From the NCBI GenBank assembly GCA_023229785.1, contig JALNYV010000001.1, positions 620,001 through 684,000 of the forward strand: 64,000 bases of DNA, given 5' to 3'. Positions 1 to 64,000 of the stretch are shown here, piece by piece. Both the position numbers and the translations under genes were made by a program. The notes below the pieces were generated by a model, which saw only the letters and a program-made list of their open reading frames with translations, was not told the origin of the DNA and ran no database searches. Every line of letters starts with the position of its first letter. Within the stretch, counting starts at the first letter, position 1. This stretch comes from Candidatus Dojkabacteria bacterium. GTDB lineage: Bacteria; Patescibacteria; Dojkabacteria; SC72.

Positions 1-480
1 AATTAGGAATGCAGTGGGAACAAGTAAGCAACCATATAAACCTCCTCCAGTGATATTATCTAGTATTGGGATATTTTTAAATCTAAGAGGTCTAATGGAA
101 TAGAAAATAAGGAGAAATGAAATAAATAGTGCAAGAAGGAAGGCGTAAATATTGAAGAACAGTGTCGAAACAATGAAAATCCCTCCTATAATCAGTGATG
201 AATAGAGCAAGAAATTTTTGTTATTTTCTTTGTGTTTTAATCCAAAAATGCCATCTTTTCTATCATTAATTATATCTGAATCATAATCTGAATAATCATT
301 TAAGCCGTATATAAATATTGAGAGAATAGGGCCAAAGAAAATTATAAAATACAAATTGATTGGGGAGAGCAAATGCCAAGAATCAATGAAGAGCATTGCT
401 AATAAAAACTCACAGTAATGCATTAGCCAAAGTATTGGTCTACTAGTCTTTAAGATTAGTTTTGCTTTCTCTAAAACCAT
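1..480 (-). CDS. UbiA-family prenyltransferase, 3' end cut by window edge
   Basis: Reading the minus strand from an ATG at 480 gives an uninterrupted 160-codon frame that runs off the window. It is strongly hydrophobic with several membrane segments. An NDYSDYDSD segment near residue 60 matches the first Asp-rich motif (NDxxDxxxD) of UbiA-type membrane prenyltransferases, and the YSIRPLRFKNIP segment near residue 130 resembles the conserved loop that follows. The family transfers polyprenyl groups to ring or sugar-phosphate acceptors; the substrate here cannot be told. It lies just downstream of tRNA-Tyr on the same strand. The second Asp-rich motif is probably beyond the edge. Confidence 0.8.
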   Translation of the reverse strand, partial: MVLEKAKLILKTSRPILWLMHYCEFLLAMLFIDSWHLLSPINLYFIIFFGPILSIFIYGLNDYSDYDSDIINDRKDGIFGLKHKENNKNFLLYSSLIIGGIFIVSTLFFNIYAFLLALFISFLLIFYSIRPLRFKNIPILDNITGGGLYGCLLVPTAFLI

Positions 481-499
481 TGTAATTTCATTATGAATT

Positions 500-582
500 T
501 GCAGAGGACAGGATTTGAACCTGTGTAGCCCGAAGGCGTCAGATTTACAGTCTGATGCATTTGACCGCTCTGCCACCTCTGC
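500..582 (-). tRNA. tRNA-Tyr (anticodon GTA)
   Basis: The minus strand folds as a class II tRNA. The acceptor stem is GCAGAGG/CCTCTGC with A as discriminator. The anticodon loop CTGTAAA carries GTA. There is a long variable arm around GCCTTCGGGC and a T-loop TTCAAAT. CCA is not encoded, so it must be added by the tRNA nucleotidyltransferase (gene at 33686). Confidence 0.95.
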
Positions 583-591
583 AGATAAACA

Positions 592-665
592 AGCCGAAGG
601 AGAGATTCGAACTCTCGACCCACGGTTTACAAAACCGTAGCTCTGACCAACTGAGCTACTTCGGC
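592..665 (-). tRNA. tRNA-Thr (anticodon TGT)
   Basis: The minus strand gives a class I cloverleaf. The acceptor stem is GCCGAAG/CTTCGGC with T as discriminator. The anticodon stem ACGGT/ACCGT encloses loop TTTGTAA, so the anticodon is TGT. The T-loop is TTCGAAT. CCA is not encoded. A TATAAT hexamer lies about 8 bases upstream on the minus strand, so it may have its own promoter and be cotranscribed with tRNA-Tyr. Confidence 0.95.
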
Positions 666-713
666 AATAAGTCGCAGATATTATATCAGAAATTTAAATT
701 GAGGAAAGGAAAG

Positions 714-848
714 GCTCTGACAGAGAGGAATGTCTTCATGCCCTAACAAATGTAAAGTGGGTTATCTCAATCTAATCCCAAGGGACTAGACAATTTTGAA
801 ATCCCAAGGCACGAATGTAGGACAAACAACCCTCTGTCCTATCAGAGC
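714..848 (-). ncRNA. Candidate structured RNA of unknown class
   Basis: On the minus strand this stretch folds as a long rod. GCTCTG pairs with CAGAGC at the ends, ACAGAG with CTCTGT inside that, and CGTGCC with GGGCATG. Next comes TGGGATTTCAA with TTGAGATAACCCA (one bulge), and an apical hairpin TCTAGTCC-CTTG-GGATTAGA. The apical stem pairs fully, with a G-U, only when read on minus; on plus it has an A-C mismatch. A TAGAAT hexamer ends 8 bases upstream. The class is not recognised: SRP, RNase P and tmRNA consensus cores are absent, and it is not a clear 6S match because the large bulge is one-sided. Confidence 0.5.
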
Positions 849-854
849 ATTTCA

Positions 855-880
855 TTCTACCTTTTTTGAAAATTGTCAAC
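855..880 (-). promoter_or_regulatory. Likely promoter of the structured RNA
   Basis: The minus strand has TTGACA (875-880) and TAGAAT (855-860). The TAGAAT is followed 6-7 bases later by the closing helix of the candidate RNA. The spacing of 14 from TTGACA is short; an overlapping TTGTTG gives 17. Confidence 0.45.
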
Positions 881-884
881 AAAT

Positions 885-1484
885 TTATGAGATTCCTAAT
901 ATTCTAAGGAAGAAATCTAATGCATTTCCAATTAGATTACTGGTAAGTGAGGAGAGAGGAGAGAATGGTATTAAAAAGAGAAGAAAAATGAAAGGTACAA
1001 ATCTCTCAAGTTTCTCCCAGAAGTATCTAATACCCTTGGGAAGAAAAGCTCGAACTATCTTGCTACCATCAAGTGGGGGAATGGGAATTAGATTAAAAAC
1101 ACCCATTGAAATATTAATAATAATGAATACATAGAAAAAAGGATTAGGAAAGAATTTATATAGGATGGCGATTATAATTGCTAGTATGACATTACTTAGT
1201 GGGCCAGCAATTGATACAAGCGCTGTTCCCCAAACTGGGTTTTTGAAGTTATACTCATTTATTGGTACTGGTTTGCTCCAACCGATGCGGAAAATAATCA
1301 TTGATATTGCTCCAATTGGGTCAATATGGCTAAGGGGGTTAAGAGAGAGCCTACCGTTAGCTTTCGCTGTAGCATCTCCAAGCTTGTAGGCAACAAATGC
1401 ATGGGCGTACTCATGGATAGTTGAGGCAATGATAAGAGCCGGAATTGCAAATATGTACCAAAGTAGATTATCAGATAAACTCAT
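885..1484 (-). CDS. M50-family membrane metalloprotease (site-2 protease-like)
   Basis: The 199-residue protein has HEYAH near residue 24 (the HExxH zinc motif inside a membrane helix) and NLIPIPPLDG near residue 132, which matches the NPxPxLDG motif supplying the third zinc ligand. Four to five hydrophobic segments span the protein. This is the compact SpoIVFB/YwhC-like form without a PDZ domain, which cleaves substrates within or near the membrane. The substrate is unknown. A second, PDZ-containing M50 protease is at 11617. Confidence 0.88.
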   Translation of the reverse strand: MSLSDNLLWYIFAIPALIIASTIHEYAHAFVAYKLGDATAKANGRLSLNPLSHIDPIGAISMIIFRIGWSKPVPINEYNFKNPVWGTALVSIAGPLSNVILAIIIAILYKFFPNPFFYVFIIINISMGVFNLIPIPPLDGSKIVRAFLPKGIRYFWEKLERFVPFIFLLFLIPFSPLSSLTSNLIGNALDFFLRILGIS

Positions 1485-1554
1485 GTATATTCTTGATTAA
1501 ACAAACTGTTTCTGATAATATCACCTTGCAATTTTGTATTCAATTAAAAAGATT

Positions 1555-1779
1555 ATGACAAAAACATGTGCCGTTTGTGGAAAAAAGAGAATGGCTGGAA
1601 GAAGTATCCAGCATAAGCACTCCGTAGCATGGAGAATGAAGGCTCCTGCAACAGCAAGGATGTTTGAACTAAACCTAAGAAAGATTGATTTAGAAACAGA
1701 TAATGGTATTGTTCGAAGTAATATTTGTATGAAGTGCTACAAAAAACTTCGAAAAGAAGAAAAGCCAGAAGTAAAATAG
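1555..1779 (+). CDS. rpmB: 50S ribosomal protein bL28
   Basis: This small basic protein begins TKTCAVCGKKRMAGRS and contains the bL28 core with HKHSVAWRMKAP and FELNLRKI, followed by a C-terminal CxxC segment (ICMKCYK). With the N-terminal CxxC it could bind zinc. I start it at ATG 1555, because that gives the usual short N-terminus; an upstream in-frame start at 1534 would add seven atypical residues. It binds 23S rRNA in the large subunit. Confidence 0.9.
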   Translation: MTKTCAVCGKKRMAGRSIQHKHSVAWRMKAPATARMFELNLRKIDLETDNGIVRSNICMKCYKKLRKEEKPEVK

Positions 1780-1839
1780 TATCTCCCATAAAGTGCGTAA
1801 TGATGATACAATCAGCTATCTGATTTTTTGAATATATCT

Positions 1840-2895
1840 ATGAAAATATTTGATTCAATCTGGGAATCTCTCACATATGACATTGGAATTGACCTTGGAA
1901 CTGCAAACACTATGGTGTATCTCCGAGGCAAAGGAATCGTTGTCTCCGAGCCCTCGGTTGTAGCAATAGATAAGAAAACAAACAAGGTTTTAGCCGTTGG
2001 GAAAGAGGCAAGACAGATGATTGGCAGAACTCCTGCTAGCGTAGTTGCGATTCGCCCTCTTAAAGATGGTGTTATTAATGATTTTGATACAACTCAAGCA
2101 ATGCTTCACCATTTCATTTCTCAAGCGCATGCATATTTCGGGAAGAGTTTTAAGATTCCAAGACCAAGGGTGATTGTTGGAGTGCCATCCTCTGTAACTG
2201 AAGTTGAGAGGCAAGCCGTGATTGATGCTGCTAAAACAGCTGGTGCTAGGCAGGTATTCATTGTTGAAGAAGCGATGGCTGCTGCAATTGGAGCAGACCT
2301 TCCAGTTGAGCAGGCAAGTGGAAGCATGATTGTTGATATTGGAGGAGGAACAAGTGACATCGCAGTTATTTCTCTTGGAGATATTGTTGTAGATAAGACA
2401 ATTAGGATTGCTGGGGACGAGATGGACCAAGATATTGTTAACTACATGAGGGATAAATATAACCTTTTAATTGGTGACAGAACAGCTGAAGATGCAAAGA
2501 TTTCAAGTGGATCGGCTTCACCCCTTGCAAAAGAGAAAACGGTTATGATCAATGGTCGAGACCTGCTCTCTGGTCTTCCAAAATCAGTAGAAGTTAGTAG
2601 TGTAGAGATTAGAGAAGCCATAATGAACTCGCTTGACCAAATAGGTGAGGCCGTGAAAGATGCAATTGAAGAGACCCCTCCAGAGTTATTAACAGATCTT
2701 TTAACTTGTGGAATTAATTTAGCAGGCGGTATTGCACTTCTTCCGGGTATTGCACAGTATTTTCAAGAGAGATTAAACCTTCCAGTTAAGGTAGTAAACG
2801 ATCCGATTGCAGCAGTTGCAAGAGGGACAGCTGCAATGTTAGACCACATAGCTCTTCTTGAAAAAATTCAAAAATCTTGGGATGAACTTGTATAA
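1840..2895 (+). CDS. mreB: Rod-shape-determining actin homologue MreB
   Basis: The DIGIDLGTANT phosphate-binding motif lies at the N-terminus, and VDIGGGTSDIAV (second phosphate motif) and the adenosine-motif region NLAGGIALLPG also match MreB. MreB filaments guide lateral wall synthesis under the membrane. I prefer ATG 1840 because it gives the usual MKIFDSIW-type start; a TTG at 1828 would add four residues. It is the first gene of a compact mreB-mreC-mreD-PBP2 run, with gaps of one to two bases between genes. Confidence 0.97.
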   Translation: MKIFDSIWESLTYDIGIDLGTANTMVYLRGKGIVVSEPSVVAIDKKTNKVLAVGKEARQMIGRTPASVVAIRPLKDGVINDFDTTQAMLHHFISQAHAYFGKSFKIPRPRVIVGVPSSVTEVERQAVIDAAKTAGARQVFIVEEAMAAAIGADLPVEQASGSMIVDIGGGTSDIAVISLGDIVVDKTIRIAGDEMDQDIVNYMRDKYNLLIGDRTAEDAKISSGSASPLAKEKTVMINGRDLLSGLPKSVEVSSVEIREAIMNSLDQIGEAVKDAIEETPPELLTDLLTCGINLAGGIALLPGIAQYFQERLNLPVKVVNDPIAAVARGTAAMLDHIALLEKIQKSWDELV

Positions 2896-2897
2896 AT

Positions 2898-3719
2898 ATG
2901 AATATACAATTTGAAAAAAATAAATCTCGTGAGATGTTGGTACTCATTGTACTGACAATCTTCTTTTTGCTAATTAATCTCTTTTCTTTTGCCAAAATAG
3001 TTAGAATTCCTTTCGAAACCATATATCAGCCAATATCATTTTTTGGAGCAAAGCTTGGAGCTGGAATTGTTGAAAATATTCAGTTAGTCAAGGATTTAGG
3101 GAAGATAAAAAATGAGAATACAGCCAATAAGCTTAGGGTACAGGAGCTGGAGAGTGAAAATGCGGGATATTCACTACTGCTTGAAAAATATAACTCGTTG
3201 GTTATACAAAATAAGCTAGCAGGTAAGAAGTATACATATACTCAGGCTGAGGTTTTCAAATCAAATGGGCAATATTTGCTAAATGTTGGTACTAAAGATG
3301 GAATTAAAGTAGGAGATGTTGTTGTGCTAGGAAATAGTTATATAGGTAAGATATCGTTTGTTGACGAGGATTATTCTAAGCTAAACATTCCAAGTCAGAT
3401 GGGCAATTCAATATCCGTAATTATAGTGAGTAATGCTAATGCAAATAAGAGTGTGGATCAACTATCTAAAATATCAACTAACTTAGGAAATGCTGTCGCG
3501 GTTGGAAATGAGTATGAGATTAAAATAGAAAATTTGACATCTCTATCTAAAGCAAAAGAAGGGGATATTGTTTTAACAAATGATCCTCTTGTCTCTCAAT
3601 ACTTAATTCTAGGAAAACTAACTAGTCTTAAAAATTACAAAGCAGATACTCTGGTCACTGGAATTGTATCTCAAATTGTAAACATTGAAGATATTAAATT
3701 TGTTTATGTAAGAAAATAA
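2898..3719 (+). CDS. mreC: Cell-shape protein MreC
   Basis: This protein has one N-terminal membrane helix (about residues 13-35), then a coiled-coil stretch (about 60-100) and a beta-rich extracytoplasmic domain with segments such as VGTKDGIKVGDVVV and GNSYIGKI typical of MreC. It links MreB filaments to the penicillin-binding proteins outside the membrane. It sits two bases after mreB. Confidence 0.92.
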   Translation: MNIQFEKNKSREMLVLIVLTIFFLLINLFSFAKIVRIPFETIYQPISFFGAKLGAGIVENIQLVKDLGKIKNENTANKLRVQELESENAGYSLLLEKYNSLVIQNKLAGKKYTYTQAEVFKSNGQYLLNVGTKDGIKVGDVVVLGNSYIGKISFVDEDYSKLNIPSQMGNSISVIIVSNANANKSVDQLSKISTNLGNAVAVGNEYEIKIENLTSLSKAKEGDIVLTNDPLVSQYLILGKLTSLKNYKADTLVTGIVSQIVNIEDIKFVYVRK

Positions 3720-3720
3720 T

Positions 3721-4203
3721 ATGCAATATGTATTAGCAGTATTATCTACATTTCTGATCTCGTTTCTAGAGCCTTTGCTTGCTAATACTCTTGGTATTTC
3801 ACTTTTTTACCTCTCTTTTATTCTCCTTTTTCAAAAGCATAAGACATACCTTCTAATTGGAACATTTCTATTTATCTCCCTGCTACTGGATGTAACAATT
3901 AAATATCCCCTGGGGGTATATGCTTTTGCTTTCTTAGCTTCATATTTTGTGTCGGTACTTCTCTCGTACTTTTTAACTGGAAAAGAAATATTTCAAACAA
4001 TTTTGAAATATACAATAGCATCATTTTTATTCTACTTAATTCTTAAATTATTTTCAGTCCTCCCCACTTTTGCATTCAGTGCCCAAATGATTGGAGTTAT
4101 ATTCTTTAAAAGTATATTCACTGGAATAATTGTGGGAATTGTAACATCCCTTCTTGGGGGAACCGTCGTTGGAAGTAGTGTAGGTCTAAAATTTAAAAAA
4201 TAA
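3721..4203 (+). CDS. mreD: MreD-like membrane protein
   Basis: The 160-residue, almost wholly hydrophobic protein has five predicted membrane helices. Sequence motifs in MreD are weak, so the call rests on size, topology and its place between mreC and the PBP2 gene. It begins one base after mreC ends and completes the elongasome membrane module. Confidence 0.8.
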   Translation: MQYVLAVLSTFLISFLEPLLANTLGISLFYLSFILLFQKHKTYLLIGTFLFISLLLDVTIKYPLGVYAFAFLASYFVSVLLSYFLTGKEIFQTILKYTIASFLFYLILKLFSVLPTFAFSAQMIGVIFFKSIFTGIIVGIVTSLLGGTVVGSSVGLKFKK

Positions 4204-4205
4204 CG

Positions 4206-6188
4206 ATGGGTATAAAGTTTTCAAACAAAATAGAAAAGGAGTTAAAACGAACTAAAGATGGTAGTGTTGTATTGCCTAACTTAAAAAAGATTAATTTCTT
4301 TGAAAATACTTTAGGGGATAGTAAGGAAAGAAGGCCTACATACTATATTCTTCCGATTCTGTTCTTCTCTTTAATATTCCTTCTCTTTTTTGTTTTTCTT
4401 TTTAAATTCCAAGTCATTTCATATGAGGAGTATGCAGATAGATCAAAGAACAACCAGTTTGAAATACAAGAAGTCAAACCAAATAGAGGGGTTATTACTG
4501 ATAGAAATGGAAAAATGTTGGCATACAATATCCCTGCTGTTTCAATATTTCTTAGTAACAGTGCCTTTATTGATGATGCAACTCTTTTGGATACAACAGG
4601 TAAGTTAGAAAACCTGCTTGGGGATAGTTGGAAGAAATCAAAAGAGAGCTTGTCGTTTCCAACTCTGTACGATAAGGCTAAAGCTATTTGGAATGGAATG
4701 AGTGTTGCGGATAGAAACTGGGTTAAAAGAGTTGAGATACTCTCAGAGATGAGTAACGATGCTGCTTTGAAAATAAAAGGTAATCAGAGCAAAGTGCCTC
4801 TTGTGACAACAGAAAATGGGAATAAAAGGATGTATACACTAGGAGCCAGCCTTTCTCATGTGATTGGATATACAGGCTCGGTATTTGCTGAAGATTTAGA
4901 AAATTTAGACTATATTTCTTTTAACGATATTATTGGAAAAACTGGACTTGAAAAGGAATATGATAAGATTCTTTTCGGAACAAAAGGGAAGGTCGCTCAA
5001 GAAAGAGATGCAAACGGTCAAATATTGGAAAATGGTAGGCTTGAAATAACCGCACCTGTTTCTGGAAGCACTGTACAGCTGAGTATAGATTCAAAGTATC
5101 AGAAGAAGCTGTACGAGGTTTTAAGCTCAGGCGTAACCCGGTTCCATGCCGATGGAGGGGCAGCAATTCTCGAGGATGTTAACACTGGAGAGATATTAGC
5201 AATGGCAAGCTTTCCAAGTTTCAACGATAATTCATTTGTAGGCGGTATTTCACAAAAAGATTATGACAAGATTTTAAAATCTGGAAAAAACCCTTTTATG
5301 AATAGGGCAATATCAGCGGAAGTTCCACCTGGTTCAACCTTTAAAACTATTGTTGGAGCATCAGCTCTTGATGCAGGAGCACTAAAGGCTAGCACAACAT
5401 ATGTGAGTAGTAGGAATTACACTTTTTCTAATGGTATTCATTTTCAGGAGTATCATAACAAAGCATATGGAACTTTAAACCTTCTTTCTGCCTATGAGGT
5501 TTCCTCTAACATATATTTTTGCGAAGTAATTAGGCACTGGGATATGGATAAGCTTGTTCCATACCTTTACAAATTTGGAATTGGAAGTCCAACTGGTATC
5601 GATTTAGCAGGGGAAGGAAGTGGGAGACTGCCAAGTCCTGAAAACAAGATAAAGCTTGCTAAGACAACCAGTCCTTGGCTTGGCACCGTCTGGTATCCTG
5701 AGGGAGATTCATGTAATTCTGTAATAGGACAAGGGATAACAACAGTCACACCAATTCAAATGGTTAATTGGATTGCTGCCATTGCAAATGGAGGAACTCT
5801 TTTAACTCCTCATCTTGCAACAAAAACAATAACAGCTTTGGGAGAAGAGACAGTACTTAACTGGCAACCAGAGGGAGTGAATATTGTGAAAGATTCAGCT
5901 TTAGCAATTGTACGAAAAGGAATGTATAGGGCTGTAAATGGAGACAGAAGAAGTATAGTCTCGCTTACAAACTCTCCAGTTAAAGTGGCTGCAAAAACTG
6001 GAACAGCAGAATTTGGAAAAGTTAATTCCAAGGGAGTATACTCTCATGCTCATGCTTGGGTAACTGGATTTTTCCCTTACGACAAGCCAAAGTATGCATT
6101 TGTTGTATTTTTAGAAGACGGTGGTGAGAGCCATTTCGCAGGCTTGGTTGCCTCTGAATTTATCAATTGGATGTATTCAAAAAAATAG
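4206..6188 (+). CDS. mrdA: Penicillin-binding protein 2 (peptidoglycan DD-transpeptidase)
   Basis: A single membrane helix (about residues 47-68) follows a longer than usual cytoplasmic tail. After it come a dimerisation domain starting with the NRG(V)I segment and the transpeptidase domain. The three active-site motifs are present: STFK (about residue 376, nucleophile Ser), SSN (about 434) and KTGT (about 597). It cross-links new peptidoglycan during side-wall growth. No rodA partner is in the window. Confidence 0.94.
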   Translation: MGIKFSNKIEKELKRTKDGSVVLPNLKKINFFENTLGDSKERRPTYYILPILFFSLIFLLFFVFLFKFQVISYEEYADRSKNNQFEIQEVKPNRGVITDRNGKMLAYNIPAVSIFLSNSAFIDDATLLDTTGKLENLLGDSWKKSKESLSFPTLYDKAKAIWNGMSVADRNWVKRVEILSEMSNDAALKIKGNQSKVPLVTTENGNKRMYTLGASLSHVIGYTGSVFAEDLENLDYISFNDIIGKTGLEKEYDKILFGTKGKVAQERDANGQILENGRLEITAPVSGSTVQLSIDSKYQKKLYEVLSSGVTRFHADGGAAILEDVNTGEILAMASFPSFNDNSFVGGISQKDYDKILKSGKNPFMNRAISAEVPPGSTFKTIVGASALDAGALKASTTYVSSRNYTFSNGIHFQEYHNKAYGTLNLLSAYEVSSNIYFCEVIRHWDMDKLVPYLYKFGIGSPTGIDLAGEGSGRLPSPENKIKLAKTTSPWLGTVWYPEGDSCNSVIGQGITTVTPIQMVNWIAAIANGGTLLTPHLATKTITALGEETVLNWQPEGVNIVKDSALAIVRKGMYRAVNGDRRSIVSLTNSPVKVAAKTGTAEFGKVNSKGVYSHAHAWVTGFFPYDKPKYAFVVFLEDGGESHFAGLVASEFINWMYSKK

Positions 6189-6231
6189 ATTCATATTTAA
6201 TAGTTTTTTCATCTTTTTGTGATATCGTTAT

Positions 6232-6301
6232 TTGACAAGCAAAAACATTCATTGTATTTTGCGTTGTTTGATAAATTAAAAAAGAATGCTATCTTAAACG
6301 T
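6232..6301 (+). promoter_or_regulatory. Tandem promoters for topA, the second leaderless
   Basis: An upstream promoter shows TTGACA (6232-6237), 17 bases, TATTTT (6255-6260). A second has TTGATA (6268-6273), 16 bases, TATCTT (6290-6295) and then six bases to the topA ATG at 6302, so transcription would start at the start codon. Confidence 0.6.
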
Positions 6302-8404
6302 ATGAACCTAGTATTAGTTGAGTCTCCTGCAAAGGCTAAAACAATTGAAAAGTATTTAGGAAAAGATTACAAGGTTATGGCTACAGTTGGCCATATTATT
6401 GATCTTCCTAAAAGTAGTTTAGCAGTTGATGTTGAGAATAATTACGAGCCACAATTTGTAGTTATTAAGGGTAAGGGAGAACTGGTCAAGAAACTTAAAA
6501 AGGCAATTCCAAAAGATGGAAAAGTGTTTCTAGCAATGGACCCTGATAGAGAGGGAGAAGCAATAGCTTTTCATACTGCCTCCGCATTAAAACTAAAAAA
6601 AGCTTTAAGAGTTAGTTTCAATGAAATTACTCATGATGTTGTTGTTGAAGCAATTGGCCACCCACGAGATATTGATCAAGCACTTGTTGATGCACAGTTT
6701 GCACGAAGGATATTAGATAGACTTGTTGGATATAAGCTAAGCGAGCTTCTATGGAAAAAGATTTGGTATGGGCTATCTGCTGGAAGAGTGCAAAGTGTTG
6801 CTCTTCGATTGGTTGTTGAAAGAGAAGAAGAAATAGAAGCCTTTGTTCCAAGTGAATTTTGGGATATTAGCGCAAATCTTCAAAACAAAAGCAGTAAGTT
6901 TGTTGCAAAACTTTCTAAGATAGATGGGAAGAAAGAGGTTATTAAAGATGAAAAAGGTGCTAAGGGGATTAAAGAGGATATAGGTAAGAATGATTTTGAA
7001 GTAGTGGAAGTTGGCAAGAAAGAAGTAAACAAGCACGCATATCCACCTTTAACAACGTCAAAACTTCAACAGAGTGCAAACATGGTTTACGGATATTCAG
7101 CAAAAAGAACAATGGGCATAGCTCAGAGCTTGTATCAAGCCGGATATATTACATATATGAGAACAGATTCTACAAACCTAAGTAGTCAGTCTATTGCTGA
7201 GATGAGAAAATATATTAAAGAAGTATTTGGAAAAGAGTATGTTCCAGAAAAAGAGAACTTTTACAAGAAAACAGTTAAAAATGCGCAAGAAGCTCACGAA
7301 GCGATTAGGCCAACATCAGTATACTTAACTCAAAAAGAGATTTCTAAGAAGGTTTCTGCAGATGAGGCAAAGCTTTACGGTCTCATTTGGAGAAGGGCAG
7401 TAGCTTCTCAAATGGAGAGCAAGAAGGTAATGCAAATATCAGCTCTTCTGAAGCCTAAGAATACCAAGAAAGAATATATCTTCTCACTTTCAGGAGAGAA
7501 AGTTCTTTTTGACGGATTTAGAAAAGTCTTTAATGACGAGGTTTTAGACGAAAATATTGCAATAATTGAAGATTTAAATAAAGGTGACCTATGTGCGCTT
7601 ATTGAACTTCTCCTTGACCAAAAATATACAAAACCAAAGCCAAGATATAATGAGGCATCTCTAGTTAAAACACTTGAAAAGTTAGGAATTGGTAGACCTT
7701 CAACATATGCAACAATAATTAGTACGGTTATTGATAGAGGTTATGTAGAAAAGAAAGAAAAACAGCTTTGGCCTACAGAGGTTGGGAGGGTTGTGTGTCA
7801 TTTCTTGAAAAATAACTTCATGAGACTTGTTGATTACGAGTATACTGCAGGAGTTGAAGATCAACTTGATGATATTGCAGATGGAAAGGTTAAATATATT
7901 CCTTTTATTGATTCTCAATATAAGCCACTTATTGCTGAAATAGCTAAAACAGATAAGAGTGTAAGTAAAGAAGATGTTGTTGTACTTGGGAAATCAGATG
8001 AGAAGTGTCCTGTATGTGGTGGTGCAATGATTGTAAAGCTTGGTAAAAATGGAAAGTTTTTAAGCTGTGCCAAATTCCCGGAGTGTAAAGGGATTATTAG
8101 CTTAAATCCTGCGGAGATTTTTGATGAAAAGAAGTTCCTCCCTGCAGAAAAGTGTGATAAATGTGGTAAAGAAATGGTTCTCAAAAGCAGTAAATATGGA
8201 CAATTTTGGTCGTGTATAGACTATCCAACATGTAAGAATGCAAAACCACTCCTACTTAAAGAGGTTTGTCCTGAGTGTGGTAAACATCTTGTAGAAAAGA
8301 AGGGTAGATGGGGCAAAACATTTACAGGTTGTAGTGGGTATCCAGATTGTAAATACATAAAGAAAGCTCCAAAGAAAGAGAAGAAAGAAGAAGAGAAGAG
8401 TTAA
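6302..8404 (+). CDS. topA: DNA topoisomerase I (type IA)
   Basis: The protein starts with a Toprim domain (VESPAKAKTIEKYLG; acidic DPDREGEA near residue 80). The catalytic tyrosine lies in ITYMRTDST near residue 285. The type IA core is followed by three C-terminal four-cysteine zinc ribbons (CPVCGG, CDKCGK, CPECGK) and a Lys/Glu-rich tail. It relaxes negative supercoils. At 700 residues it is typical in size. There is no Shine-Dalgarno site before the ATG. Confidence 0.97.
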   Translation: MNLVLVESPAKAKTIEKYLGKDYKVMATVGHIIDLPKSSLAVDVENNYEPQFVVIKGKGELVKKLKKAIPKDGKVFLAMDPDREGEAIAFHTASALKLKKALRVSFNEITHDVVVEAIGHPRDIDQALVDAQFARRILDRLVGYKLSELLWKKIWYGLSAGRVQSVALRLVVEREEEIEAFVPSEFWDISANLQNKSSKFVAKLSKIDGKKEVIKDEKGAKGIKEDIGKNDFEVVEVGKKEVNKHAYPPLTTSKLQQSANMVYGYSAKRTMGIAQSLYQAGYITYMRTDSTNLSSQSIAEMRKYIKEVFGKEYVPEKENFYKKTVKNAQEAHEAIRPTSVYLTQKEISKKVSADEAKLYGLIWRRAVASQMESKKVMQISALLKPKNTKKEYIFSLSGEKVLFDGFRKVFNDEVLDENIAIIEDLNKGDLCALIELLLDQKYTKPKPRYNEASLVKTLEKLGIGRPSTYATIISTVIDRGYVEKKEKQLWPTEVGRVVCHFLKNNFMRLVDYEYTAGVEDQLDDIADGKVKYIPFIDSQYKPLIAEIAKTDKSVSKEDVVVLGKSDEKCPVCGGAMIVKLGKNGKFLSCAKFPECKGIISLNPAEIFDEKKFLPAEKCDKCGKEMVLKSSKYGQFWSCIDYPTCKNAKPLLLKEVCPECGKHLVEKKGRWGKTFTGCSGYPDCKYIKKAPKKEKKEEEKS

Positions 8405-8437
8405 TTCGCTTTTCATTTTCACCTGCTAAACTTAAGT

Positions 8438-9058
8438 ATGCTTCCAAGAGAAAAGTTTGCACAATGGGGAATACCATCCCTAAATATTTCTGATTTGATT
8501 GCAATTATTATTTCGACTGGAAATAGAAATAGTAATGTATTTGAAGTAGCAAGTAATGTAGAAAGAATATTAAAAAAGGGAGTGATGACGTATGAAAACC
8601 TGCAAAAGATAGAAGGGGTAGGGGGTATAAAGGCAATGAAACTACTCTGCTCAATAGAGCTAGGATATAGGCTTTCTTTGCAAAATGAGAAGAAGGAAAG
8701 AGTTGTAACCTCTGAGGCTGCATATAAACTTCTTAGGAATATTTCAAGGTTTAAACAGGAACATTATGTAGCAGTCTTTTTAAATGCGAGATATGAGCTG
8801 GTGGCTAGAAAGACAATAGGGATTGGAACATTTGATAGGGTACAGGTTTTACCAAGAGATATAATAATTAAAGCTCTGGAAGTAAATAGTGCATATGTAA
8901 TACTCGCTCACAATCATCCATCAAATGAGCCAAGCCCAAGTAAGGAAGATGTGGAAATAACTAAAAGAATGAAATATGCACTAGATTTAGTAGGAATAAC
9001 TTTGATAGATAATCTAGTTATTTGTGAAAATAGTTGGGAAAGTGTCCAAGTGGATTGA
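8438..9058 (+). CDS. radC: RadC-family JAB-domain protein
   Basis: An N-terminal helix-hairpin-helix segment (IEGVGGIKAMKL) is followed by a JAB/MPN domain with HNHPSNEPSPSKED (about residues 158-171). This carries the HxHx7SxxD metal-ligand pattern of RadC (UPF0758). The molecular role of RadC is unsettled. At 206 residues it is slightly shorter than the family. It lies 33 bases after topA. Confidence 0.9.
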   Translation: MLPREKFAQWGIPSLNISDLIAIIISTGNRNSNVFEVASNVERILKKGVMTYENLQKIEGVGGIKAMKLLCSIELGYRLSLQNEKKERVVTSEAAYKLLRNISRFKQEHYVAVFLNARYELVARKTIGIGTFDRVQVLPRDIIIKALEVNSAYVILAHNHPSNEPSPSKEDVEITKRMKYALDLVGITLIDNLVICENSWESVQVD

Positions 9059-9166
9059 TAACCTCATTATTTTCTGGTATCATCCCTTTGTTAATTTATC
9101 TCTCATACTCTTTAATTTTCCTTGAATAGAAATATTTAAGAAGAGTAGGTGAAGAAAGGAAAAACA

Positions 9167-10294
9167 ATGAAAGAAACAATAAAGAAGTCCGAAGTTGAGA
9201 AGGACTTAAAACAAACTCCACAAATAGAAATGCCAACATTAGATGAACTTCTAAAAGCTGGAAGTCACTTTGGTCATAAATCAAGCACATGGAATCCAAA
9301 GATGAAGCCATATATTTATGGTGAAAGAAACGGAGTTCATATTATTGATTTAATTAAGTCAATGAGTTCCTTAAAGACAGCCTTAAAAGCAATTTCAAGT
9401 GCAGCTGAAACTGGCAATATCCTAATTGTTGGAACAAAGGGACAAGCCGCAAGCTTGGTATCTGCTATGGCAATTGCTAAGGGTGCATTCTATGTTAACA
9501 AGAGATGGCCAGGTGGGCTGTTCACAAATTTTAAAATAGTTAAAAGAAGTATTGATAACCTTGTAAAGATGGAAAATATTTTAGCAACTGGTGCTAAAGA
9601 TATGGTTAAAAGGGAAGAGCTTTTGATGAAAAGGGATGTTGAGAGATTGAATCAAGTATATGAAGGAACAAAGTTTATGGATAAGATCCCAACCTTGATG
9701 CTTGTTATTGATAGTAAGGTTGAAAAGAATGCAATCAGAGAAGCAAAGATTGCACATATACCTGTTGTAGCACTTGTTGATACAAACTGTGATCCAACAG
9801 TTATCACATATCCAATTCCAGCAAACGATGATTCACTAAAAAGTTTAGCACTTTTCATTAATCTATTTGGAAAGTCCATTGAAAATTCTAAATTTGCAAA
9901 GAATTTAATTTCAATTAGAACAAACAATACCTCCTCACTTGGGAAAGCAAGAAGTGATTTTGAGCAAGAAGAGGCACGACTTGCCGCAATGGCTGAAATG
10001 GAAAAGGAAAGAGTAAAGGCACTTAGAGAAGGAAGGGCTCAGGAGAAATTTGAGAATAGGGTACTAAGAATTGAGAAGAAAGAGGATATTGAAAAAGGCG
10101 CAAAGAAGGCTAAAAAAGAAGTGAAAACTAAATTAATATCTGATACATCACTGACAGCAAGAACCCAGAAAGCATTAATTGAGGGTGGGATTACAACTGT
10201 TGAGCAAGCAAAAGAATTAGGAAAGGAAAAGATATCTGAAATTAAAGGAGTTGGTGTAAAAGCCTTGGAAGAGATATTGAAAATAATAAAATAA
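9167..10294 (+). CDS. rpsB: 30S ribosomal protein uS2 with C-terminal helix-hairpin-helix extension
   Basis: Residues about 15-240 are a normal uS2 (HFGHKSSTWNPKM, RWPGGLFTNF, PVVALVDTNCDP). Beyond this the protein continues for more than 100 residues. A Lys/Glu-rich, probably helical linker leads to a final segment (LIEGGITTVEQAKELG, EIKGVGVKALEEI) that looks like the helix-hairpin-helix of the RNA polymerase alpha C-terminal domain. I chose ATG 9167, which has GAAAGGA just upstream, one of the few plausible Shine-Dalgarno sites here. It leads rpsB-tsf-frr. Confidence 0.93.
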   Translation: MKETIKKSEVEKDLKQTPQIEMPTLDELLKAGSHFGHKSSTWNPKMKPYIYGERNGVHIIDLIKSMSSLKTALKAISSAAETGNILIVGTKGQAASLVSAMAIAKGAFYVNKRWPGGLFTNFKIVKRSIDNLVKMENILATGAKDMVKREELLMKRDVERLNQVYEGTKFMDKIPTLMLVIDSKVEKNAIREAKIAHIPVVALVDTNCDPTVITYPIPANDDSLKSLALFINLFGKSIENSKFAKNLISIRTNNTSSLGKARSDFEQEEARLAAMAEMEKERVKALREGRAQEKFENRVLRIEKKEDIEKGAKKAKKEVKTKLISDTSLTARTQKALIEGGITTVEQAKELGKEKISEIKGVGVKALEEILKIIK

Positions 10295-10312
10295 ATTCAT
10301 CTTTTAACAAAA

Positions 10313-11023
10313 ATGAAGGTAAATATAGAAGATATAAAAACACTTCGTGAAAAGACTAGTGCTGGAGTGGGCCTTTGTAAGGAAGCTTTGGAGCAAGCTA
10401 AGGGTGATATGGCAAAAGCAATTGAATTTATAAATAAAAAAAGTGATGCAGTTAGTAGGCTTCGAGACTTAACTGGAGCTAAAATTGGGTTTTGTAAAAT
10501 TGCATTAGAAGATAGTGATAATGATTTCCAAAAAGCGGCTGATTTAATAAAAGAGAGGGGTTGGGACAATCCTGTAGCAGCTGGTGGAGAGAAAAAAGAG
10601 GGAACAATTGATGTGTATCTTCACGGAGTTGATAGAAAACTATTTTCAGCTATTGAGGTAACGTGTAAAACTGATTTTGTTGCAAGAAATGACCAATTTA
10701 AAGCCTTTGTTCATGAGTTAGCACTTCAAGTTGCAGCCACAAAGCCTAGATATATTGCAAAGGAAGATGTTCCTGCTGCAAAATTGAAAGAGCAAAAAAT
10801 ACTTTTCAAGAAAGAGATGGAGATGGAAAAGAAGCCAGCAAAGATTGCTGAAAAGATTGTAGAAGGAAAGCTTGCAAAGTTTTATGAAGAGAACTGTTTA
10901 CTTGAACAGAAGTGGTTTAAAGATGAGAGCAAGACAATGAGAAATCTCTTAGATGAGACCCAGCAAAAATTAGGAGAGCCACTTACGGTAACCAGAATTA
11001 TTTTCTGGGAATTAGGCAAGTAG
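10313..11023 (+). CDS. tsf: Elongation factor Ts with duplicated N-terminal UBA-like domain
   Basis: EF-Ts recycles EF-Tu by GDP/GTP exchange. The usual signature TDFVARND is present near residue 122. The N-terminus contains two consecutive UBA-like units: LREKTSAGVGLCKEALEQAK (about residues 10-29) and LRDLTGAKIGFCKIALEDS (about 49-67). Most EF-Ts proteins have one. The dimerisation core after it is short. It follows rpsB by 18 bases, as in most bacteria. Confidence 0.92.
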   Translation: MKVNIEDIKTLREKTSAGVGLCKEALEQAKGDMAKAIEFINKKSDAVSRLRDLTGAKIGFCKIALEDSDNDFQKAADLIKERGWDNPVAAGGEKKEGTIDVYLHGVDRKLFSAIEVTCKTDFVARNDQFKAFVHELALQVAATKPRYIAKEDVPAAKLKEQKILFKKEMEMEKKPAKIAEKIVEGKLAKFYEENCLLEQKWFKDESKTMRNLLDETQQKLGEPLTVTRIIFWELGK

Positions 11024-11069
11024 GGTTATTTCCTGTAAAATATTCATAAATAATTTAAGAAATTTTATT

Positions 11070-11615
11070 ATGGATGTTAATCAATTTTCAACAAATATTG
11101 GTAAGTGTGTTACCCATTTAGCAGAGGACCTTTCCCATATTCATACAGGGAGAGCCAATACAGAGCTAATAGATGGAGTTGTAGTAGAAGCTTATGGAAC
11201 AAACAATCCTATTAAAAACGTAGCAAGTATTTCTGTTGCTGATTCTAGAAGTTTAGTCGTTGCTCCTTGGGATCAAACACTGAAAGAAGCTATAGTTAAA
11301 GGAATAGATTCCAGTAATTTAGGTTTTTTTGCTTCAATAGAAGGAGCTGTTGTTAGAATTAAAATACCTGAGTTAACAGGAGAGAGGAGAGATCAGTTTG
11401 TAAAAGTGATGAAAGAGAAAGTTGAACAAGCAAGAATATCCGTAAGAAATGTAAGACACGAGGCCATGAAAGAGATAGATGGTGAGGTGAGTGAGGGCTT
11501 GCCCAAAGACGAAGGAGAAAGATTAAGGGTAGAGGTTGAAAAGAAAACAAAGGAAACGAATGAACAGATTGAAAAAATGAAAGAGCAAAAAGAAAAAGAA
11601 TTAATGACAATATAA
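11070..11615 (+). CDS. frr: Ribosome recycling factor
   Basis: This 181-residue protein has the RRF three-helix/beta fold signature: LSHIHTGRANTELI near the N-terminus, VAPWDQTLKEAI, IKIPELTGERRDQFVK and the arginine-rich RNVRHEAMK. It splits post-termination ribosomes together with EF-G. It follows tsf directly; pyrH, usually between them, is absent here. Confidence 0.96.
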   Translation: MDVNQFSTNIGKCVTHLAEDLSHIHTGRANTELIDGVVVEAYGTNNPIKNVASISVADSRSLVVAPWDQTLKEAIVKGIDSSNLGFFASIEGAVVRIKIPELTGERRDQFVKVMKEKVEQARISVRNVRHEAMKEIDGEVSEGLPKDEGERLRVEVEKKTKETNEQIEKMKEQKEKELMTI

Positions 11616-11616
11616 A

Positions 11617-12771
11617 GTGGAAAATATTATCTCTACAATTTCATCCAATTTAGTAAATGTTATTATATTCTTGGCCATAATTAGTAGCCTAGTATTTATT
11701 CATGAGCTTGGACATTTTCTTGCAGCAAGGATTGTTAAGGCAAAAGTATTAGAGTTTGGACTGGGGCTGGGACCGAAAATGTTCTCAAAGCATTTTAAAG
11801 GTACGTTATACAGACTAAATTGGTTACCATTTGGTGGGTATGTGAAGATCTTGGGGGAGGAAAATGATGACAAGATATTGGATAGTGGAAATCTACAAAA
11901 CAAAACTCCAATTGCAAGAATATTTGTAATGCTTGCAGGAGTGTTTATGAATATAGTTTTAGCAATCTCCCTCTATTACGTTTTAATTCCCGTTTCTGGA
12001 TATAAGATATATTTGTCTGAAGCTGCAAGTAATGTAAAGCCAGTACTAGCACAGATGTATGTTGAAAAAATTCAAGAAAAAGTCACGTATGATGCCTTAA
12101 TTGATAATGGCGGGGCAAAGGCTGCAGGTATGCCAAGTAGTGGAACGATAGACAAGATAGATGGGATAAAAATTGAATACTCCAATCAGATTTCAGGGAT
12201 TCTTTCGAATAAAAAGGAGCAGAAAGTTGAAGTATCAGTTTGTAACGAAGATAAATGTAAACTGTATTTCCCAATAGTGAGTAGTGAGGGGAAACTTGGT
12301 ATTTCTGTAGTGCAAAATTATGTGAATGTTTTAAGTTATGAAAAGAATAAATTAACAAGTGGGATAGCCCACCCAATAAATGTATTGAAAATTTCAATTG
12401 TTGGACTTGGTAATATATTTAAACAAGCAAAGAGTACTGGTGATTACTCAACAGCGGTAAATACAGTATCAGGTCCTATTGGGATATTTGTAGCAATTGA
12501 TAATTTAAAAAAATATGGGCTAGAAACTATGCTCTTTATGGTGGCAGATTTAAGTCTTGTTCTTGGGGTGATGAATGTATTGCCAATACCAGCTCTTGAT
12601 GGTGGCAGGGTGCTGTTAATTCTCCCTGAGTTGTTATTCAAAAAAAGGATAAATTGGAAGCTAGAGCTTATACTAATAAATTTTACTTTCATTTTGCTTT
12701 TTGCTTTAATGATAGTAGTGGCTATTAAAGATGTAGTATATATAAAAGTATTGCAATCCTTATTTAAATAG
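11617..12771 (+). CDS. rseP: RseP-type membrane zinc metalloprotease (M50, PDZ-containing)
   Basis: HELGH at about residues 29-33 within the first helix is the zinc motif, followed by GLGPKMFS. A PDZ-like region (about 150-230) lies in the middle, and NVLPIPALDGGRVL near residue 330 supplies the second motif. Four membrane helices are visible. The start is GTG at 11617, one base after frr ends. The family carries out regulated intramembrane proteolysis. Confidence 0.92.
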   Translation: MENIISTISSNLVNVIIFLAIISSLVFIHELGHFLAARIVKAKVLEFGLGLGPKMFSKHFKGTLYRLNWLPFGGYVKILGEENDDKILDSGNLQNKTPIARIFVMLAGVFMNIVLAISLYYVLIPVSGYKIYLSEAASNVKPVLAQMYVEKIQEKVTYDALIDNGGAKAAGMPSSGTIDKIDGIKIEYSNQISGILSNKKEQKVEVSVCNEDKCKLYFPIVSSEGKLGISVVQNYVNVLSYEKNKLTSGIAHPINVLKISIVGLGNIFKQAKSTGDYSTAVNTVSGPIGIFVAIDNLKKYGLETMLFMVADLSLVLGVMNVLPIPALDGGRVLLILPELLFKKRINWKLELILINFTFILLFALMIVVAIKDVVYIKVLQSLFK

Positions 12772-12805
12772 TATTATATTAGTATATTAAATATTAATTA
12801 CTGCC

Positions 12806-14533
12806 ATGGCACAGTATAGGTTAACTAAGAAAGCTATTATTCTCCTTGTTGTGTTATTTTTGCTCATCGGTGGAGGTGCCGGTGGCTATATATGGTGGAG
12901 AGTAAATCAAAATAAAACAATTGCACCAACAGGAGCCGATGCTGGAGGAGGGGGAAATAGCTGTTGTGATCCAAGTATTGGTTGTGTAACTGGGTATACA
13001 TGCAAGACCTCACAACATTGTAGTGCGAGTGAAGGTCCTTCAACCTCTTTTTATGGGGAATCATGTGGAAAAAATAGCTCTGGAGCAACCGTTAAATGTA
13101 GAAGTTTCTTTGAGTGTAATGTAGCATCTTCTGCTAAAAACGGATACAGTGGATCTTGTAGTCCAAAGGACGATTCCTCTACAGGAACGTGCGTTAAGAG
13201 TGATGTAGATGATGATTCTACTAATAATTGTAACTCGTGGATAGCAGATAATAGAACTTCTTGTGAGTGGCCGAAGGTGTTAATGAGTGGAAGGGCAACT
13301 GCCGGTCAAGAACTGTGCAGATGCGAAAAGTGTACAGGCAAAGTAACATCCAATCCATATTCATGTTCTGGAAACCCACCAACTGATGCTTCTTTAGGAG
13401 ATTGTCCAGATGGAGAAACATCCTGTGGTGATTCTACTCAGCATGAAAGTGGTAGCTCTTGCACTAGACAAGATAGTATATACGATACTGTGTATCATCC
13501 AGATTGTGGTAATCCATCATATATCTATAGGTATTGTAAACCAGAAACTGTTGTTGAAAATACTTGTGAGACAGGAGGAATAACAACACCTGTAGCATCT
13601 GCCTCGTATGAAGTTGGAGATGTAGTACATATTAAGGGATGGGCAGCTGACGCCGATGGAATTAATGTAAGTAAAGTAGCTGTTAAAGTTAATGGTGTAA
13701 CAGTTGGAAACGCAACTGTTCATACAGCATGTGCACCTGATAATGCAGATGCAACCATTTGTACTGCTCAAACTGCCGCCAAAAAGCCTATTATTTGGAC
13801 GTATGACTATACAGTAACAACTGCTGGAACTAAGACATTCAATATAAGTTGGGAGGATACTAAGGGATTAACTGGTACTAATTGTGCAGTAACACGAGCT
13901 ATTACTGCTGATGTAACTGGGAATCCTGATTGGGAGATGAGTAAGACAGGAACTAATGTTTGTATTGATCAAACTGCTGGAAGTATGGAAGCCAGAGTTG
14001 ACTATGTAATAACAGTTACTAACACTGGAACTGCTGAAGGTACGTTAACACAGATAGAGGACACTTTAGATACAAAGGTGCATGAATCATATATTCAAGA
14101 TAGTACAGTTACTCCAAGTGCGGTTGTATCTGGTAATTCAATAACATGGGCATTAAGTGGGGCTGGAGCAACGTTTGCACCTTCTACCTCTAAAGAGTAT
14201 TCATATTCAATAATTGTTCCAGAAAGTGCATTTGGACAGTATTCAAACACAGTAGTTGGAACGCCCTCAGCTGGGGACACATTCTCCTCAAGTGAGGTTA
14301 CGTATGCTACGTGTGAGGATGTTCCTGATACAGGGCTGTTTGATTCAATTGTTGCAAAAGTTGTACTGGGAATTGGTTTAATCTTTGTAGGCGTAATATA
14401 TCTCTCTTCTGGAAACAGCATATTTAACAAGATTTCTCTCGTAGTTAATGATGGAGGAAAGGTTGTTTTAAGTGGAAAAGCCAGAGCAGAAGTAAAGAAG
14501 AGAAAATTTGAAAATAGGGTAGCAGGGAAATAG
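12806..14533 (+). CDS. Large Cys-rich surface protein with sortase-like sorting signal
   Basis: The 575-residue protein opens with a membrane anchor or signal (about residues 10-31). A Cys-rich region (about 50-250) follows, with many CxxC/CxC spacings, then an Ig-like segment (about 270-370) and a DUF11-like repeat (VDYVITVTNTGTAEGTL). Near the C-terminus VPDTG is followed by a hydrophobic helix and a basic tail, which resembles an LPxTG-type sorting signal. The tail is unusually long, about 40 residues. A sortase is encoded at 54023. It is probably exported and wall-anchored; the ligand is unknown. Confidence 0.7.
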   Translation: MAQYRLTKKAIILLVVLFLLIGGGAGGYIWWRVNQNKTIAPTGADAGGGGNSCCDPSIGCVTGYTCKTSQHCSASEGPSTSFYGESCGKNSSGATVKCRSFFECNVASSAKNGYSGSCSPKDDSSTGTCVKSDVDDDSTNNCNSWIADNRTSCEWPKVLMSGRATAGQELCRCEKCTGKVTSNPYSCSGNPPTDASLGDCPDGETSCGDSTQHESGSSCTRQDSIYDTVYHPDCGNPSYIYRYCKPETVVENTCETGGITTPVASASYEVGDVVHIKGWAADADGINVSKVAVKVNGVTVGNATVHTACAPDNADATICTAQTAAKKPIIWTYDYTVTTAGTKTFNISWEDTKGLTGTNCAVTRAITADVTGNPDWEMSKTGTNVCIDQTAGSMEARVDYVITVTNTGTAEGTLTQIEDTLDTKVHESYIQDSTVTPSAVVSGNSITWALSGAGATFAPSTSKEYSYSIIVPESAFGQYSNTVVGTPSAGDTFSSSEVTYATCEDVPDTGLFDSIVAKVVLGIGLIFVGVIYLSSGNSIFNKISLVVNDGGKVVLSGKARAEVKKRKFENRVAGK

Positions 14534-14582
14534 CCAATGTGTTATAATTTCTCCGTTTTATATTACTTAATAAATTACCACT

Positions 14583-14786
14583 GTGTCTGTAATAGTACAT
14601 CCAAGTGAAAATATAGATAGCGCTCTTAAAAGACTTCACAGAGAAGTTCTGAGAGAGAAGATTTTGGAAACTCTAAGAGCTAAGGCTTACAGAGTAACTG
14701 AAAGCTACCTCGATTCTGAAAAGAGAAGGGCCTATGCTAAAACAAAAAGAAGAAGACGATCTGCTACAAGAAAAGCAAAGAAATAG
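14583..14786 (+). CDS. rpsU: 30S ribosomal protein bS21
   Basis: This small, highly basic 67-residue protein contains the bS21 core (NIDSALKRLHREV) and an Arg/Lys-rich tail. It begins with GTG at 14583 (SVIVHPSENI next). It is cotranscribed with yqeY 16 bases downstream, a common bacterial arrangement. It sits near the 3' end of 16S rRNA. Confidence 0.9.
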   Translation: MSVIVHPSENIDSALKRLHREVLREKILETLRAKAYRVTESYLDSEKRRAYAKTKRRRRSATRKAKK

Positions 14787-14802
14787 TTTAAAATAAACTC
14801 TT

Positions 14803-15252
14803 ATGTCTCTTTTAGAAACTCTACGAAAAGATATGTTTGAAGCCAGAAAGGCTTCGAATGCTAACAAAGCAAACATTTTAGGTATTGCCATTGCCTCTAT
14901 TGGTGATTTCAAGATTGAAGCTCAAAGAGAACTAACTGATGAGGACATAATTTCAATACTTAGAAAAGAAGAGAAGAAGCTTCAAGATGCATTTGGACAG
15001 TATACATTGAATGGAAGAGAGGACTTAGCAAAAATTGAAAAGGAACAGCTAGAAGTAATATCTGGATATTTGCCTAAGCTAATGAGTGAAGAAGAGATAG
15101 AAAAGTTTGTTAGAAAGGAGATGGCAGAAATGGATGGTCTCGCTGCACTACAGATTGGTAAAGTAATGGGAGGTGTTATGGCACAGTTGAAAGGAAAAGC
15201 AGATGGAGGGGTCGTAAGTATGGTTGTTAAAAGAATCTTCGAAAATAAATGA
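14803..15252 (+). CDS. yqeY: YqeY/GatB-like domain protein
   Basis: The 149-residue protein matches the YqeY family (related to the C-terminal domain of GatB), with helical segments such as DMFEARKASNANKANILG, EEKKLQDAF and IGKVMGGVM. GatB C-domains bind tRNA, but the role of free YqeY is not established. Its stop overlaps the ybeY start. Confidence 0.9.
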   Translation: MSLLETLRKDMFEARKASNANKANILGIAIASIGDFKIEAQRELTDEDIISILRKEEKKLQDAFGQYTLNGREDLAKIEKEQLEVISGYLPKLMSEEEIEKFVRKEMAEMDGLAALQIGKVMGGVMAQLKGKADGGVVSMVVKRIFENK

Positions 15253-15674
15253 AACTTATATCAATATTTTCTTATCCCAGGAGTATAGGAATCTCAGAGA
15301 CATTACTCTCTTCAAAATTGCTTTTAGCACTACAGACCCAATTTGAAGTAAAGCCGGTTTCCATAATCTTTGTTTCAGAGAAAGAGATTCAGAAATTAAA
15401 CAAAGAGTATAGGAAGGTAGATGAATCTACCGATGTGCTCTCTTTTAATTTTGATAAACCTGACCTACTTGGAGAAGTGTATATATGCTACGATTATATT
15501 GCAAGAACAAGTAAAGATGAAAATGAGGTATATAGGGTGATAATTCACGGGATATTACATCTACTAGGATATGACCATAAGCATGAATTTGTTGACATAA
15601 ACAGTAAAAATATCGAGAATATGTTTATTGTTCAAGAGAGTATATTAAATAATCTAATGAAGAGATTGAAATGA
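15249..15674 (+). CDS. ybeY: Endoribonuclease YbeY (16S rRNA maturation)
   Basis: HGILHLLGYDH near residue 98 is the three-histidine zinc motif (HGxLHLxGYDH) of YbeY, preceded by the STDVLSFNF motif near residue 58. The protein takes part in 16S rRNA 3' maturation and ribosome quality control. It overlaps yqeY and pth by four bases each, which suggests translational coupling. Confidence 0.95.
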   Translation: MKLISIFSYPRSIGISETLLSSKLLLALQTQFEVKPVSIIFVSEKEIQKLNKEYRKVDESTDVLSFNFDKPDLLGEVYICYDYIARTSKDENEVYRVIIHGILHLLGYDHKHEFVDINSKNIENMFIVQESILNNLMKRLK

Positions 15675-16213
15675 AATTAATAGTTGGACTTGGAAATCCA
15701 GGAAGAGCATATAAAGATACACCGCATAATGTTGGTTTTGAGATGCTAAATATTGTTCGAAACAAACTTGGGCAATTAGAGTTTGAAGTTGGCGAGTGGG
15801 AAACAAGTAATCCTTTTAGTGGAGAGATATGTAAGGTTAGAAAGAGTGGAGAAATAGAATATGTATTACTAAAACCACAGACATTTATGAATCTCTCTGG
15901 TATCTCCATTTCTAAGATATGTCAAAAAATGAAATTTTCCAAAATATCCATTATTCATGACGATTTAGATTTAAAATTCGGAACCTTTAAGATACAAGTT
16001 GGAAAGAAACCTAAAGATCACAATGGAGTTAATAACATAGCAACAAAGGTTGATATAGGCGAGGCTGTGATGGTTAGGATAGGGGTAGATAATAGGAATG
16101 GTCTTCCAATACCTGGAGAGAAATACGTGCTGATGAAGATGAAGGCAGAGGAGCTTGAGATCTTAGGAAGAACATTTGAAAAGGCTAGCAATCAGCTAAT
16201 TAATTCTCTGTAA
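15671..16213 (+). CDS. pth: Peptidyl-tRNA hydrolase
   Basis: The N-terminus LIVGLGNPGRAYKDTPHNVGF carries the Asn-10 and His-20 type catalytic residues. LKPQTFMNLSG and the catalytic Asp in IIHDDLDL also match. The enzyme frees tRNA from prematurely dropped peptidyl-tRNA. Its 3' end overlaps the convergent gene at 16200 by 14 bases. Confidence 0.96.
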   Translation: MKLIVGLGNPGRAYKDTPHNVGFEMLNIVRNKLGQLEFEVGEWETSNPFSGEICKVRKSGEIEYVLLKPQTFMNLSGISISKICQKMKFSKISIIHDDLDLKFGTFKIQVGKKPKDHNGVNNIATKVDIGEAVMVRIGVDNRNGLPIPGEKYVLMKMKAEELEILGRTFEKASNQLINSL

Positions 16214-17360
16214 ATATTTTAAGTCCTTTCAGATTTTCATATTTATCTATCTTAGGGTTGCCATCTATATCTTCGTAAACAACATTTTCTTTGTTTATAT
16301 ATATTCCAATTCCATATCTTTCCCCGCCATAATCAACTAATATCAAACTACCCTCGACCGGTAATTTTAAGCCTGTAATATTTTGAATAAAGAATTGATT
16401 GGTTGCATCCTTAATTGTCTTTATTCCATTCTTGTTTGCAAAATCAATGATAACAGGTTCAAGAGGATTGCCCTGATCCCAGAAGCTCTCAAATATCAAT
16501 CTTCTAACTGTAACTCCTCCGTAAAGAAGGTTTAATCTACTGAGAATATTTTTAGTGTTAGTCGAATATATTGGAACCTTACTTTCTGAGATTGCCTTTG
16601 CAACATTGCTAATTTCTTTTCTATCTGCTTGTTTGAAGTTATCTATTCCATTGTTATCTGCATCGCTGTCATCTTGATTAAGTAGTCCGTCCCTATCTAA
16701 ATCAGCAATTGGCATACCAATTGTATTAAGCATTGGTGCTGGATGGTAGTTATTGTTGTAAAGATAGAAATTAAAAAAAATATAAGTTAGAGGTAGGAGA
16801 ATAATTAAGGTGATAATTAATACCTTTTGTCTAAATTTTGTTGTTACAAGTAGGGCTGATACCGAGATTGTTGTAATCAGTAGCTCAATTGCAAATAGAG
16901 GATTAAAAAGGTACCCAGAAAATATGTTGCTTGGGAGAATATTTCCAAAGAGTGTATATGCATGAAGGGAGAAGGGGTAAAAAAGCATGATATACCCAGT
17001 AATATAATCGAAAAATACATGTGAAAGAGTTGAAATTAAAAAGGTTGTAGAGAGTAATATAATATTCTCCTTTCTGAATATTTTTCCTAACTTTTTGTTT
17101 TTTGAAATCAGTAAAAGAGAGAGAAAGAGAACAATTGAGCAGATGAGCCAAAAGATTGGTGTATGGGTAATTAACTCATGATGTTGAATGCTTTTGTTAC
17201 TATTAAGTATCAAGAAAAAGAAATCAAAATCAGGAAGTATCCCTGCGAGAAAGAAAAAAAGAAGCAATAATGGCTTCGCGCTCTTTCTTTTCTTTTCTAT
17301 TTGTTTTCTAAAAGGCAACCAGCTTCCTATAATTGCAATTGGTCCGTGAGCTATTAACAT
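16200..17360 (-). CDS. YdjM-like membrane metal-dependent hydrolase family with C-terminal extension
   Basis: The N-terminal half has HGPIAI, LAGILPDFDFFF and HHELITHTPIF, which fits the DUF457/YdjM membrane-bound putative metal-dependent hydrolases with five or so helices. About residue 215 onwards is soluble. It contains a DLDRDGLLNQDDSDADNNG stretch that looks like calcium-binding Asp-rich repeats, then about 140 residues of unknown fold. I start at ATG 17360, six bases after a TATAAT on this strand. Confidence 0.7.
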   Translation of the reverse strand: MLIAHGPIAIIGSWLPFRKQIEKKRKSAKPLLLLFFFLAGILPDFDFFFLILNSNKSIQHHELITHTPIFWLICSIVLFLSLLLISKNKKLGKIFRKENIILLSTTFLISTLSHVFFDYITGYIMLFYPFSLHAYTLFGNILPSNIFSGYLFNPLFAIELLITTISVSALLVTTKFRQKVLIITLIILLPLTYIFFNFYLYNNNYHPAPMLNTIGMPIADLDRDGLLNQDDSDADNNGIDNFKQADRKEISNVAKAISESKVPIYSTNTKNILSRLNLLYGGVTVRRLIFESFWDQGNPLEPVIIDFANKNGIKTIKDATNQFFIQNITGLKLPVEGSLILVDYGGERYGIGIYINKENVVYEDIDGNPKIDKYENLKGLKIFTEN

Positions 17361-17404
17361 GCTCCCATTATACAGACTATGCTCAACTTGATACAATCAT
17401 ACGC
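17361..17404. promoter_or_regulatory. Overlapping divergent leaderless promoters
   Basis: On minus: TTGTAT (17391-17396), 18 bases, TATAAT (17367-17372), six bases to ATG. On plus: TACAAT (17392-17397), seven bases to the Mfd ATG at 17405, with a weak -35. The -35 of one overlaps the -10 of the other, so the two genes probably compete for polymerase. Confidence 0.6.
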
Positions 17405-19774
17405 ATGGATGAGGTGATACAAAAATTAGCTGAGGTATTAGATTTATCTAAATATGATTCATACAAGCCTTGGGTTGTTGTGGGGACTGGTGAGAGCAAC
17501 TTGAATGTGGCATGTAAGGTGTTGTCTTTAAAACTTAACTCAGGTTTTTCCATTGAGGTAGTCGATGATATAGAGCAATTATCAAAGATTAAAAATGATA
17601 ATTCTCAAGTGTTGAAGGTGGGAGATGTTTTTGATATCAATATTCTTTCAAGCTACGGTTTTAGTAGAGTAGCTAGGGTTTGGCAGGAGGGGGAGTATTC
17701 AATCCTTGGGGATATAATCACATTTTGGCCAAAGGGAAACAGCAATGTCGTTAGAATTTCTCTAATTGGAAACCTCATTGAAGAAATTGCGATTCTTGAT
17801 TTTAACACAAGGATGCTGATTGAAAAGAAAAATGAGGTGTATATATTCGAAATCAATAAATCTGTCAGGAATATATATAATGTAGATAGAGGAGAGGGAA
17901 AAAGAAGGGCGTTTTTTGTGAGAGATTTGAGTGATCTTGAGAATGAGAAATATGAGTATATTGATTTAGGAATAAGGAGTTTTCCTGGCGTGAGCTTAAT
18001 GCATTTAGAAAGTATCTTAAAAAACTACCTTACAACAGGGTATGCCATATATTCTCTATCTACAAAAGATGATTTTGAATCAAAATACATAACTAAAAGG
18101 ATAGCAGGAGAGATAAATAGAGGCTTTGTTAGCTCAAAAGCTAAAATTATGGTTATTTCTGACTTCGAAATGTATGGAGATATTGATTTGGGTGAATATG
18201 GAGAGAAAGATGTAAAAAAAGGAGAGGAGATATTTAAGCAAATTGCCCCAGGCGACTATATAGTACATGCAGACCATGGTATTGGTATCTACGAGAGGGT
18301 TGTGGAGCAGTTTGGGGTTTTGTATCTAGATATACACTATGCAGGAAGTGATAGGCTGCTTGTGCCTTTAAACAGCGCTAACAGGATAAGTAAGTATGTG
18401 GGAGCAAAAAACAATAAGCCGAAGTTAACAGGGCTTTCCTCTGGAGTTTGGACAAGGATAACTAGGAAGGTTAAAGATGATGTAGAAAAGATTGCAAAAG
18501 AGTTAGCATCTCTTTATGCAATGCGAAAACTTGTTACAAGGGAGAGTATCTCAGCTAATTTTGATATTAAGTCGTTTAAAGATTTCGTTTTAAGTTTTCA
18601 ATACCAAGATACTGAAGATCAAGCAGTAATTACAGAAGAAATAGTTGCAGATTTAGAAAAAGAAACACCAATGGATAGGCTCATTGTTGGAGATGTTGGC
18701 TTTGGTAAAACTGAACTTTCAGCAAGAGCAGCATATCTTTGTGTTAATGCAGGCTTCCAGGTTGCTCTTCTTGCCCCAACAACAGTTTTAACTGCTCAGC
18801 ACTTCAGTGTATTTAAAGAGAGGTTTGAAAAATATCCTTTTAGAATTGAGATGCTTTCGAGGTTTATAACTAAGCACAAAAGAGAAGAAATACTACAAGA
18901 TATTGAAAGTGGAAAGGTTGATATAGTAATTGGAACTCATGCTTTACTTAGTGATGAAGTGCATTTTAAAGACCTTGGCCTTCTAATTATTGATGAGGAG
19001 CAGAAATTTGGAGTGGAGCAAAAAGAGAAGATTAAGAAGAAAAAGCTTTCAGTGAACGTTCTTTCGACAACAGCGACACCAATTCCCAGAACACTAAATA
19101 TGGCGATGAGTAAGATTAGAGATTTAAGCATCTTAGCATCTGTTCCAAGTGGCCGAAAATCGATAATAAATAAGATTGGAAAGTTTGATTGGGAAACGGT
19201 TGTTAAGTCAATTAAATTTGAAATAAAAAGAGGTGGACAGGTGTATTATCTGCACAACAGAGTACGAGATTTAGAAAGAATAAAGGCCGAACTTGAGAGT
19301 AGAATTGAAAATATTAAGGTTGGAATTGGGCATGGGCAATTAGGGGAGGTAGCTTTAGCTAAAATTATGAGTGATTTTAGCAATGGAAAATTTGATTTAC
19401 TTCTTTGCTCAACAATAATTGAAAATGGCTTGGATATACCAAATGTTAATACTCTCATAGTTGATGATGCAGACAGATACGGTCTTTCACAGCTGTATCA
19501 GATTCGAGGAAGGGTTGGGAGAAGTGATGTTCAGGCATATGCATACATTATGTTTTCAAAGTTAATAGGCGATGCACTACTGAGACTAGATGCGTTGGAA
19601 GAAGCTCATAGTCTAGGTTCTGGATTCATACTTTCAAGTAGGGATTTAGAGATTAGGGGTGTTGGTAATATACTTGGAAAGTCACAGAGTGGAAGTATCA
19701 ACTCTGTAGGTTATGCCCTATATACTCAGATGCTAACGAGTGAAATTGAAAGGTTACAGGACGGAAGCTATTAG
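17405..19774 (+). CDS. mfd: Short Mfd-type transcription-repair coupling helicase
   Basis: The 789-residue protein has a CarD/RID-like RNA-polymerase-binding domain (GDYIVHADHGIGIYERV). A RecG-like superfamily 2 helicase core follows with Walker A GDVGFGKTE (about residue 430), DEEQ box, TATPIPRTL and QIRGRVGRS. Classical Mfd has about 1150 residues. Here the N-terminal UvrB-like modules are short and divergent, and the C-terminal domain that holds Mfd in check is missing, the protein ending soon after the translocation motif. I start at ATG 17405. Confidence 0.88.
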   Translation: MDEVIQKLAEVLDLSKYDSYKPWVVVGTGESNLNVACKVLSLKLNSGFSIEVVDDIEQLSKIKNDNSQVLKVGDVFDINILSSYGFSRVARVWQEGEYSILGDIITFWPKGNSNVVRISLIGNLIEEIAILDFNTRMLIEKKNEVYIFEINKSVRNIYNVDRGEGKRRAFFVRDLSDLENEKYEYIDLGIRSFPGVSLMHLESILKNYLTTGYAIYSLSTKDDFESKYITKRIAGEINRGFVSSKAKIMVISDFEMYGDIDLGEYGEKDVKKGEEIFKQIAPGDYIVHADHGIGIYERVVEQFGVLYLDIHYAGSDRLLVPLNSANRISKYVGAKNNKPKLTGLSSGVWTRITRKVKDDVEKIAKELASLYAMRKLVTRESISANFDIKSFKDFVLSFQYQDTEDQAVITEEIVADLEKETPMDRLIVGDVGFGKTELSARAAYLCVNAGFQVALLAPTTVLTAQHFSVFKERFEKYPFRIEMLSRFITKHKREEILQDIESGKVDIVIGTHALLSDEVHFKDLGLLIIDEEQKFGVEQKEKIKKKKLSVNVLSTTATPIPRTLNMAMSKIRDLSILASVPSGRKSIINKIGKFDWETVVKSIKFEIKRGGQVYYLHNRVRDLERIKAELESRIENIKVGIGHGQLGEVALAKIMSDFSNGKFDLLLCSTIIENGLDIPNVNTLIVDDADRYGLSQLYQIRGRVGRSDVQAYAYIMFSKLIGDALLRLDALEEAHSLGSGFILSSRDLEIRGVGNILGKSQSGSINSVGYALYTQMLTSEIERLQDGSY

Positions 19775-19851
19775 TGTATAAAAGTACAACCAGCATATAC
19801 ATATCGTTTATAAGTAGTAGAGCTTGTTTCTAACACATTCTGTATAACCTA

Positions 19852-21483
19852 GTGAAAAAAACATATCCTAAAGATATGCCAAAAGTGCTTTACAACAAAT
19901 ATCGCTCAAGCGACTTTGACCAGTTAGTTGGCCAGGAACATATCACCAAGACCTTAAAAAATGCTGTTAAAACAGGAAAAATCTCCCATGCATACCTGTT
20001 TGTAGGCTCAAGGGGAACTGGTAAAACTAGTACTGCGAGGATACTTGCAAAGTCACTTAACTGCAAGAAAGTTAAAAAAGATGGTAACCCATGTAGTGAG
20101 TGTGAAAACTGTTTAGCAATATCGCAAGGCAGATTTCTTGACCTTATTGAAATTGATGCGGCTTCGAATAGGGGGATTGATCAGATTAGGGAATTAAAAG
20201 AGAGAATTGAGTTCTCCCCTGTAGAAGGAAGGTATAAGATATATATAATTGATGAGGTTCATATGCTTACAAAAGAAGCATTTAACGCGCTTCTTAAAAC
20301 TCTAGAAGAGCCACCAGCGCATGTCATATTCATTCTCGCAACAACAGATGTACATAAACTCCCAGCAACAATTCTTTCAAGGTGTCAAAGGTATGATTTT
20401 AAACTTGGAACAGAAAAAGAGATCGCACAGACAATAGAAATGGTGGCAAAAGGGGAGGGAGTTAAGTTAGACAAAGGGGCAGTTAAGCTTCTTGTTGAAA
20501 ATGCTAATGGTAGTTATCGTGATGCTCTTTCTTTGTTAGATGTTGTTGTTTCCGGTCAATTAAATAGTGAGAAGCCAGAAGAAGTTATTGAAAGTGAAGT
20601 AAGAAAAGTGCTTGGGATTCCAGATACCACAATGGTTTACCATCTTCTGGACAACCTCATTTACGGAAATACACTTAAATCACTTGAATTAATTGAAGAG
20701 CTTGAAAGCAAAGGAATAAACTTCCAACAGTTTGTTAAATATATTCTTTCTATGCTTCAGGATATCCTAATTAAGAAAATTAGGGGAGATTGGAGAGATG
20801 ACGAGTATTCTTTTGCAAATAAAATGACAAGTAATGATGTTTCTCAATTAATAAATATTTTCTTAGGAGTAGATCGAAATTTACGTTTCGCAGTAATACC
20901 TTCTTTAGTATTGGAAATGACAATACCACAAGTTTGTGGAATGTTTGAGTTTGATAAAAAAGAGGTGAGAAATGAGAAACATGGTGTTCCACGAGACGAG
21001 AAAGAACAAAAGGTTGGTAAAACGGGAAAACAAGAAAGCAAGAAAAAGGAGAAAATTGATAAGATTGAGCCCATAAAGAATAAGGAAGAGGCTGAAGAAA
21101 AAAGTAGCATTTCTTTTGTTCAAATTACTAAAAATTGGAACAAGGTTATAGAGGAGATAAAACCGGCTAACGGACATCTTTTTGCCTTCCTTGGAGGAGC
21201 TAAATTGATCAGTTTTGAAAAGGGAGTATTAAAACTAGAAGTTCCCTACGAGTTCCATAAAGAGAGAATTGAATCAGTAGGGGGAAGGGATGCCATAAAT
21301 GAGGTATTCAGGAGACTTTTTAAGAGTGGTGTTAAAATTGTATGTGATGTAAATGGCGATGTTAAAGGGAAGACGCAAGTAAGTGCGGATGTAGTACTTC
21401 AAAATGTAATTAAACCTCAGGAAAAAACAAAATCAGCTTTCAAAGTAAGTAAGAAGATTGAAGCAGTATTTGCAGGTATGTAG
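19852..21483 (+). CDS. dnaX: DNA polymerase III gamma/tau subunit
   Basis: The LYNKYRSSDFDQLVGQEH start, Walker A GSRGTGKTS, a zinc module (C-x-C-x-x-C around PCSECENC), IDEVHML (Walker B) and the SRCQRYDF sensor segment are typical clamp-loader features. A Lys/Glu-rich linker (about residues 365-415) precedes a small C-terminal tau-like domain. GTG 19852 gives the longest plausible product; ATG 19876 is an alternative. It leads dnaX-ybaB-recR. Confidence 0.95.
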   Translation: MKKTYPKDMPKVLYNKYRSSDFDQLVGQEHITKTLKNAVKTGKISHAYLFVGSRGTGKTSTARILAKSLNCKKVKKDGNPCSECENCLAISQGRFLDLIEIDAASNRGIDQIRELKERIEFSPVEGRYKIYIIDEVHMLTKEAFNALLKTLEEPPAHVIFILATTDVHKLPATILSRCQRYDFKLGTEKEIAQTIEMVAKGEGVKLDKGAVKLLVENANGSYRDALSLLDVVVSGQLNSEKPEEVIESEVRKVLGIPDTTMVYHLLDNLIYGNTLKSLELIEELESKGINFQQFVKYILSMLQDILIKKIRGDWRDDEYSFANKMTSNDVSQLINIFLGVDRNLRFAVIPSLVLEMTIPQVCGMFEFDKKEVRNEKHGVPRDEKEQKVGKTGKQESKKKEKIDKIEPIKNKEEAEEKSSISFVQITKNWNKVIEEIKPANGHLFAFLGGAKLISFEKGVLKLEVPYEFHKERIESVGGRDAINEVFRRLFKSGVKIVCDVNGDVKGKTQVSADVVLQNVIKPQEKTKSAFKVSKKIEAVFAGM

Positions 21484-21541
21484 TTTTCCATTTCTTCATA
21501 TTATTGATACAATTGCTCTGTCTAATATTATTTGACTAATT

Positions 21542-21832
21542 ATGATAAACCCAGCAAAACTATTGAAAATGAGAAGCGAAGCAACTGCAATGCAGAGAAA
21601 AATGCAAGAGAAAAAGATACTTGGAGAGAGTAGAAGTGGAAGATTAAAGTTACTGATGAATGCCGCTCAAGAGATAGAGCAGATTGAAATAGATGAAGCA
21701 GTTGTTGATGAGAGTACATTAAAACTCATTAACAATGAGCTTAAAGAAGCGTTTAAGGACTATCAAAAAAAGCTCCAAAAGGAGATGGCAAAAGATTTAG
21801 ATATGGACCAACTTAAGAAATTTTTTAACTAA
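21542..21832 (+). CDS. YbaB/EbfC-family nucleoid-associated protein
   Basis: This 96-residue helical protein with LLKMRSEATAMQRKMQEKKI at the N-terminus fits YbaB/EbfC in size and position between dnaX and recR. The family binds DNA as dimers. The usual glycine-rich central beta segment is poorly conserved, so the call leans on context. Its stop overlaps the recR start (TAATG). Confidence 0.78.
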   Translation: MINPAKLLKMRSEATAMQRKMQEKKILGESRSGRLKLLMNAAQEIEQIEIDEAVVDESTLKLINNELKEAFKDYQKKLQKEMAKDLDMDQLKKFFN

Positions 21833-22446
21833 TGTCAGCACTTCCAAAATCATTAGAAAAAGTAATAGATGAATTTAGTAAACTTCCAGGTATTGGACCA
21901 AAAAGTGCAGCGAGACTTGCGTATCATTTTCTACGCTCACCCAAAAAAGATGCTACGAAATTAGCAAATTCACTAATAGCAATGGATGAAACTGTTAAGT
22001 TTTGTTCTAAGTGTTTTAATGCTACAGAAGATGATATTTGTGATATATGTAGCTCAACAACAAGAGATAGTTCTAAACTATGTGTTGTAGAAGAGGCATT
22101 AGACGTTGTCGCTTTTGAAAAAGCAGGTGTGTATCATGGAAAATATTTTGTATTAGGAGGGGTGATATCTCCAGCCGAAGGAATACTTGCAGATGAGTTA
22201 AGGTTTCCACAGTTAAAGAAGTTGGTAAACAGTATTAAGGGAGATGTAGAGATAATAGTAGCAACCAATCCTAGTTTAGAGGGTGAAGCAACTGCAAACT
22301 ATATCTACGACATGTTTAAAGCTGATGTCGAAAAAGGGAAGGTATCAATAACAAGACTTGCAATGGGCCTTCCACTCGGAGCAGATCTTGAATATGCAGA
22401 TCAACTCACATTGAAAAGAGCTCTAGAGGGACGAAGAAAAATATAA
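21832..22446 (+). CDS. recR: Recombination mediator RecR
   Basis: A helix-hairpin-helix (KLPGIGPKSAARLAYHFL) comes first. A C4 zinc finger (CSKCFNATEDDICDIC) and a Toprim domain (LCVVEEALDVVAFEKAG, later TNPSLEGEATA) follow. It helps load RecA at gaps with RecF/RecO. Length is normal. Confidence 0.96.
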   Translation: MSALPKSLEKVIDEFSKLPGIGPKSAARLAYHFLRSPKKDATKLANSLIAMDETVKFCSKCFNATEDDICDICSSTTRDSSKLCVVEEALDVVAFEKAGVYHGKYFVLGGVISPAEGILADELRFPQLKKLVNSIKGDVEIIVATNPSLEGEATANYIYDMFKADVEKGKVSITRLAMGLPLGADLEYADQLTLKRALEGRRKI

Positions 22447-22447
22447 T

Positions 22448-22477
22448 TTGACAAAAAATTATAACTACGTATATAAT
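22448..22477 (+). promoter_or_regulatory. Promoter of the Cys leader / tRNA-Cys / cysS region
   Basis: TTGACA (22448-22453), 18 bases, TATAAT (22472-22477), both perfect consensus. It starts two bases after the recR stop. The expected transcription start, six to seven bases downstream, coincides with the ATG at 22484. Confidence 0.8.
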
Positions 22478-22483
22478 CCAATC

Positions 22484-22525
22484 ATGAAATTAATAGATAG
22501 AAATATTTGTTGTTGTAACCAATAA
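22484..22525 (+). CDS. Cysteine leader peptide (13 residues, leaderless)
   Basis: ATG 22484 opens a 13-codon frame, MKLIDRNICCCNQ, ending at TAA (22523-22525). Three consecutive TGT Cys codons occupy 22508-22516. The ATG is six bases after a consensus -10, so the mRNA would have no leader. The last three codons form the 5' arm of a terminator hairpin, and the next genes are tRNA-Cys and cysS. A ribosome waiting at the Cys codons would cover the 5' arm and let polymerase continue. The peptide itself probably has no function. Mycobacterial polycysteine leaderless frames are a known analogue; the use here is inference. Confidence 0.75.
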   Translation: MKLIDRNICCCNQ

Positions 22526-22544
22526 TTTAATATATTGGTTTTTT
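22517..22544 (+). terminator. Intrinsic terminator overlapping the leader peptide end
   Basis: AACCAATA (22517-22524) and TATTGGTT (22533-22540) form an 8-bp stem with an 8-base loop. A run of six T (22539-22544) follows, its first two bases shared with the stem. The 5' arm begins one base after the third Cys codon, so translation and hairpin folding exclude each other. Confidence 0.75.
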
Positions 22545-22604
22545 CTGCTGTTAATTTTCAAAAAATTTTCCCAAACAAACATTAGAGCAAAGCCAATATA
22601 ATAT

Positions 22605-22678
22605 GGTGATGTAGCCAAGTTGGTTAAGGCAACAGTCTGCAAAACTGTTATGCATGGGTTCGAGCCCCATCATCACCT
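22605..22678 (+). tRNA. tRNA-Cys (anticodon GCA)
   Basis: The acceptor stem is GGTGATG/CATCACC with T as discriminator (U73 is a Cys identity element). The anticodon stem ACAGT/ACTGT encloses loop CTGCAAA, and the T-loop is TTCGAGC. CCA is not encoded. It lies between the Cys leader/terminator and cysS; the TATAAT only two bases upstream is too close to start the mature 5' end, so read-through from 22448 is the likelier source. Confidence 0.95.
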
Positions 22679-22702
22679 TAAATAATTTGATATACTAAAA
22701 AT

Positions 22703-24127
22703 ATGTTAAAGATATATAACAAGTTAAGTAGAAAAAAGGAGGAATTTGTCCCAATTACCCCTAATGTAGTTAAGATCTATGGATGTGGAGTTACTCCATA
22801 TAAACCAGCCCACTTGGGACATGCAATGCAGGCCATTATTTTTGATGTTATCCGTAGATATTTTGAGTATAAGGGATATAAAACAACGTATGTTAGAAAT
22901 TCAACCGATATTGAAGACAAGATTATTGAAAAAGCAAAAGAATTTAAAATGGAACCGTTAGAGTATTCTAAAATGATAATAAAACAGGAAGGAGAAGATT
23001 TAAGAAAATTGAGAGTTAGGATTGCTGATTTTGAACCAAAGGTGTCTGAATATATTCCCCAGATAATTTCTGCGGTACAAAAGCTTATAGATACAGGTTT
23101 TGCATATACAACAGAGAAACGGAATGTATATTTTGATATTAGTAAGTTTCCGACATACGGAAAGCTTTCAAGACAGAAATTGGATAAAACTAAAATAGGG
23201 ACAAGGAAAGAGGTAGAAGAAGACAAAAAGAATTCAATGGATTTTGCATTATGGAAGTCATCAAAAGATGAAGAAATTAGTTGGGATAGTCCATGGGGAA
23301 AGGGACGTCCTGGGTGGCATATAGAGTGTTCAGTGATGAGTACATGTATACTTGGACCTCATTTTGATATCCACGGCGGGGGAATGGATTTAGTATTTCC
23401 GCACCATGAAAATGAGATAGCCCAAAGTGAGAGTTTAAACAATGGGCAATTTGTAAACTATTGGGTTTACAACGGTTTACTTATGGTTGGAACCAAAAAA
23501 ATGAGCAAATCTCTTAGTAATGATATTGATATATCTACATGGCTTGAGAGGTATCATCCAGAAGTTATTAGGTATCTCATTTTGACAAACCATTATAGAT
23601 CTCATGTTCAATTTGTACCTGAAAGGTATGTTGAAGCTACAAAGAAAGTATATCAAGCATATAAAGGGTTAAAGTTAGGTATGGAATATATAAATGGAAC
23701 CGAGGATTTAGATCAGAAGCTTTTTGACTCACTTATGAGATTCTTTGAAGATAATATGGACAATGATTTCAATACTGTTCCTGTGATAGCTAAATATAAT
23801 GAGTTAATAAATGAGATAAATAGTGTGGTAATAGAGAAGGGAGATACTATCAAAGTTGCAACATATATTGAGTTTATTCAAAAAACGGGTGGTGTAATAG
23901 GGTTATTTGATTTGAATCCAGCCGATGTTCTTAATGAAATAGAAGATTTATACATTCTGAATCTTGGAATGAAAAGAGATGAGATTTCCAGACTTCTTGA
24001 ACAGAGAAATGAATTCAGAAAGAATAAGGAATATGAGAAAGCAGATGGAGTTAGAAATAATTTACTTAAAAAGGGAATTACTGTTTTAGATACACCAAGT
24101 GGTAGTACTTGGGAATTAGCCTTTTAA
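22703..24127 (+). CDS. cysS: Cysteinyl-tRNA synthetase
   Basis: This class I synthetase has HLGH (HIGH motif, about residues 37-40), KMSKS near residue 267, and zinc-binding segments YGCGVT and WHIECSVM. It charges tRNA-Cys, which is encoded just upstream. The ATG is six bases after TATACT (22691-22696), so a local leaderless transcript may exist besides read-through of the Cys attenuator. Confidence 0.97.
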
Positions 24128-24128
24128 T

Positions 24129-24989
24129 ATGCAAACAACCACAACAATAAAAATATCGAAAGATGAGGAAAAAACAGTAGCCATAGGGCTTCTAGATATC
24201 GGTTTTAAAGAAGAGACCATAGATAATCAGTATGTAAGTAAAAGGTTTGTAGGTAATGATTTAGTGGTTATGCTCTATACCTCAGGTTCTTTAGTTATTC
24301 AAGGTAGTGGTAATCCAGAAGTTGTAACGAACCTGATTTCTAAAAATGAGGGAGTATTTCATCCACATATTGGAAGTGATGAAGTAGGAAAAGGCGACTA
24401 TTTTGGACCTTTGGTTGTAGCATGCGCTTTCCTCGATAATAACTCTGCGCGAATAGTAAAAAGACTAGGGGTTATGGATAGTAAAAAAATGACAGATTCA
24501 AAGATGTCAGATATCTATAATAAGATAAAAGACACAATTATCCATAATGTAACGGTAGTTTTGCCTTCTGAATACAATATAGAGCTTAAAAAATTTAAGA
24601 ATATTTCATATTTTTTAGCCAATATTCATAAAAGAACAGTAGAAGGGATACTAAAGAAAAATATTAATCCAGAGTATATTGTGATTGATCAGTTCTCATT
24701 AGACAAAAGGAGGCTTTCTAGCGAGTTTAAAGAGCTTCCTGTTGCCATGAGGCAATTCCATAAGGGTGAGAGCGATATTGCTGTTGCATGCGCTTCAGTC
24801 ATTGCAAGAGCAGTATTTTTACAGCAGATGGAGAAGATGAATGAGAAATATGATTTTAAATTCCCAAAAGGGGCAACTGATGTAATAAACAGTGGGAAGA
24901 AGTTCGTTGAGAAATTTGGAACCGATGAATTAACAAACGTTGCAAAAATATCTTTTAAGACTACAAAGTCTGTTGTTTCCTTGATTTAA
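24129..24989 (+). CDS. rnhC: Ribonuclease HIII
   Basis: GSDEVGKGDYFGPLVVA near residue 82 is the HIII-type form of the DEG motif, and an N-terminal domain of about 75 residues precedes the nuclease core as in RNase HIII. Later acidic residues occur in VIDQFS and the SDIAVACASVIAR helix. It removes RNA from RNA-DNA hybrids. It begins one base after cysS and overlaps the convergent gene at 24961 by 29 bases. Confidence 0.9.
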   Translation: MQTTTTIKISKDEEKTVAIGLLDIGFKEETIDNQYVSKRFVGNDLVVMLYTSGSLVIQGSGNPEVVTNLISKNEGVFHPHIGSDEVGKGDYFGPLVVACAFLDNNSARIVKRLGVMDSKKMTDSKMSDIYNKIKDTIIHNVTVVLPSEYNIELKKFKNISYFLANIHKRTVEGILKKNINPEYIVIDQFSLDKRRLSSEFKELPVAMRQFHKGESDIAVACASVIARAVFLQQMEKMNEKYDFKFPKGATDVINSGKKFVEKFGTDELTNVAKISFKTTKSVVSLI

Positions 24990-25887
24990 CAAGAGAGATA
25001 ATTGATTTTATGAACACTACTAATAGTGTAATAACTATTACCAGTGCAATGATTCCAATTAATCCAACTTGATACATTATTGATATAGGGACCTTGTTTA
25101 AAATAGGTGAGGTAAATTCGTTTCCATATGTTTTAGCAACAATGTTCTTTTGAGACATAACATCTTTTAAGCTCTTCCAAACATCTACTGAATATGTTTG
25201 CTCATACGTTTCCCCTGGGTATATTCTTTTTCCTTCAGGGTTAATTTCTATTCTATCTAATATCTGCTTTTCATTATTATCTAATATTCTAATCTCCCCT
25301 GTAGGAGTGAAGATATAGTTGGAGTTGTTCGTATAGCTATAGATAAACTCTGTTTTCGAAATATATGGCAGTCCTTTTTTTACGACCACAAGTTTTATAT
25401 CGCTTTGGTTAAAGAATATTTGATCTAATGTGATAGTTGAATCTTGTACATGGAATACAAGGAGAGTTCCGATTGCTTGTATGACTGCAACATTTCCTGT
25501 AGGTTTTCCTGTGCTCTGTTTTTGAATGAAGATTACGTTAGAGTATGTTCCTGCTGGAGTGTCTTTAGGAATTGAAATAGCGTAAGGGATGTTAATTGTT
25601 GCGCCTGCTGCTACTGTATATGTTGTTTTGGAAAGTCCCACAAAAGGTTTCGTGGTAAGTACTGTTTCGGTTTTTGAATCGTATGTAGATACAGTGACCT
25701 TGATAGTTTCTTTTACCTTCGTAGTATTTTTGTATGATATCTGGTCAAGAAGCAAATCCTCCGTGTTTATTACTTTTTCTTTAACTACATTTATGGAATT
25801 TTCTGCGAAAGTGAGGGGGGTAAATGTAAGACTAATTATACTTAGGATAATTGTTGTAAAGAGAATCCTTAACGTTTTTCTTTTCAT
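24961..25887 (-). CDS. DUF916-like exported membrane-anchored protein
   Basis: A signal peptide (about residues 7-28) leads to two beta-sandwich-like regions and a C-terminal membrane helix (about 268-292) with a basic tail. The pattern (SIPKDTPAGTYSNVIFI; FTPTGEIRILDNNEKQILDRIEI) matches DUF916/WxL-interacting proteins. The neighbour at 25832 is a paralogue with the same layout, and the genes overlap by 56 bases. Probably a surface scaffold that holds another exported protein. Confidence 0.65.
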   Translation of the reverse strand: MKRKTLRILFTTIILSIISLTFTPLTFAENSINVVKEKVINTEDLLLDQISYKNTTKVKETIKVTVSTYDSKTETVLTTKPFVGLSKTTYTVAAGATINIPYAISIPKDTPAGTYSNVIFIQKQSTGKPTGNVAVIQAIGTLLVFHVQDSTITLDQIFFNQSDIKLVVVKKGLPYISKTEFIYSYTNNSNYIFTPTGEIRILDNNEKQILDRIEINPEGKRIYPGETYEQTYSVDVWKSLKDVMSQKNIVAKTYGNEFTSPILNKVPISIMYQVGLIGIIALVIVITLLVVFIKSIISLVKSRKQQTL

Positions 25888-26857
25888 TTTTCTTCTTCCT
25901 TCTAAATATAACTTTGTACATTATACCTGCAATTATTAGGATTGCTAGTATATGTTTCCATGGTAATACCCAAAAGCTGGTAGATGCAGAAAGTGGTGCG
26001 TAGCCTGGGTTTACAGATAGGTATGTTGTAACAAGTTGTGCTTTAAGGGGTCCAATTGCAAGCTTCCCATTTCTAAAAAATATCCCCTTATGCATCCATT
26101 CATCTTGGTAGTTTGCTCCATTTCCTCTAAGTAAACTCTGTTGGTTACTATTAAATGTTATTCTATCTACTTCTTGTCCTAAGAAATTTGTAATTGCAAT
26201 ATCTCCAGCTGGAGTTATATGTGTATTTCCTTTGTTTAGATATCTAGTTAGAAATGTCACTGGTGGTAACTCATAAAAGCTCTTATCTGTTTTGAAGAAC
26301 TCAATTTCAGCCTTTTCAATTCTATCTTTCCCAACAGAAATGAATAGGGCAGGGCCTGCTCCAAGATTTGTGAAAGAACCTGAAGCTGTTCCTAGGTTAA
26401 CACTTGCTGTTTGTGATTGAAAGTATATTATTGCATGAAATTCCCCATTAGCAGCATCCTTAGGTACCGTTATAGTAAAAGGGATTTTGTTATATTGGTT
26501 ACTAACAAGTGCAACAGAAGTGAAAGGGATCTTTACCCAAGAGGCTGCTGAATATACGTCTCTTGCCTCTTCTTCGTCAGTATTAGGTTTAGCGGTTCCG
26601 GGGTAGTTTTCTACTTGGGAAAACCCTTTAATAATCAGGTTGTACTTTGTTGTGCTTGGAGCTAGATTCCAGGCATTAATCTCCCCTTTGTATTTCTCTC
26701 CTGGATTTAATTTAAGGAATTGTGCGGTTGGTGCGTACCCAATGGACAGGCTTGATGTTTGAAGATTTTGTGCACTAACTGGGGAAACAAAGAAAAAGGC
26801 TAGGGTTAAAGCAATTGGCAGTAATTTGTATGTAATCTTTCTCTTGTCATAATTCAT
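25832..26857 (-). CDS. DUF916-like exported membrane-anchored protein, paralogue
   Basis: A signal peptide (to about residue 29) is followed by the same two-domain arrangement as the next gene: TVPKDAANGEFHAIIYFQS in the first domain and ITPAGDIAITNFLGQEVDRI in the second. A membrane helix (about 303-320) and a very basic tail end the protein. It is transcribed after the surface-protein gene at 26874. A role as an anchor for that protein is inferred from Firmicute WxL clusters, not shown. Confidence 0.65.
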   Translation of the reverse strand: MNYDKRKITYKLLPIALTLAFFFVSPVSAQNLQTSSLSIGYAPTAQFLKLNPGEKYKGEINAWNLAPSTTKYNLIIKGFSQVENYPGTAKPNTDEEEARDVYSAASWVKIPFTSVALVSNQYNKIPFTITVPKDAANGEFHAIIYFQSQTASVNLGTASGSFTNLGAGPALFISVGKDRIEKAEIEFFKTDKSFYELPPVTFLTRYLNKGNTHITPAGDIAITNFLGQEVDRITFNSNQQSLLRGNGANYQDEWMHKGIFFRNGKLAIGPLKAQLVTTYLSVNPGYAPLSASTSFWVLPWKHILAILIIAGIMYKVIFRRKKKNEKKNVKDSLYNNYPKYN

Positions 26858-26873
26858 AGTCTAGCTGACAATA

Positions 26874-28019
26874 CTAATAGTATCCTCCACACTGGAAGTA
26901 AATGACTTCCTGATAACTTCCTGCTTCAGCGCTTCCTCCAGCTTTACCAACATAGGTTACTGTAGAATTCTCTGAACTTGTTTGAGCACCATTTTGGTAA
27001 AGAACAATCTGAGCTCCTGTGTAAAGTCTATCAAGTGCACCCACTGTTCCAAATGAAGAATCACTAAAATCGGCTGGGACAACAGCAGCACCAGCTGCGT
27101 CAGGGTCTGATAGTGTTATTCCAAATCCTTGCACACCAACAGTATTAAGGTTAATTGTGCCACTTCCTGTTGACGGAATTAAATATGTTGTCGACGTAGA
27201 TTTATACAATCCTGCATCAGTACTCCCATCACCTGTACCAAATGCGGACCAATAATATCCGTTGGCAGAGGACGAAGTTGAGGTCGTAAGAGTGTTAGTT
27301 ATGGAGTTAAATGCACCTCCAGGAAATAGAGTACCAAGACTTACACTTGTAGAGCTAATGGCGCAGTTAACGGTAGGTACCGCTTGAACTGTGGCTGAGA
27401 CTGTAACTGTATCTGTGGATACCAAGTACAAATCAAATGTTCCGGAATCTATTATAACTCCACTTTGAACGTCAAGAGTGACTGTGTGAGAACCAGCAGT
27501 ATCATCGGTTCCAATTACTCCAGCAGAGCTTCCATTAGCAAGGGTAAATCCGTATGTAGTTCCTCCTGTAAGAGTTCCAATATTTGCTATAGCAATAGTA
27601 TCAACAGAGCTTGCTCCTGTTCCTTTAGTACAGGTTGCTGTTAGTGCTGAACCACTATTTGGAAGAGCGGAATCTATTGCCCAGTTTGTTGCTGCTAAAT
27701 CAGGTAGAGCTGAAGCTACTCCAGTAATTGTTAAGCTTCCATTTGTGTGACACCAAAATCCATCATCAGCATCAGGAAATTTAATGGTCATTGTTCCACC
27801 AGTTGCCATGGTTTGATTAGGAGCAACTGCAATTGTATATACAACTGTATTGGTGCTTCCATCAATACTAGTTGCCATTCTACTTAGAAAGAAGTAAACA
27901 GCAGTTAGAGCATTTGCTTTAATAAAGAAAACAGGGATTAATGCAAAGATTCCAACGACGATAAAAAACACAATCAATGCTTTTGGAGAAATTACTTTCG
28001 GCAGTTTAAAGTTTTTCAT
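26874..28019 (-). CDS. Secreted surface protein, Thr/Ser/Gly-rich
   Basis: A signal-type helix (about residues 13-33) and a mature part of Thr, Ser, Gly and Ala residues predicted as beta structure, with few charges. The C-terminal 150 residues share spacing with the neighbour at 28093 (a GFGI element, then a Gly/Ser stretch and an aromatic C-terminus ending GGYY). No catalytic motif is seen. It is upstream of the two DUF916-like genes. The promoter is at 28049-28077. Confidence 0.6.
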   Translation of the reverse strand: MKNFKLPKVISPKALIVFFIVVGIFALIPVFFIKANALTAVYFFLSRMATSIDGSTNTVVYTIAVAPNQTMATGGTMTIKFPDADDGFWCHTNGSLTITGVASALPDLAATNWAIDSALPNSGSALTATCTKGTGASSVDTIAIANIGTLTGGTTYGFTLANGSSAGVIGTDDTAGSHTVTLDVQSGVIIDSGTFDLYLVSTDTVTVSATVQAVPTVNCAISSTSVSLGTLFPGGAFNSITNTLTTSTSSSANGYYWSAFGTGDGSTDAGLYKSTSTTYLIPSTGSGTINLNTVGVQGFGITLSDPDAAGAAVVPADFSDSSFGTVGALDRLYTGAQIVLYQNGAQTSSENSTVTYVGKAGGSAEAGSYQEVIYFQCGGYY

Positions 28020-28048
28020 AAATAATTATTAATTCATGTAACTTATTC

Positions 28049-28077
28049 AGAATATAAAATTGTTTTTATCATGTCAA
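28049..28077 (-). promoter_or_regulatory. Promoter of the 26874 surface protein
   Basis: On minus: TTGACA (28072-28077), 17 bases, TATTCT (28049-28054). The start codon at 28019 is about 29 bases further, so this mRNA has a short leader. Confidence 0.7.
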
Positions 28078-28092
28078 CTGTTTTGTTATAGG

Positions 28093-29298
28093 TCAATACC
28101 TAGGAACAACAACTATAATAACACTTTCGGTGTAATCAGTTTCTGGAGTAGCAGAGGTTGATGCCCTGGCTTTTAAAAATAGTGATAATCTACCAGTATA
28201 AGTTGGACCTGTGCTATCAAATACTTTGCTAAATACTGTATCAACAATCCCTACTGTATTTCCCACCTGCCCGTAAGAGCTTAGAGTGGTGTATGCAGAA
28301 AGCGAACCGTTTCCACTCCCAGTATCATAGAGTTGTGATGTAGAGTATTTTTGTATTCCAAATCCTTCAGTAGTACCATCCAAATCCCCAGTAATGGAAT
28401 CTATCGTGTAGTTTGCAGTTGCTGAAAAGAGCCCACCATTGATTCCTTTAATAAGTACAGATAATCCTCCCTTTGCATTTGTTTGTGCATCAATCCATAT
28501 TAAATCATCGGCAGTTTGAGTAGGACCTGTCGGAATTAGCTTAGTATTATTTGAAAATGAAATATTGTATGGACTAGAAGTTTCAGTACTACCTCCAGTT
28601 GTTGGAGCAATATCTAAATCGAAGCTTACAGTAGGGAGGGCAGTTGTTGCTGTTGCAATAGTTCCTGGGTTTGTTTCTGTGAAATCCCCATGGAGTGCAA
28701 TTGCTCTAATCCAATACTGAGTGTTTTCAACAAGCCCTTCAACATTAGTCTCATCTGTTTCCCAGTCGGCTTTTGTCAAATAGTCATCAATTGTTTTACT
28801 CGCATCGGTCTTTGGTAGGTGAGTAACACCATCGATTGCTCTTATATCACTTACGAAATTATCATCCGAAATTTGTACAGCATATAGAGCGTCGTCAGGA
28901 TTGCCTTGTGCATCAATTTCAAATCTAGCTCTATCATAACAGCCACTAGGTCCACATACCCTTGTCATTCCACCACTATTTAAATAGGCAGGGCCTGTTG
29001 TGCAGGAAGAACTTCCGTCTGTTGTGGTTTCAAAGCAAGAGATTTTTGGAACTTGTGCAGTGAATATTTCCACTTCTCCGACTGATGCCCGATAATTTGT
29101 GCTGTAGGCTCTAGGATCTCCAGAGAAGTCACCGATTGTATTAAGAAGTTTGGTATTACCAGTTCCAGAGGTTGTTGCCTCACCCCCTGAGTTTAGTGTT
29201 GCCCCATTAATCTTATAATTCGTAGAGGTTAAATCTTCAGCAAAGATAGGGGAGGAGAGAAATGAAAAAACAAACATCACGAGCAATATCCTTTTCAT
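28093..29298 (-). CDS. Secreted surface protein with fibronectin-like middle region
   Basis: A signal peptide (residues 1-20, ending FAED) leads to a 380-residue exported protein. Residues about 105-215 look like a fibronectin type III domain (YAVQISDDNFV; NTQYWIRAIALHGDF). The C-terminal region resembles that of the 26874 protein (TEGFGIQKY; final Arg-Tyr). No anchor helix or LPxTG motif is visible, so retention may depend on partners such as the DUF916-like proteins. Confidence 0.6.
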   Translation of the reverse strand: MKRILLVMFVFSFLSSPIFAEDLTSTNYKINGATLNSGGEATTSGTGNTKLLNTIGDFSGDPRAYSTNYRASVGEVEIFTAQVPKISCFETTTDGSSSCTTGPAYLNSGGMTRVCGPSGCYDRARFEIDAQGNPDDALYAVQISDDNFVSDIRAIDGVTHLPKTDASKTIDDYLTKADWETDETNVEGLVENTQYWIRAIALHGDFTETNPGTIATATTALPTVSFDLDIAPTTGGSTETSSPYNISFSNNTKLIPTGPTQTADDLIWIDAQTNAKGGLSVLIKGINGGLFSATANYTIDSITGDLDGTTEGFGIQKYSTSQLYDTGSGNGSLSAYTTLSSYGQVGNTVGIVDTVFSKVFDSTGPTYTGRLSLFLKARASTSATPETDYTESVIIVVVPRY

Positions 29299-29304
29299 AT
29301 TTCC

Positions 29305-29333
29305 ATTATGTTTACTTCCTTCAATTAAGTCAA
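29305..29333 (-). promoter_or_regulatory. Leaderless promoter of the 28093 surface protein
   Basis: On minus: TTGACT (29328-29333), 17 bases, CATAAT (29305-29310), then six bases to the ATG at 29298. Confidence 0.65.
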
Positions 29334-29357
29334 ATGATTTTGTGATAAAATATGCAT

Positions 29358-30335
29358 ATGAGTTTGGCAGTAAATGTAAAAAACTTAAAGAAGTATTACA
29401 AGGTATATAGGAAGGAAGCAGGGTTAATGGGCTCGGTAAAAAGCTTCTTTTTACGGAAATCGTTTGAAGTAAAGGCTGTTGATGATATATCGTTTGGAAT
29501 AGAAAAAGGGGAGTTCGTTGGATTTATTGGGAGTAACGGTGCTGGTAAAACAACAACTCTTAAATGCCTCTCAGGCCTTCTATATCCCACAAGTGGAAAG
29601 GTTGATGTTCTTGGATATACCCCTTGGGCAAGAAATAGAGAATATTTAAAAAAGATATCTCTTGTAATGGGACAGAAGAACCAGCTGTGGTGGGATTTGC
29701 CTGCGTATGATTCGTTTGTATTAAATAAAGAGATATATGAAGTAAATGAGTCAGATTTTAAAAAGAAAGTTGATGAGTTAATTGAACTTCTTAATCTTGG
29801 AAAGGTAGTAAATATACAAGTAAGGAAGCTGTCTCTTGGACAAAGGATGAAGTGTGAACTTGTTGCAGCACTTCTTCACAGCCCCCAGATAGTATTTTTA
29901 GATGAACCAACTATCGGTCTAGATGTAGTTATGCAAAAGAGACTGCGAACCTTCTTCAAGGATTACAATGAAAGATATGGGACTACAGTAATTTTGACAA
30001 GTCATGATATGGAGGATGTGAAGGAATTATGTAAGAGGGTAATAATGATAGACGATGGCCATATTATTTATGATGGAAGTGTAAAAAATTTAATCAAAGA
30101 GCATGTTAAGTACAAAACAATATCGTTTGTACTCTCTAAGCCCATACAAAGATCGGACTTAGAAAAGATAGGGGAGGTAGTATCTTTAACTGATACCACG
30201 GGCCTTATTAAGGTTGACAGAAATGTAGTTGCAAATGCTTCTTCAAAACTTTTAGCATCATTTCCAATAGAGGATTTGGATATTGATGAGATGAGTTTAG
30301 ACGGAGTGGTTAGAGAAATATTTTCAAAAGAATAG
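29358..30335 (+). CDS. ABC transporter ATP-binding protein (ABC-2/COG4586 type)
   Basis: Walker A GSNGAGKTT (about residue 60), Q-loop near MGQKNQLWWDLP, signature LSLGQ, Walker B IVFLDEPT and the H-loop TSHD are all present. The long N-terminus and WWDLPAYDSF segment resemble the ATPase of an uncharacterised ABC-2 exporter family. No permease gene is adjacent, so the partner must be elsewhere. ATG 29358 is six bases after TAAAAT and is my choice; ATG 29352 is also in frame. Confidence 0.88.
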   Translation: MSLAVNVKNLKKYYKVYRKEAGLMGSVKSFFLRKSFEVKAVDDISFGIEKGEFVGFIGSNGAGKTTTLKCLSGLLYPTSGKVDVLGYTPWARNREYLKKISLVMGQKNQLWWDLPAYDSFVLNKEIYEVNESDFKKKVDELIELLNLGKVVNIQVRKLSLGQRMKCELVAALLHSPQIVFLDEPTIGLDVVMQKRLRTFFKDYNERYGTTVILTSHDMEDVKELCKRVIMIDDGHIIYDGSVKNLIKEHVKYKTISFVLSKPIQRSDLEKIGEVVSLTDTTGLIKVDRNVVANASSKLLASFPIEDLDIDEMSLDGVVREIFSKE

Positions 30336-30353
30336 TATAATCATCAAGTTCGT

Positions 30354-30443
30354 GGAGAGGTGCCAGAGTGGTCGAATGGAACGGTCTTGAAAACCGTCAT
30401 AGGGGAAACCCTATCGCGAGTTCGAATCTCGCCCTCTCCGCCA
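30354..30443 (+). tRNA. tRNA-Ser (anticodon TGA)
   Basis: This class II tRNA has acceptor stem GGAGAGG/CCTCTCC, discriminator G and an encoded CCA (30441-30443). The anticodon stem ACGGT/ACCGT encloses loop CTTGAAA. It has a long variable arm and T-loop TTCGAAT. TATAAT at 30336-30341 is a likely -10. It is a useful in-window comparison for the anticodon-less RNA at 30861. Confidence 0.96.
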
Positions 30444-30453
30444 ATAATATAAA

Positions 30454-30855
30454 ATTTCAAATACTACGAGAGATACTTTAAAAGAGCGTTCAGAAAGAAT
30501 CTTAAAGGAGTTATCCGAAAAATTCCCTGGTAAGAAATCTTATGATTTAGATGGTAGAGGGTTACACTTCGTATGTGAAATAGAACCAGTCGATAAGCAT
30601 CCGGAATATGATAAAGCAGTTGAAGTAATTATTTGGAGTAAACCTCATAGACATGAAAAAATGGTTCAACAATATACAATCTTGAAGGGTATCTTGGAAC
30701 TACATGTAGATAATGAGGTTATTATTTTGAAAGAGGGAGATAAATATACCGTTAATCCACCAAAGATACATTGGGGAAAAAGTGAAACCGAATGTTGGGT
30801 AGAAATATATTCAAAACCAGGCTGGACTAAAGAAGATCACATACTTGTTAATTGA
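30454..30855 (+). CDS. Small cupin-fold protein without a normal start codon
   Basis: From the in-frame stop at 30445-30447 the frame is open to 30855 (about 135 codons). A cupin pattern is clear: KPHRHEK, then YTILKGILELHVDNEVIILKEGD and NPPKIHWGKSE. There is no ATG, GTG or TTG in frame until ATG 30661, which lies inside the cupin core. An ATT at 30454 is the earliest possible rare start; otherwise the gene is 5'-truncated. It lies between two tRNA-Ser-type genes. Function unknown. Confidence 0.5.
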   Translation: MSNTTRDTLKERSERILKELSEKFPGKKSYDLDGRGLHFVCEIEPVDKHPEYDKAVEVIIWSKPHRHEKMVQQYTILKGILELHVDNEVIILKEGDKYTVNPPKIHWGKSETECWVEIYSKPGWTKEDHILVN

Positions 30856-30860
30856 GGTTT

Positions 30861-30947
30861 CGGAGGGAGTACGATTTGAACGTACGGCACTTGCGTGCAG
30901 ATATCTCTTGCGAAATATCCTCCAATAAACCACTCTGGCATCCCTCC
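30861..30947 (-). tRNA. Anticodon-less tRNA-Ser-like RNA (probably non-decoding)
   Basis: On minus, 87 bases fold with acceptor GGAGGGA/TCCCTCC, discriminator G, a D-arm like that of the window's tRNA-Ser (TGCCAGAGTGG shared), T-stem GTACG/CGTAC with loop TTCAAAT, and a long variable arm GCAC-GCAA-GTGC. The anticodon arm has no 7-base loop. The bases GGATATTTC and GAGATATCT form a 9-bp helix (with G-U pairs) closed by a GCAA tetraloop. At minimum the loop is 10 bases. CCA is not encoded. SerRS recognises the variable arm rather than the anticodon, so serylation is plausible; decoding is not. It sits 34 bases after the FemAB-family gene. Confidence 0.75.
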
Positions 30948-30956
30948 AATGAAAAA

Positions 30957-30985
30957 ATAATAGAATTAATACATTCCTCTGTCAA
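30957..30985 (-). promoter_or_regulatory. Consensus promoter of the tRNA-Ser-like RNA
   Basis: On minus: TTGACA (30980-30985), 17 bases, TATTAT (30957-30962), then nine bases to the mature 5' end. The -35 overlaps the stop codon of the FemAB-family gene. A promoter this good argues that the RNA is expressed and not a decayed tRNA. Confidence 0.75.
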
Positions 30986-32034
30986 TTTCCTTTCCTAAAA
31001 AATGTTTTCCAATACCATTCAAGTAGTCTATATCCTTGATATTGAATACCTTTGAACACAAAGTCTTTTGCCCTTGTATATTCTACTAATTCTCCTCCAA
31101 ATCCTTTCTTAAAATTGCTATATCCATAACCTGGATATCCTTCATGGTAGTTTTGGTCACTTACAACTCCCCAGAAGTTATATTTCTTACAACCTTTGCT
31201 CATTGCATATTTAATTGATTCCCATTGGAGTAGGTAGCTAGCTCTTAATTTTGTATCATCCTTATTACTTGCGCCGTAAATATAGCAGGCCTCATCTCCA
31301 AAGATTGTAATGATTGCACTAGCAACAGGAGTATTGTTTGCATACGCAGTGATAATATTAGTTATTCCATTTTCTTTTCCGAATTTGAACATATCTTGGA
31401 AATACTTAGAAGGGTGTGTAAAAAACCCCTTCTGTTTAGACATATTTGTTAATAAATCAATGAATGTATTTTGGTCAGTTTCATTTAAATCTGATACTTT
31501 TACACTCACTTTTCCATCTCTTTGACACTTATTTATGTTATATCTTGTCTGAATTCTCATCCCTGACAGTAGTTGTTCTTCTGATTTATTTTCAATATTT
31601 AGTATCCAAGCTCTTTCAACCTGTAAGAAGGTTATTGCATCTTTTGCATTTAACGATTTAAAGATATTTGATATTTCCAAACTATCTTTTCTAACAGAGG
31701 GATCCATCCTTACAAATAGGTAGGAGCCTTTTGCTTTGAAGAATTTAAATATCTCGCCAATTATTTCTTTTGCATCAACTTCCCAGTTTAAAATTGGACC
31801 ACGAGGACAGTATATGAACTTTCCAAGTTTTGTTTGTTCTTCTAAACAAAGACAAGTTGCAACAAGGTTTTCTCCATCAAATACACCTAATCTGAATATC
31901 TTTTTTCCAAGCCCTAAACTTTGAAATTCTCCCCAATTCCAGCTTTGTAAAAAGCTCGATGCTTGAGAATTTAATAGAAAGTTATCAAAATGATTTTTCT
32001 CTGTAATCTCTGAAATTGTATATTTATTTTCCAC
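30982..32034 (-). CDS. FemAB-family tRNA-dependent peptidoglycan amino acid ligase
   Basis: The protein matches FemX/FemAB enzymes, which move an amino acid from aminoacyl-tRNA to the stem peptide of a peptidoglycan precursor. SFLQSWNWGEFQSLG opens the first GNAT-like domain. RYNINKCQRDG and the second domain (SAIITIFGDEACYIYGAS, LLQWESIKYAMSKGCKKYNFWG) are typical. At about 350 residues without a coiled-coil arm it resembles Weissella FemX. GTG 32034 fits the family N-terminus and follows TAATAT; TTG 32061 is the longer alternative. An anticodon-less tRNA-Ser-like gene follows on the same strand. Confidence 0.9.
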   Translation of the reverse strand: MENKYTISEITEKNHFDNFLLNSQASSFLQSWNWGEFQSLGLGKKIFRLGVFDGENLVATCLCLEEQTKLGKFIYCPRGPILNWEVDAKEIIGEIFKFFKAKGSYLFVRMDPSVRKDSLEISNIFKSLNAKDAITFLQVERAWILNIENKSEEQLLSGMRIQTRYNINKCQRDGKVSVKVSDLNETDQNTFIDLLTNMSKQKGFFTHPSKYFQDMFKFGKENGITNIITAYANNTPVASAIITIFGDEACYIYGASNKDDTKLRASYLLQWESIKYAMSKGCKKYNFWGVVSDQNYHEGYPGYGYSNFKKGFGGELVEYTRAKDFVFKGIQYQGYRLLEWYWKTFFRKGN

Positions 32035-32063
32035 TTTTGAGATATTAACAGGTATAATCAAGT

Positions 32064-32627
32064 ATGGAAAGATGTCCTTGGGCAGGAGAAGACAAAATAT
32101 ATTGTGATTATCATGATAACGAGTGGGGGGTACCAGTTCACGATGACAGGGAGCTGTTTGAAATGCTTTGTCTTGAGTGTATGCAAGCTGGTTTAAGTTG
32201 GAGAACGATATTAAATAAACGAGGGAATTTTAGGAAAGCATTCGATAACTTTGACCCTAAAAAAATATCAAAATATGATGAAAAGAAGATAACTGAACTG
32301 ATGGGAGATGTTGGAATAATTAGAAATAGAGGGAAAATAGAGGCGATAATCCACAATTCTAAAATGTTTCTTAAAATCGTGAAAACTTATGGAAGTTTTG
32401 ATAAGTATATTTGGAAGTTTGTTAATTACAAACCGATAATTAACTCGTGGGAAGAGAGTAAGCAGATTCCAGCACGAACAGAGATGTCAGATTTAATGAG
32501 TGTACAGCTAAAAAAAGAGGGCTTTAAATTTGTAGGCTCAACTATTTGCTATGCGTTTGCTCAGTCGGTGGGACTGGTTTGGGATCATCTGGTTTCTTGC
32601 TTTTGTTGTTTGAAGCCGAAACAATAA
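32064..32627 (+). CDS. tag: DNA-3-methyladenine glycosylase I
   Basis: The protein starts MERCPWAGEDKIYCDYHDNEWG, matching Tag, with zinc ligands expected at Cys4, His17 and the C-terminal H-x3-C (HLVSC). LSWRTILNKR and the GIIRNRGKI helix-hairpin-helix region also fit. It excises 3-methyladenine from DNA. The ATG is five bases after TATAAT. The 3' end overlaps the convergent gene at 32542 by 86 bases. Confidence 0.95.
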   Translation: MERCPWAGEDKIYCDYHDNEWGVPVHDDRELFEMLCLECMQAGLSWRTILNKRGNFRKAFDNFDPKKISKYDEKKITELMGDVGIIRNRGKIEAIIHNSKMFLKIVKTYGSFDKYIWKFVNYKPIINSWEESKQIPARTEMSDLMSVQLKKEGFKFVGSTICYAFAQSVGLVWDHLVSCFCCLKPKQ

Positions 32628-33630
32628 TATTGATTATTAATGTAGTAAGGAAGATTGCACCTCCAACAATTGCAATTACTAGGCTTGCAGTTGCATATAC
32701 TCTAAAGAAACTTCCGAGAACCTCCTCAATTAACGATTGCAGAGTTGCATACTTGATTGGAAAATCTCCTACAGAAAAATCCGCTGGTATTACCGAGACA
32801 ATCAAGGAGAGAATGAAGGTTGATTTCGCAACTATGTAATTTATAACACCAATCCCTATGGTGAAAAAGCCTAACATATATAGTTTGAAATATTTTCCTG
32901 GGAATATAAGAAGATAGAGTGCAGCAATGAAAACTAATACCCCAGTGAGTATATAAGCAATGTGAAATAGTACAGTAAATATTAACTTCGCATACATATA
33001 TGAGTTAGCATCTATCTTCATTCCTAAATCAAAACTAACTGCCGTTTTCTCTGCGGTACTCTGATTATATGCATTAGTGGCTACGCTTACTAAATTCAAA
33101 CGAGGAGGGATACACATTTCTTTTGCATCTGAGAATCCTCCTGCCTGTTCGTATTTATATGCTTGTTGTTCTGTGCATGGCTTTAAGCCTCCAAGAAACG
33201 CAGCTGCTTCTGCTTGGTCTGTTGGGACTACGTTTTTCAATATCTCACTAAGTTTTAAACCGTCAGTTCTTACAACGAGGTTGGGAGTTTTCCCAGATAA
33301 CCAATCGTAAGCACCATCAATAACAAGACCTACATTTGAACTGACATACTCTTTGGTAACAATTTTATTTACTAGTTTTTGAAGTGTCTTATCTACTACT
33401 TTTGTTTTTCCATGTTCATCTTTTGTCCCGTCCCCAGTAATTGTTTTTGAAATAATTCCTGGTAATTCCTCATATATTCCGGAATTGGCAAGCCAAGACT
33501 TCGGGTTTTCCTTGTGAGAAATAATTATTCCAGTAGAAATGAGGGTAGGGGTTAATACTAAGAGAATGATTAATACTAGAAAGAATATTAATCCTAATAT
33601 CCCACGCAGAATATTTAGTATTGTTTTCAT
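32542..33630 (-). CDS. Unknown four-helix membrane protein
   Basis: I do not recognise the family. One N-terminal membrane helix (about residues 9-33) is followed by an exported region of some 170 residues with two cysteines (LKPCTEQQ, KEMCIPP) that could form a disulfide. Three further helices and a Pro/Lys-rich cytoplasmic tail end the protein. I start at ATG 33630, since the longer frame to 33687 adds an odd leader. It is divergent from cca. Confidence 0.65.
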   Translation of the reverse strand: MKTILNILRGILGLIFFLVLIILLVLTPTLISTGIIISHKENPKSWLANSGIYEELPGIISKTITGDGTKDEHGKTKVVDKTLQKLVNKIVTKEYVSSNVGLVIDGAYDWLSGKTPNLVVRTDGLKLSEILKNVVPTDQAEAAAFLGGLKPCTEQQAYKYEQAGGFSDAKEMCIPPRLNLVSVATNAYNQSTAEKTAVSFDLGMKIDANSYMYAKLIFTVLFHIAYILTGVLVFIAALYLLIFPGKYFKLYMLGFFTIGIGVINYIVAKSTFILSLIVSVIPADFSVGDFPIKYATLQSLIEEVLGSFFRVYATASLVIAIVGGAIFLTTLIINIIVSASNNKSKKPDDPKPVPPTEQTHSK

Positions 33631-33650
33631 ATCCCTAATATATACCAATA

Positions 33651-33685
33651 TTGTGAATGTGTGAATATGAATATACAATGAATAC
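33651..33685 (+). promoter_or_regulatory. Leaderless promoter of cca
   Basis: TTGTGA (33651-33656), 17 bases, TACAAT (33674-33679), then six bases to the ATG at 33686. Confidence 0.65.
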
Positions 33686-35101
33686 ATGAAAGTGAAATTT
33701 ACAATGCCAAATTATGTAATTAAGGTAGCAAGAATCCTTTCTAAAGAGGGGTATGAATGCTTCCTTGTTGGTGGAGCACTAAGGGACGTTGTTTTAGGAA
33801 TTACTCCTGATGACTACGATTTGGCAACTGACGCTGTTCCAGAAGTGATGTTGAATATATTTCCGAAAGCTGTCTCAACTGGAGCAAAATTTGGAATGGT
33901 CAGTGCTCTTGTTACAGGAGAAGATGGACAAGTAAATGAGGTTCAAGTAACAACTTTTAGAAGTGAAGAAAACTATATCGATGGTAGATGGCCAAGTAAG
34001 GTCACGTTTGTAAAAGAGATAGAAAAGGACCTTGGAAGAAGAGATTTTACGTTCAATGCCATGGCTTTAGATTTGACGAAGGTTAAGGAAGAGAAGGGAG
34101 AAATGGAATGGGAAGTATATGACCCGTTTGATGGCTCTGCTGATTTAAAAAACAAAGTTGTTAGAGCTGTAGGAACTCCACTTGAGAGATTTAAAGAAGA
34201 CGGACTTAGAGCAATGAGAGCTTGTAGATTAGCCTCCCAGCTTGGTTTTGAGATTGAAAAAGATACATTTGAAGCTATAAAGAAGTCCCTTCCTGTTGTA
34301 GCAATGATATCAGCGGAAAGAGTAAGGGATGAGTTTGTAAAAATGATTAAGAACTCTCCGAAACCATCTGTTGGAATCGAATTGATGAGAACAACTGGAC
34401 TACTTGAGTTATTCATCCCAGAACTCTTAGAAGGTTTTGGAGTTGAGCAGAAGCTTTTCCATGCCGATGATGTGTATCACCACATACTTAAAACTTGTGA
34501 TAGTGCACCAAAGGATATAAGACTGGCAGCACTTTTTCATGATATTGGAAAACCGAGAAAAGACATGGGAAATGGCCATTTCTATGGGCACGATGTTGAG
34601 GGTGCAAAAATGGCGGAAGAGATTATGACGAGGCTTCGATTTTCAAAATCAGAGATTAGGAGAGTGTCAGCTCTTGTTAGAAGTCATATGTTCTATTTCC
34701 CACATATTGAAGATGATATGACGCAAGAAGAGAAAGAAAAGATAAAAGAAAAGGAGTGGTCGGATAGTGCAGTTAGGCGCTTTATTGCGAAAGTAGGGGA
34801 GGAAAATCTTGAAGATTTATTTGAAGTTAGAATTGCTGATGCAACAAGTAATCCTAAAACTGCATTTAGACCTGAAGAGATATCACTCCTTCAAGAAAGG
34901 ATATCGGAAGTTAGGGCAAAGGATATGGCATTAAAGATATCAGACCTAAAAATAACTGGAGATGACCTAATGAAAATGGGTGTTCCCAAGGGACCTAAAA
35001 TAGGGAGGATTTTAAACGAGCTTTTAGAAAAAGTATTAGATGACCCAAGTATAAATACTAAAGAAATACTAGAAAAAGAGGTAAAAACAACTATTAAATG
35101 A
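33686..35101 (+). CDS. cca: tRNA nucleotidyltransferase (CCA-adding) with HD domain
   Basis: The class II nucleotidyltransferase head has LVGGALRDVVLG and the catalytic DYD, then RRDFTFNAM and the RFKEDGLRAMRACRLASQLGF neck. An HD domain follows with LFHDIGKP and GHDVEGAKMAEEI. It adds or repairs the tRNA 3' CCA end. Four of the five ordinary tRNAs here and the tRNA-Ser-like RNA lack an encoded CCA, so this enzyme is needed for them. Confidence 0.95.
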   Translation: MKVKFTMPNYVIKVARILSKEGYECFLVGGALRDVVLGITPDDYDLATDAVPEVMLNIFPKAVSTGAKFGMVSALVTGEDGQVNEVQVTTFRSEENYIDGRWPSKVTFVKEIEKDLGRRDFTFNAMALDLTKVKEEKGEMEWEVYDPFDGSADLKNKVVRAVGTPLERFKEDGLRAMRACRLASQLGFEIEKDTFEAIKKSLPVVAMISAERVRDEFVKMIKNSPKPSVGIELMRTTGLLELFIPELLEGFGVEQKLFHADDVYHHILKTCDSAPKDIRLAALFHDIGKPRKDMGNGHFYGHDVEGAKMAEEIMTRLRFSKSEIRRVSALVRSHMFYFPHIEDDMTQEEKEKIKEKEWSDSAVRRFIAKVGEENLEDLFEVRIADATSNPKTAFRPEEISLLQERISEVRAKDMALKISDLKITGDDLMKMGVPKGPKIGRILNELLEKVLDDPSINTKEILEKEVKTTIK

Positions 35102-35105
35102 TTAT

Positions 35106-35777
35106 TTAGTCTGGAAATAATACGTCGGTTGAAGATAATAATTTCATATCAGAAAAAGGGTCTGGTTTTTCAGGGTTTATTGCTTCGGCATATATTAAAC
35201 TCAATATTAAATCATCCAATCTTATTCTCGCCCCACTTATTAAATCAGTATTTAGATTAGTTACTGCGTCCTCAGAGCCATCAACAATAACTTTTCTTTC
35301 TAAGGTTTCCCTTACTCCACCGCCTTCACTTCCTTCTATCCATTGTCTCTTAAATTCTGTAATTGTATGTCCGTTCGGTTTTCCTCCTTGTATCCAATTT
35401 CTAAGACCTGATCCCTTACAATTTAATTCGTTTTGTAGTTTTCGAAAATCTGCGACTTCATTTTGTATAGAAAAATGGCTTAGCTCTCCTGCTTGATTGA
35501 CTGATATATTAGCTAGATAATGATCAGTTGCTCGAAGATGATTAGGAAATAAAATTTCTAACCCAACATCACAACCTCTCCTATGGTCAACCCAAAGGTT
35601 TATCTCTTTTAGTGTTTTTTCGTCGGAAGATTTGATTAAATCGGGGGTATTTTTATATAGACGATTCAAGAGTTCAAACGCAGATACAGTATATCCAATA
35701 CTAGTGTCTTCTCGAATTTCAAATTTCTTTCCTTCCTTTTCTGAAATTATTGATAATAACTCGTTATATATGTTCAC
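35106..35777 (-). CDS. Unknown soluble protein, member of a three-gene co-promoter set
   Basis: I do not recognise this protein of about 223 residues. It is soluble, without signal or membrane helix, and has segments such as LWVDHRRGCDVGLEILFPNHLR and EFKRQWIEGSEGGG. The frame extends upstream to a TTG at 35816, but that lies within the -10 hexamer of the shared promoter, so I prefer GTG 35777. Its promoter is nearly identical to those of the two next genes although the protein is unrelated to them. Confidence 0.6.
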   Translation of the reverse strand: MNIYNELLSIISEKEGKKFEIREDTSIGYTVSAFELLNRLYKNTPDLIKSSDEKTLKEINLWVDHRRGCDVGLEILFPNHLRATDHYLANISVNQAGELSHFSIQNEVADFRKLQNELNCKGSGLRNWIQGGKPNGHTITEFKRQWIEGSEGGGVRETLERKVIVDGSEDAVTNLNTDLISGARIRLDDLILSLIYAEAINPEKPDPFSDMKLLSSTDVLFPD

Positions 35778-35804
35778 TTTATTTGATATAAGTTTACTAT
35801 AGGA

Positions 35805-35826
35805 ATTATACAACAATATTTGTTGT
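35805..35826 (-). promoter_or_regulatory. Shared promoter/operator, copy 1
   Basis: On minus the 7-3-7 inverted repeat ACAACAAATATTGTTGT (35810-35826) abuts and shares a base with TATAAT (35805-35810). The sequence after the -10 (TTCCTATAGTAAACT) is also nearly the same as in copy 2. The dyad would cover the -35/-10 spacer, a repressor-like position. Confidence 0.7.
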
Positions 35827-35895
35827 TAATAAACATATAATAGGACATTAAAGAAGTAGTGAAGCTTAATTTAATATTATTAAAACAGAAATGGA

Positions 35896-36438
35896 TTATA
35901 GAGGAGTAGCTATATTGATGTTGTCTCTTCCTTCATAAAATGCATCAAGCAATGCTCGAAATAATGTTTCCTGGGTTATTGGAAACGGTAGCTTAGGATT
36001 TGTTATTTGATATGAATCACTAATTTGAAAAGGTCTTACATTGATTTCGTATGCCCCATTTTCAGAAACAGTTTTATCACACACTGTGAAAATATTAAAA
36101 TCATTTGGTACTATCCTTGTATGACTTCCTCGATTATCAAAGTCATCAGAGTCTTTTGTTACGAGTATTGTTTTATCATCTAGAAGTTCAATGCATGCGC
36201 TTGAATCATTAGTAGTATCTTCTATGATAATTCTCTCGTTATGCTTCTCTAAAGCAATATATAATTGTACTTTTCGAGTAGTTCTAGTCTGGGGAATTTC
36301 ATAATTAAAAATCTGTCGAATTTGCTCAGGGCTAAGAAAAGCTTTGTCTATTTCCCCAGTCTGAAGTTTTTCAACTACATATGGAGGCCTAGTTGATTTA
36401 TATCTTTCTATTGCTAACTGAAAATAATCTTTAGCCAT
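35896..36438 (-). CDS. Unknown protein, paralogue of the next gene
   Basis: This 180-residue soluble protein is of no recognised family. It shares with the 36527 product the N-terminal helix pattern, an I-x-F-x-YE-x-P motif (QIFNYEIPQT versus QVFGYEVPDT), a middle beta region, and the C-terminal RPFQISDS then PITQE and a Leu-rich helix. The two probably come from a tandem duplication. The start is ATG 36438, about 24 bases after the expected transcription start. Confidence 0.65.
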   Translation of the reverse strand: MAKDYFQLAIERYKSTRPPYVVEKLQTGEIDKAFLSPEQIRQIFNYEIPQTRTTRKVQLYIALEKHNERIIIEDTTNDSSACIELLDDKTILVTKDSDDFDNRGSHTRIVPNDFNIFTVCDKTVSENGAYEINVRPFQISDSYQITNPKLPFPITQETLFRALLDAFYEGRDNINIATPL

Positions 36439-36468
36439 TTGATTTTAACGAATGAGTTTACTATGGGA

Positions 36469-36490
36469 ATTATACAACAATATTTGTTGT
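36469..36490 (-). promoter_or_regulatory. Shared promoter/operator, copy 2
   Basis: On minus the inverted repeat ACAACAAATATTGTTGT (36474-36490) is identical to copy 1 and abuts TATAAT (36469-36474). The following TTCCCATAGTAAACT is conserved. Confidence 0.7.
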
Positions 36491-36526
36491 TATGGAATTT
36501 CTTTTCTTGTAATTAGTAGTTTTTTG

Positions 36527-37075
36527 TTAAGTTGTTTCCTTAGTGATAGTGATATAACTATCCCCTTTATAAAGCGAATCAAATATGGATTTAATCAACC
36601 TTTCTTGAGTTATTGGAATTGGAACGTTTGGATTGATTACATCATTTGAATCACTAATTTGGAAAGGTCTCTCATGTGTAAATGTTTCCCCGTTATTAAA
36701 AACTTTCTTATCTATCAAAGTAAAATAATCAGGCATATTTGGTTCTATCTTTGTGTGTCTCCCGACCTCGTTAAAATCTTCAGGGGAATATGATATGTAT
36801 ATTGCACCGTCTTCAAGAATTTCGATTTGAATCTGTGTATCAAATTTGCAATTTTGCAATGTAATATACTGTCTGTCTTTTGAGTTATTTAGGATGATGT
36901 CGATAGCTACATCTTTAGCACAGTCAGTATCTGGAACTTCATATCCAAAAACTTGTAAAATCTCTTCGTTATTAAGTAAGGTGTCTTTTCTGTCTATTGT
37001 ATGTGAGTTTTCAGATTCGGGAGAGAAATGTTTTACATATCTAAACATTTCGATTGCATTTTGAAGATACTTCAT
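36527..37075 (-). CDS. Unknown protein, paralogue of the previous gene
   Basis: This 182-residue soluble protein is of no recognised family. Shared features with the 35896 product are VFGYEVPDT, the ERPFQISDSNDVINP segment and the PITQERLIKSIFDSLYKG helix. No catalytic motif is evident. It is transcribed separately from its own copy of the promoter/operator and not as an operon with its paralogue. Confidence 0.65.
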   Translation of the reverse strand: MKYLQNAIEMFRYVKHFSPESENSHTIDRKDTLLNNEEILQVFGYEVPDTDCAKDVAIDIILNNSKDRQYITLQNCKFDTQIQIEILEDGAIYISYSPEDFNEVGRHTKIEPNMPDYFTLIDKKVFNNGETFTHERPFQISDSNDVINPNVPIPITQERLIKSIFDSLYKGDSYITITKETT

Positions 37076-37110
37076 TGTCTTATAATTACTAATATTAAAT
37101 TACTATGGGA

Positions 37111-37132
37111 ATTATACATCAATATTAGTTGC
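37111..37132 (-). promoter_or_regulatory. Shared promoter/operator, copy 3 (diverged)
   Basis: On minus GCAACTAATATTGATGT (37116-37132) keeps the central AATATT and about half of the dyad arms seen in copies 1 and 2. TATAAT (37111-37116) and the TTCCCATAGTAA after it are conserved. Confidence 0.6.
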
Positions 37133-37185
37133 TAATAAACATTCTAATTGTTAATATGAAATATCTTAATTTGGATACTGCCTAA

Positions 37186-38613
37186 GTGAAGGTACAATTT
37201 TGTGGTGCTGCAAAATCTGTTACTGGTTCCTGCTATTTTGTAGACACGGGAACAGTAAAATTTCTTGTTGATTGTGGAGCTTTTCAAGGAAATTGGGAGG
37301 AGGAAAAGTTAAACCACGAGCCGTTTCCATTTGACCCAGCAAGTATAGAGTATGTTTTTCTGACACATGCTCATTTTGATCACTGTGGAAGGCTTCCAAT
37401 ATTGGTTAAGCAAGGATTTAAAGGTAGGATTATTGCAACTCAACCAACAAGAGATTTAGCAAAGATAGTGTTAATGGATGCAGCAAAGCTTCAAGAAGAG
37501 GGGTTTAAAAGATGGAGTTCTAAGGTTAAAAGAGGGGAGATATATCAAGAGGCTCCAAAAGAAGGATCGCTTTTTGAAAAGAGAGAGCCTCTTTTTACTG
37601 AACAGGATGTTGAGCAGCTTTTTACCCTTTTTGATCTGTATCCATATAGTGATTCTGTCGATTTACACAATGGGGTTGAGTACAGACTAAGGGATGCAGG
37701 GCATATACTTGGCTCATGTATTTTTGAGTTCTGGATAAAAAACGATGCTGGACGTGTGCGGAAGTTGGTATTTTCTGGAGATATAGGACAACAAGGAGAA
37801 AGAATAGTTAGAGATCCAGACTTAATTCGTGAAGCAGACTTTGTTTTTATCGAAAGTACATATGGAAATAGGTTGCACAAAAACAAAGATGAAACGCTTC
37901 TTGAGTTTCTCTCAATACTGAAAGATAGTCAAACACATGGAGGAAACATATTGATTCCTTCTTTTGCAATTGAACGAACCCAAGAGGTTATTTATGAGCT
38001 TAATCTTTTTGTTCAAAATAGGCTTCTTACAGGACTTCCTGTGTATCTTGACAGTCCAATGGCATCAAAAGCGACGGCTGTGTTTAGACAATACCCTAGT
38101 TTTTACGATGAAGACGCAACTAGACAACTTGAAAAGGGTACGGATCCTTTTGCATTTGAGGGGTTACATGAGATAGAGACCACTGAGGAATCAAAGAGAT
38201 TGATTGAAAAACGAGGAGTGGTTATCATTGCAGGAAGTGGAATGTGTACTGGGGGGAGAATTGTTCACCATTTAGAAAATAATATACAGAATGCCAAAAC
38301 CCACGTTCTTTTTGTTGGTTTTCAAGTTGAAGGGACATTAGGAAGGCAGCTAATTGATGGTGCTCCTCAGGTAAAGATCAGAGGCAAAATGTATGATGTA
38401 AGAGCAAAGATTCATACCTTAGGAGGATTTTCAGCCCACGCCGACAGAGACGATTTAGTATATTGGCTTAGGAGTTTTGGACACTCACCACAGAAGGTAT
38501 TCATTATGCATGGTGAAGCGTCAATATGTGAAGAATTCTCTGCTCATATTAGAAATGAGCTTAACCTTGAAACTCATATCCCTAATTTATTTGAAGAAGT
38601 AGTATTAGAGTAA
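37186..38613 (+). CDS. Metallo-beta-lactamase/beta-CASP ribonuclease
   Basis: THAHFDHCG near residue 58 is the HxHxDH zinc motif; further metal ligands lie in DAGHILGS and SGDIG. IESTYGNR, IPSFAIERTQE, SGMCTGGRI and GGFSAHADRDDL are the beta-CASP motifs. It belongs to the COG1236 exonuclease group, likely an RNA-processing nuclease. The start is GTG 37186, six bases after GATACT. Its stop overlaps the next start (TAATG). Confidence 0.92.
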   Translation: MKVQFCGAAKSVTGSCYFVDTGTVKFLVDCGAFQGNWEEEKLNHEPFPFDPASIEYVFLTHAHFDHCGRLPILVKQGFKGRIIATQPTRDLAKIVLMDAAKLQEEGFKRWSSKVKRGEIYQEAPKEGSLFEKREPLFTEQDVEQLFTLFDLYPYSDSVDLHNGVEYRLRDAGHILGSCIFEFWIKNDAGRVRKLVFSGDIGQQGERIVRDPDLIREADFVFIESTYGNRLHKNKDETLLEFLSILKDSQTHGGNILIPSFAIERTQEVIYELNLFVQNRLLTGLPVYLDSPMASKATAVFRQYPSFYDEDATRQLEKGTDPFAFEGLHEIETTEESKRLIEKRGVVIIAGSGMCTGGRIVHHLENNIQNAKTHVLFVGFQVEGTLGRQLIDGAPQVKIRGKMYDVRAKIHTLGGFSAHADRDDLVYWLRSFGHSPQKVFIMHGEASICEEFSAHIRNELNLETHIPNLFEEVVLE

Positions 38614-39530
38614 TGGAACTAGATTTAAGCGTATACAAAACAAATGAGGAAATAGCTCAGGATATCAAATCAATTAAGATACAGGGGGCAACAAACGTTG
38701 CACTTGCAGTTTTTAGAGGGATGGAACTGGCCTCAAGTGATAAAAGCATTGAGGAAGTTATCTCTGTAGGCCTACAGCTTGCAAACATGAGACCAAATGA
38801 GCCTCTTGCGAAAAATGCTGTTAAATATGTAGACACAATGGTTAAGGTTAAAGGAAAAGGGGATGTGAACAAATTAATATCTCAACTGTCTAGTGATTTT
38901 CTAAATCTTTTGGTTACTGCTAAAAAAGAAATGATTTCTAACTCTCAAAGTATTGGCGAAAACGTTAGAAATGCTTTTACACACTGTCATTCAAGTACCG
39001 TGGAGGGTATATTAATATCGTTTGCAAAAAAGAATGAGAAGTTCCATGTGTACTGTACAGAAACCAGGCCTTTACTTCAGGGGAGAATTACCTCGACAAA
39101 TTTAATTAATGCAGGAGTTGATACTACACTACTTGTCGATAGTGCAGCAGAATCAGTAATAATTGGAAGGGGAAATGAGCCAGTTGATGTCGTTTTTACT
39201 GGTGCTGACGAGCTTACAATACATGGAGATGCCATAAATAAGATTGGAAGCTTTGGAATTGCTCTTGCTGCATACTTTGCAAGCAAACCGTTATATGTAG
39301 TTGCTTCACTTCTAAAAGTGAATCCGCAGACTGCATATCAAGATGTGCAAATAGAAATGAGAAGCCAACAAGAAGTGTGGGATAACCCACCAAAGGGTCT
39401 AAAGCTGTATAACCCAGCGTTTGAGGTTATTCCTAATAAATTAATAACAGGATATATAACTGAAGCAGGGATTATTCTCCCTTCTGATTTGGCAAAAACA
39501 GTTCACGAGAAGTATGATTGGATATTTTAA
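38613..39530 (+). CDS. Ribose-1,5-bisphosphate isomerase (eIF2B-alpha-like fold)
   Basis: The 305-residue protein has the eIF-2B/MtnA-type fold. THCHSSTVEG places a cysteine at the expected catalytic position, TETRPLLQGR matches the phosphate-binding segment, and GADELTIHGDAINKIGS carries the catalytic Asp. The adjacent AMP phosphorylase makes ribose-1,5-bisphosphate, so R15P isomerase, which yields RuBP, is the best call. MtnA or an eIF2B-like protein is the alternative. Confidence 0.88.
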   Translation: MELDLSVYKTNEEIAQDIKSIKIQGATNVALAVFRGMELASSDKSIEEVISVGLQLANMRPNEPLAKNAVKYVDTMVKVKGKGDVNKLISQLSSDFLNLLVTAKKEMISNSQSIGENVRNAFTHCHSSTVEGILISFAKKNEKFHVYCTETRPLLQGRITSTNLINAGVDTTLLVDSAAESVIIGRGNEPVDVVFTGADELTIHGDAINKIGSFGIALAAYFASKPLYVVASLLKVNPQTAYQDVQIEMRSQQEVWDNPPKGLKLYNPAFEVIPNKLITGYITEAGIILPSDLAKTVHEKYDWIF

Positions 39531-39545
39531 TTAACAAATAAAACT

Positions 39546-41057
39546 ATGTCACTATATTTAAAAGCAAAAAAATTAGACATTGGAGCAGGGGGAGAACTAG
39601 GAATAATTATTCATGAAAGAGATTCTGAGAAGCTAGGGATTAACGAGGGAGAGATGGTCGAGATGTATTGGAAGGATCAGGTTCTTTATGCTAAGGCAAT
39701 GCAATCAACAACTGAAGTAGAAGAGGGGGAGGTTGGTGTGTATGAGGAGATTTGGGTGAATAACCAGATTCAAAATGGGGAAATGGTTTCGATTGCTCTT
39801 TTAGAAACACCAAAATCAATGGAATATATCAAAAAGAAGATACTAGGGCATAAATTAACGGAAGATGAACTAATAACTATAATGAAGGATATTGGTGATA
39901 AAAAGCTATCAGAGGTAGATGTAGCTTTTTTTATGGGGACATTTTTTAATCCCGGATTTGATGAAGATGAGACTTTTTGGATGACAAAGGGAATGGCCGA
40001 TTCTGGAGATATCCTTTCTTTTGAAAATATTAGAAATAATGGAAAAACTGTTGTTGATAAACATTCTCTTGGGGGAATTGCAGGGAAAGCCGCGACACCG
40101 ATCATTGTTCCGATTTTGGCTAGTTGTGATCTTGTAGTTCCGAACACTTCTACAAGGGCAATAACCTCTCCATCTGGGACAAGTGATATCTTAGAAACAG
40201 TCATGCCCGTAAATTTAAAGGTAGAAGAGATAAAAAAGGTAGTAAAAAAGACCGGTGCTTGCATGGTTTGGGGAGGCGCATTTGATTTAGCACCAGCTGA
40301 TGATGTTATCATTCATGCAGAGAGGAGTTTGCATCTTGAGAGCTTCCAGAAAGTCTTAGTTAGTATTGTTGCTAAAAAGATTTCTATGGGGATTTCTCAT
40401 ATTGTAATTGATATCCCACATGGGAGGGGTACAAAGGTACAAAACCCAGAAGATGCAGAAATGCTTAAAAATGACTTTACAAACCTTTTTAAGAAATTTG
40501 GAATTATTTGTGAGGTATATAGTAGGGTAGCAAAAGGGCCAGATGGAAATAGCATAGGCCCTAATATAGAGATGAAAGAAACACTTAAAATACTTGAAAG
40601 ACAAGCAGACAGATCAAATCATCTTGAAGATATTGCAACTGATATGGCAGGTATTGTTTTAGAGATGGTTGGAAAGGCAGAAAAAGGGCAAGGGAAGTCT
40701 TTAGCTATTTCTAAGCTTAACTCAAAAGAAGCGCTGAATAAGTTCTGGGAGATAGCAAAAGCACAAGGAGCAACTAAGGAAGTTAAATCAGAGGAAGTAT
40801 TATATCCTGACATATCGTTTGATGTTGTTGCGGATAGGGGAGGAATTGTAGATATGATAAATAATAGGGAGATTGTAAAAATAGCCCACTCTTTAGGAAC
40901 CCCTAATATAAAAGGAGCTGGGTTGTATATACATAAAATGCCAGGAGATGAAGTTAAAAAAGGAGATTTGCTTTTCACCATGTACTCAGTAAGTCAAGGA
41001 AGGCTAGATCATGCTAAAGGCGCTATTGATCTTTCTTTACTTTATACTTTCGTCTAA
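39546..41057 (+). CDS. AMP phosphorylase (thymidine phosphorylase family)
   Basis: The 503-residue protein has an extra N-terminal beta domain of about 85 residues, typical of AMP phosphorylase and absent from thymidine phosphorylase. The core contains KHSLGGIAGK, STRAITSPSGTSDILE and GGAFDLAPADD. It converts a nucleoside monophosphate and phosphate to base plus ribose-1,5-bisphosphate. It follows R15P isomerase by 15 bases; together they would feed a form II/III RuBisCO, which is not in the window. Confidence 0.92.
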   Translation: MSLYLKAKKLDIGAGGELGIIIHERDSEKLGINEGEMVEMYWKDQVLYAKAMQSTTEVEEGEVGVYEEIWVNNQIQNGEMVSIALLETPKSMEYIKKKILGHKLTEDELITIMKDIGDKKLSEVDVAFFMGTFFNPGFDEDETFWMTKGMADSGDILSFENIRNNGKTVVDKHSLGGIAGKAATPIIVPILASCDLVVPNTSTRAITSPSGTSDILETVMPVNLKVEEIKKVVKKTGACMVWGGAFDLAPADDVIIHAERSLHLESFQKVLVSIVAKKISMGISHIVIDIPHGRGTKVQNPEDAEMLKNDFTNLFKKFGIICEVYSRVAKGPDGNSIGPNIEMKETLKILERQADRSNHLEDIATDMAGIVLEMVGKAEKGQGKSLAISKLNSKEALNKFWEIAKAQGATKEVKSEEVLYPDISFDVVADRGGIVDMINNREIVKIAHSLGTPNIKGAGLYIHKMPGDEVKKGDLLFTMYSVSQGRLDHAKGAIDLSLLYTFV

Positions 41058-42861
41058 CGATTTTAAAAATAATTGTTGAAATTGTTAAACTAAATATAAC
41101 TACAACAAATATTGGTATTAGATAAACAAATATTCTTCCGACTAGCGTTGTCTTAATATATAAATCAAGTATAGATGTTTTATCTGAATATTTAGTTATT
41201 AAATCAGTTGCTGTTTGTCCATCATCTTTTAGCTTGTTATATTCATCGTCTGTTAGTGCCTGAAGATATACCTCATCGGCTTTGTTTTCCTCACTGTTTA
41301 TAACATCAGCTGAATATATTGTTGTATCAGCAATATTTTGCTCGTTACTTCCTATTGTGTACCAAAGAATATGGTCTAAATCACTTCCAATATACTGACG
41401 CCCACTTTCTCCCCAGGTGGGATCAACAGATAGCCAGCCGTAATCTGGTATCCAAACCTGTACCCACTGATGTCCAATTGTTTGCTTAAGAAGTTCAGTA
41501 TTTGATATGTTATTTTCAATACCAGTCGGGTCGTTTCCATAGCCAATTGCAGCTCTTGCTGGCACCCCTTGGGCTCGCAGAATAGCAATTAACGTGTCAG
41601 CATACTCCATACATGTCGCTTGACCAGTTATTAGGGCTTCTTTAGCTCCTAATCTTTGATTTCCATTTGCGAGTTTCTCATTACTGTAAGTAAATTTATC
41701 TATTACATATTTATAGTCATTGTTTATTAACTCTAATATTGATGACGATTTCGCAAGGAGTTCCTGCGCTGTCTTTATAATCAATGGGTCGTTGCTTTCC
41801 CAATACTTATCGCTTTGAGTGTATGTTGTGAGGTTTGGAAGGGATGCAATGGCTGATTTATAATCAGTCAAATTGGCTTCGGTTGGAGATGTTTTTCTCG
41901 ATTTAAGAGATATTAACCCCTCAATTATTATCTTTGTGTCAGCATTAGCAGCAACATCAAAAGAGGCAATTAAATTTCCTTCAGCATCTCGCTCAAGTGA
42001 TTTCGGTTTTGGATCAATGCTATTAATTAGTACATTTTGGCCTGTTTCATCATACTCTCTGGGCAGAGCTAGTTTGTAAATATTTGTAGATGATATTGGA
42101 GCGATATTTGAGATGGCCGTTGGAGTGAGGTTGTCTGTTTTTTTAGCAATCTGTACTATTTTGAATTTATAATATTGTGTATCACCAAACTGTAACCAAC
42201 TGGTATGCCCGATTCTACTGGAAGCAGGAACATTTACAGTTGAGTTCTTGGCTCCATTGCTTAGTTTAAGGGTACTAGGTTGAGTATATGATGGAGTTGG
42301 AAAAGAAGTCGGAAGTATTAGCTTTGCACTGTATTCATATGATGTAGTTAAACCAAATTTCCCAGTTTCACTAAATTTTGTGTCAATTGGAAGTGCTGGA
42401 ACATACATATTTATTATATTTCCACTCTTGTTTATCAAGTCATGTGTTTTATATCTCATTGTTAAGGTGTAAGGGGAGGAGGAATCTACACGAGTGGGAA
42501 TAGTTACTTGTATTGAGATCCCATTAGTTTCTTCGGACTTTTTGTAATCCATTTTAACTCCGTAGCTGTTCTCAATGGAAAGATTTTTTAATTTGAATTT
42601 TCTTTCAGCAACTTTATTTTTTCCAGCAGAATCGGAGATATAAAAGTATTGAATAATTCCAGGCTTATAGAAGTACTCCTTGTTATTTACTTGTATGTCC
42701 ACGCTTTCTTTAACATTTACAAAATCATTTCCACTCTCATAAGTAATGTTTAGGTCCGAGTTAATTTCAAAATCAGCGGCTGCTTTTACAGGTTGTATAT
42801 ATAGGAAAGGGGATAGAATGAGTGTGAATATTAATATAAATTGTACGATTCGTTTCATCAT
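41023..42861 (-). CDS. Exported membrane-anchored transglutaminase-like protein
   Basis: A signal peptide (about residues 5-27) leads to a long beta-rich extracellular region. The transglutaminase-like core has GQATCMEYADTLIAILRAQG (Cys), GHQWVQVWIPDYGW (His) and VDPTWGE (Asp). A C-terminal membrane helix (about 575-600) and a basic tail anchor it. Such proteins act as surface proteases or cross-linkers. The 3' end overlaps AMP phosphorylase by 35 bases on the opposite strand. Confidence 0.85.
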   Translation of the reverse strand: MMKRIVQFILIFTLILSPFLYIQPVKAAADFEINSDLNITYESGNDFVNVKESVDIQVNNKEYFYKPGIIQYFYISDSAGKNKVAERKFKLKNLSIENSYGVKMDYKKSEETNGISIQVTIPTRVDSSSPYTLTMRYKTHDLINKSGNIINMYVPALPIDTKFSETGKFGLTTSYEYSAKLILPTSFPTPSYTQPSTLKLSNGAKNSTVNVPASSRIGHTSWLQFGDTQYYKFKIVQIAKKTDNLTPTAISNIAPISSTNIYKLALPREYDETGQNVLINSIDPKPKSLERDAEGNLIASFDVAANADTKIIIEGLISLKSRKTSPTEANLTDYKSAIASLPNLTTYTQSDKYWESNDPLIIKTAQELLAKSSSILELINNDYKYVIDKFTYSNEKLANGNQRLGAKEALITGQATCMEYADTLIAILRAQGVPARAAIGYGNDPTGIENNISNTELLKQTIGHQWVQVWIPDYGWLSVDPTWGESGRQYIGSDLDHILWYTIGSNEQNIADTTIYSADVINSEENKADEVYLQALTDDEYNKLKDDGQTATDLITKYSDKTSILDLYIKTTLVGRIFVYLIPIFVVVIFSLTISTIIFKIVRRKYKVKKDQ

Positions 42862-42899
42862 GATGTATAATTCTACATTATTATCTAATATTTACAAAA

Positions 42900-44021
42900 A
42901 TGGGTGCAATTAGGTCTCACTCGCTTTCTGTTGGAATTGTAGGATTACCAAATGCTGGTAAATCAACCCTGTTTAACTCATTAACAAAGAATTCTGTGCC
43001 AGCCGAGAACTTTCCATTTACAACAATAGATAAGAATGTTGGAGTTGTACAAATCCCAGATAGAAGACTTAAGTTAATGAGTGAGTTTTTTAAGAGTAAG
43101 AAGGAAGTTCCAAGCGCTATGAAGTTTATTGATATCGCAGGACTGGTTAAAGGAGCTTCAAAAGGAGAGGGCTTAGGCAATCAATTCCTTGCTCATATTA
43201 AGGAAGTCGATGTAATTATGTATGTAATTAGAGCATTTAGCTCTGAAACAATTGTACACGTCTACGATAGAGTTAATCCAGCTGATGACCTTGAGATTGT
43301 TCTTGCCGAGCTAATACTTAAAGATATTGAGGTAGTAGAAAAGAAGCTTGTAGAGCTACAAAAGACACCAAGGGTTATGAGAACTAAAGACACCGAAGTA
43401 GGCATTTCTCTTCTTGAGAGGCTGCTAGATTTTCTAGGTAAAGGTAAACCTGCAATAGATATGGAAAGAAATACTGATGAAGACCAGATGCTTTACGATC
43501 TTTTTTTGCTTTCAAACAAAAAAATGATGTACATATTAAATGTAAGGGAGGGAATGGAGCAAGAGAAGGTCGATAAATGGGAAAATGATTTAAAAGAGAA
43601 GTTGCATTCCGAAAACAGAGAGTATGTATTAAGAGTTGATGTAAAAATGATAGGGGAACTTAGTAATATGAGTGAAGATGAAAAGAAAGAATATCTCTCA
43701 ATGCTAGATACAAAACCAAGACAGTTGGAAGATATAATAGAAATAGCTTTTCAAAGACTAAATCTTCTTACCTTCTATACTGGAAGTGAGAAAGAAACTA
43801 ATGCTTGGACTATAGAAAAAGGGGCAACAGCAAAAGAAGCGGCAGGAGTTATCCATACTGATATAGGTAAAAACTTCATTACAGCTGACGTTGTAAATGT
43901 TGAAAAATTAATCGAAGTAGGGGGTTGGGTAAATGCAAAAGAGAAAGGGTTGGTTAAAAAAATAAGCAAGGATTATATTATGCAAGATGGAGACTATATG
44001 ATTGTTTATGCAAATAGTTAA
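42900..44021 (+). CDS. ychF: YchF/OLA1-family GTPase/ATPase
   Basis: P-loop GLPNAGKSTLFNSLTK, switch FPFTTIDKNVG, the IDIAGLVKGAS segment and a C-terminal TGS domain (LLTFYTGSEKETNAWTI; GVIHTDIGKNFI) identify YchF. It is a ribosome-associated P-loop protein that usually hydrolyses ATP. It is divergent from the transglutaminase gene across 38 bases. Confidence 0.95.
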   Translation: MGAIRSHSLSVGIVGLPNAGKSTLFNSLTKNSVPAENFPFTTIDKNVGVVQIPDRRLKLMSEFFKSKKEVPSAMKFIDIAGLVKGASKGEGLGNQFLAHIKEVDVIMYVIRAFSSETIVHVYDRVNPADDLEIVLAELILKDIEVVEKKLVELQKTPRVMRTKDTEVGISLLERLLDFLGKGKPAIDMERNTDEDQMLYDLFLLSNKKMMYILNVREGMEQEKVDKWENDLKEKLHSENREYVLRVDVKMIGELSNMSEDEKKEYLSMLDTKPRQLEDIIEIAFQRLNLLTFYTGSEKETNAWTIEKGATAKEAAGVIHTDIGKNFITADVVNVEKLIEVGGWVNAKEKGLVKKISKDYIMQDGDYMIVYANS

Positions 44022-44039
44022 TTTTAATGAGATAAAATT

Positions 44040-44480
44040 ATGAAAGAAGAGATAAATCTTAAACAATTAGCTAAATTTACTAAAATGGCAAATGAAGCTT
44101 CTGCGAAATCAAGCTTAAGAGCATCAGAGTTAGTAAATGCAATTATTGCCTTATACACAACTCTTTCTTCTGCGATATCCCTATTTGCTTTTGGAAACAG
44201 TTTTAATGAATGTGACCAAAAAACTTTTCTTATTTTGTCCCTTTCCCTATCATTGTTAATAGTTTTTTTAGGATTGTTGTATAAGTATTTCCATATGAGA
44301 GCACCAATTGAAGTATTCGAAAATATTTCTAAAGGGACCTTTTTTAGTGGGGAACTTGTTCGTAGTATCCCGAATAAATTAACGGATTTTGTTGTAGAGT
44401 TTGGTCTATCTATTATTATTGTATTGATATTCATCCAATTAATAACGAGTTTTTTATTAGTATTAAGTAAAATTTATTAG
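44040..44480 (+). CDS. Small membrane protein of unknown function
   Basis: The 146-residue protein has three hydrophobic segments (about residues 34-52, 64-84 and 120-143) and polar ends with no recognisable motif. It follows ychF by 18 bases and could be cotranscribed. A minus-strand frame over the same bases is taken as a shadow. Family unknown. Confidence 0.5.
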   Translation: MKEEINLKQLAKFTKMANEASAKSSLRASELVNAIIALYTTLSSAISLFAFGNSFNECDQKTFLILSLSLSLLIVFLGLLYKYFHMRAPIEVFENISKGTFFSGELVRSIPNKLTDFVVEFGLSIIIVLIFIQLITSFLLVLSKIY

Positions 44481-44513
44481 TATACTACTTTTCTTTATTT
44501 AAGAGATTTTCTG

Positions 44514-44542
44514 TTGTCTATTTCTTCTCTTTCTGCTAAAAT
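44514..44542 (+). promoter_or_regulatory. Promoter of rpsF-ssb-rpsR
   Basis: TTGTCT (44514-44519), 17 bases, TAAAAT (44537-44542). This leaves a leader of about 47 bases before rpsF, long for this genome, where regulation by a ribosomal protein could act. Confidence 0.55.
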
Positions 44543-44595
44543 CCTCGTGCTGGTGAATAAGTATCTAGAAATTTATATAAAAAAAGAAAAGAAAA

Positions 44596-44937
44596 ATGAT
44601 AAAAAATTATGAATTAATGGTAGCACTCAAACCTTTGTTACCCGATGATGTAAGAAAAACTATTCACAAAGATTTCCTAGCATTAGTTAAAGAGTTTGGT
44701 GGAGAAGTAGTAGACGTTGATGTCTGGGGAAAAAGATATCTTGCTTATGAAGTAAAAGGCCACAGCGAGGGCTACTATATTGTATACAGCTTCAAAATGG
44801 TTCCAGAAAAGATAAGTGAGATGAAAAGAAGATTTGAATTAAAACAGGAGATACTTCGATATATGATTTCAGAAGAAGAGCATCCTGAATTAATTGGAAA
44901 AGGTATTAAGAAAAAGGAAATCGAGGCTGAAGTGTAG
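44596..44937 (+). CDS. rpsF: 30S ribosomal protein bS6
   Basis: NYELMVALKPLLPDD at the start and the VWGKRYLAYEVKGHSEGYY segment define bS6. The 113-residue length is normal. It binds 16S rRNA together with bS18, encoded two genes downstream, with ssb between them in the classical order. Confidence 0.93.
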   Translation: MIKNYELMVALKPLLPDDVRKTIHKDFLALVKEFGGEVVDVDVWGKRYLAYEVKGHSEGYYIVYSFKMVPEKISEMKRRFELKQEILRYMISEEEHPELIGKGIKKKEIEAEV

Positions 44938-44998
44938 TTAAAGATTTTTTCATTTCTATATACTAGAATATAACTATTAAATTATTAAATAACAAAAA

Positions 44999-45493
44999 AT
45001 GTCAGCAAGAAGTTTAAACTTAGTTCAGTTGATTGGAAATCTTACAAGAGATCCAGAGCTTAGATACACAACAGGTGGAAGTGCAGTTGCAACTTTTGGA
45101 ATTGCAACAAATAAATCATGGAAAGATGAAGCAGGCGAGCTTAAAGAGCTAGCAGAGTTTCATAATGTTGTTGCATGGGGAAAGTTAGCAGAGATTTGTC
45201 AGCAATTACTAGGTAAGGGAATGAAGGTGTATATCCAAGGCTCACTTACAACTCGAAATTGGGTTGATGAGGCAAGTGGAGTTACAAAATATAAAACAGA
45301 AGTTAGAGTTGACGATATGATTCTTCTAGATAGTAAGGGAAGGCAAGGAGCTGGAATGGATGAGGGAGAAGCTCCAGTTGCGAAAGAAGAGGAAGTAGAG
45401 CAACCAAAAAAGAAATCTTCTAAAAAAGCAGCAAAAGAGCCTGTAAAAGAAGAAGAGAATTCTGATCCATTAGCAGAAGATTTGCCATTTTAA
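44999..45493 (+). CDS. ssb: Single-stranded DNA-binding protein
   Basis: The OB-fold has LNLVQLIGNLTRDPELRYT, FHNVVAWGKLAEI and KVYIQGSL. A Lys/Glu-rich linker leads to the acidic tail ending DPLAEDLPF, the usual partner-binding tip. It protects single strands in replication and repair. Confidence 0.96.
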   Translation: MSARSLNLVQLIGNLTRDPELRYTTGGSAVATFGIATNKSWKDEAGELKELAEFHNVVAWGKLAEICQQLLGKGMKVYIQGSLTTRNWVDEASGVTKYKTEVRVDDMILLDSKGRQGAGMDEGEAPVAKEEEVEQPKKKSSKKAAKEPVKEEENSDPLAEDLPF

Positions 45494-45509
45494 TTATTAA
45501 TTGCGAAAT

Positions 45510-45827
45510 ATGAGTGAAATAGAAGTAAAAACAACATTAGCAGACGTATTTGATGAGGGTGCTATAACTGGTGGCTCTATGGGAAAAAAGAAGGATAAGA
45601 GAAAGAGAAGGAAGATAGTTTTAAATCTTAAATGTCCTCTTTGCGAAGGCGGAGTTAAGGGTGTTACATATAAAGATGTTTACCAATTGAAAAAGTTTAC
45701 ATCTGTGAGGGGAAAGATTATCTCTACTGAGAAATCAGGAGTATGTCACAAGCATCAAAGACAACTTGCAACTGCTATTAAAAGGGCAAGGTATATGGCA
45801 TTAATGCCTTATGCTGCAATGGACTAA
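45510..45827 (+). CDS. rpsR: 30S ribosomal protein bS18 with N-terminal extension
   Basis: The core KDVYQLKKFTSVRGKII, then KHQRQLATAIKRARYMALMPY is bS18. Cysteines in KCPLCEGG and GVCHKH suggest a zinc-binding form. About 30 residues precede the core, an acidic stretch then a basic one, which is longer than usual. I start at ATG 45510; a TTG at 45501 is in frame. Confidence 0.92.
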   Translation: MSEIEVKTTLADVFDEGAITGGSMGKKKDKRKRRKIVLNLKCPLCEGGVKGVTYKDVYQLKKFTSVRGKIISTEKSGVCHKHQRQLATAIKRARYMALMPYAAMD

Positions 45828-45854
45828 CCCGTAATATATCTTCATTGAAAATAG

Positions 45855-45883
45855 TTGGCATCTGCTGTAAATTGAGATATATC
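45855..45883 (+). promoter_or_regulatory. Promoter of the 45897 gene
   Basis: TTGGCA (45855-45860), 17 bases, TATATC (45878-45883); the expected start of transcription is about seven bases before TTG 45897. Confidence 0.5.
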
Positions 45884-45896
45884 AATATTTTAGCAT

Positions 45897-47231
45897 TTGC
45901 AAAATTTGAAACTGCCACAACTTGAGAAAAATGCATATTTAGCAATATATATTTCAGATAGTACGATAAATGCACATTTAATATATGCAGACTATGTTTC
46001 TGGAAGAAACTATACACTCTCTGATACAACACTTTTAGATTTTCAAAATCCTGAGATTTCCGATACACGATTTTGGAAACAGTATTTCGAAGAGATACAA
46101 AAAAAGTTTAATTGGGAGATTCTTCGTGGAAAGGAAATCATTAACTTCGCAGCAGAAGGAATAGGGGTTAGTGCAGTAACAGTATATGTAAGTGAGAGTG
46201 GATCATCAAAAGAAAGGGTTGTAAGTGGAATACGGGAGGTATGTTTAGAGGCAAAATTTGAAATTATCTCTGAAAAATATATTGAAAAACTTCTTGAATC
46301 ATATTCAAAAAAAGATGGTTGGGAGGATATATTTCTGGTTAACTTAGACCTTTTTGAATTCACAGTAAGGAGATATACAAAAAACACTGGTAGGATATCT
46401 CTGAAGAGTGAGAATGAATATGGAAAGTATAATTCTTCTAAAATATCGTGGCTTTCACGCGAAAACCTAATAAATAATATTAGCAATACAAAACTAAAAG
46501 CATTTTTAGCCTTTGATTGCCCAGAAACAAAGAGAGAGAATATGTGGGCGAATTTTGTGTTAAATCCTTCTCTTAAAACTGATAGTCCAATTATCTCAGA
46601 TGTGCTTAGAAGCTATATTACAATACAACTTTTGACAATTCTAAATGAAAACAAAGGAAAATATCTTGATTGTGGGTATAAAGGGAAGACGTTGATAGTT
46701 CTATCTGGAAGTATAAGTAATGAGAATAATAAAAAGTTCTTAATTTCAATACTTGATGGGCTTGAAGCAAGAGGAGAGATTAGTGTTTTGGTTGATAAAG
46801 GTTCAAAGTTTCTAACTTTAGGCGAGAAATATATAAAAGGAATTGAAAATGATGAGTTTGTTGTAGGAAGAGGGGATATATATGAGCAGATGTACAAAAT
46901 ATATGTTTGCGAAGGAGTAAGTGGAAGTAAAAAGTCAGTTATCCTTACAGGGAGAGTTGAAAGCAGTGAACAAGAAAGCCGTGATTTATTTTCACTTTAC
47001 CCTGAATTTACATATATTCCATTAAATTTAGGAAATTCTGTAGTCAAATGTAAGCTTGTCAAAGGGGCATACTTTGGAAACAAGAAAAAAGAGTTTGAAA
47101 TGGAAAATCTACCTATGCAGATTAGGTACACTGGAATAATTATTGATGGAAGGGCTAAACCAGTGGTTTATGGCCCTGACATATTAAAAAACAGATCTAA
47201 GATAAATAGTTGGTTAGATGAAAATAATTAA
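45897..47231 (+). CDS. Unknown protein, possibly actin-like/GlmL-like fold
   Basis: I cannot assign this 444-residue soluble protein with confidence. The start YLAIYISDSTINAHLIYADY and the internal LVNLDLFEFTVRRY and LIVLSGSISN resemble the phosphate loops of actin-fold ATPases, seen also in GlmL/MutL-type proteins, but key Gly/Asp residues are not convincing. The start is TTG 45897. It overlaps the next gene by 14 bases, so the two probably work together. Confidence 0.6.
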   Translation: MQNLKLPQLEKNAYLAIYISDSTINAHLIYADYVSGRNYTLSDTTLLDFQNPEISDTRFWKQYFEEIQKKFNWEILRGKEIINFAAEGIGVSAVTVYVSESGSSKERVVSGIREVCLEAKFEIISEKYIEKLLESYSKKDGWEDIFLVNLDLFEFTVRRYTKNTGRISLKSENEYGKYNSSKISWLSRENLINNISNTKLKAFLAFDCPETKRENMWANFVLNPSLKTDSPIISDVLRSYITIQLLTILNENKGKYLDCGYKGKTLIVLSGSISNENNKKFLISILDGLEARGEISVLVDKGSKFLTLGEKYIKGIENDEFVVGRGDIYEQMYKIYVCEGVSGSKKSVILTGRVESSEQESRDLFSLYPEFTYIPLNLGNSVVKCKLVKGAYFGNKKKEFEMENLPMQIRYTGIIIDGRAKPVVYGPDILKNRSKINSWLDENN

Positions 47232-48231
47232 AGAGATAGTAAGAAGAGTAAAAAATTATGAATTTCATATTCCATTTGATGGTAAACCAACTAATATTGT
47301 TGAAAGAGGAAAGAGTGTAAAACCTAACACCTTACTTTTTGTAAAAGAGTATAAAAAAGCCATTGAAACATACAATCTTGTCACTGAGCTGAGATGTCCG
47401 TTAAAAGAGGTAAGAGAGTATGTCACACGAATAAATGGTGAGTATGTAACAACAGGAGAGATTTTAGCAGAGAGAATGGTTAGTGGAGGGTTATCTGTTA
47501 GAAAGGTACTTGCAACAAGAGATGGAGTTTTATCATTTGAGAGGCTCGCGTTGGGATTTTTAGATATTCTATCAGAGCACCAAAAAGAAGAGGTGTACTC
47601 TGATATGTTTGGAAAAGTTGAAGATATTGATATGGCAACTGGGGTTACAATTAACGCAGATGCTTTGGCGATACCATGTATATATTCCAACTCTAAAGAA
47701 AAGATAACTGGAAAATTCACTGTACTAGGGGATGCAAGTTCAGTGTACTCCCAGAAAGATTTAAAAGAAGATTATATTGGTGAAATAGTATATGTTGGTA
47801 GGTTTGCATATCAAGACTTAATTACAAAGATACTATCTCTTGGAGCAAAGGCTGTAGTGACGTTTGCGGCAAATTGGGAAGATCTCTCAGATATCCCTGG
47901 GAGGGTATATGTTGTATCTGGGTTTGGGAATATTCCTTATCACGAGAAATATGCTAAGTTCTTCCTGTCCCAGAAAGGATTAAATGTTGTGTATGACGCA
48001 AACAGGCTACTTTGGCCTGATTTAGGCAGATATCTGCTTGAAGAAAACGAGGAATTGGTTTCAGGAAATATAAAGATAAATAACCTTGTTAGAGTTTTAG
48101 GAAATGATAATTTGAATAGAATAGGTAGGGTTGTAGATGGTTCCAATGGAGATGGATACTACACTGTAGACTTCGGGGATCAACAAAGAGGCCTATTTAG
48201 TGAAGAATTACTTCAGCCTGTTAAGATTTAG
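47218..48231 (+). CDS. Unknown protein coupled to the previous gene, KOW-like C-terminus
   Basis: This 337-residue soluble protein is of no recognised family. Early segments (HIPFDGKPTNIVERGKSVKPNTLLF) look like a small beta domain. The last 50 residues (LVRVLGNDNLNRIGRVVD then YTVDFGDQQRGLF) resemble a KOW-type beta barrel. The middle region, with LGDASSVYS and AKAVVTFAANWEDL, looks alpha/beta. It is translationally coupled to the 45897 gene. Confidence 0.6.
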   Translation: MKIIKEIVRRVKNYEFHIPFDGKPTNIVERGKSVKPNTLLFVKEYKKAIETYNLVTELRCPLKEVREYVTRINGEYVTTGEILAERMVSGGLSVRKVLATRDGVLSFERLALGFLDILSEHQKEEVYSDMFGKVEDIDMATGVTINADALAIPCIYSNSKEKITGKFTVLGDASSVYSQKDLKEDYIGEIVYVGRFAYQDLITKILSLGAKAVVTFAANWEDLSDIPGRVYVVSGFGNIPYHEKYAKFFLSQKGLNVVYDANRLLWPDLGRYLLEENEELVSGNIKINNLVRVLGNDNLNRIGRVVDGSNGDGYYTVDFGDQQRGLFSEELLQPVKI

Positions 48232-48268
48232 TTTACTTGTCATTTCAAAAGGAGATATACTTTCGACT

Positions 48269-49507
48269 ATGGAAAACAGAATAATAAAAAGGAGAATTCC
48301 AAATCAGGTGATATTTAAATATATAGGAGTAGCTATACTTGTAGTATCTTTTTTTGGGATAGGAGTGCTAACTGGGAGATTGACTAATCCTTCAGGTTCA
48401 GCAAACAATTCCACTCCTAGTAAGCAGAATTTTAATCTTTTTTGGAATGTTTGGAACACATTAAAGTCTGATTATGTTGATTCTTCAAAGGTTAATGAGC
48501 AGGAAATGTATTATGGCTCAATTAAAGGCATGGTAAGCGCACTTGGAGATCCAGCTACTGTGTATTTAGACCCAACAGAAACAACAGCATTTATAAACGG
48601 GCAAGAGGGAAAGGCGTTTAGTGGAATAGGGGCTGAGCTTGGATATGAGAACGGTCAAGTAATAGTTGTGGCACCTCTTGACGGCTCTCCTGCACTAAAG
48701 GCAGGGGTAAAAGCTGGAGATGTAATAGTGAAGGTTGATGATGTTGCCATTAAATCGACAGAAACCATTTATGATGTAGTGGCCAAAATCAGAGGAGAGG
48801 CAGGAACAACGGTTAAAGTAACAGTACTTCATAAAGGAGCAACAAGTGTAAATGAGATGAGTATAGTTAGGGGTGAAGTTGATGTAGTAAGTAGTGAGGT
48901 AAAAAGTGTAGCAGGGAATCCAGATATTAAACTACTGAGAGTAACTAGGTTTACTGACGAAACAGTTGCAGCTTGGGACGCGAATTGGGACAAATCAGTT
49001 GCTCAAATAGGCAGTGCAAAGGGATTAATAGTTGATTTAAGGGGTAACCCTGGGGGGTTTTTTGATAGTGCGATATATTCTGCAGGAGAGTTCTTTGCTA
49101 AAGGAGTTACTCTAGCAAAGCAGGAAAATAGACAAGGGAAACAAGAAGTATTCAAATCAAGCAGAAGTGGAAAATTACAAAGCATTCCAGTTGTGGTATT
49201 GGTTGACGGTGGAAGTGCATCTTCTTCAGAAATATTTGCAGGTGCCTTACAACAAACAAAGAGAGCAACAATAATCGGAGAGAAAACCTATGGAAAAGGA
49301 ACTGCTCAAAGCGTAATTGACCTTTATGATGGCTCAAGCCTACATATAACAATTGCAAAGTGGTTACTTCCAAATGGCAATTGGATAAATAGTGATAATC
49401 CAATAAAGCCCGATATAGAAGTCATATATACTGATAAGGATTTCCTTGCAGGAAATGATGTACAAATGAAGAAAGCTATTGAAGTATTAAATTCAAAAAT
49501 AAAATAA
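48269..49507 (+). CDS. ctpA: C-terminal processing peptidase (S41, CtpA-like)
   Basis: One membrane helix (about residues 13-33) is followed by a PDZ domain (GAELGYENGQVIVVAPLDGSP) and the S41 protease domain. GGSASSSEIFAGAL carries the nucleophile Ser and GEKTYGKGTAQ the general-base Lys. It cuts exported substrates near their C-termini. I start at ATG 48269, seven bases after TATACT; a longer frame begins at TTG 48200 inside the previous gene. Confidence 0.93.
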   Translation: MENRIIKRRIPNQVIFKYIGVAILVVSFFGIGVLTGRLTNPSGSANNSTPSKQNFNLFWNVWNTLKSDYVDSSKVNEQEMYYGSIKGMVSALGDPATVYLDPTETTAFINGQEGKAFSGIGAELGYENGQVIVVAPLDGSPALKAGVKAGDVIVKVDDVAIKSTETIYDVVAKIRGEAGTTVKVTVLHKGATSVNEMSIVRGEVDVVSSEVKSVAGNPDIKLLRVTRFTDETVAAWDANWDKSVAQIGSAKGLIVDLRGNPGGFFDSAIYSAGEFFAKGVTLAKQENRQGKQEVFKSSRSGKLQSIPVVVLVDGGSASSSEIFAGALQQTKRATIIGEKTYGKGTAQSVIDLYDGSSLHITIAKWLLPNGNWINSDNPIKPDIEVIYTDKDFLAGNDVQMKKAIEVLNSKIK

Positions 49508-49521
49508 TTTAATAAACAAAT

Positions 49522-50658
49522 ATGGAAGAACAAATAAAAAAAACAGAACCGAAGGAAGAAGTTAAAGAGGTAAAAAAACACAAAAGTGGTAAGACAACAT
49601 TTTTAGCTGTAGGCATAGGAGTAGGGGTTATAATTCTTCTTTCTGTTGGAACCTTCTTAGGAGTATGGGGAATTCCTAAAGTCACCTCCCTTTATAACCG
49701 ACTAACCGGTAAGGAAACAAATACTGCAACCGATGATACAAAGGTAAAGGTTACCTCTGAAGAAAATGTAGTTATTGATGTAGTTTCGAAATCAAAAGAT
49801 GCTGTTGTCTCAATTGCTCTATCAAAAGACACAATAGGAACTGGGTTTATCGTTGATAAAAGTGGAATAATTATAACTAATCAGCATGTAGTTTCTGTTC
49901 CAAATCAAAAATATCAGGTAATAACTTCTGATGGTAAAAGCCATGATGTTACTGAAGCTATAATTGATGATACTTTTGATATAGCAATACTCAAAATAAG
50001 TGGAGATAACTTCTCAGCACTAACCTTAGGAGATTCAGATTTACTGAAAGTTGGACAGTTGGTCATTGCCATTGGAAATCCCCTAGGAGAGTATGCTGGA
50101 AGCGTTACAACTGGGGTAATTTCGGGCCTTGGAAGGTCAGTCACAACCCAATCTGGAAGCTTCTGGAGCTCAACAGCAAAGCAATATGACAATGTAATAC
50201 AAACAGACGCTGCAATTAATCCAGGAAACTCAGGAGGTCCTCTTCTTTCCTCAAGTAACAATGTAATTGGCGTAAACTTTGCAACAACAAGTGGAGCTGA
50301 AAATATCTCATTTGCGCTACCAATAAACCTTGTTAAACAGAGATTAGACGAGTACAGAAAGTATGGAAAGTTCATAAAGCCGTACATGGGAATTGAATAT
50401 AATATGGACCCTCTTTACCAATATCCATATTACTCAACAACTCCTGGGGGACTAATTGTTAGGGTTGTAGCAGGTGGGCCAGCTGATAAGGCTGGGATTA
50501 AAGTAGGTGATTTGATAACAAAGATTGCTGATGTTACTGTAAACCAGCCTTTAGTAACAATGATTCAAAAGCATAAAGTAGGGGAAGAGATAAAGGTTGA
50601 ACTGATTAGGAATGGAAAAACACTTACCTTAACGGTAAAGCTTGAGGAAGCGAAGTAG
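49522..50658 (+). CDS. HtrA/DegP-type serine protease with PDZ domain
   Basis: A cytoplasmic Lys/Glu-rich tail precedes a membrane helix (about residues 28-50). The chymotrypsin-like domain carries the triad in TNQHVVS (His), DIAILKI (Asp) and NPGNSGGPLL (Ser). A C-terminal PDZ (about 285-375) follows. It is a membrane-tethered quality-control protease. It follows ctpA by 14 bases. Confidence 0.94.
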   Translation: MEEQIKKTEPKEEVKEVKKHKSGKTTFLAVGIGVGVIILLSVGTFLGVWGIPKVTSLYNRLTGKETNTATDDTKVKVTSEENVVIDVVSKSKDAVVSIALSKDTIGTGFIVDKSGIIITNQHVVSVPNQKYQVITSDGKSHDVTEAIIDDTFDIAILKISGDNFSALTLGDSDLLKVGQLVIAIGNPLGEYAGSVTTGVISGLGRSVTTQSGSFWSSTAKQYDNVIQTDAAINPGNSGGPLLSSSNNVIGVNFATTSGAENISFALPINLVKQRLDEYRKYGKFIKPYMGIEYNMDPLYQYPYYSTTPGGLIVRVVAGGPADKAGIKVGDLITKIADVTVNQPLVTMIQKHKVGEEIKVELIRNGKTLTLTVKLEEAK

Positions 50659-51405
50659 TCCGAAAGAATCATTTATAAACTCGTATTTAAATCCCTTTAT
50701 TTTTTCTTCTAATTTCTCTTTTTGGCTTGGATCTATTTCTAGAATTGCTCCAATTACTCTCTTGTTATCTTTAATTTGATCTAAAAGCCTGAGGATGAGC
50801 ATTAGTCCGTCTTTTCCACCATCCAATGCTATTATTGGCTCAAAGTTCTTTACAGAGGTCTGTAATTTTCCTATTTCCTCAGTTGGAATGTATGGAAGAT
50901 TTGCAACAACAAGGGTAGGGGAGGTTATAGAAATGTTTGATAGTAGGTCAGATTGAATAAATTTAAGATCTACTTTATTGTTTTTTGCATTTAGTCTTGC
51001 GATACCTAATGCTTTTTCGTCGATATCGATGCCTGTTATATCTATTTTTGGAAATATTTTTGCAAGTGCAATGGAAATTGCACCACTTCCGCAACCTACA
51101 TCTATAATATTTTGGAATTTCTTTTTGAATGTTTTAGCAATTTCAATAATTTGCTCTGTTTCAACTCTTGGAATTAGTACATCTCTATTTACGGCTATTT
51201 TTAAACCACAAAACTCACTTTCACCTTTGATATATTCCCAAGGCTCATCTTTTGACAGTCTTTCTTCTATTTCTTTAATTACTTTTTTATCCCCATTCGA
51301 ATACATAATTATCTCTTTTGCTATTCTCAAATAATCAGGATGATTTATAGAATTAAGGAAAGAAATGGTTTCGGAAAGAAGCTGTATATCAATATTATTC
51401 ATCAA
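50629..51405 (-). CDS. prmC: Release factor glutamine methyltransferase
   Basis: The SAM motif [15 protein letters not shown] and the substrate-loop position ANLPYIP identify PrmC, which methylates the GGQ glutamine of release factors. The loop is NLPY where the family has NPPY. prfA lies immediately upstream with an 11-base overlap. The 3' end overlaps the HtrA-type gene by 30 bases. Confidence 0.92.
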
Positions 51406-52498
51406 TATCTTCTCCTACTGAAATGTTCCCTTTTTGTATACAATCTGTTATCTCGAGTATCATATTTTCGATATTTCCATTCATGATTCCTTCGATGTTA
51501 AACCAGCTTACCTTTACTCGATGGTCTGTTACTCTGTTTTGAGGAAAGTTATAAGTTCTAATCTTTTCGGCTCTCATTGCCATCCCAATTTTGTCTTTTC
51601 TGTCCTTACTTCTAGCTGCGTCAGCTTCTTGTTTCATCTTGTCGTAAAGACGGGCTCTTAAAAGATTCATTGCTTTAACTTTGTTTTGGTCTTGGTGTTT
51701 AGTTTCTTGACATGAAACAACTATTCCAGTTGGGATGTGGGTTATTCTTACTGCAGAATCAGTTCTGTTTACACACTGCCCACCAGCTCCTCCAGCCCTC
51801 ATTACCTCGAGTTTGATATCTTCAGGGTTAATCTTAACATCGATTTCAGCTGCTTCAGGCATAATTGCAATAGAAGCAGTTGATGTGTGAATTCTTCCAC
51901 TACTTTCCGTAACTGGAACTCTTTGAACTCTATGTACACCACTTTCATATTTGAGGAGTTTAAAAACGTTTTTGCCTATAACATGAGCAATAATTTCTTT
52001 AAAACCGCCACCTTCACCAACGCTACTATCAATTACTTCAAATTTCCAGCCTTTTGAGTTTCCAAACATTGAATACATTCTGTATAGCTCACTTGCAAAA
52101 AGCGAAGCCTCTTGTCCACCAGCCCCAGCCCTAATTTCTAAAATTACTGATTTATTATCGTCTGGATCACTAAATTTCCTCTTTATTTCTATATCCATTA
52201 TCTCTTTTTCAATCTCTCCAACTCTCTTTTGTGAAGTCTCAATATCATTTTTTGCCATGGCAATTAAATCACCATTTGTCTCTGAGCTAAGAATGGAATT
52301 TGCCTGTTGCCAGTTATCAATATTCTTGTAAAGCTCCGTTATTTGAGCAAAAAGAGTAGAGTAGTACGAAAGATCCATTGAAAGGGAAGACATATTTGCC
52401 CCTGAACTGTAGCCAGTAGCAAGCTTTCCCTCTAAATCTTCCTTTTTCTGTTTAACAAGCTCTAAATTGTATTTTTCCTTTAACATTAATACATCCAT
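51395..52498 (-). CDS. prfA: Peptide chain release factor 1
   Basis: The [21 protein letters not shown] segment holds the catalytic GGQ, and [10 protein letters not shown] has the PxT tripeptide (here PVT) that reads UAA and UAG. The 367-residue length is normal. It is second in rpmE-prfA-prmC. UGA is also used as stop in the window, so an RF2 must exist elsewhere. Confidence 0.96.
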
Positions 52499-52534
52499 AA
52501 AAGGTATTGTATATGAAATTGAAGTGGAATTCCT

Positions 52535-52861
52535 CTATTTTGAGATTTGAGCAAGCATATCTTTAAGTGTGAGTGTTGATTCCTTTGCTTTTGGAGAACT
52601 TGCTGTCTTTTCTCTTCTTGCTTCCATCTTTGCCTTCTTTGTTTTAAATGACATAGCGGAAGATTTTGCTGCTCTAGCTTGATATTTAGATACCAAGTTA
52701 TCTGTGTCTACGATTTTTTGCTCACCAGTATAGAAAGGGTGACATTTTGAACAAAGCTCAGTGTTTATTGAATCAAGGGTTGAACCAGTAACGAAAGTAT
52801 TACCGCACGAACATGTCACTTTGCATTCTTTATTATATTTTGGGTGTATATCTTTTTTCAT
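52535..52861 (-). CDS. rpmE: 50S ribosomal protein bL31 with C-terminal extension
   Basis: [23 protein letters not shown] is the bL31 start; cysteines in the CSCG and [10 protein letters not shown] segments make it the zinc-binding type. About 40 Lys/Ala/Ser-rich residues extend beyond the core. It heads the rpmE-prfA-prmC run. Confidence 0.92.
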
Positions 52862-52871
52862 ATCGGGCTCG

Positions 52872-52900
52872 ATTATATCAGAGGGTATAATATGTGTAAA
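52872..52900 (-). promoter_or_regulatory. Promoter of rpmE-prfA-prmC
   Basis: On minus: TTTACA (52895-52900), 17 bases, TATAAT (52872-52877), then ten bases to the rpmE ATG, leaving a leader of three or four bases at most. Confidence 0.65.
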
Positions 52901-52914
52901 GGAAAGTTGGATTC

Positions 52915-53220
52915 CTAGGACAATTCTTTCGTTGGATATCCAAGGAGTGCATTAATTGCCTTATGATTGTTATTTAGGTCAGTGATTAGTAGATTGGTTT
53001 CGTCTGTTTTCCATTCTGGTTGTCGTCCTCTATTTCTGGTCCTAGCTGCTATTATGATTTTTTCACTTAGTATTCCCATCAATTCCTCATAAGCAGTAGG
53101 GGGGATTGGTTTTTCTTCCTCTGTAACTTCTACTTCGAAAGTATTAGGTAACATATTTTTGAATAATAAATAACCAGAGTACTTAAAAAGTATATCCCTA
53201 AATTTAAGTATTACAAGCAT
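52915..53220 (-). CDS. Small protein of unknown function
   Basis: This 101-residue frame has no recognised family. The part after the internal ATG at 53154 ([21 protein letters not shown]) looks like the real soluble protein; the 22 residues before it are hydrophobic and could be untranslated. It lies 11 bases after the flavin-binding protein gene on the same strand. Confidence 0.45.
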
Positions 53221-53231
53221 GGAAAAGGTTT

Positions 53232-53690
53232 TTAGTTATTGTATATTCTAAATTTTTCTTTAAAATCTCTAGAGTTATAGAATTTTATCTTTTTAGGAGC
53301 GACTTTATAGACTCTTGCATCCTTTGCATTAAGTAAATCTTCAGCTTTTGGCTTGTATCCATTCTTTCCAGAAATTAATTTGAGCCATAACTTCACCATC
53401 CACTTCACTTGCAACAGGTCATTAACCTCAGAGACTTCTCCACTATATTGAATCCCTACCTTTGAGCCTTCGTTTACTTGAGAGGAATTATAAATTGCAC
53501 ATGATACTTTGTTGTTTTCTTTGATATTTTTACAGTGTTGATCCCCCGGACCGCTTATAAAGTACAAATTTAAGTCTTTATCAACCACATAATATACAAT
53601 TGCGGGCCATGGATACTCTCCAAATGTAGAGATAGACATTAAAATTTGAGTTTGTAAATATTTATATATCTGCTCTTTTATTTCTTCCAT
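53232..53690 (-). CDS. Pyridoxamine 5'-phosphate oxidase-like flavin-binding protein
   Basis: The split-barrel pattern is clear: LMSISTFGEYPWPAIVYYV, LNLYFISGPGDQHCKNIKENNKVSCAI and a middle strand VGIQYSGEVSEV. Such 150-residue proteins bind FMN or F420/heme and their substrates are usually unknown. The ATG is five bases after TATAAT, with TTGTAA 18 bases further up, so the mRNA is probably leaderless. Confidence 0.8.
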   Translation of the reverse strand: MEEIKEQIYKYLQTQILMSISTFGEYPWPAIVYYVVDKDLNLYFISGPGDQHCKNIKENNKVSCAIYNSSQVNEGSKVGIQYSGEVSEVNDLLQVKWMVKLWLKLISGKNGYKPKAEDLLNAKDARVYKVAPKKIKFYNSRDFKEKFRIYNN

Positions 53691-53738
53691 ATTAAATTAT
53701 ATAACCAAATATTAATATATTACAAGCCATTATTTTAA

Positions 53739-53766
53739 TTGACATATACTAATGGGGGTATATAAT
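53739..53766 (+). promoter_or_regulatory. Promoter with CsoR/RcnR-type operator in the spacer
   Basis: TTGACA (53739-53744), 16 bases, TATAAT (53761-53766). The spacer reads TATACTAATGGGGGTA. TACT, a G tract and TA recall the RcnR site TACT-G6-N-AGTA, and TATAC/GTATA form a short dyad. The next gene is a CsoR-family regulator, so autoregulation is likely. Confidence 0.6.
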
Positions 53767-53804
53767 CTCAAGTAATAAATATTTAACTTTTGTTTAGTAT
53801 AATT

Positions 53805-54032
53805 ATGGCTAAGAGTGGACCTTCAACATTTCAAGATAGAATTCATAGAGTACAAGGGCAGCTAACTGCAATTGAACGTCAAATAAACAATGGTGAGGAG
53901 CCATCTAAAATATTAGTTCAAGTAGAGGCAGTAATATCATCAGTACAAAGTTTGAAATTAGAAATAGTCAAAAACGAAGTAAAAAGAAGCCTTCTTGCAC
54001 AAATAGACGCTTCTGTCTCACTATTGAAGTAA
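53805..54032 (+). CDS. CsoR/RcnR-family regulator lacking cysteine ligands
   Basis: The 75-residue all-helical protein with RIHRVQGQLTAIERQI, then ILVQVEAVISSVQSLKLEI, matches the CsoR/RcnR/FrmR family of tetrameric repressors. There is no cysteine anywhere; the usual first Cys falls in EEPSKIL. The metal or aldehyde sensing used by known members cannot work the same way. ATG 53805 is preferred over TTG 53790. It overlaps the sortase frame. Confidence 0.85.
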   Translation: MAKSGPSTFQDRIHRVQGQLTAIERQINNGEEPSKILVQVEAVISSVQSLKLEIVKNEVKRSLLAQIDASVSLLK

Positions 54033-54490
54033 TATCTTTAGTAGTTTTTTTCTTTTTTTCTAACACAGGATCACTTGATAACTATTTATCAGGCAATTCC
54101 ATATATATTCCCAAAATAGGGATAAATGAACAAATATATTCAGGATACTCAGATAGTGTTTTAGATTTAGGGGTATGGTTGCTTCCAAACACATCAACTC
54201 CTGACACTTTTGGAAATACTGTGTTATCAGCACATAGGTTTGTATACGGAATTGGGAGGAGGGCGCCGTTTTTTAGCTTAAATAATATTGATATTAAAGA
54301 TAATATTTATGTTTACTGGAATGGAAAAGAATATGTTTACGAAGTTGCAGATAAATTAGAGGTTGTAAACGATGAAAATTGGATATTAGAAAGTGGAAGT
54401 GGATATACTCTAACTCTGTTTACCTGCACACCTTTGTTTAATCCAATACATAGATTAGTAATTATTTCAAAACTAATGAGTATTCGGTGA
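54023..54490 (+). CDS. Class D/E-like sortase with no standard start codon
   Basis: A short hydrophobic N-terminus precedes IPKIGINEQIYSGYS, SAHRFVYG with the catalytic His, and LTLFTCTP with the Cys; the Arg is probably in NPIHRLVI. Between the in-frame stop at 53906-53908 and 54178 there is no ATG, GTG or TTG, and TTG 54179 would remove the first strands. ATT 54023, inside the last codons of the CsoR-family gene, is the most sensible rare start. It probably anchors proteins such as the one at 12806. Confidence 0.75.
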   Translation: MEVISLVVFFFFSNTGSLDNYLSGNSIYIPKIGINEQIYSGYSDSVLDLGVWLLPNTSTPDTFGNTVLSAHRFVYGIGRRAPFFSLNNIDIKDNIYVYWNGKEYVYEVADKLEVVNDENWILESGSGYTLTLFTCTPLFNPIHRLVIISKLMSIR

Positions 54491-54500
54491 TTCTTTGATA

Positions 54501-54516
54501 TACTTGGGGGTAAAAT
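54501..54516 (+). promoter_or_regulatory. Second G-tract operator-like site
   Basis: TACTTGGGGGTAAAAT resembles the operator in the CsoR-family promoter (TACT, G5, TA) and includes a TAAAAT -10 (54511-54516). A consensus -35 is missing. It precedes the MBL-like/dnaB genes. Confidence 0.4.
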
Positions 54517-54543
54517 AAATTAAATCAACTCCAATCTACTTAT

Positions 54544-55179
54544 ATGAAAATCAAATCTCTTGGATTTACGTCCTTTTTAATAGATAACGATAAATCAACA
54601 ATTGTTACAGACCCACTATTTCCAAAAGAAATCGGTTTAAAGATAGGGAAGGTTGAGGCAGAGATTGCAATCATTTCAGACAAAAAGCATCTTGGGAAGT
54701 TAAATATTGTTGGAGATACGGTTACAGCCACTAAAAGAGAAGGAGTTTTAGAGATAACTGGATGTGGAGAGTTTGAATCAGCAGAATTTCTGATTCAGCG
54801 ACCAATGGGAATGCCATACTATGTTATTGATAGCGGGTACACGCGAATTGTATATGTTGGACTTGAAAGCAAAAGCATAACAAAGGAGATGGTCTCGGAT
54901 TTGGGAGATGTTGAGGTTTTGATACTTCCAGTTGGAGATAGCAAGATGTTTCCAGATTTTGAGATGTTGCAAGACATTATTTCGGAGATAGATCCAACAA
55001 TTCTTGTTCCTTGTGGATATAGTGAGAAGGGGATTGATGAAAAATTATCTCTTAAAACAAAAGAAGAGTTCTTACATCATTTTGGATATTCAAATTTCAG
55101 AGAAGAGAAAACATTGAAGGTCACAGGAAAAGCAGAAAATGATGAGAAAGTAATGGATATTGTATTTTTAAACAAATAA
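54544..55179 (+). CDS. Metallo-beta-lactamase-fold protein without the zinc motif
   Basis: The 211-residue protein starts MKIKSLGFTSFLIDNDKSTIVTD, like the UlaG/YtkL-type MBL proteins (PF13483 group), but no HxHxDH is present; IISDKKHLGKL stands at that place. ILVPCGYS near the end fits a late MBL strand. It is probably not a hydrolase. It ends three bases before dnaB and may be part of its transcript. Confidence 0.7.
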   Translation: MKIKSLGFTSFLIDNDKSTIVTDPLFPKEIGLKIGKVEAEIAIISDKKHLGKLNIVGDTVTATKREGVLEITGCGEFESAEFLIQRPMGMPYYVIDSGYTRIVYVGLESKSITKEMVSDLGDVEVLILPVGDSKMFPDFEMLQDIISEIDPTILVPCGYSEKGIDEKLSLKTKEEFLHHFGYSNFREEKTLKVTGKAENDEKVMDIVFLNK

Positions 55180-55182
55180 AAC

Positions 55183-56517
55183 ATGACAAAACTACCACCA
55201 CAAAGTATTGAAGCAGAACAAAGCGTCCTAGGAGCGATGCTACTAGATAAGGATGCGGTAATTAATGTAGCTGGTTGGCTATATCCTGAGCATTTTTATG
55301 ACCAGAAACACGCAATCATATATGAAAATATTATTGAGCTTTTTGAGGCTGGTCAACCGATAGATATTGTTACTCTTACAGATAAGCTGAAGGGTAAAAA
55401 AGCGCTAAGTAAAATTGGGGGGAGAGCGTATCTCACAGATTTAGTATCCATGGTACCAACAGCGGCCCACGCGGGAGAATATGGTGAACTAGTAAGGGGA
55501 AGTGCAGTAAGGAGAGGCTTGATTAAGTCGGCAAGTAGCATAACAGAGCTTGCATGTGATGAAGGAAAAAGTCTAAAAGATGTTGTTGATAATTCAGAAA
55601 AGCTAATTTTTGATGTTGCGCAGGTAGGAGTTAAAACAAACTTTGTACATATAAAGGATCTACTTAAAGAAGCATACGAAAGAGCTGAGAAAGCCGAAAA
55701 GGAAGAGACATACCTTGGAATATCTTCAGGATTTAGGGACATAGATTCACTAGTTGGAGGATTTCAAAAGTCAGACCTTATCATTATTGCTGCAAGGCCT
55801 TCAGTTGGAAAATCCTCCTTCGCCCTAGATATTGCAAAAAATGCTGCACTAGTAGATAAGAAAAAGGTTGTAGTATTTTCATTAGAAATGTCCAAAGAGC
55901 AAATTATTTCAAGATTTCTAAGTATGCAGTCTGGGATACCATTCTGGGATACTCGGATGGGAAGAATGACAGATGAGATGTTTGCGAAGTATGCAACCGC
56001 AATGGGTGAGCTTGCTGAAGGACAGATTTATGTCGATGATACCCCAGGTCAGCATATTAATGAGATTAGAACTAAAGCTAGAAGGCTTGCTTTAGAAAAA
56101 GGTGTGGACCTTATTGTTGTTGACTACCTTCAGTTAATTCACGGAAGTAGTCGCGAGGGGAGAACACAAGAGGTATCTGAGATTTCACAAGGGTTAAAAA
56201 ACATAGCAAGAGAAGTAAATGTACCAGTAATAGCTCTTTCCCAGCTAAATAGATCTATTGAAAGTAGAACATCACGAAGACCACAGCTATCTGACCTTAG
56301 AGATTCTGGATCAATTGAACAAGATGCAGACATTGTTATGTTTATTGATAGGGAGGATACGTATAATCCGGATTCAAGTAAAAAAGGAACTGCAGACATC
56401 ATTGTTGCCAAACATAGAAATGGCCCGACGGGGGATGTTCAGCTTGCATTCATAAAAGAATTGGCAAGTTTCAGGAACCTGTATAAAGAGAAAGAGGCTA
56501 GAAAGAGCGACAAATAG
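55183..56517 (+). CDS. dnaB: Replicative DNA helicase DnaB
   Basis: The N-terminal domain begins PPQSIEAEQSVLGAMLLD. The RecA-like core has Walker A AARPSVGKSSFALD, the VDYLQLIHG Walker B, and SQLNRSIESR and LSDLRDSGSIEQDAD motifs. No intein is seen. It unwinds DNA ahead of the fork as a hexamer. Confidence 0.97.
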   Translation: MTKLPPQSIEAEQSVLGAMLLDKDAVINVAGWLYPEHFYDQKHAIIYENIIELFEAGQPIDIVTLTDKLKGKKALSKIGGRAYLTDLVSMVPTAAHAGEYGELVRGSAVRRGLIKSASSITELACDEGKSLKDVVDNSEKLIFDVAQVGVKTNFVHIKDLLKEAYERAEKAEKEETYLGISSGFRDIDSLVGGFQKSDLIIIAARPSVGKSSFALDIAKNAALVDKKKVVVFSLEMSKEQIISRFLSMQSGIPFWDTRMGRMTDEMFAKYATAMGELAEGQIYVDDTPGQHINEIRTKARRLALEKGVDLIVVDYLQLIHGSSREGRTQEVSEISQGLKNIAREVNVPVIALSQLNRSIESRTSRRPQLSDLRDSGSIEQDADIVMFIDREDTYNPDSSKKGTADIIVAKHRNGPTGDVQLAFIKELASFRNLYKEKEARKSDK

Positions 56518-56547
56518 GCGTGTTCGCGATATAATTTCGGCAACAAC

Positions 56548-56631
56548 GGTCGAATGGTGGAACTGGCAGACACGCGGGACTCAAAATCCCGTGCTAGCAA
56601 TAGCGTGAGGGTTCGATTCCCTCTTCGACCA
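56548..56631 (+). tRNA. tRNA-Leu (anticodon CAA)
   Basis: This class II tRNA has acceptor GGTCGAA/TTCGACC, discriminator A and no encoded CCA. The anticodon stem CGGGA/TCCCG encloses loop CTCAAAA. It has a long variable arm (TGCTAGCAATAGCG) and T-loop TTCGATT. TATAAT at 56530-56535 is a likely -10. Confidence 0.95.
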
Positions 56632-56654
56632 TATTAATTATTATTTATTACATT

Positions 56655-57353
56655 ATGAATTTAGAACAAATATTACTCACGGTCTCAAATAGTATAGGAA
56701 ATGCAGATTTCACAATTATAATATATGTAGTTTCTGCACTTTTCATTGTATTTTGGATCTTTGTTTTAGGTTGGGTTTGGATTGATAGTGGAGAGAGAAC
56801 TACAAACAAGATGACTAGATTAGTTGGAGTAATATTGGTTGCTGTTTTAAATATAATAGGTTTAATTATTTATTTAATAGTAAGACCAAAACAAACAATT
56901 CAGGAGTTATACTGGGCAGATCTTGAGAGAAGATATTTAAAGTATGAGACCGCAGAGCTTGGAGATTGCCCAAACTGTGGTTTTAGCTTGCAGCCTGGAT
57001 TTAATATTTGCCCTAAATGCAAATATGAGATAAAGATAAACTGTAAAGGATGTCAGATGTGGATAGATAAAACATATACATACTGTCCATTCTGTGCCAA
57101 GGCAACAAGACAAGTAGAGGAGGGGGAAGAAGTTATTGCTAGCAATGAGGAAATGGAAGAGGAGATAAATAAATCAAAGGAAGAGGCTATAAGTGTAGTG
57201 ACTGGAAATAAAACAAAGTATGTAGATAGACATGGGATACTAAGCAAGATAAAAGGAGAAATATCAAAGATATTTAAAAAGAAAGAGAAAAAGGTAGTGA
57301 AAAAAGTAGTTAGCAAGAAGAAAGTTTCAAAGAAAAATAAGAAAAAGAGATGA
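56655..57353 (+). CDS. Membrane protein with double zinc ribbon
   Basis: Two membrane helices (about residues 18-43 and 54-76) are followed by two zinc-ribbon pairs: CPNCG and CPKCK, then CKGC and CPFCAK (about 107-153). The end is very Lys-rich. The ribbons are probably cytoplasmic and may bind protein or nucleic acid. The role is unknown. It overlaps the next start by four bases. Confidence 0.7.
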   Translation: MNLEQILLTVSNSIGNADFTIIIYVVSALFIVFWIFVLGWVWIDSGERTTNKMTRLVGVILVAVLNIIGLIIYLIVRPKQTIQELYWADLERRYLKYETAELGDCPNCGFSLQPGFNICPKCKYEIKINCKGCQMWIDKTYTYCPFCAKATRQVEEGEEVIASNEEMEEEINKSKEEAISVVTGNKTKYVDRHGILSKIKGEISKIFKKKEKKVVKKVVSKKKVSKKNKKKR

Positions 57354-58180
57354 ATATTGTTGAAATTGTAAGAGAATTTATTTCTGATGTTGGTTTTCTG
57401 CCTGTAGTTATTTTTGCTTTCTTAGTTTGTCTATATGTATATTGGGAACAATCTAAAAGAGCGAATAAAAATGAAAATTCTATCTTTGATGGCTTCTTCA
57501 TATCCTCATTCTTCATGGTTATCTGGGGAAGGATTTCATATATATTTAGCAATCCAAGCAACTATGAGGGGCTTGTATGGTCATTAGTTCCGTATGAAAA
57601 ATACCCTGATGGATTGTATATATTTAGGCTTCTTCCTTGGAGGTATTTCAGAATTTGGGATGGAGAATTTCTTTTTACTGGTCTGTTTATTGCTTTTGTC
57701 ATTGCCTCATTTCTATATTGTACAGTAATTAAAAAATGGAGATGGAGAGAGATGATGGCAACCATAATTCTTAGCTCAACAGTATTTTTAGGAACACTTT
57801 TTTCAATAATTGGTTTTGTAAATAGCGTTAAATCTCTTTTTATCCAAGGTGTTGTTCTTTTGAGTATCTCCCTTGTATATTCAATTCTCTATGGAGGTTT
57901 GAAAAGAAGGTTGAAAGAGAAAAAGGCAGTGCTTTTTGAAAAGTTAAACTACTTACTTGTCTTTGTATATTCTTTATCTATATCAATATATCTTCCAGTT
58001 TCGGTATTAAATAGCGATATTACTGATTGGGATAGAAACAATATGTATATATTTATAGCTTTTTCGATAATCTCATTTGCAGTATTTATCATAGATATAT
58101 TTAGAAAGAATGTAATATTGCAGGCTAGATACAAGGTGAGGTCAACATCAATTTCAACTAACCAACCAATAAAGCTATAA
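57350..58180 (+). CDS. Lgt-like multi-pass membrane protein
   Basis: The protein has seven or so hydrophobic segments in 276 residues. FMVIWGRISYIFSNPSNYEG and YFRIWDGEFLFTGLF resemble the GR-x-GY and W-x-GG-x-SxHGG parts of prolipoprotein diacylglyceryl transferase. The essential HGG histidine is replaced (FLFTG), so it is probably a relative with another function or a degenerate copy. It is translationally coupled to the zinc-ribbon gene. Confidence 0.6.
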   Translation: MNIVEIVREFISDVGFLPVVIFAFLVCLYVYWEQSKRANKNENSIFDGFFISSFFMVIWGRISYIFSNPSNYEGLVWSLVPYEKYPDGLYIFRLLPWRYFRIWDGEFLFTGLFIAFVIASFLYCTVIKKWRWREMMATIILSSTVFLGTLFSIIGFVNSVKSLFIQGVVLLSISLVYSILYGGLKRRLKEKKAVLFEKLNYLLVFVYSLSISIYLPVSVLNSDITDWDRNNMYIFIAFSIISFAVFIIDIFRKNVILQARYKVRSTSISTNQPIKL

Positions 58181-58181
58181 A

Positions 58182-59144
58182 ATGACGAGTATCGTTTTGG
58201 AAAAGGAAATGGTAGGAAGTAGGATAGACCTGCTTGTACTGGGAGAGCTTAAAAAAGCTGGAGGGAGCCTTTCCCTTACACGTTCTCAAATAGCCGAATA
58301 TATACCGAAATTCGTTGTCGTAAATGGAAAGAGTGTTAAAAAAGGATATTCGATAAGAGAGCAAGATAATGTGCAAATAGACATATCGGGACTAATTTCA
58401 GAAATATCAAAGAAGCTTGAGAGCTTGGCTGATAAAATAGAGCCTTTTGCAGAGGATTTAAACATTATCGAAGAGAGTAATGATTGGATTGTGATAAATA
58501 AGCCCCATGGTGTGGCGGTACACCCTGGAATTGGAAATGAGAATAACACAATTGCCAATATGGTCAAATACTATCTTAGTAACAAAAACGAGTTTGATCC
58601 AACTGTAGCACGTGCTGGAATCGTTCACAGACTTGATAAAGGGGTAGGAGGGCTCATGATCATCGCAAAAAACAGAAATGCCCAGCTATACCTCCAGAAA
58701 CAGTTTGAAGAGAGAAGGGTGACCAAATTATACTTAGGGCAAATAAAGAAATTAAAATCAGAAGTACCAGAATCTAAAAATGATCTCCAAGAGGAGATTA
58801 AGAAATTTACTGATAGTGGTTTTGAAGTAGATAATAGATGGACAAAAGTAGAGGGGTATATCGCAAGGCAAGCAAATAACAGGATGATGATGCAAATAAA
58901 CGACTATTATAAAGGGAAAAACTGTGTTTCTTATGTTCTACCAATTGACGGAAGTAGACTATTAATAAAACTTGAAACTGGAAGAATGCATCAGGCTAGA
59001 GCAAGCGTGAGATACCTTGGTTGGGTGATAGTTGGTGATAAACTGTATGGTGATGAGCAAGGGGAAGGCAAAATTGCTCTTGAACAAGTATTGCTCTCAC
59101 TGGTAGTTTCCGAAGGAATTAATAAAACATGGAAGCTTGTATAA
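58182..59144 (+). CDS. RluD-family 23S rRNA pseudouridine synthase
   Basis: An N-terminal S4-like domain (LTRSQIAEYIPKFVVVNGKSVKKG) precedes the catalytic domain with INKPHGVAVHPG and IVHRLDKGVGGL, where the Asp is the nucleophile; LETGRMHQARASVRYLG is the late motif. It resembles RluD/YlyB enzymes. Exact target uridines cannot be told. Confidence 0.92.
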   Translation: MTSIVLEKEMVGSRIDLLVLGELKKAGGSLSLTRSQIAEYIPKFVVVNGKSVKKGYSIREQDNVQIDISGLISEISKKLESLADKIEPFAEDLNIIEESNDWIVINKPHGVAVHPGIGNENNTIANMVKYYLSNKNEFDPTVARAGIVHRLDKGVGGLMIIAKNRNAQLYLQKQFEERRVTKLYLGQIKKLKSEVPESKNDLQEEIKKFTDSGFEVDNRWTKVEGYIARQANNRMMMQINDYYKGKNCVSYVLPIDGSRLLIKLETGRMHQARASVRYLGWVIVGDKLYGDEQGEGKIALEQVLLSLVVSEGINKTWKLV

Positions 59145-59498
59145 GTATTATATCGGGAAATTTTCAATTTCTATTTATGAATTCCTAAAAATAAATATTT
59201 TCTTACATCTGTACTTTTCCGCTGTTCTGCCAACCATAATCGTGTGAACTATATAGTTGTACATGATACCCGCAATTACTATTGAATATTAATAATAATT
59301 AAACAAAGTTAAATTTGCACTATTCGGATTAAGCCCGCAGTTCTATATGCACCTAATTAGCTCTGGTTGTGGGCGAATGCTGTACCATGTACGTAACATC
59401 TGTATGGAGAGGGGAGGTTGTACAAAAAATCTGAAAATATGCCTAAAATACTCTCTAGGCTATTTGTTTATATGGAAAATATCACCTAAAATATTTAT
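59145..59498. other. 354-base non-coding stretch, possible structured RNA
   Basis: No convincing gene is seen. AACTATATAGTT near 59250 is a perfect palindrome. Around 59330-59390 GCCCGCA and TGTGGGC pair (one G-U), inside a flanking TATTC/GAATG pairing, so a stem of about 12 pairs with a 28-base loop is possible on plus. GCCTA/TAGGC forms a small hairpin near 59441-59460. The promoter of the next gene occupies the end. Confidence 0.35.
59464..59498 (+). promoter_or_regulatory. Leaderless promoter of the LCP-like gene
   Basis: TTGTTT (59464-59469), 17 bases, TAAAAT (59487-59492), then six bases to ATG 59499. Confidence 0.65.
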
Positions 59499-60710
59499 AT
59501 GACAAATAGGTCTCGTAAAAAAAGAATAGTGAGGAAAGAAGAGAGAAGTAGAAAGAAGGGCTTGAATATTAGAAAATCGTTAACTGTAGCTGGAGTACTT
59601 CTTATTACTGTAATAACAACGATATTTGCCATTCAATTTACTCGCTTTTTGAGTATAAAGACCCAAAGTAGTGTTGATAAACAAGCATTAAGTAAGTATT
59701 TGATTAAAAGAGACAATGTTAAATCCACATTAATAGTCTTACAAGATCTAGTTAACGATAAGATTGCTGGGGCTTGGTATGTAGTTAGTAATCAAAAAAC
59801 TAATACCAGCTTTGTATATTATGTCCCCCCGGGGGTATATATGAGGGACTATTCGGGGAAGGTTAGTGAGTATGTCTCTGTTGGTGATTTGAAATATGCT
59901 GGAAACATTATTAATCATACAAGAGAAATTGAGTATTCAATCTGGCAACTCAGCAATTTAACTGGAATTACCGTTGATTCATACATTTGGTTCAAACCAG
60001 ATTCCTTAGCTCCATTTTCAAATTTGTTTAATGATGTATCAGATTACTCACTTGATGACTTCAATCTTTTGTATCTTCCAAAAAACGAAATAACTAAACC
60101 GGCATTAGCTATAAACTCAATTACCTCAAAATACTCTCTTTTTCCATTGATAACTAATATTGCACAGTATAAGAAACTCGCAGAAGGAATAGATACTAAT
60201 ATGAGTAGCTTTGCACTTTTAGAAAGGATAAAGGAGATAAATAGAGACATTACTGTGTCTGGAGTAACAATGTTTAACTTGTCCCAACTTTGGGCAACTA
60301 ATATTGAGACAACAAGTGATGAGCGAGAAGTCAATGTAATAAACTATCCTGAAATAGATTCGAGGCTAGATAATGTAATAAACATATTAAAAGGTAGAAA
60401 TATTGAAAAAGAACAAGTCAAAGTTGAAGTATATAACGGTAGTGATATAGATGGCCTGGCTTCAAGATATTTCCGAAAGATTAAAAATGCTGGGCTTGAT
60501 GTTGTTAGATATGAAAATGCTCCAGTAATATATGAGAAGACACAGATATATATTCCTGATCAATCTAAATATATATATTCCCTAGATTTGGTAAAGAGGA
60601 TACTGGTTGTTACTCCTACAATAATAAATAGTAGACCAGATTTTATGACAACAGGTGATATTGTCATTGTTCTTGGAAAGGATATGGAACAAGAAGCCGT
60701 TTGGAAGTAA
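59499..60710 (+). CDS. LCP-like exported protein with LytR_C domain
   Basis: A very basic N-terminal tail and one membrane helix (about residues 28-48) lead to an exported region. Residues about 55-280 look like a divergent LytR-CpsA-Psr domain, with its usual Arg/Asp motifs not obvious. Residues about 305-395 (VKVEVYNGSDIDGLASRYFRK) match the LytR C-terminal domain. LCP enzymes attach polymers to peptidoglycan; here that activity is uncertain. Confidence 0.65.
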   Translation: MTNRSRKKRIVRKEERSRKKGLNIRKSLTVAGVLLITVITTIFAIQFTRFLSIKTQSSVDKQALSKYLIKRDNVKSTLIVLQDLVNDKIAGAWYVVSNQKTNTSFVYYVPPGVYMRDYSGKVSEYVSVGDLKYAGNIINHTREIEYSIWQLSNLTGITVDSYIWFKPDSLAPFSNLFNDVSDYSLDDFNLLYLPKNEITKPALAINSITSKYSLFPLITNIAQYKKLAEGIDTNMSSFALLERIKEINRDITVSGVTMFNLSQLWATNIETTSDEREVNVINYPEIDSRLDNVINILKGRNIEKEQVKVEVYNGSDIDGLASRYFRKIKNAGLDVVRYENAPVIYEKTQIYIPDQSKYIYSLDLVKRILVVTPTIINSRPDFMTTGDIVIVLGKDMEQEAVWK

Positions 60711-60746
60711 TTGTAACTATTTCCATTTTTATATATCATCATTATC

Positions 60747-63197
60747 ATGATATGGTTAATTCTTTTTCTATTAATTGTTAGTTTAGGGTTTTTAGCCTTT
60801 GTATTTACAAGGGAGAGGAAGATTGCTCCTGTAAATGTGTACGAACAGATGAGAAACCCCTCTGTTATACAAATACTTGTGCCAAGAGAAAATGATAAGA
60901 CCCCACTTGCGGCTGAGCAGATGTTTGCCTCATTGCACGGGATTATGAGAGATGCAAAAAAATCTCTCGATACAATTTCGTTTGAAATTGTTAGCTCTGG
61001 GGAAGAAGGAATAAGGTTTTTTGCAATAGCACCAGATTACCTCATTAAGTTTGTAGAAGGGCAGATATATGCACAGTATCCAAACGCTGAGATAAAAGGA
61101 GTGCCCGACTACTGCCAGGTTCCTGTTAGTAATTCTGTTTTTGTATCAACAGGAATAATTGAGTATGACAAAGAGTATATATTCCCGATTAAAACCTTTA
61201 GAAGTTTTGAAGTTGATCCACTTGCAGCAATCACTTCTGCTATAAGTGGGCTCAAGGTAGGAGAGAGTGCGTGGATTCAGATAGTAACAAGACCAATTGC
61301 CAACTATTGGCAAGAGTATTCAAAAACCTATATCACCTCTATTAAAGAAGGAAAGAGCATGGGAGGAAATCCAATATTTAATGTCTTTTCATCACTAATA
61401 AAAGGGATGGCAAACTCTTTACAGAGCCAATCAAAAAATGAAGCGTTAAAAAAAGAAGTAGTAAAACTAGCTCCAGGACAACAGGAAGAGTTAAATCAAA
61501 TTGAGTTAAAGATGACAAAGGTAGGGTTTGAGGTAGGAATAAGGGTGATAGCAAAAGCAGGTACTGAGGCTAGAAGTGAGCAGATTCTTCATGATGTAGT
61601 TGCGAGTTTTAAACAGTTCACAACCGCTCATCTAAACTGCTTTATCTTTGGTTCGCAAGATAAGAAGGGAGAGGAGATATATAATGAATATACAAGTAGA
61701 ATACTTTCAAAAGACACAGCAGACATTCTTAATATTGAGGAGCTTGCTTCAGTTTTCCATCTTCCAAATATCTCTGTTCAAACCCCAAATATACTTTGGA
61801 GTAGGGCGAGAAAAGCAGAGCCACCCATGGATATTCCACAAAATGGAATAGAGGGAGTAAATGTGTTTGCACAAACTGACTATAGAGGAGCTAAGATTGA
61901 ATTTGGGATTAAGAAGGAAGATAGAAGAAGACATATGTATTTTTTGGGTAAGACTGGGGTTGGTAAGTCAACAGTATTTAAGAATATGTTTATCTCAGAT
62001 GTTTTATCTGGCGCTGGCTGTTGCTTTATCGATCCCCACGGTGAGACTGTAGAGGAGATTCTTGAGTTTATCCCGGAAAGTAGGAAGAATGATGTCGTGT
62101 ACTTTAATCCTGCAGATACTCTTCACCCTATTGGATTTAACCTTCTAGAATTAAAAGATGCTTCCCAGAGAGATTTAGTTGTAGACGGAGTAGTGGAAGT
62201 GTTTAAAAAGCAGTTTGAGTACTCATGGGGCCCAAGACTTCAGTATCTTCTTGCAAACGCCATAGCAACATGTTTAGAGGCCCAAGGAACAACAATACTA
62301 TCTGTTATGAGGATACTAAATGATAAGAACTATAGAAAGTTCATTTTAAAACAAGTTAAAGATCCAATACTCTATAAATTCTGGGAAGAAGAGTACCAGC
62401 AGATGTCTACAAACTCGAGGTTGGTCACAGAGGCAATTGCGCCAATTCAAAACAAGGTTGGTAGATTTATCTCTTCCTCAGTAATTAGAAATATAGTAGG
62501 ACAGGTCAAATCAACAATTGATTTAAGAGATATAATGGATAACAAAAAAATTCTTCTTGTTAATCTCGCACAAGGGAAGTTAGGAGAAGAAAGCAGTGCC
62601 CTGCTAGGAGGAATGATAATTACCCGACTTCAATCAACTGCAATGGAGAGAGTAGATATACCAGCCGACCAGCGAGCAGACTTCTTCCTCTATGTTGATG
62701 AGTTTCAAAACTTTGCAACTGAAGCGTTTGCTAAAATACTTTCTGAGGCGAGAAAGTTCAGACTTAATCTTACAATGACAAACCAGTATATAGATCAAAT
62801 TCCTCTAGCTGTCAGGCAGGCTATATTTGGAAATGTCGGAACAATAGGATCGTTTGTTGTATCTCAAAGCGATGCAGCAATACTTGCAAATGAGTTTGCG
62901 CCAATCTTTTCTCAGGAAGATTTAGTTTCTCTTGAAGCGCATGCTATGTATGTAAAACTTTGTATAAATGGAATGACATCAAAGCCATTCTCTGCAAAAT
63001 CTCTCGATATTAGATATAACAAGTTTAATCTTAAGAATGAAATAATTGAGCAATCAAGGGAGAAGTACGGAATGAATAAAGAAATAATTGAGGATAAGGT
63101 TAACAGGTGGAGCCAACAAACATATAGTGACGGGGGAAACAGGTCGGTGATGAAGAATGCAAAATCACCTATAATTTTAGGCGTGGAGAAAGTGTAA
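60747..63197 (+). CDS. TraG/VirD4-like membrane ATPase
   Basis: An N-terminal membrane helix (residues 2-22) and a roughly 350-residue region precede the ATPase. Walker A is LGKTGVGKSTVF (about residue 400), followed by FIDPHGETVEEIL, Walker B FFLYVDEFQNF and the TMTNQYIDQ motif, as in TraG/VirD4/HerA-type pumps. CPR genomes commonly carry such genes without a full type IV secretion system. No relaxase or other mating-pair gene is in the window. Confidence 0.85.
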   Translation: MIWLILFLLIVSLGFLAFVFTRERKIAPVNVYEQMRNPSVIQILVPRENDKTPLAAEQMFASLHGIMRDAKKSLDTISFEIVSSGEEGIRFFAIAPDYLIKFVEGQIYAQYPNAEIKGVPDYCQVPVSNSVFVSTGIIEYDKEYIFPIKTFRSFEVDPLAAITSAISGLKVGESAWIQIVTRPIANYWQEYSKTYITSIKEGKSMGGNPIFNVFSSLIKGMANSLQSQSKNEALKKEVVKLAPGQQEELNQIELKMTKVGFEVGIRVIAKAGTEARSEQILHDVVASFKQFTTAHLNCFIFGSQDKKGEEIYNEYTSRILSKDTADILNIEELASVFHLPNISVQTPNILWSRARKAEPPMDIPQNGIEGVNVFAQTDYRGAKIEFGIKKEDRRRHMYFLGKTGVGKSTVFKNMFISDVLSGAGCCFIDPHGETVEEILEFIPESRKNDVVYFNPADTLHPIGFNLLELKDASQRDLVVDGVVEVFKKQFEYSWGPRLQYLLANAIATCLEAQGTTILSVMRILNDKNYRKFILKQVKDPILYKFWEEEYQQMSTNSRLVTEAIAPIQNKVGRFISSSVIRNIVGQVKSTIDLRDIMDNKKILLVNLAQGKLGEESSALLGGMIITRLQSTAMERVDIPADQRADFFLYVDEFQNFATEAFAKILSEARKFRLNLTMTNQYIDQIPLAVRQAIFGNVGTIGSFVVSQSDAAILANEFAPIFSQEDLVSLEAHAMYVKLCINGMTSKPFSAKSLDIRYNKFNLKNEIIEQSREKYGMNKEIIEDKVNRWSQQTYSDGGNRSVMKNAKSPIILGVEKV

Positions 63198-63252
63198 TTG
63201 ACAGAATAGCGGTCGTTTTTATATAATAAAAAACAATTGGGGTTTCCCACGA

Positions 63253-63280
63253 CTCACTCTGATTGAAAGATTAGAGTGAG
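63253..63280. terminator. Strong hairpin between convergent genes
   Basis: CTCACTCTGAT (63253-63263) pairs with ATTAGAGTGAG (63270-63280), 11 bp with one G-U on plus and a six-base loop. Neither strand has a T-run directly after it, so efficient intrinsic termination is uncertain. It overlaps the stop codon of the minus-strand gene. Confidence 0.45.
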
Positions 63281-63672
63281 GGAAAATATTTTCTCACTTT
63301 GTTTGTAATGTCTCTAAAGTCTTTTTTTTCCATTTCACTAAGTTTATTTAACAACCTCTTACTGCTATATGATCTAATCTGTGAAATTATTACCGACACT
63401 TTTTTATCTTTGATTTTTATGGGGCGGTAATATTGAATGTTTTTGAGTTTGGTAGACATAGATATTCCTATGAAAAGGAACGGATTAAATTTCTTAACTA
63501 CTAATACTGGTCTTAAAAATAAAGGCTTCTTACCATCTTCTTCAAATCCTATGTTTATTCCAACATAGGTCCACCACACATCTCCTTCGTTAAAATACGG
63601 AGGTTTATGGTCAGTGCTATCTATTTTCTTTTTTAACTCATTCCAATTTTCAAAATCTTTGAAATACTCCAT
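63271..63672 (-). CDS. PemK/MazF-like endoribonuclease toxin-type protein
   Basis: The 133-residue protein has EGDVWWTYVGINIGFE and RPVLVVKKFNPFLFIGISMSTK, which fit the PemK/MazF fold (GDVWWV start, RPVLVV strand). The toxin family cleaves mRNA. No antitoxin gene lies next to it: upstream is yebC on the other strand, downstream the TraG-like gene. The ATG is six bases after TAAAAT. Confidence 0.75.
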   Translation of the reverse strand: MEYFKDFENWNELKKKIDSTDHKPPYFNEGDVWWTYVGINIGFEEDGKKPLFLRPVLVVKKFNPFLFIGISMSTKLKNIQYYRPIKIKDKKVSVIISQIRSYSSKRLLNKLSEMEKKDFRDITNKVRKYFPSL

Positions 63673-63730
63673 AGATATATTTTAAAGAATAGAAATGAAT
63701 AAAGAATTAAATATTATGTTTTTTGCTCAG

Positions 63731-63765
63731 TTGTCCAAAGCCAGAAAGAGGTATAAAATGAGGCT
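63731..63765 (+). promoter_or_regulatory. Leaderless promoter of the YebC-family gene
   Basis: TTGTCC (63731-63736), 17 bases, TAAAAT (63754-63759), then six bases to ATG 63766. Confidence 0.65.
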
Positions 63766-64000
63766 ATGTCAGGACATAGCAAGTGGGAGACAATCAAAAG
63801 AAAGAAAGCAGTTAATGACGCAAAAAAGGGAAAGGCATTTTCACGATTATCAGTTCAAATAACACTGGCCGCAAGGCAGGGAGGAGTTGATCCAGATATG
63901 AATCCAGCTTTACGACTTCTAGTTGATGAAGCTAAAAGAGAAGGATTTCCAGCAGATAATGTTAAAAAAGCCATTGAAAAAGGTGGAGGTGGAGAAAAGG
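63766..64000 (+). CDS. YebC/TACO1-family protein, 5' part
   Basis: MSGHSKWETIKRKKAVNDAKKG and LAARQGGVDPDMNPALR are the YebC/TACO1 N-terminus. The family binds ribosomes or DNA; several members help translate proline-rich stretches. The gene runs off the window after about 78 residues. Confidence 0.9.
   Translation, partial: MSGHSKWETIKRKKAVNDAKKGKAFSRLSVQITLAARQGGVDPDMNPALRLLVDEAKREGFPADNVKKAIEKGGGGEK

Follow-up and report, generated by a model that had tools for sequence, protein, structure and literature searches.

tmRNA is a charged tRNA-like RNA without an anticodon; it is of the alanine type, with a G3-U70 pair, and carries an mRNA part. The wall-dedicated tRNA-Gly of Staphylococcus keep an anticodon. 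According to the excerpts of the cited papers, on which the cited statements in this work are based, these tRNA-Gly have been proposed to be kept from translation, escaping EF-Tu by way of the T stem and other changes (PMC9976931, PMC4052509). The Bacillus cereus pseudo-tRNA tRNA-Other is a tRNA-like gene outside translation whose deletion leads to a thinner wall; it carries the anticodon for Trp, its charging in vitro is poor and it occurs within longer RNAs (PMC3399842). tRNA-Sec is a class II tRNA that is serylated by SerRS, with a 13-bp acceptor branch and a 6-bp D stem (PMC7609411). The serine identity of a tRNA is described as residing in the variable arm, G73 and the acceptor stem, independently of the anticodon (PMC9976931, PMC7609411), and a weaker determinant in the anticodon stem, G30-C40, has been reported for Methanosarcina barkeri (PMC9976931). 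Open-licence papers in PubMed Central were searched for an anticodon-free tRNA of class II that has a ligase as its partner or is phage-borne, and the titles and abstract openings of the matches listed showed none; the nearest published cases are tRNA-Other and the wall tRNAs of Staphylococcus.

Here we describe an RNA gene in a 64-kb stretch of DNA (the window, i.e., the whole 64,000 nt analysed) that resembles a canonical bacterial tRNA-Ser in its acceptor stem, D and T arms, long variable arm, G73 and a -10 box shortly upstream, but differs from it in having a 22-nt closed arm in place of the 7-nt anticodon loop and an inverted C52-G62 pair.

Sequence and predicted structure of the RNA

The gene lies on the minus strand at 30861-30947, a placement that was already correct in a preliminary description of this DNA, and specifies an 87-nt RNA with G73 and no encoded CCA. 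As that description also had it, the RNA has the acceptor stem, D and T arms and long variable arm of a tRNA-Ser, and every stem is fully paired (acceptor 7 of 7 pairs, D 3 of 3, T 5 of 5 and variable arm 4 of 4). T8, A14, G15, G18-G19, C48 and the T loop TTCAAAT are present as well when tRNA numbering is assigned by eye, and the T arm (GTACG-TTCAAAT-CGTAC, 30869-30885, minus strand) contains the C52-G62 pair. The variable arm, 4 bp with a GCAA loop, is 13 nt long, slightly under the range of 14-23 nt in 175 normal tRNA-Ser, and only the D-stem pairs have a low probability, about 0.29, when the RNA folds freely.

In normal tRNA-Ser the D stem is followed by a 17-nt anticodon arm, made of a 5-bp stem and a 7-nt loop, and then by the variable arm, whereas the window RNA has in its place 22 nt (30899-30920, minus strand; RNA positions 28-49) that form nine pairs, among them a basal G-U and one inner U-G, and are closed by GCAA. 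The GCAA-capped helix of up to 9 bp that had been noted in place of the anticodon loop is borne out by the predicted fold: the basal G-U has a pair probability of 0.84 and the other eight pairs have at least 0.99. Within RNA positions 27-50, no 7-nt loop with at least three closing pairs can form. The fold of the whole RNA has a z of -4.0, and none of 200 shuffles was as stable. Random 22-mers of the window's composition reach nine nested pairs with a frequency of 0.00019, and, given a 10-nt loop, three extra pairs together with a GNRA loop arise by chance with a frequency of 0.0024.

ARAGORN called five normal tRNAs in the window, with no call at 30861-30947 and no tmRNA, and the Rfam tRNA family (RF00005) gave no match to the window RNA at its gathering score or at E <= 1. 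The two relatives described below, L274 and L391, both fall short of the RF00005 gathering score; ARAGORN missed L391 outright, as it did the window RNA, and called L274 as tRNA-???. Because the program and the Rfam family both fail on the three, more such RNAs may hide in known genomes.

Positions 1-27 and 49-73 were compared with those of 175 distinct normal tRNA-Ser from the fetched loci. Every one of these positions that is invariant in the 175 is kept in the window RNA, including G1-C72, G2-C71, T8, A14, G15, G53-C61, TTC, A58 and G73 (G1-C72, G2-C71, A14, G15, G53-C61 and G73 are found in 175 of 175 each). Pair 52-62 is C-G in the window RNA vs G-C in 149 and A-U in 26 of the 175, none of which has C52-G62; in a larger set of 262 distinct tRNA-Ser it is G-C in 214 and A-U in 48, and Y52-G62 does not occur. 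The A51-U63 pair of the window RNA, which with C52-G62 was considered as a T-stem change that might weaken EF-Tu binding, is found in 23 of the 175. The earlier statement that serine recognition does not involve reading the anticodon agrees with the excerpted account of serine identity as anticodon-independent (PMC9976931), and the weaker determinant G30-C40 is absent from the window RNA, which by our numbering has U-A there.

An ordinary tRNA-Ser(TGA) gene lies 420 nt away on the opposite strand (30354-30440, plus strand) and served as a comparison gene. Across 12 acceptor and T pairs, the window RNA and this tRNA-Ser differ on both sides of five pairs and are the same in seven, with none broken; ten changes scattered at random leave 12 of 12 pairs intact with a frequency of 3.5e-5, a figure that takes tRNA-Ser(TGA) as its reference even if the true parent may be another isoacceptor. 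An origin of the window RNA as an inverted copy of this tRNA-Ser(TGA) is not supported, because other tRNA-Ser are closer to it in each half.

Relatives in Patescibacteria and a phage

The window is placed in the Dojkabacteria class of Patescibacteria by its topoisomerase I, which shares 58-61% identity along almost the entire protein with the enzymes of 13 genomes listed in the class of genome G003, whose locus L003 is from Candidatus Dojkabacteria. A covariance model made from the window RNA alone (R1) was run against six genomes reached through loci, 379 genomes drawn from the phylum, 85 genomes of the window's class and 373 genomes drawn from the class to which G006, the source of a Woykebacteria locus, belongs. 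The last set yielded L274 (G583:C22:77898-77988, 60.7 bits), which belongs to another Patescibacteria class than the window's Dojkabacteria. Folded without the model, L274 forms nine pairs under a GUAA cap where the anticodon arm would be, and its variable arm has 7 bp. A second model (R2), made from the window RNA and L274, was run against 82 genomes of the order of G583, 24 genomes (most being FemAB-locus sources), 361 genomes of the phylum and 208 genomes of the G811 class. L274, itself part of the model, reached 102 bits; the best other matches reached at most 70.9 bits and, as far as they were checked, proved to be ordinary tRNA-Ser. R1 and R2 gave no further members among the checked matches from the other genomes. 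The genome samples for the two models overlap, the results are the best matches listed, and stricter filters applied above 40 genomes; for the class search, 30 loci and 114 fetched stretches were read among the matches listed.

A T-arm pattern with Y52-G62 and a tRNA-Ser acceptor end was scanned through 363 fetched loci and IMG/VR. It matched only L274 and L363, a longer copy of L274, in the 363 loci and 62 stretches in IMG/VR. Of 63 pattern sites in IMG/VR, 32 are in tRNA-Ser called by ARAGORN and 31 are uncalled, 24 of the latter being without an acceptor stem of at least six pairs. The third RNA, L391, is one of the uncalled sites; it is 103 nt long and comes from a tailed-phage contig of 43 kb (phage record IMGVR_UViG_3300020034_000036) with genes for the large subunit of terminase, a major head protein, an endopeptidase and a DNA methyltransferase. 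At its anticodon place L391 has four pairs, a UxU, six pairs and an 8-nt loop, i.e., 10 bp with one UxU and a loop that is not GNRA. Its variable arm has 7 bp, its fold made without the model has a z of -4.9, and it scores 66.9 bits with R2. A gene for a ParB-like protein lies 111 nt upstream on the same strand, and ARAGORN found no tRNA in the 40 kb of the contig that were read. Neither the window RNA nor L391 had a blastn match at E 1e-3 in 50,697 phage records, and the other IMG/VR pattern scans returned 0 matches or L391 alone. L274 and L391 were both found with a model or pattern made from one or more earlier members.

For the three RNAs together, the alignment was fitted to the structure model R2, and the separate folds of L274 and L391 show the same arms. 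Over 28 pairs, 83 of 84 cells pair, and 11 pairs are changed on both sides (mean in shuffles, 3.6). The observed pairing measures are reached by 0 of 500 shuffles, a count that is not a probability for related sequences, in which relatedness alone can beat shuffles, and three sequences are a small set; when one side is slid by 1-3 columns, pairing falls to 39-53% of cells. The preliminary description had proposed covariation of the replaced arm as a check, and here 26 of 27 cells of the replacement helix pair and six of its nine pairs change on both sides. The others comprise one pair with a one-sided change, one invariant pair and one that departs only by the UxU of L391, so that nine of nine pairs are kept in L274 and eight of nine in L391. 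With the window RNA and L274 alone, all nine are paired in both, five being changed on both sides and two on one side. This suggests, at the level of sequence, that the arm replacing the anticodon loop is under selection, with a closed hairpin kept in different letters.

The 17-nt T arms show 0, 1 and 1 differences among the three RNAs, that of the window RNA being identical to the base with that of L391 and one base off that of L274. They are at least three bases from those of 131 distinct cellular tRNA-Ser 3' halves, and the T arm of one phage tRNA is one base from those of the window and L391 RNAs. The 5' halves differ at 6, 6 and 4 of 26 positions. Judging from these sequences, the 3' halves probably go back to a common ancestor, and a single descent of the whole RNA is plausible; since ordinary tRNA-Ser have 5' halves within two differences of the window RNA's and within three of L274's, independent origins are possible.

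A positional screen covered the window and 453 loci, 454 sequences in all among which loci that overlap may be counted twice, demanding 7 of 7 acceptor pairs, G53, G73, T8 and the D-loop motif and trusting ARAGORN wherever it makes a call. It gave 430 class-II-like candidates, eight of them without a normal ARAGORN call, namely the three family members (two of which are present twice), L144, L379 and L405. By eye, L379 and L405 are phage tRNAs with 7-nt loops. The only candidates among the 430 without an ordinary anticodon loop were thus the window RNA, L274 and L391; owing to the strict demands and the reliance on ARAGORN calls, looser relatives, e.g., L389, are invisible to this screen.

Several other tRNA genes were encountered along the way. 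L144:101-221 (minus strand, genome G422) is a tRNA-Ser(GGA) of 121 nt that has a giant variable arm and is left uncalled by ARAGORN. In six genomes of the order of G583 (L265, L290, L291, L304, L305 and L331), ARAGORN calls a tRNA-Ser with the anticodon ACT, A34 being an unusual wobble base. In the viral loci L364-L425, 28 of 43 distinct tRNA-Ser 3' halves have the inverted C52-G62 pair, these sequences having been chosen by a pattern that demands it. Because ordinary phage tRNA-Ser have it too, Y52-G62 was dropped as an exclusive signature of the family. L389:4735-4817 (minus strand), on a GC-rich viral contig, is a tRNA-like RNA downstream of a tRNA-Met with a 7-bp acceptor stem, 6 bp and GAAA at the anticodon place, a 5-bp variable arm with GCAA, a 4-pair T stem, a TTCGAAT T loop and a z of -2.8. 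It is possibly a second type of anticodon-free RNA; we do not count it as a member of the family, as the case is weaker and there is no clear sequence kinship to the three.

Promoter and neighbouring genes

A promoter-like TTGACA-17-TATTAT (30957-30985, minus strand) precedes the window RNA. It had been noted before and is indeed present and close to consensus, with its -10 box ending 9 nt before the RNA and its -35 box overlapping the stop codon of the FemAB gene upstream. Under the criteria of an exact TTGACA, at most one mismatch to TATAAT and a spacing of 16-18, it is the sole such site on the minus strand and one of five on both strands of the 64 kb. A looser consensus scan of 2 kb found seven promoter-like sites vs a shuffle mean of 7.5, the site of the RNA being the best (11 of 12). 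The tRNA-Thr, tRNA-Ser and tRNA-Leu of the window are preceded, as read by eye, by TATAAT boxes with their ends 14, 12 and 12 nt upstream, and for its tRNA-Cys this distance is 2 nt. The tRNA-Cys (22605-22678, plus strand) is, again by eye, 24 nt upstream of a cysteinyl-tRNA synthetase-like gene (22703-24127, plus strand). A cupin-domain frame of 135 codons (30448-30852, plus strand) runs towards the RNA, its listed start, ATG at 30661, leaving only 64 aa. A gene for the CCA-adding enzyme (tRNA nucleotidyltransferase) is located at 33686-35101, 2.7 kb from the RNA. No phage genes were recognised beside the window RNA or in the 20 kb around L274, as judged by eye with Pfam for a few.

The upstream neighbour on the same strand encodes a FemAB-family aminoacyl-tRNA-dependent ligase (30982-32061, minus strand; Pfam FemAB, 1.8e-39). 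The 34-base spacing reported earlier is accurate, as the FemAB stop is at 30982 and the 5' end of the RNA at 30947. The structural model of P0001, a close homologue of the window FemAB, has a pLDDT of 89.4, and FemX structures head the list of its PDB matches (TM 0.77-0.81 by query length). An association of such RNAs with FemAB genes as a rule, which the preliminary description had proposed, did not hold up: L274 starts 35 nt after a glycosyltransferase gene and L391 lies beside the ParB-like gene, and the search for FemAB genes followed by class II tRNA-like RNAs came back empty, with no anticodon-free class II RNA in the stretches around 46 GTDB FemAB loci or 30 class FemAB loci (two overlapping sets in which some loci end at contig ends). 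FemAB linkage is accordingly not a defining feature of the RNA among the loci examined. Normal tRNAs do occur within 300 nt downstream of a FemAB match on the same strand in three of the 46 loci (L003, L005 and L008), which makes FemAB-tRNA adjacency unremarkable by itself, and with the relatives beside other genes the adjacency in the window may be incidental. The nearest FemAB whose DNA was compared is 47% identical, the closest proteins being P0002 (84%) and P0003 (78%), so linkage is not refuted for the window's own lineage. Co-occurrence is uninformative because 69 of 85 class genomes match the window FemAB, and a FemAB search of IMG/VR, with 94 pattern stretches, confirmed none. As a separate observation, a FemAB gene is followed by a same-strand tRNA-Gly(GCC) in L005, L008 and, at 1.3 kb, L004 (L004 and L008 being from Woykebacteria), a possible FemAB/tRNA-Gly linkage.

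Discussion

The window RNA differs from each of the described systems. It has A3-U70 rather than the G3-U70 of tmRNA, and its 87 nt include no mRNA-like part. A 12-bp acceptor branch, a 3-bp D stem and the absence of a UCA anticodon separate it from tRNA-Sec, and the absence of an anticodon loop, together with its serine type, from the Staphylococcus tRNA-Gly; tRNA-Other is set apart by its published description. Of the earlier interpretation, the tRNA-Ser-like RNA without a loop capable of decoding and the covariation of the replaced arm stand, and the FemAB linkage as a rule does not.

On balance, with modest confidence, we favour the reading that the window RNA belongs to a small, patchy family of tRNA-Ser mimics in which a longer closed hairpin has replaced the anticodon stem-loop and which are probably serylated and used outside the ribosome. 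That it is a small family is drawn from the relatives in another candidate-phylum bacterium and in a phage, one member each coming from a Dojkabacteria-class chromosome, a genome in a different Patescibacteria class and the contig of a tailed phage (n=3). Under this reading, the window RNA would be transcribed from its own promoter, trimmed like a tRNA and then given its CCA by the tRNA nucleotidyltransferase; it would adopt the L shape typical of tRNAs, its variable arm being long, and SerRS would probably charge it. Since it has no anticodon loop, decoding should be impossible for it, and its working end would then most likely be the seryl acceptor end or the tRNA-like body, acting outside the ribosome as a donor or a decoy. 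The parts relevant to serine and FemX are kept and the decoding loop is lost, a combination that fits a charged acceptor or a decoy.

If the RNA is charged with serine, it might be dedicated to the adjoining FemAB ligase for a peptidoglycan cross-bridge, which we hold to be unlikely. The two genes are 34 nt apart on one strand, the predicted fold of the FemAB resembles FemX, and the excerpts report G2-C71, which the window RNA has, as an identity element of W. viridescens FemX (PMC4052509), propose a FemX helix facing the tRNA acceptor stem (PMC12945691) and report wall-dedicated tRNAs in Staphylococcus (PMC9976931). G583, the genome of L274, has two FemAB genes as well, one of them 35% identical to the window FemAB, but they are on other contigs and the RNA there adjoins the glycosyltransferase gene. 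Further points against dedication are the 46 and 30 FemAB loci without such an RNA, the uninformative presence of FemAB in 69 of 85 class genomes, and an excerpted turnover of Ser-tRNA by W. viridescens FemX that is 17-fold below that of Ala-tRNA (PMC4052509); the 43-kb phage record has no FemAB match either, an empty answer that shows nothing by itself. FemAB is, from the sequence, one possible user of the window RNA, and it is equally likely that the RNA serves as a phage-related decoy or has some other user of Ser-tRNA. Such a decoy, phage-borne or mobile, would occupy SerRS or tRNA-targeting defence enzymes while being uncuttable in the anticodon loop, and the chromosomal copies would have been captured from phages. 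The L391 contig with its terminase and major head protein and without an ARAGORN tRNA in 40 kb, the patchy spread across distant hosts, and the inverted 52-62 pair, found in phage tRNA-Ser and in 0 of 262 comparison tRNA-Ser, all fit a decoy. We nevertheless regard it as rather improbable, considering that no phage genes were recognised near the window RNA or in the 20 kb round L274, that blastn against the 50,697 phage records gave no match to the window and L391 RNAs, and that the viral tRNA-Ser were selected by a pattern demanding Y52-G62.

Two further readings were considered. For a decaying tRNA-Ser copy with an insertion that folds by chance speaks the single copy known in its own lineage; the intact conserved positions and stem pairs, the double changes in the stems, the promoter in place and two relatives whose arm is closed at this position too make this very unlikely, and a chance hairpin or pseudogene is likewise hard to square with the fold frequencies, the paired changes and the covariation. 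On paper, the arm can also be drawn as a 6-bp stem with an enlarged 10-nt anticodon loop, TTCGCAAGAG, as in a decoding tRNA that reads or shifts unusual codons. However, the three inner pairs have probabilities above 0.99, L274 has the same closed form in other letters, and no common anticodon was seen by eye, so that we give this reading hardly any credence.

As a more speculative extension of the family reading, on the doubtful side in our estimation, anticodon-free seryl-tRNAs may move between phages and Patescibacteria, with a charged or chargeable phage mimic that does not decode and feeds or blocks Ser-tRNA-using enzymes being kept by some hosts, here beside a FemAB gene. The known diverted tRNAs in the excerpts either contain an anticodon (tRNA-Other) or are said to escape EF-Tu (PMC3399842, PMC9976931). 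A tRNA-Ser with a covarying hairpin in place of its codon-reading loop would, if true, be a clean natural split of charging from decoding, and the family would offer a direct test of how Ser-tRNA is routed to enzymes outside the ribosome and of the benefit that a non-decoding tRNA brings to a phage.
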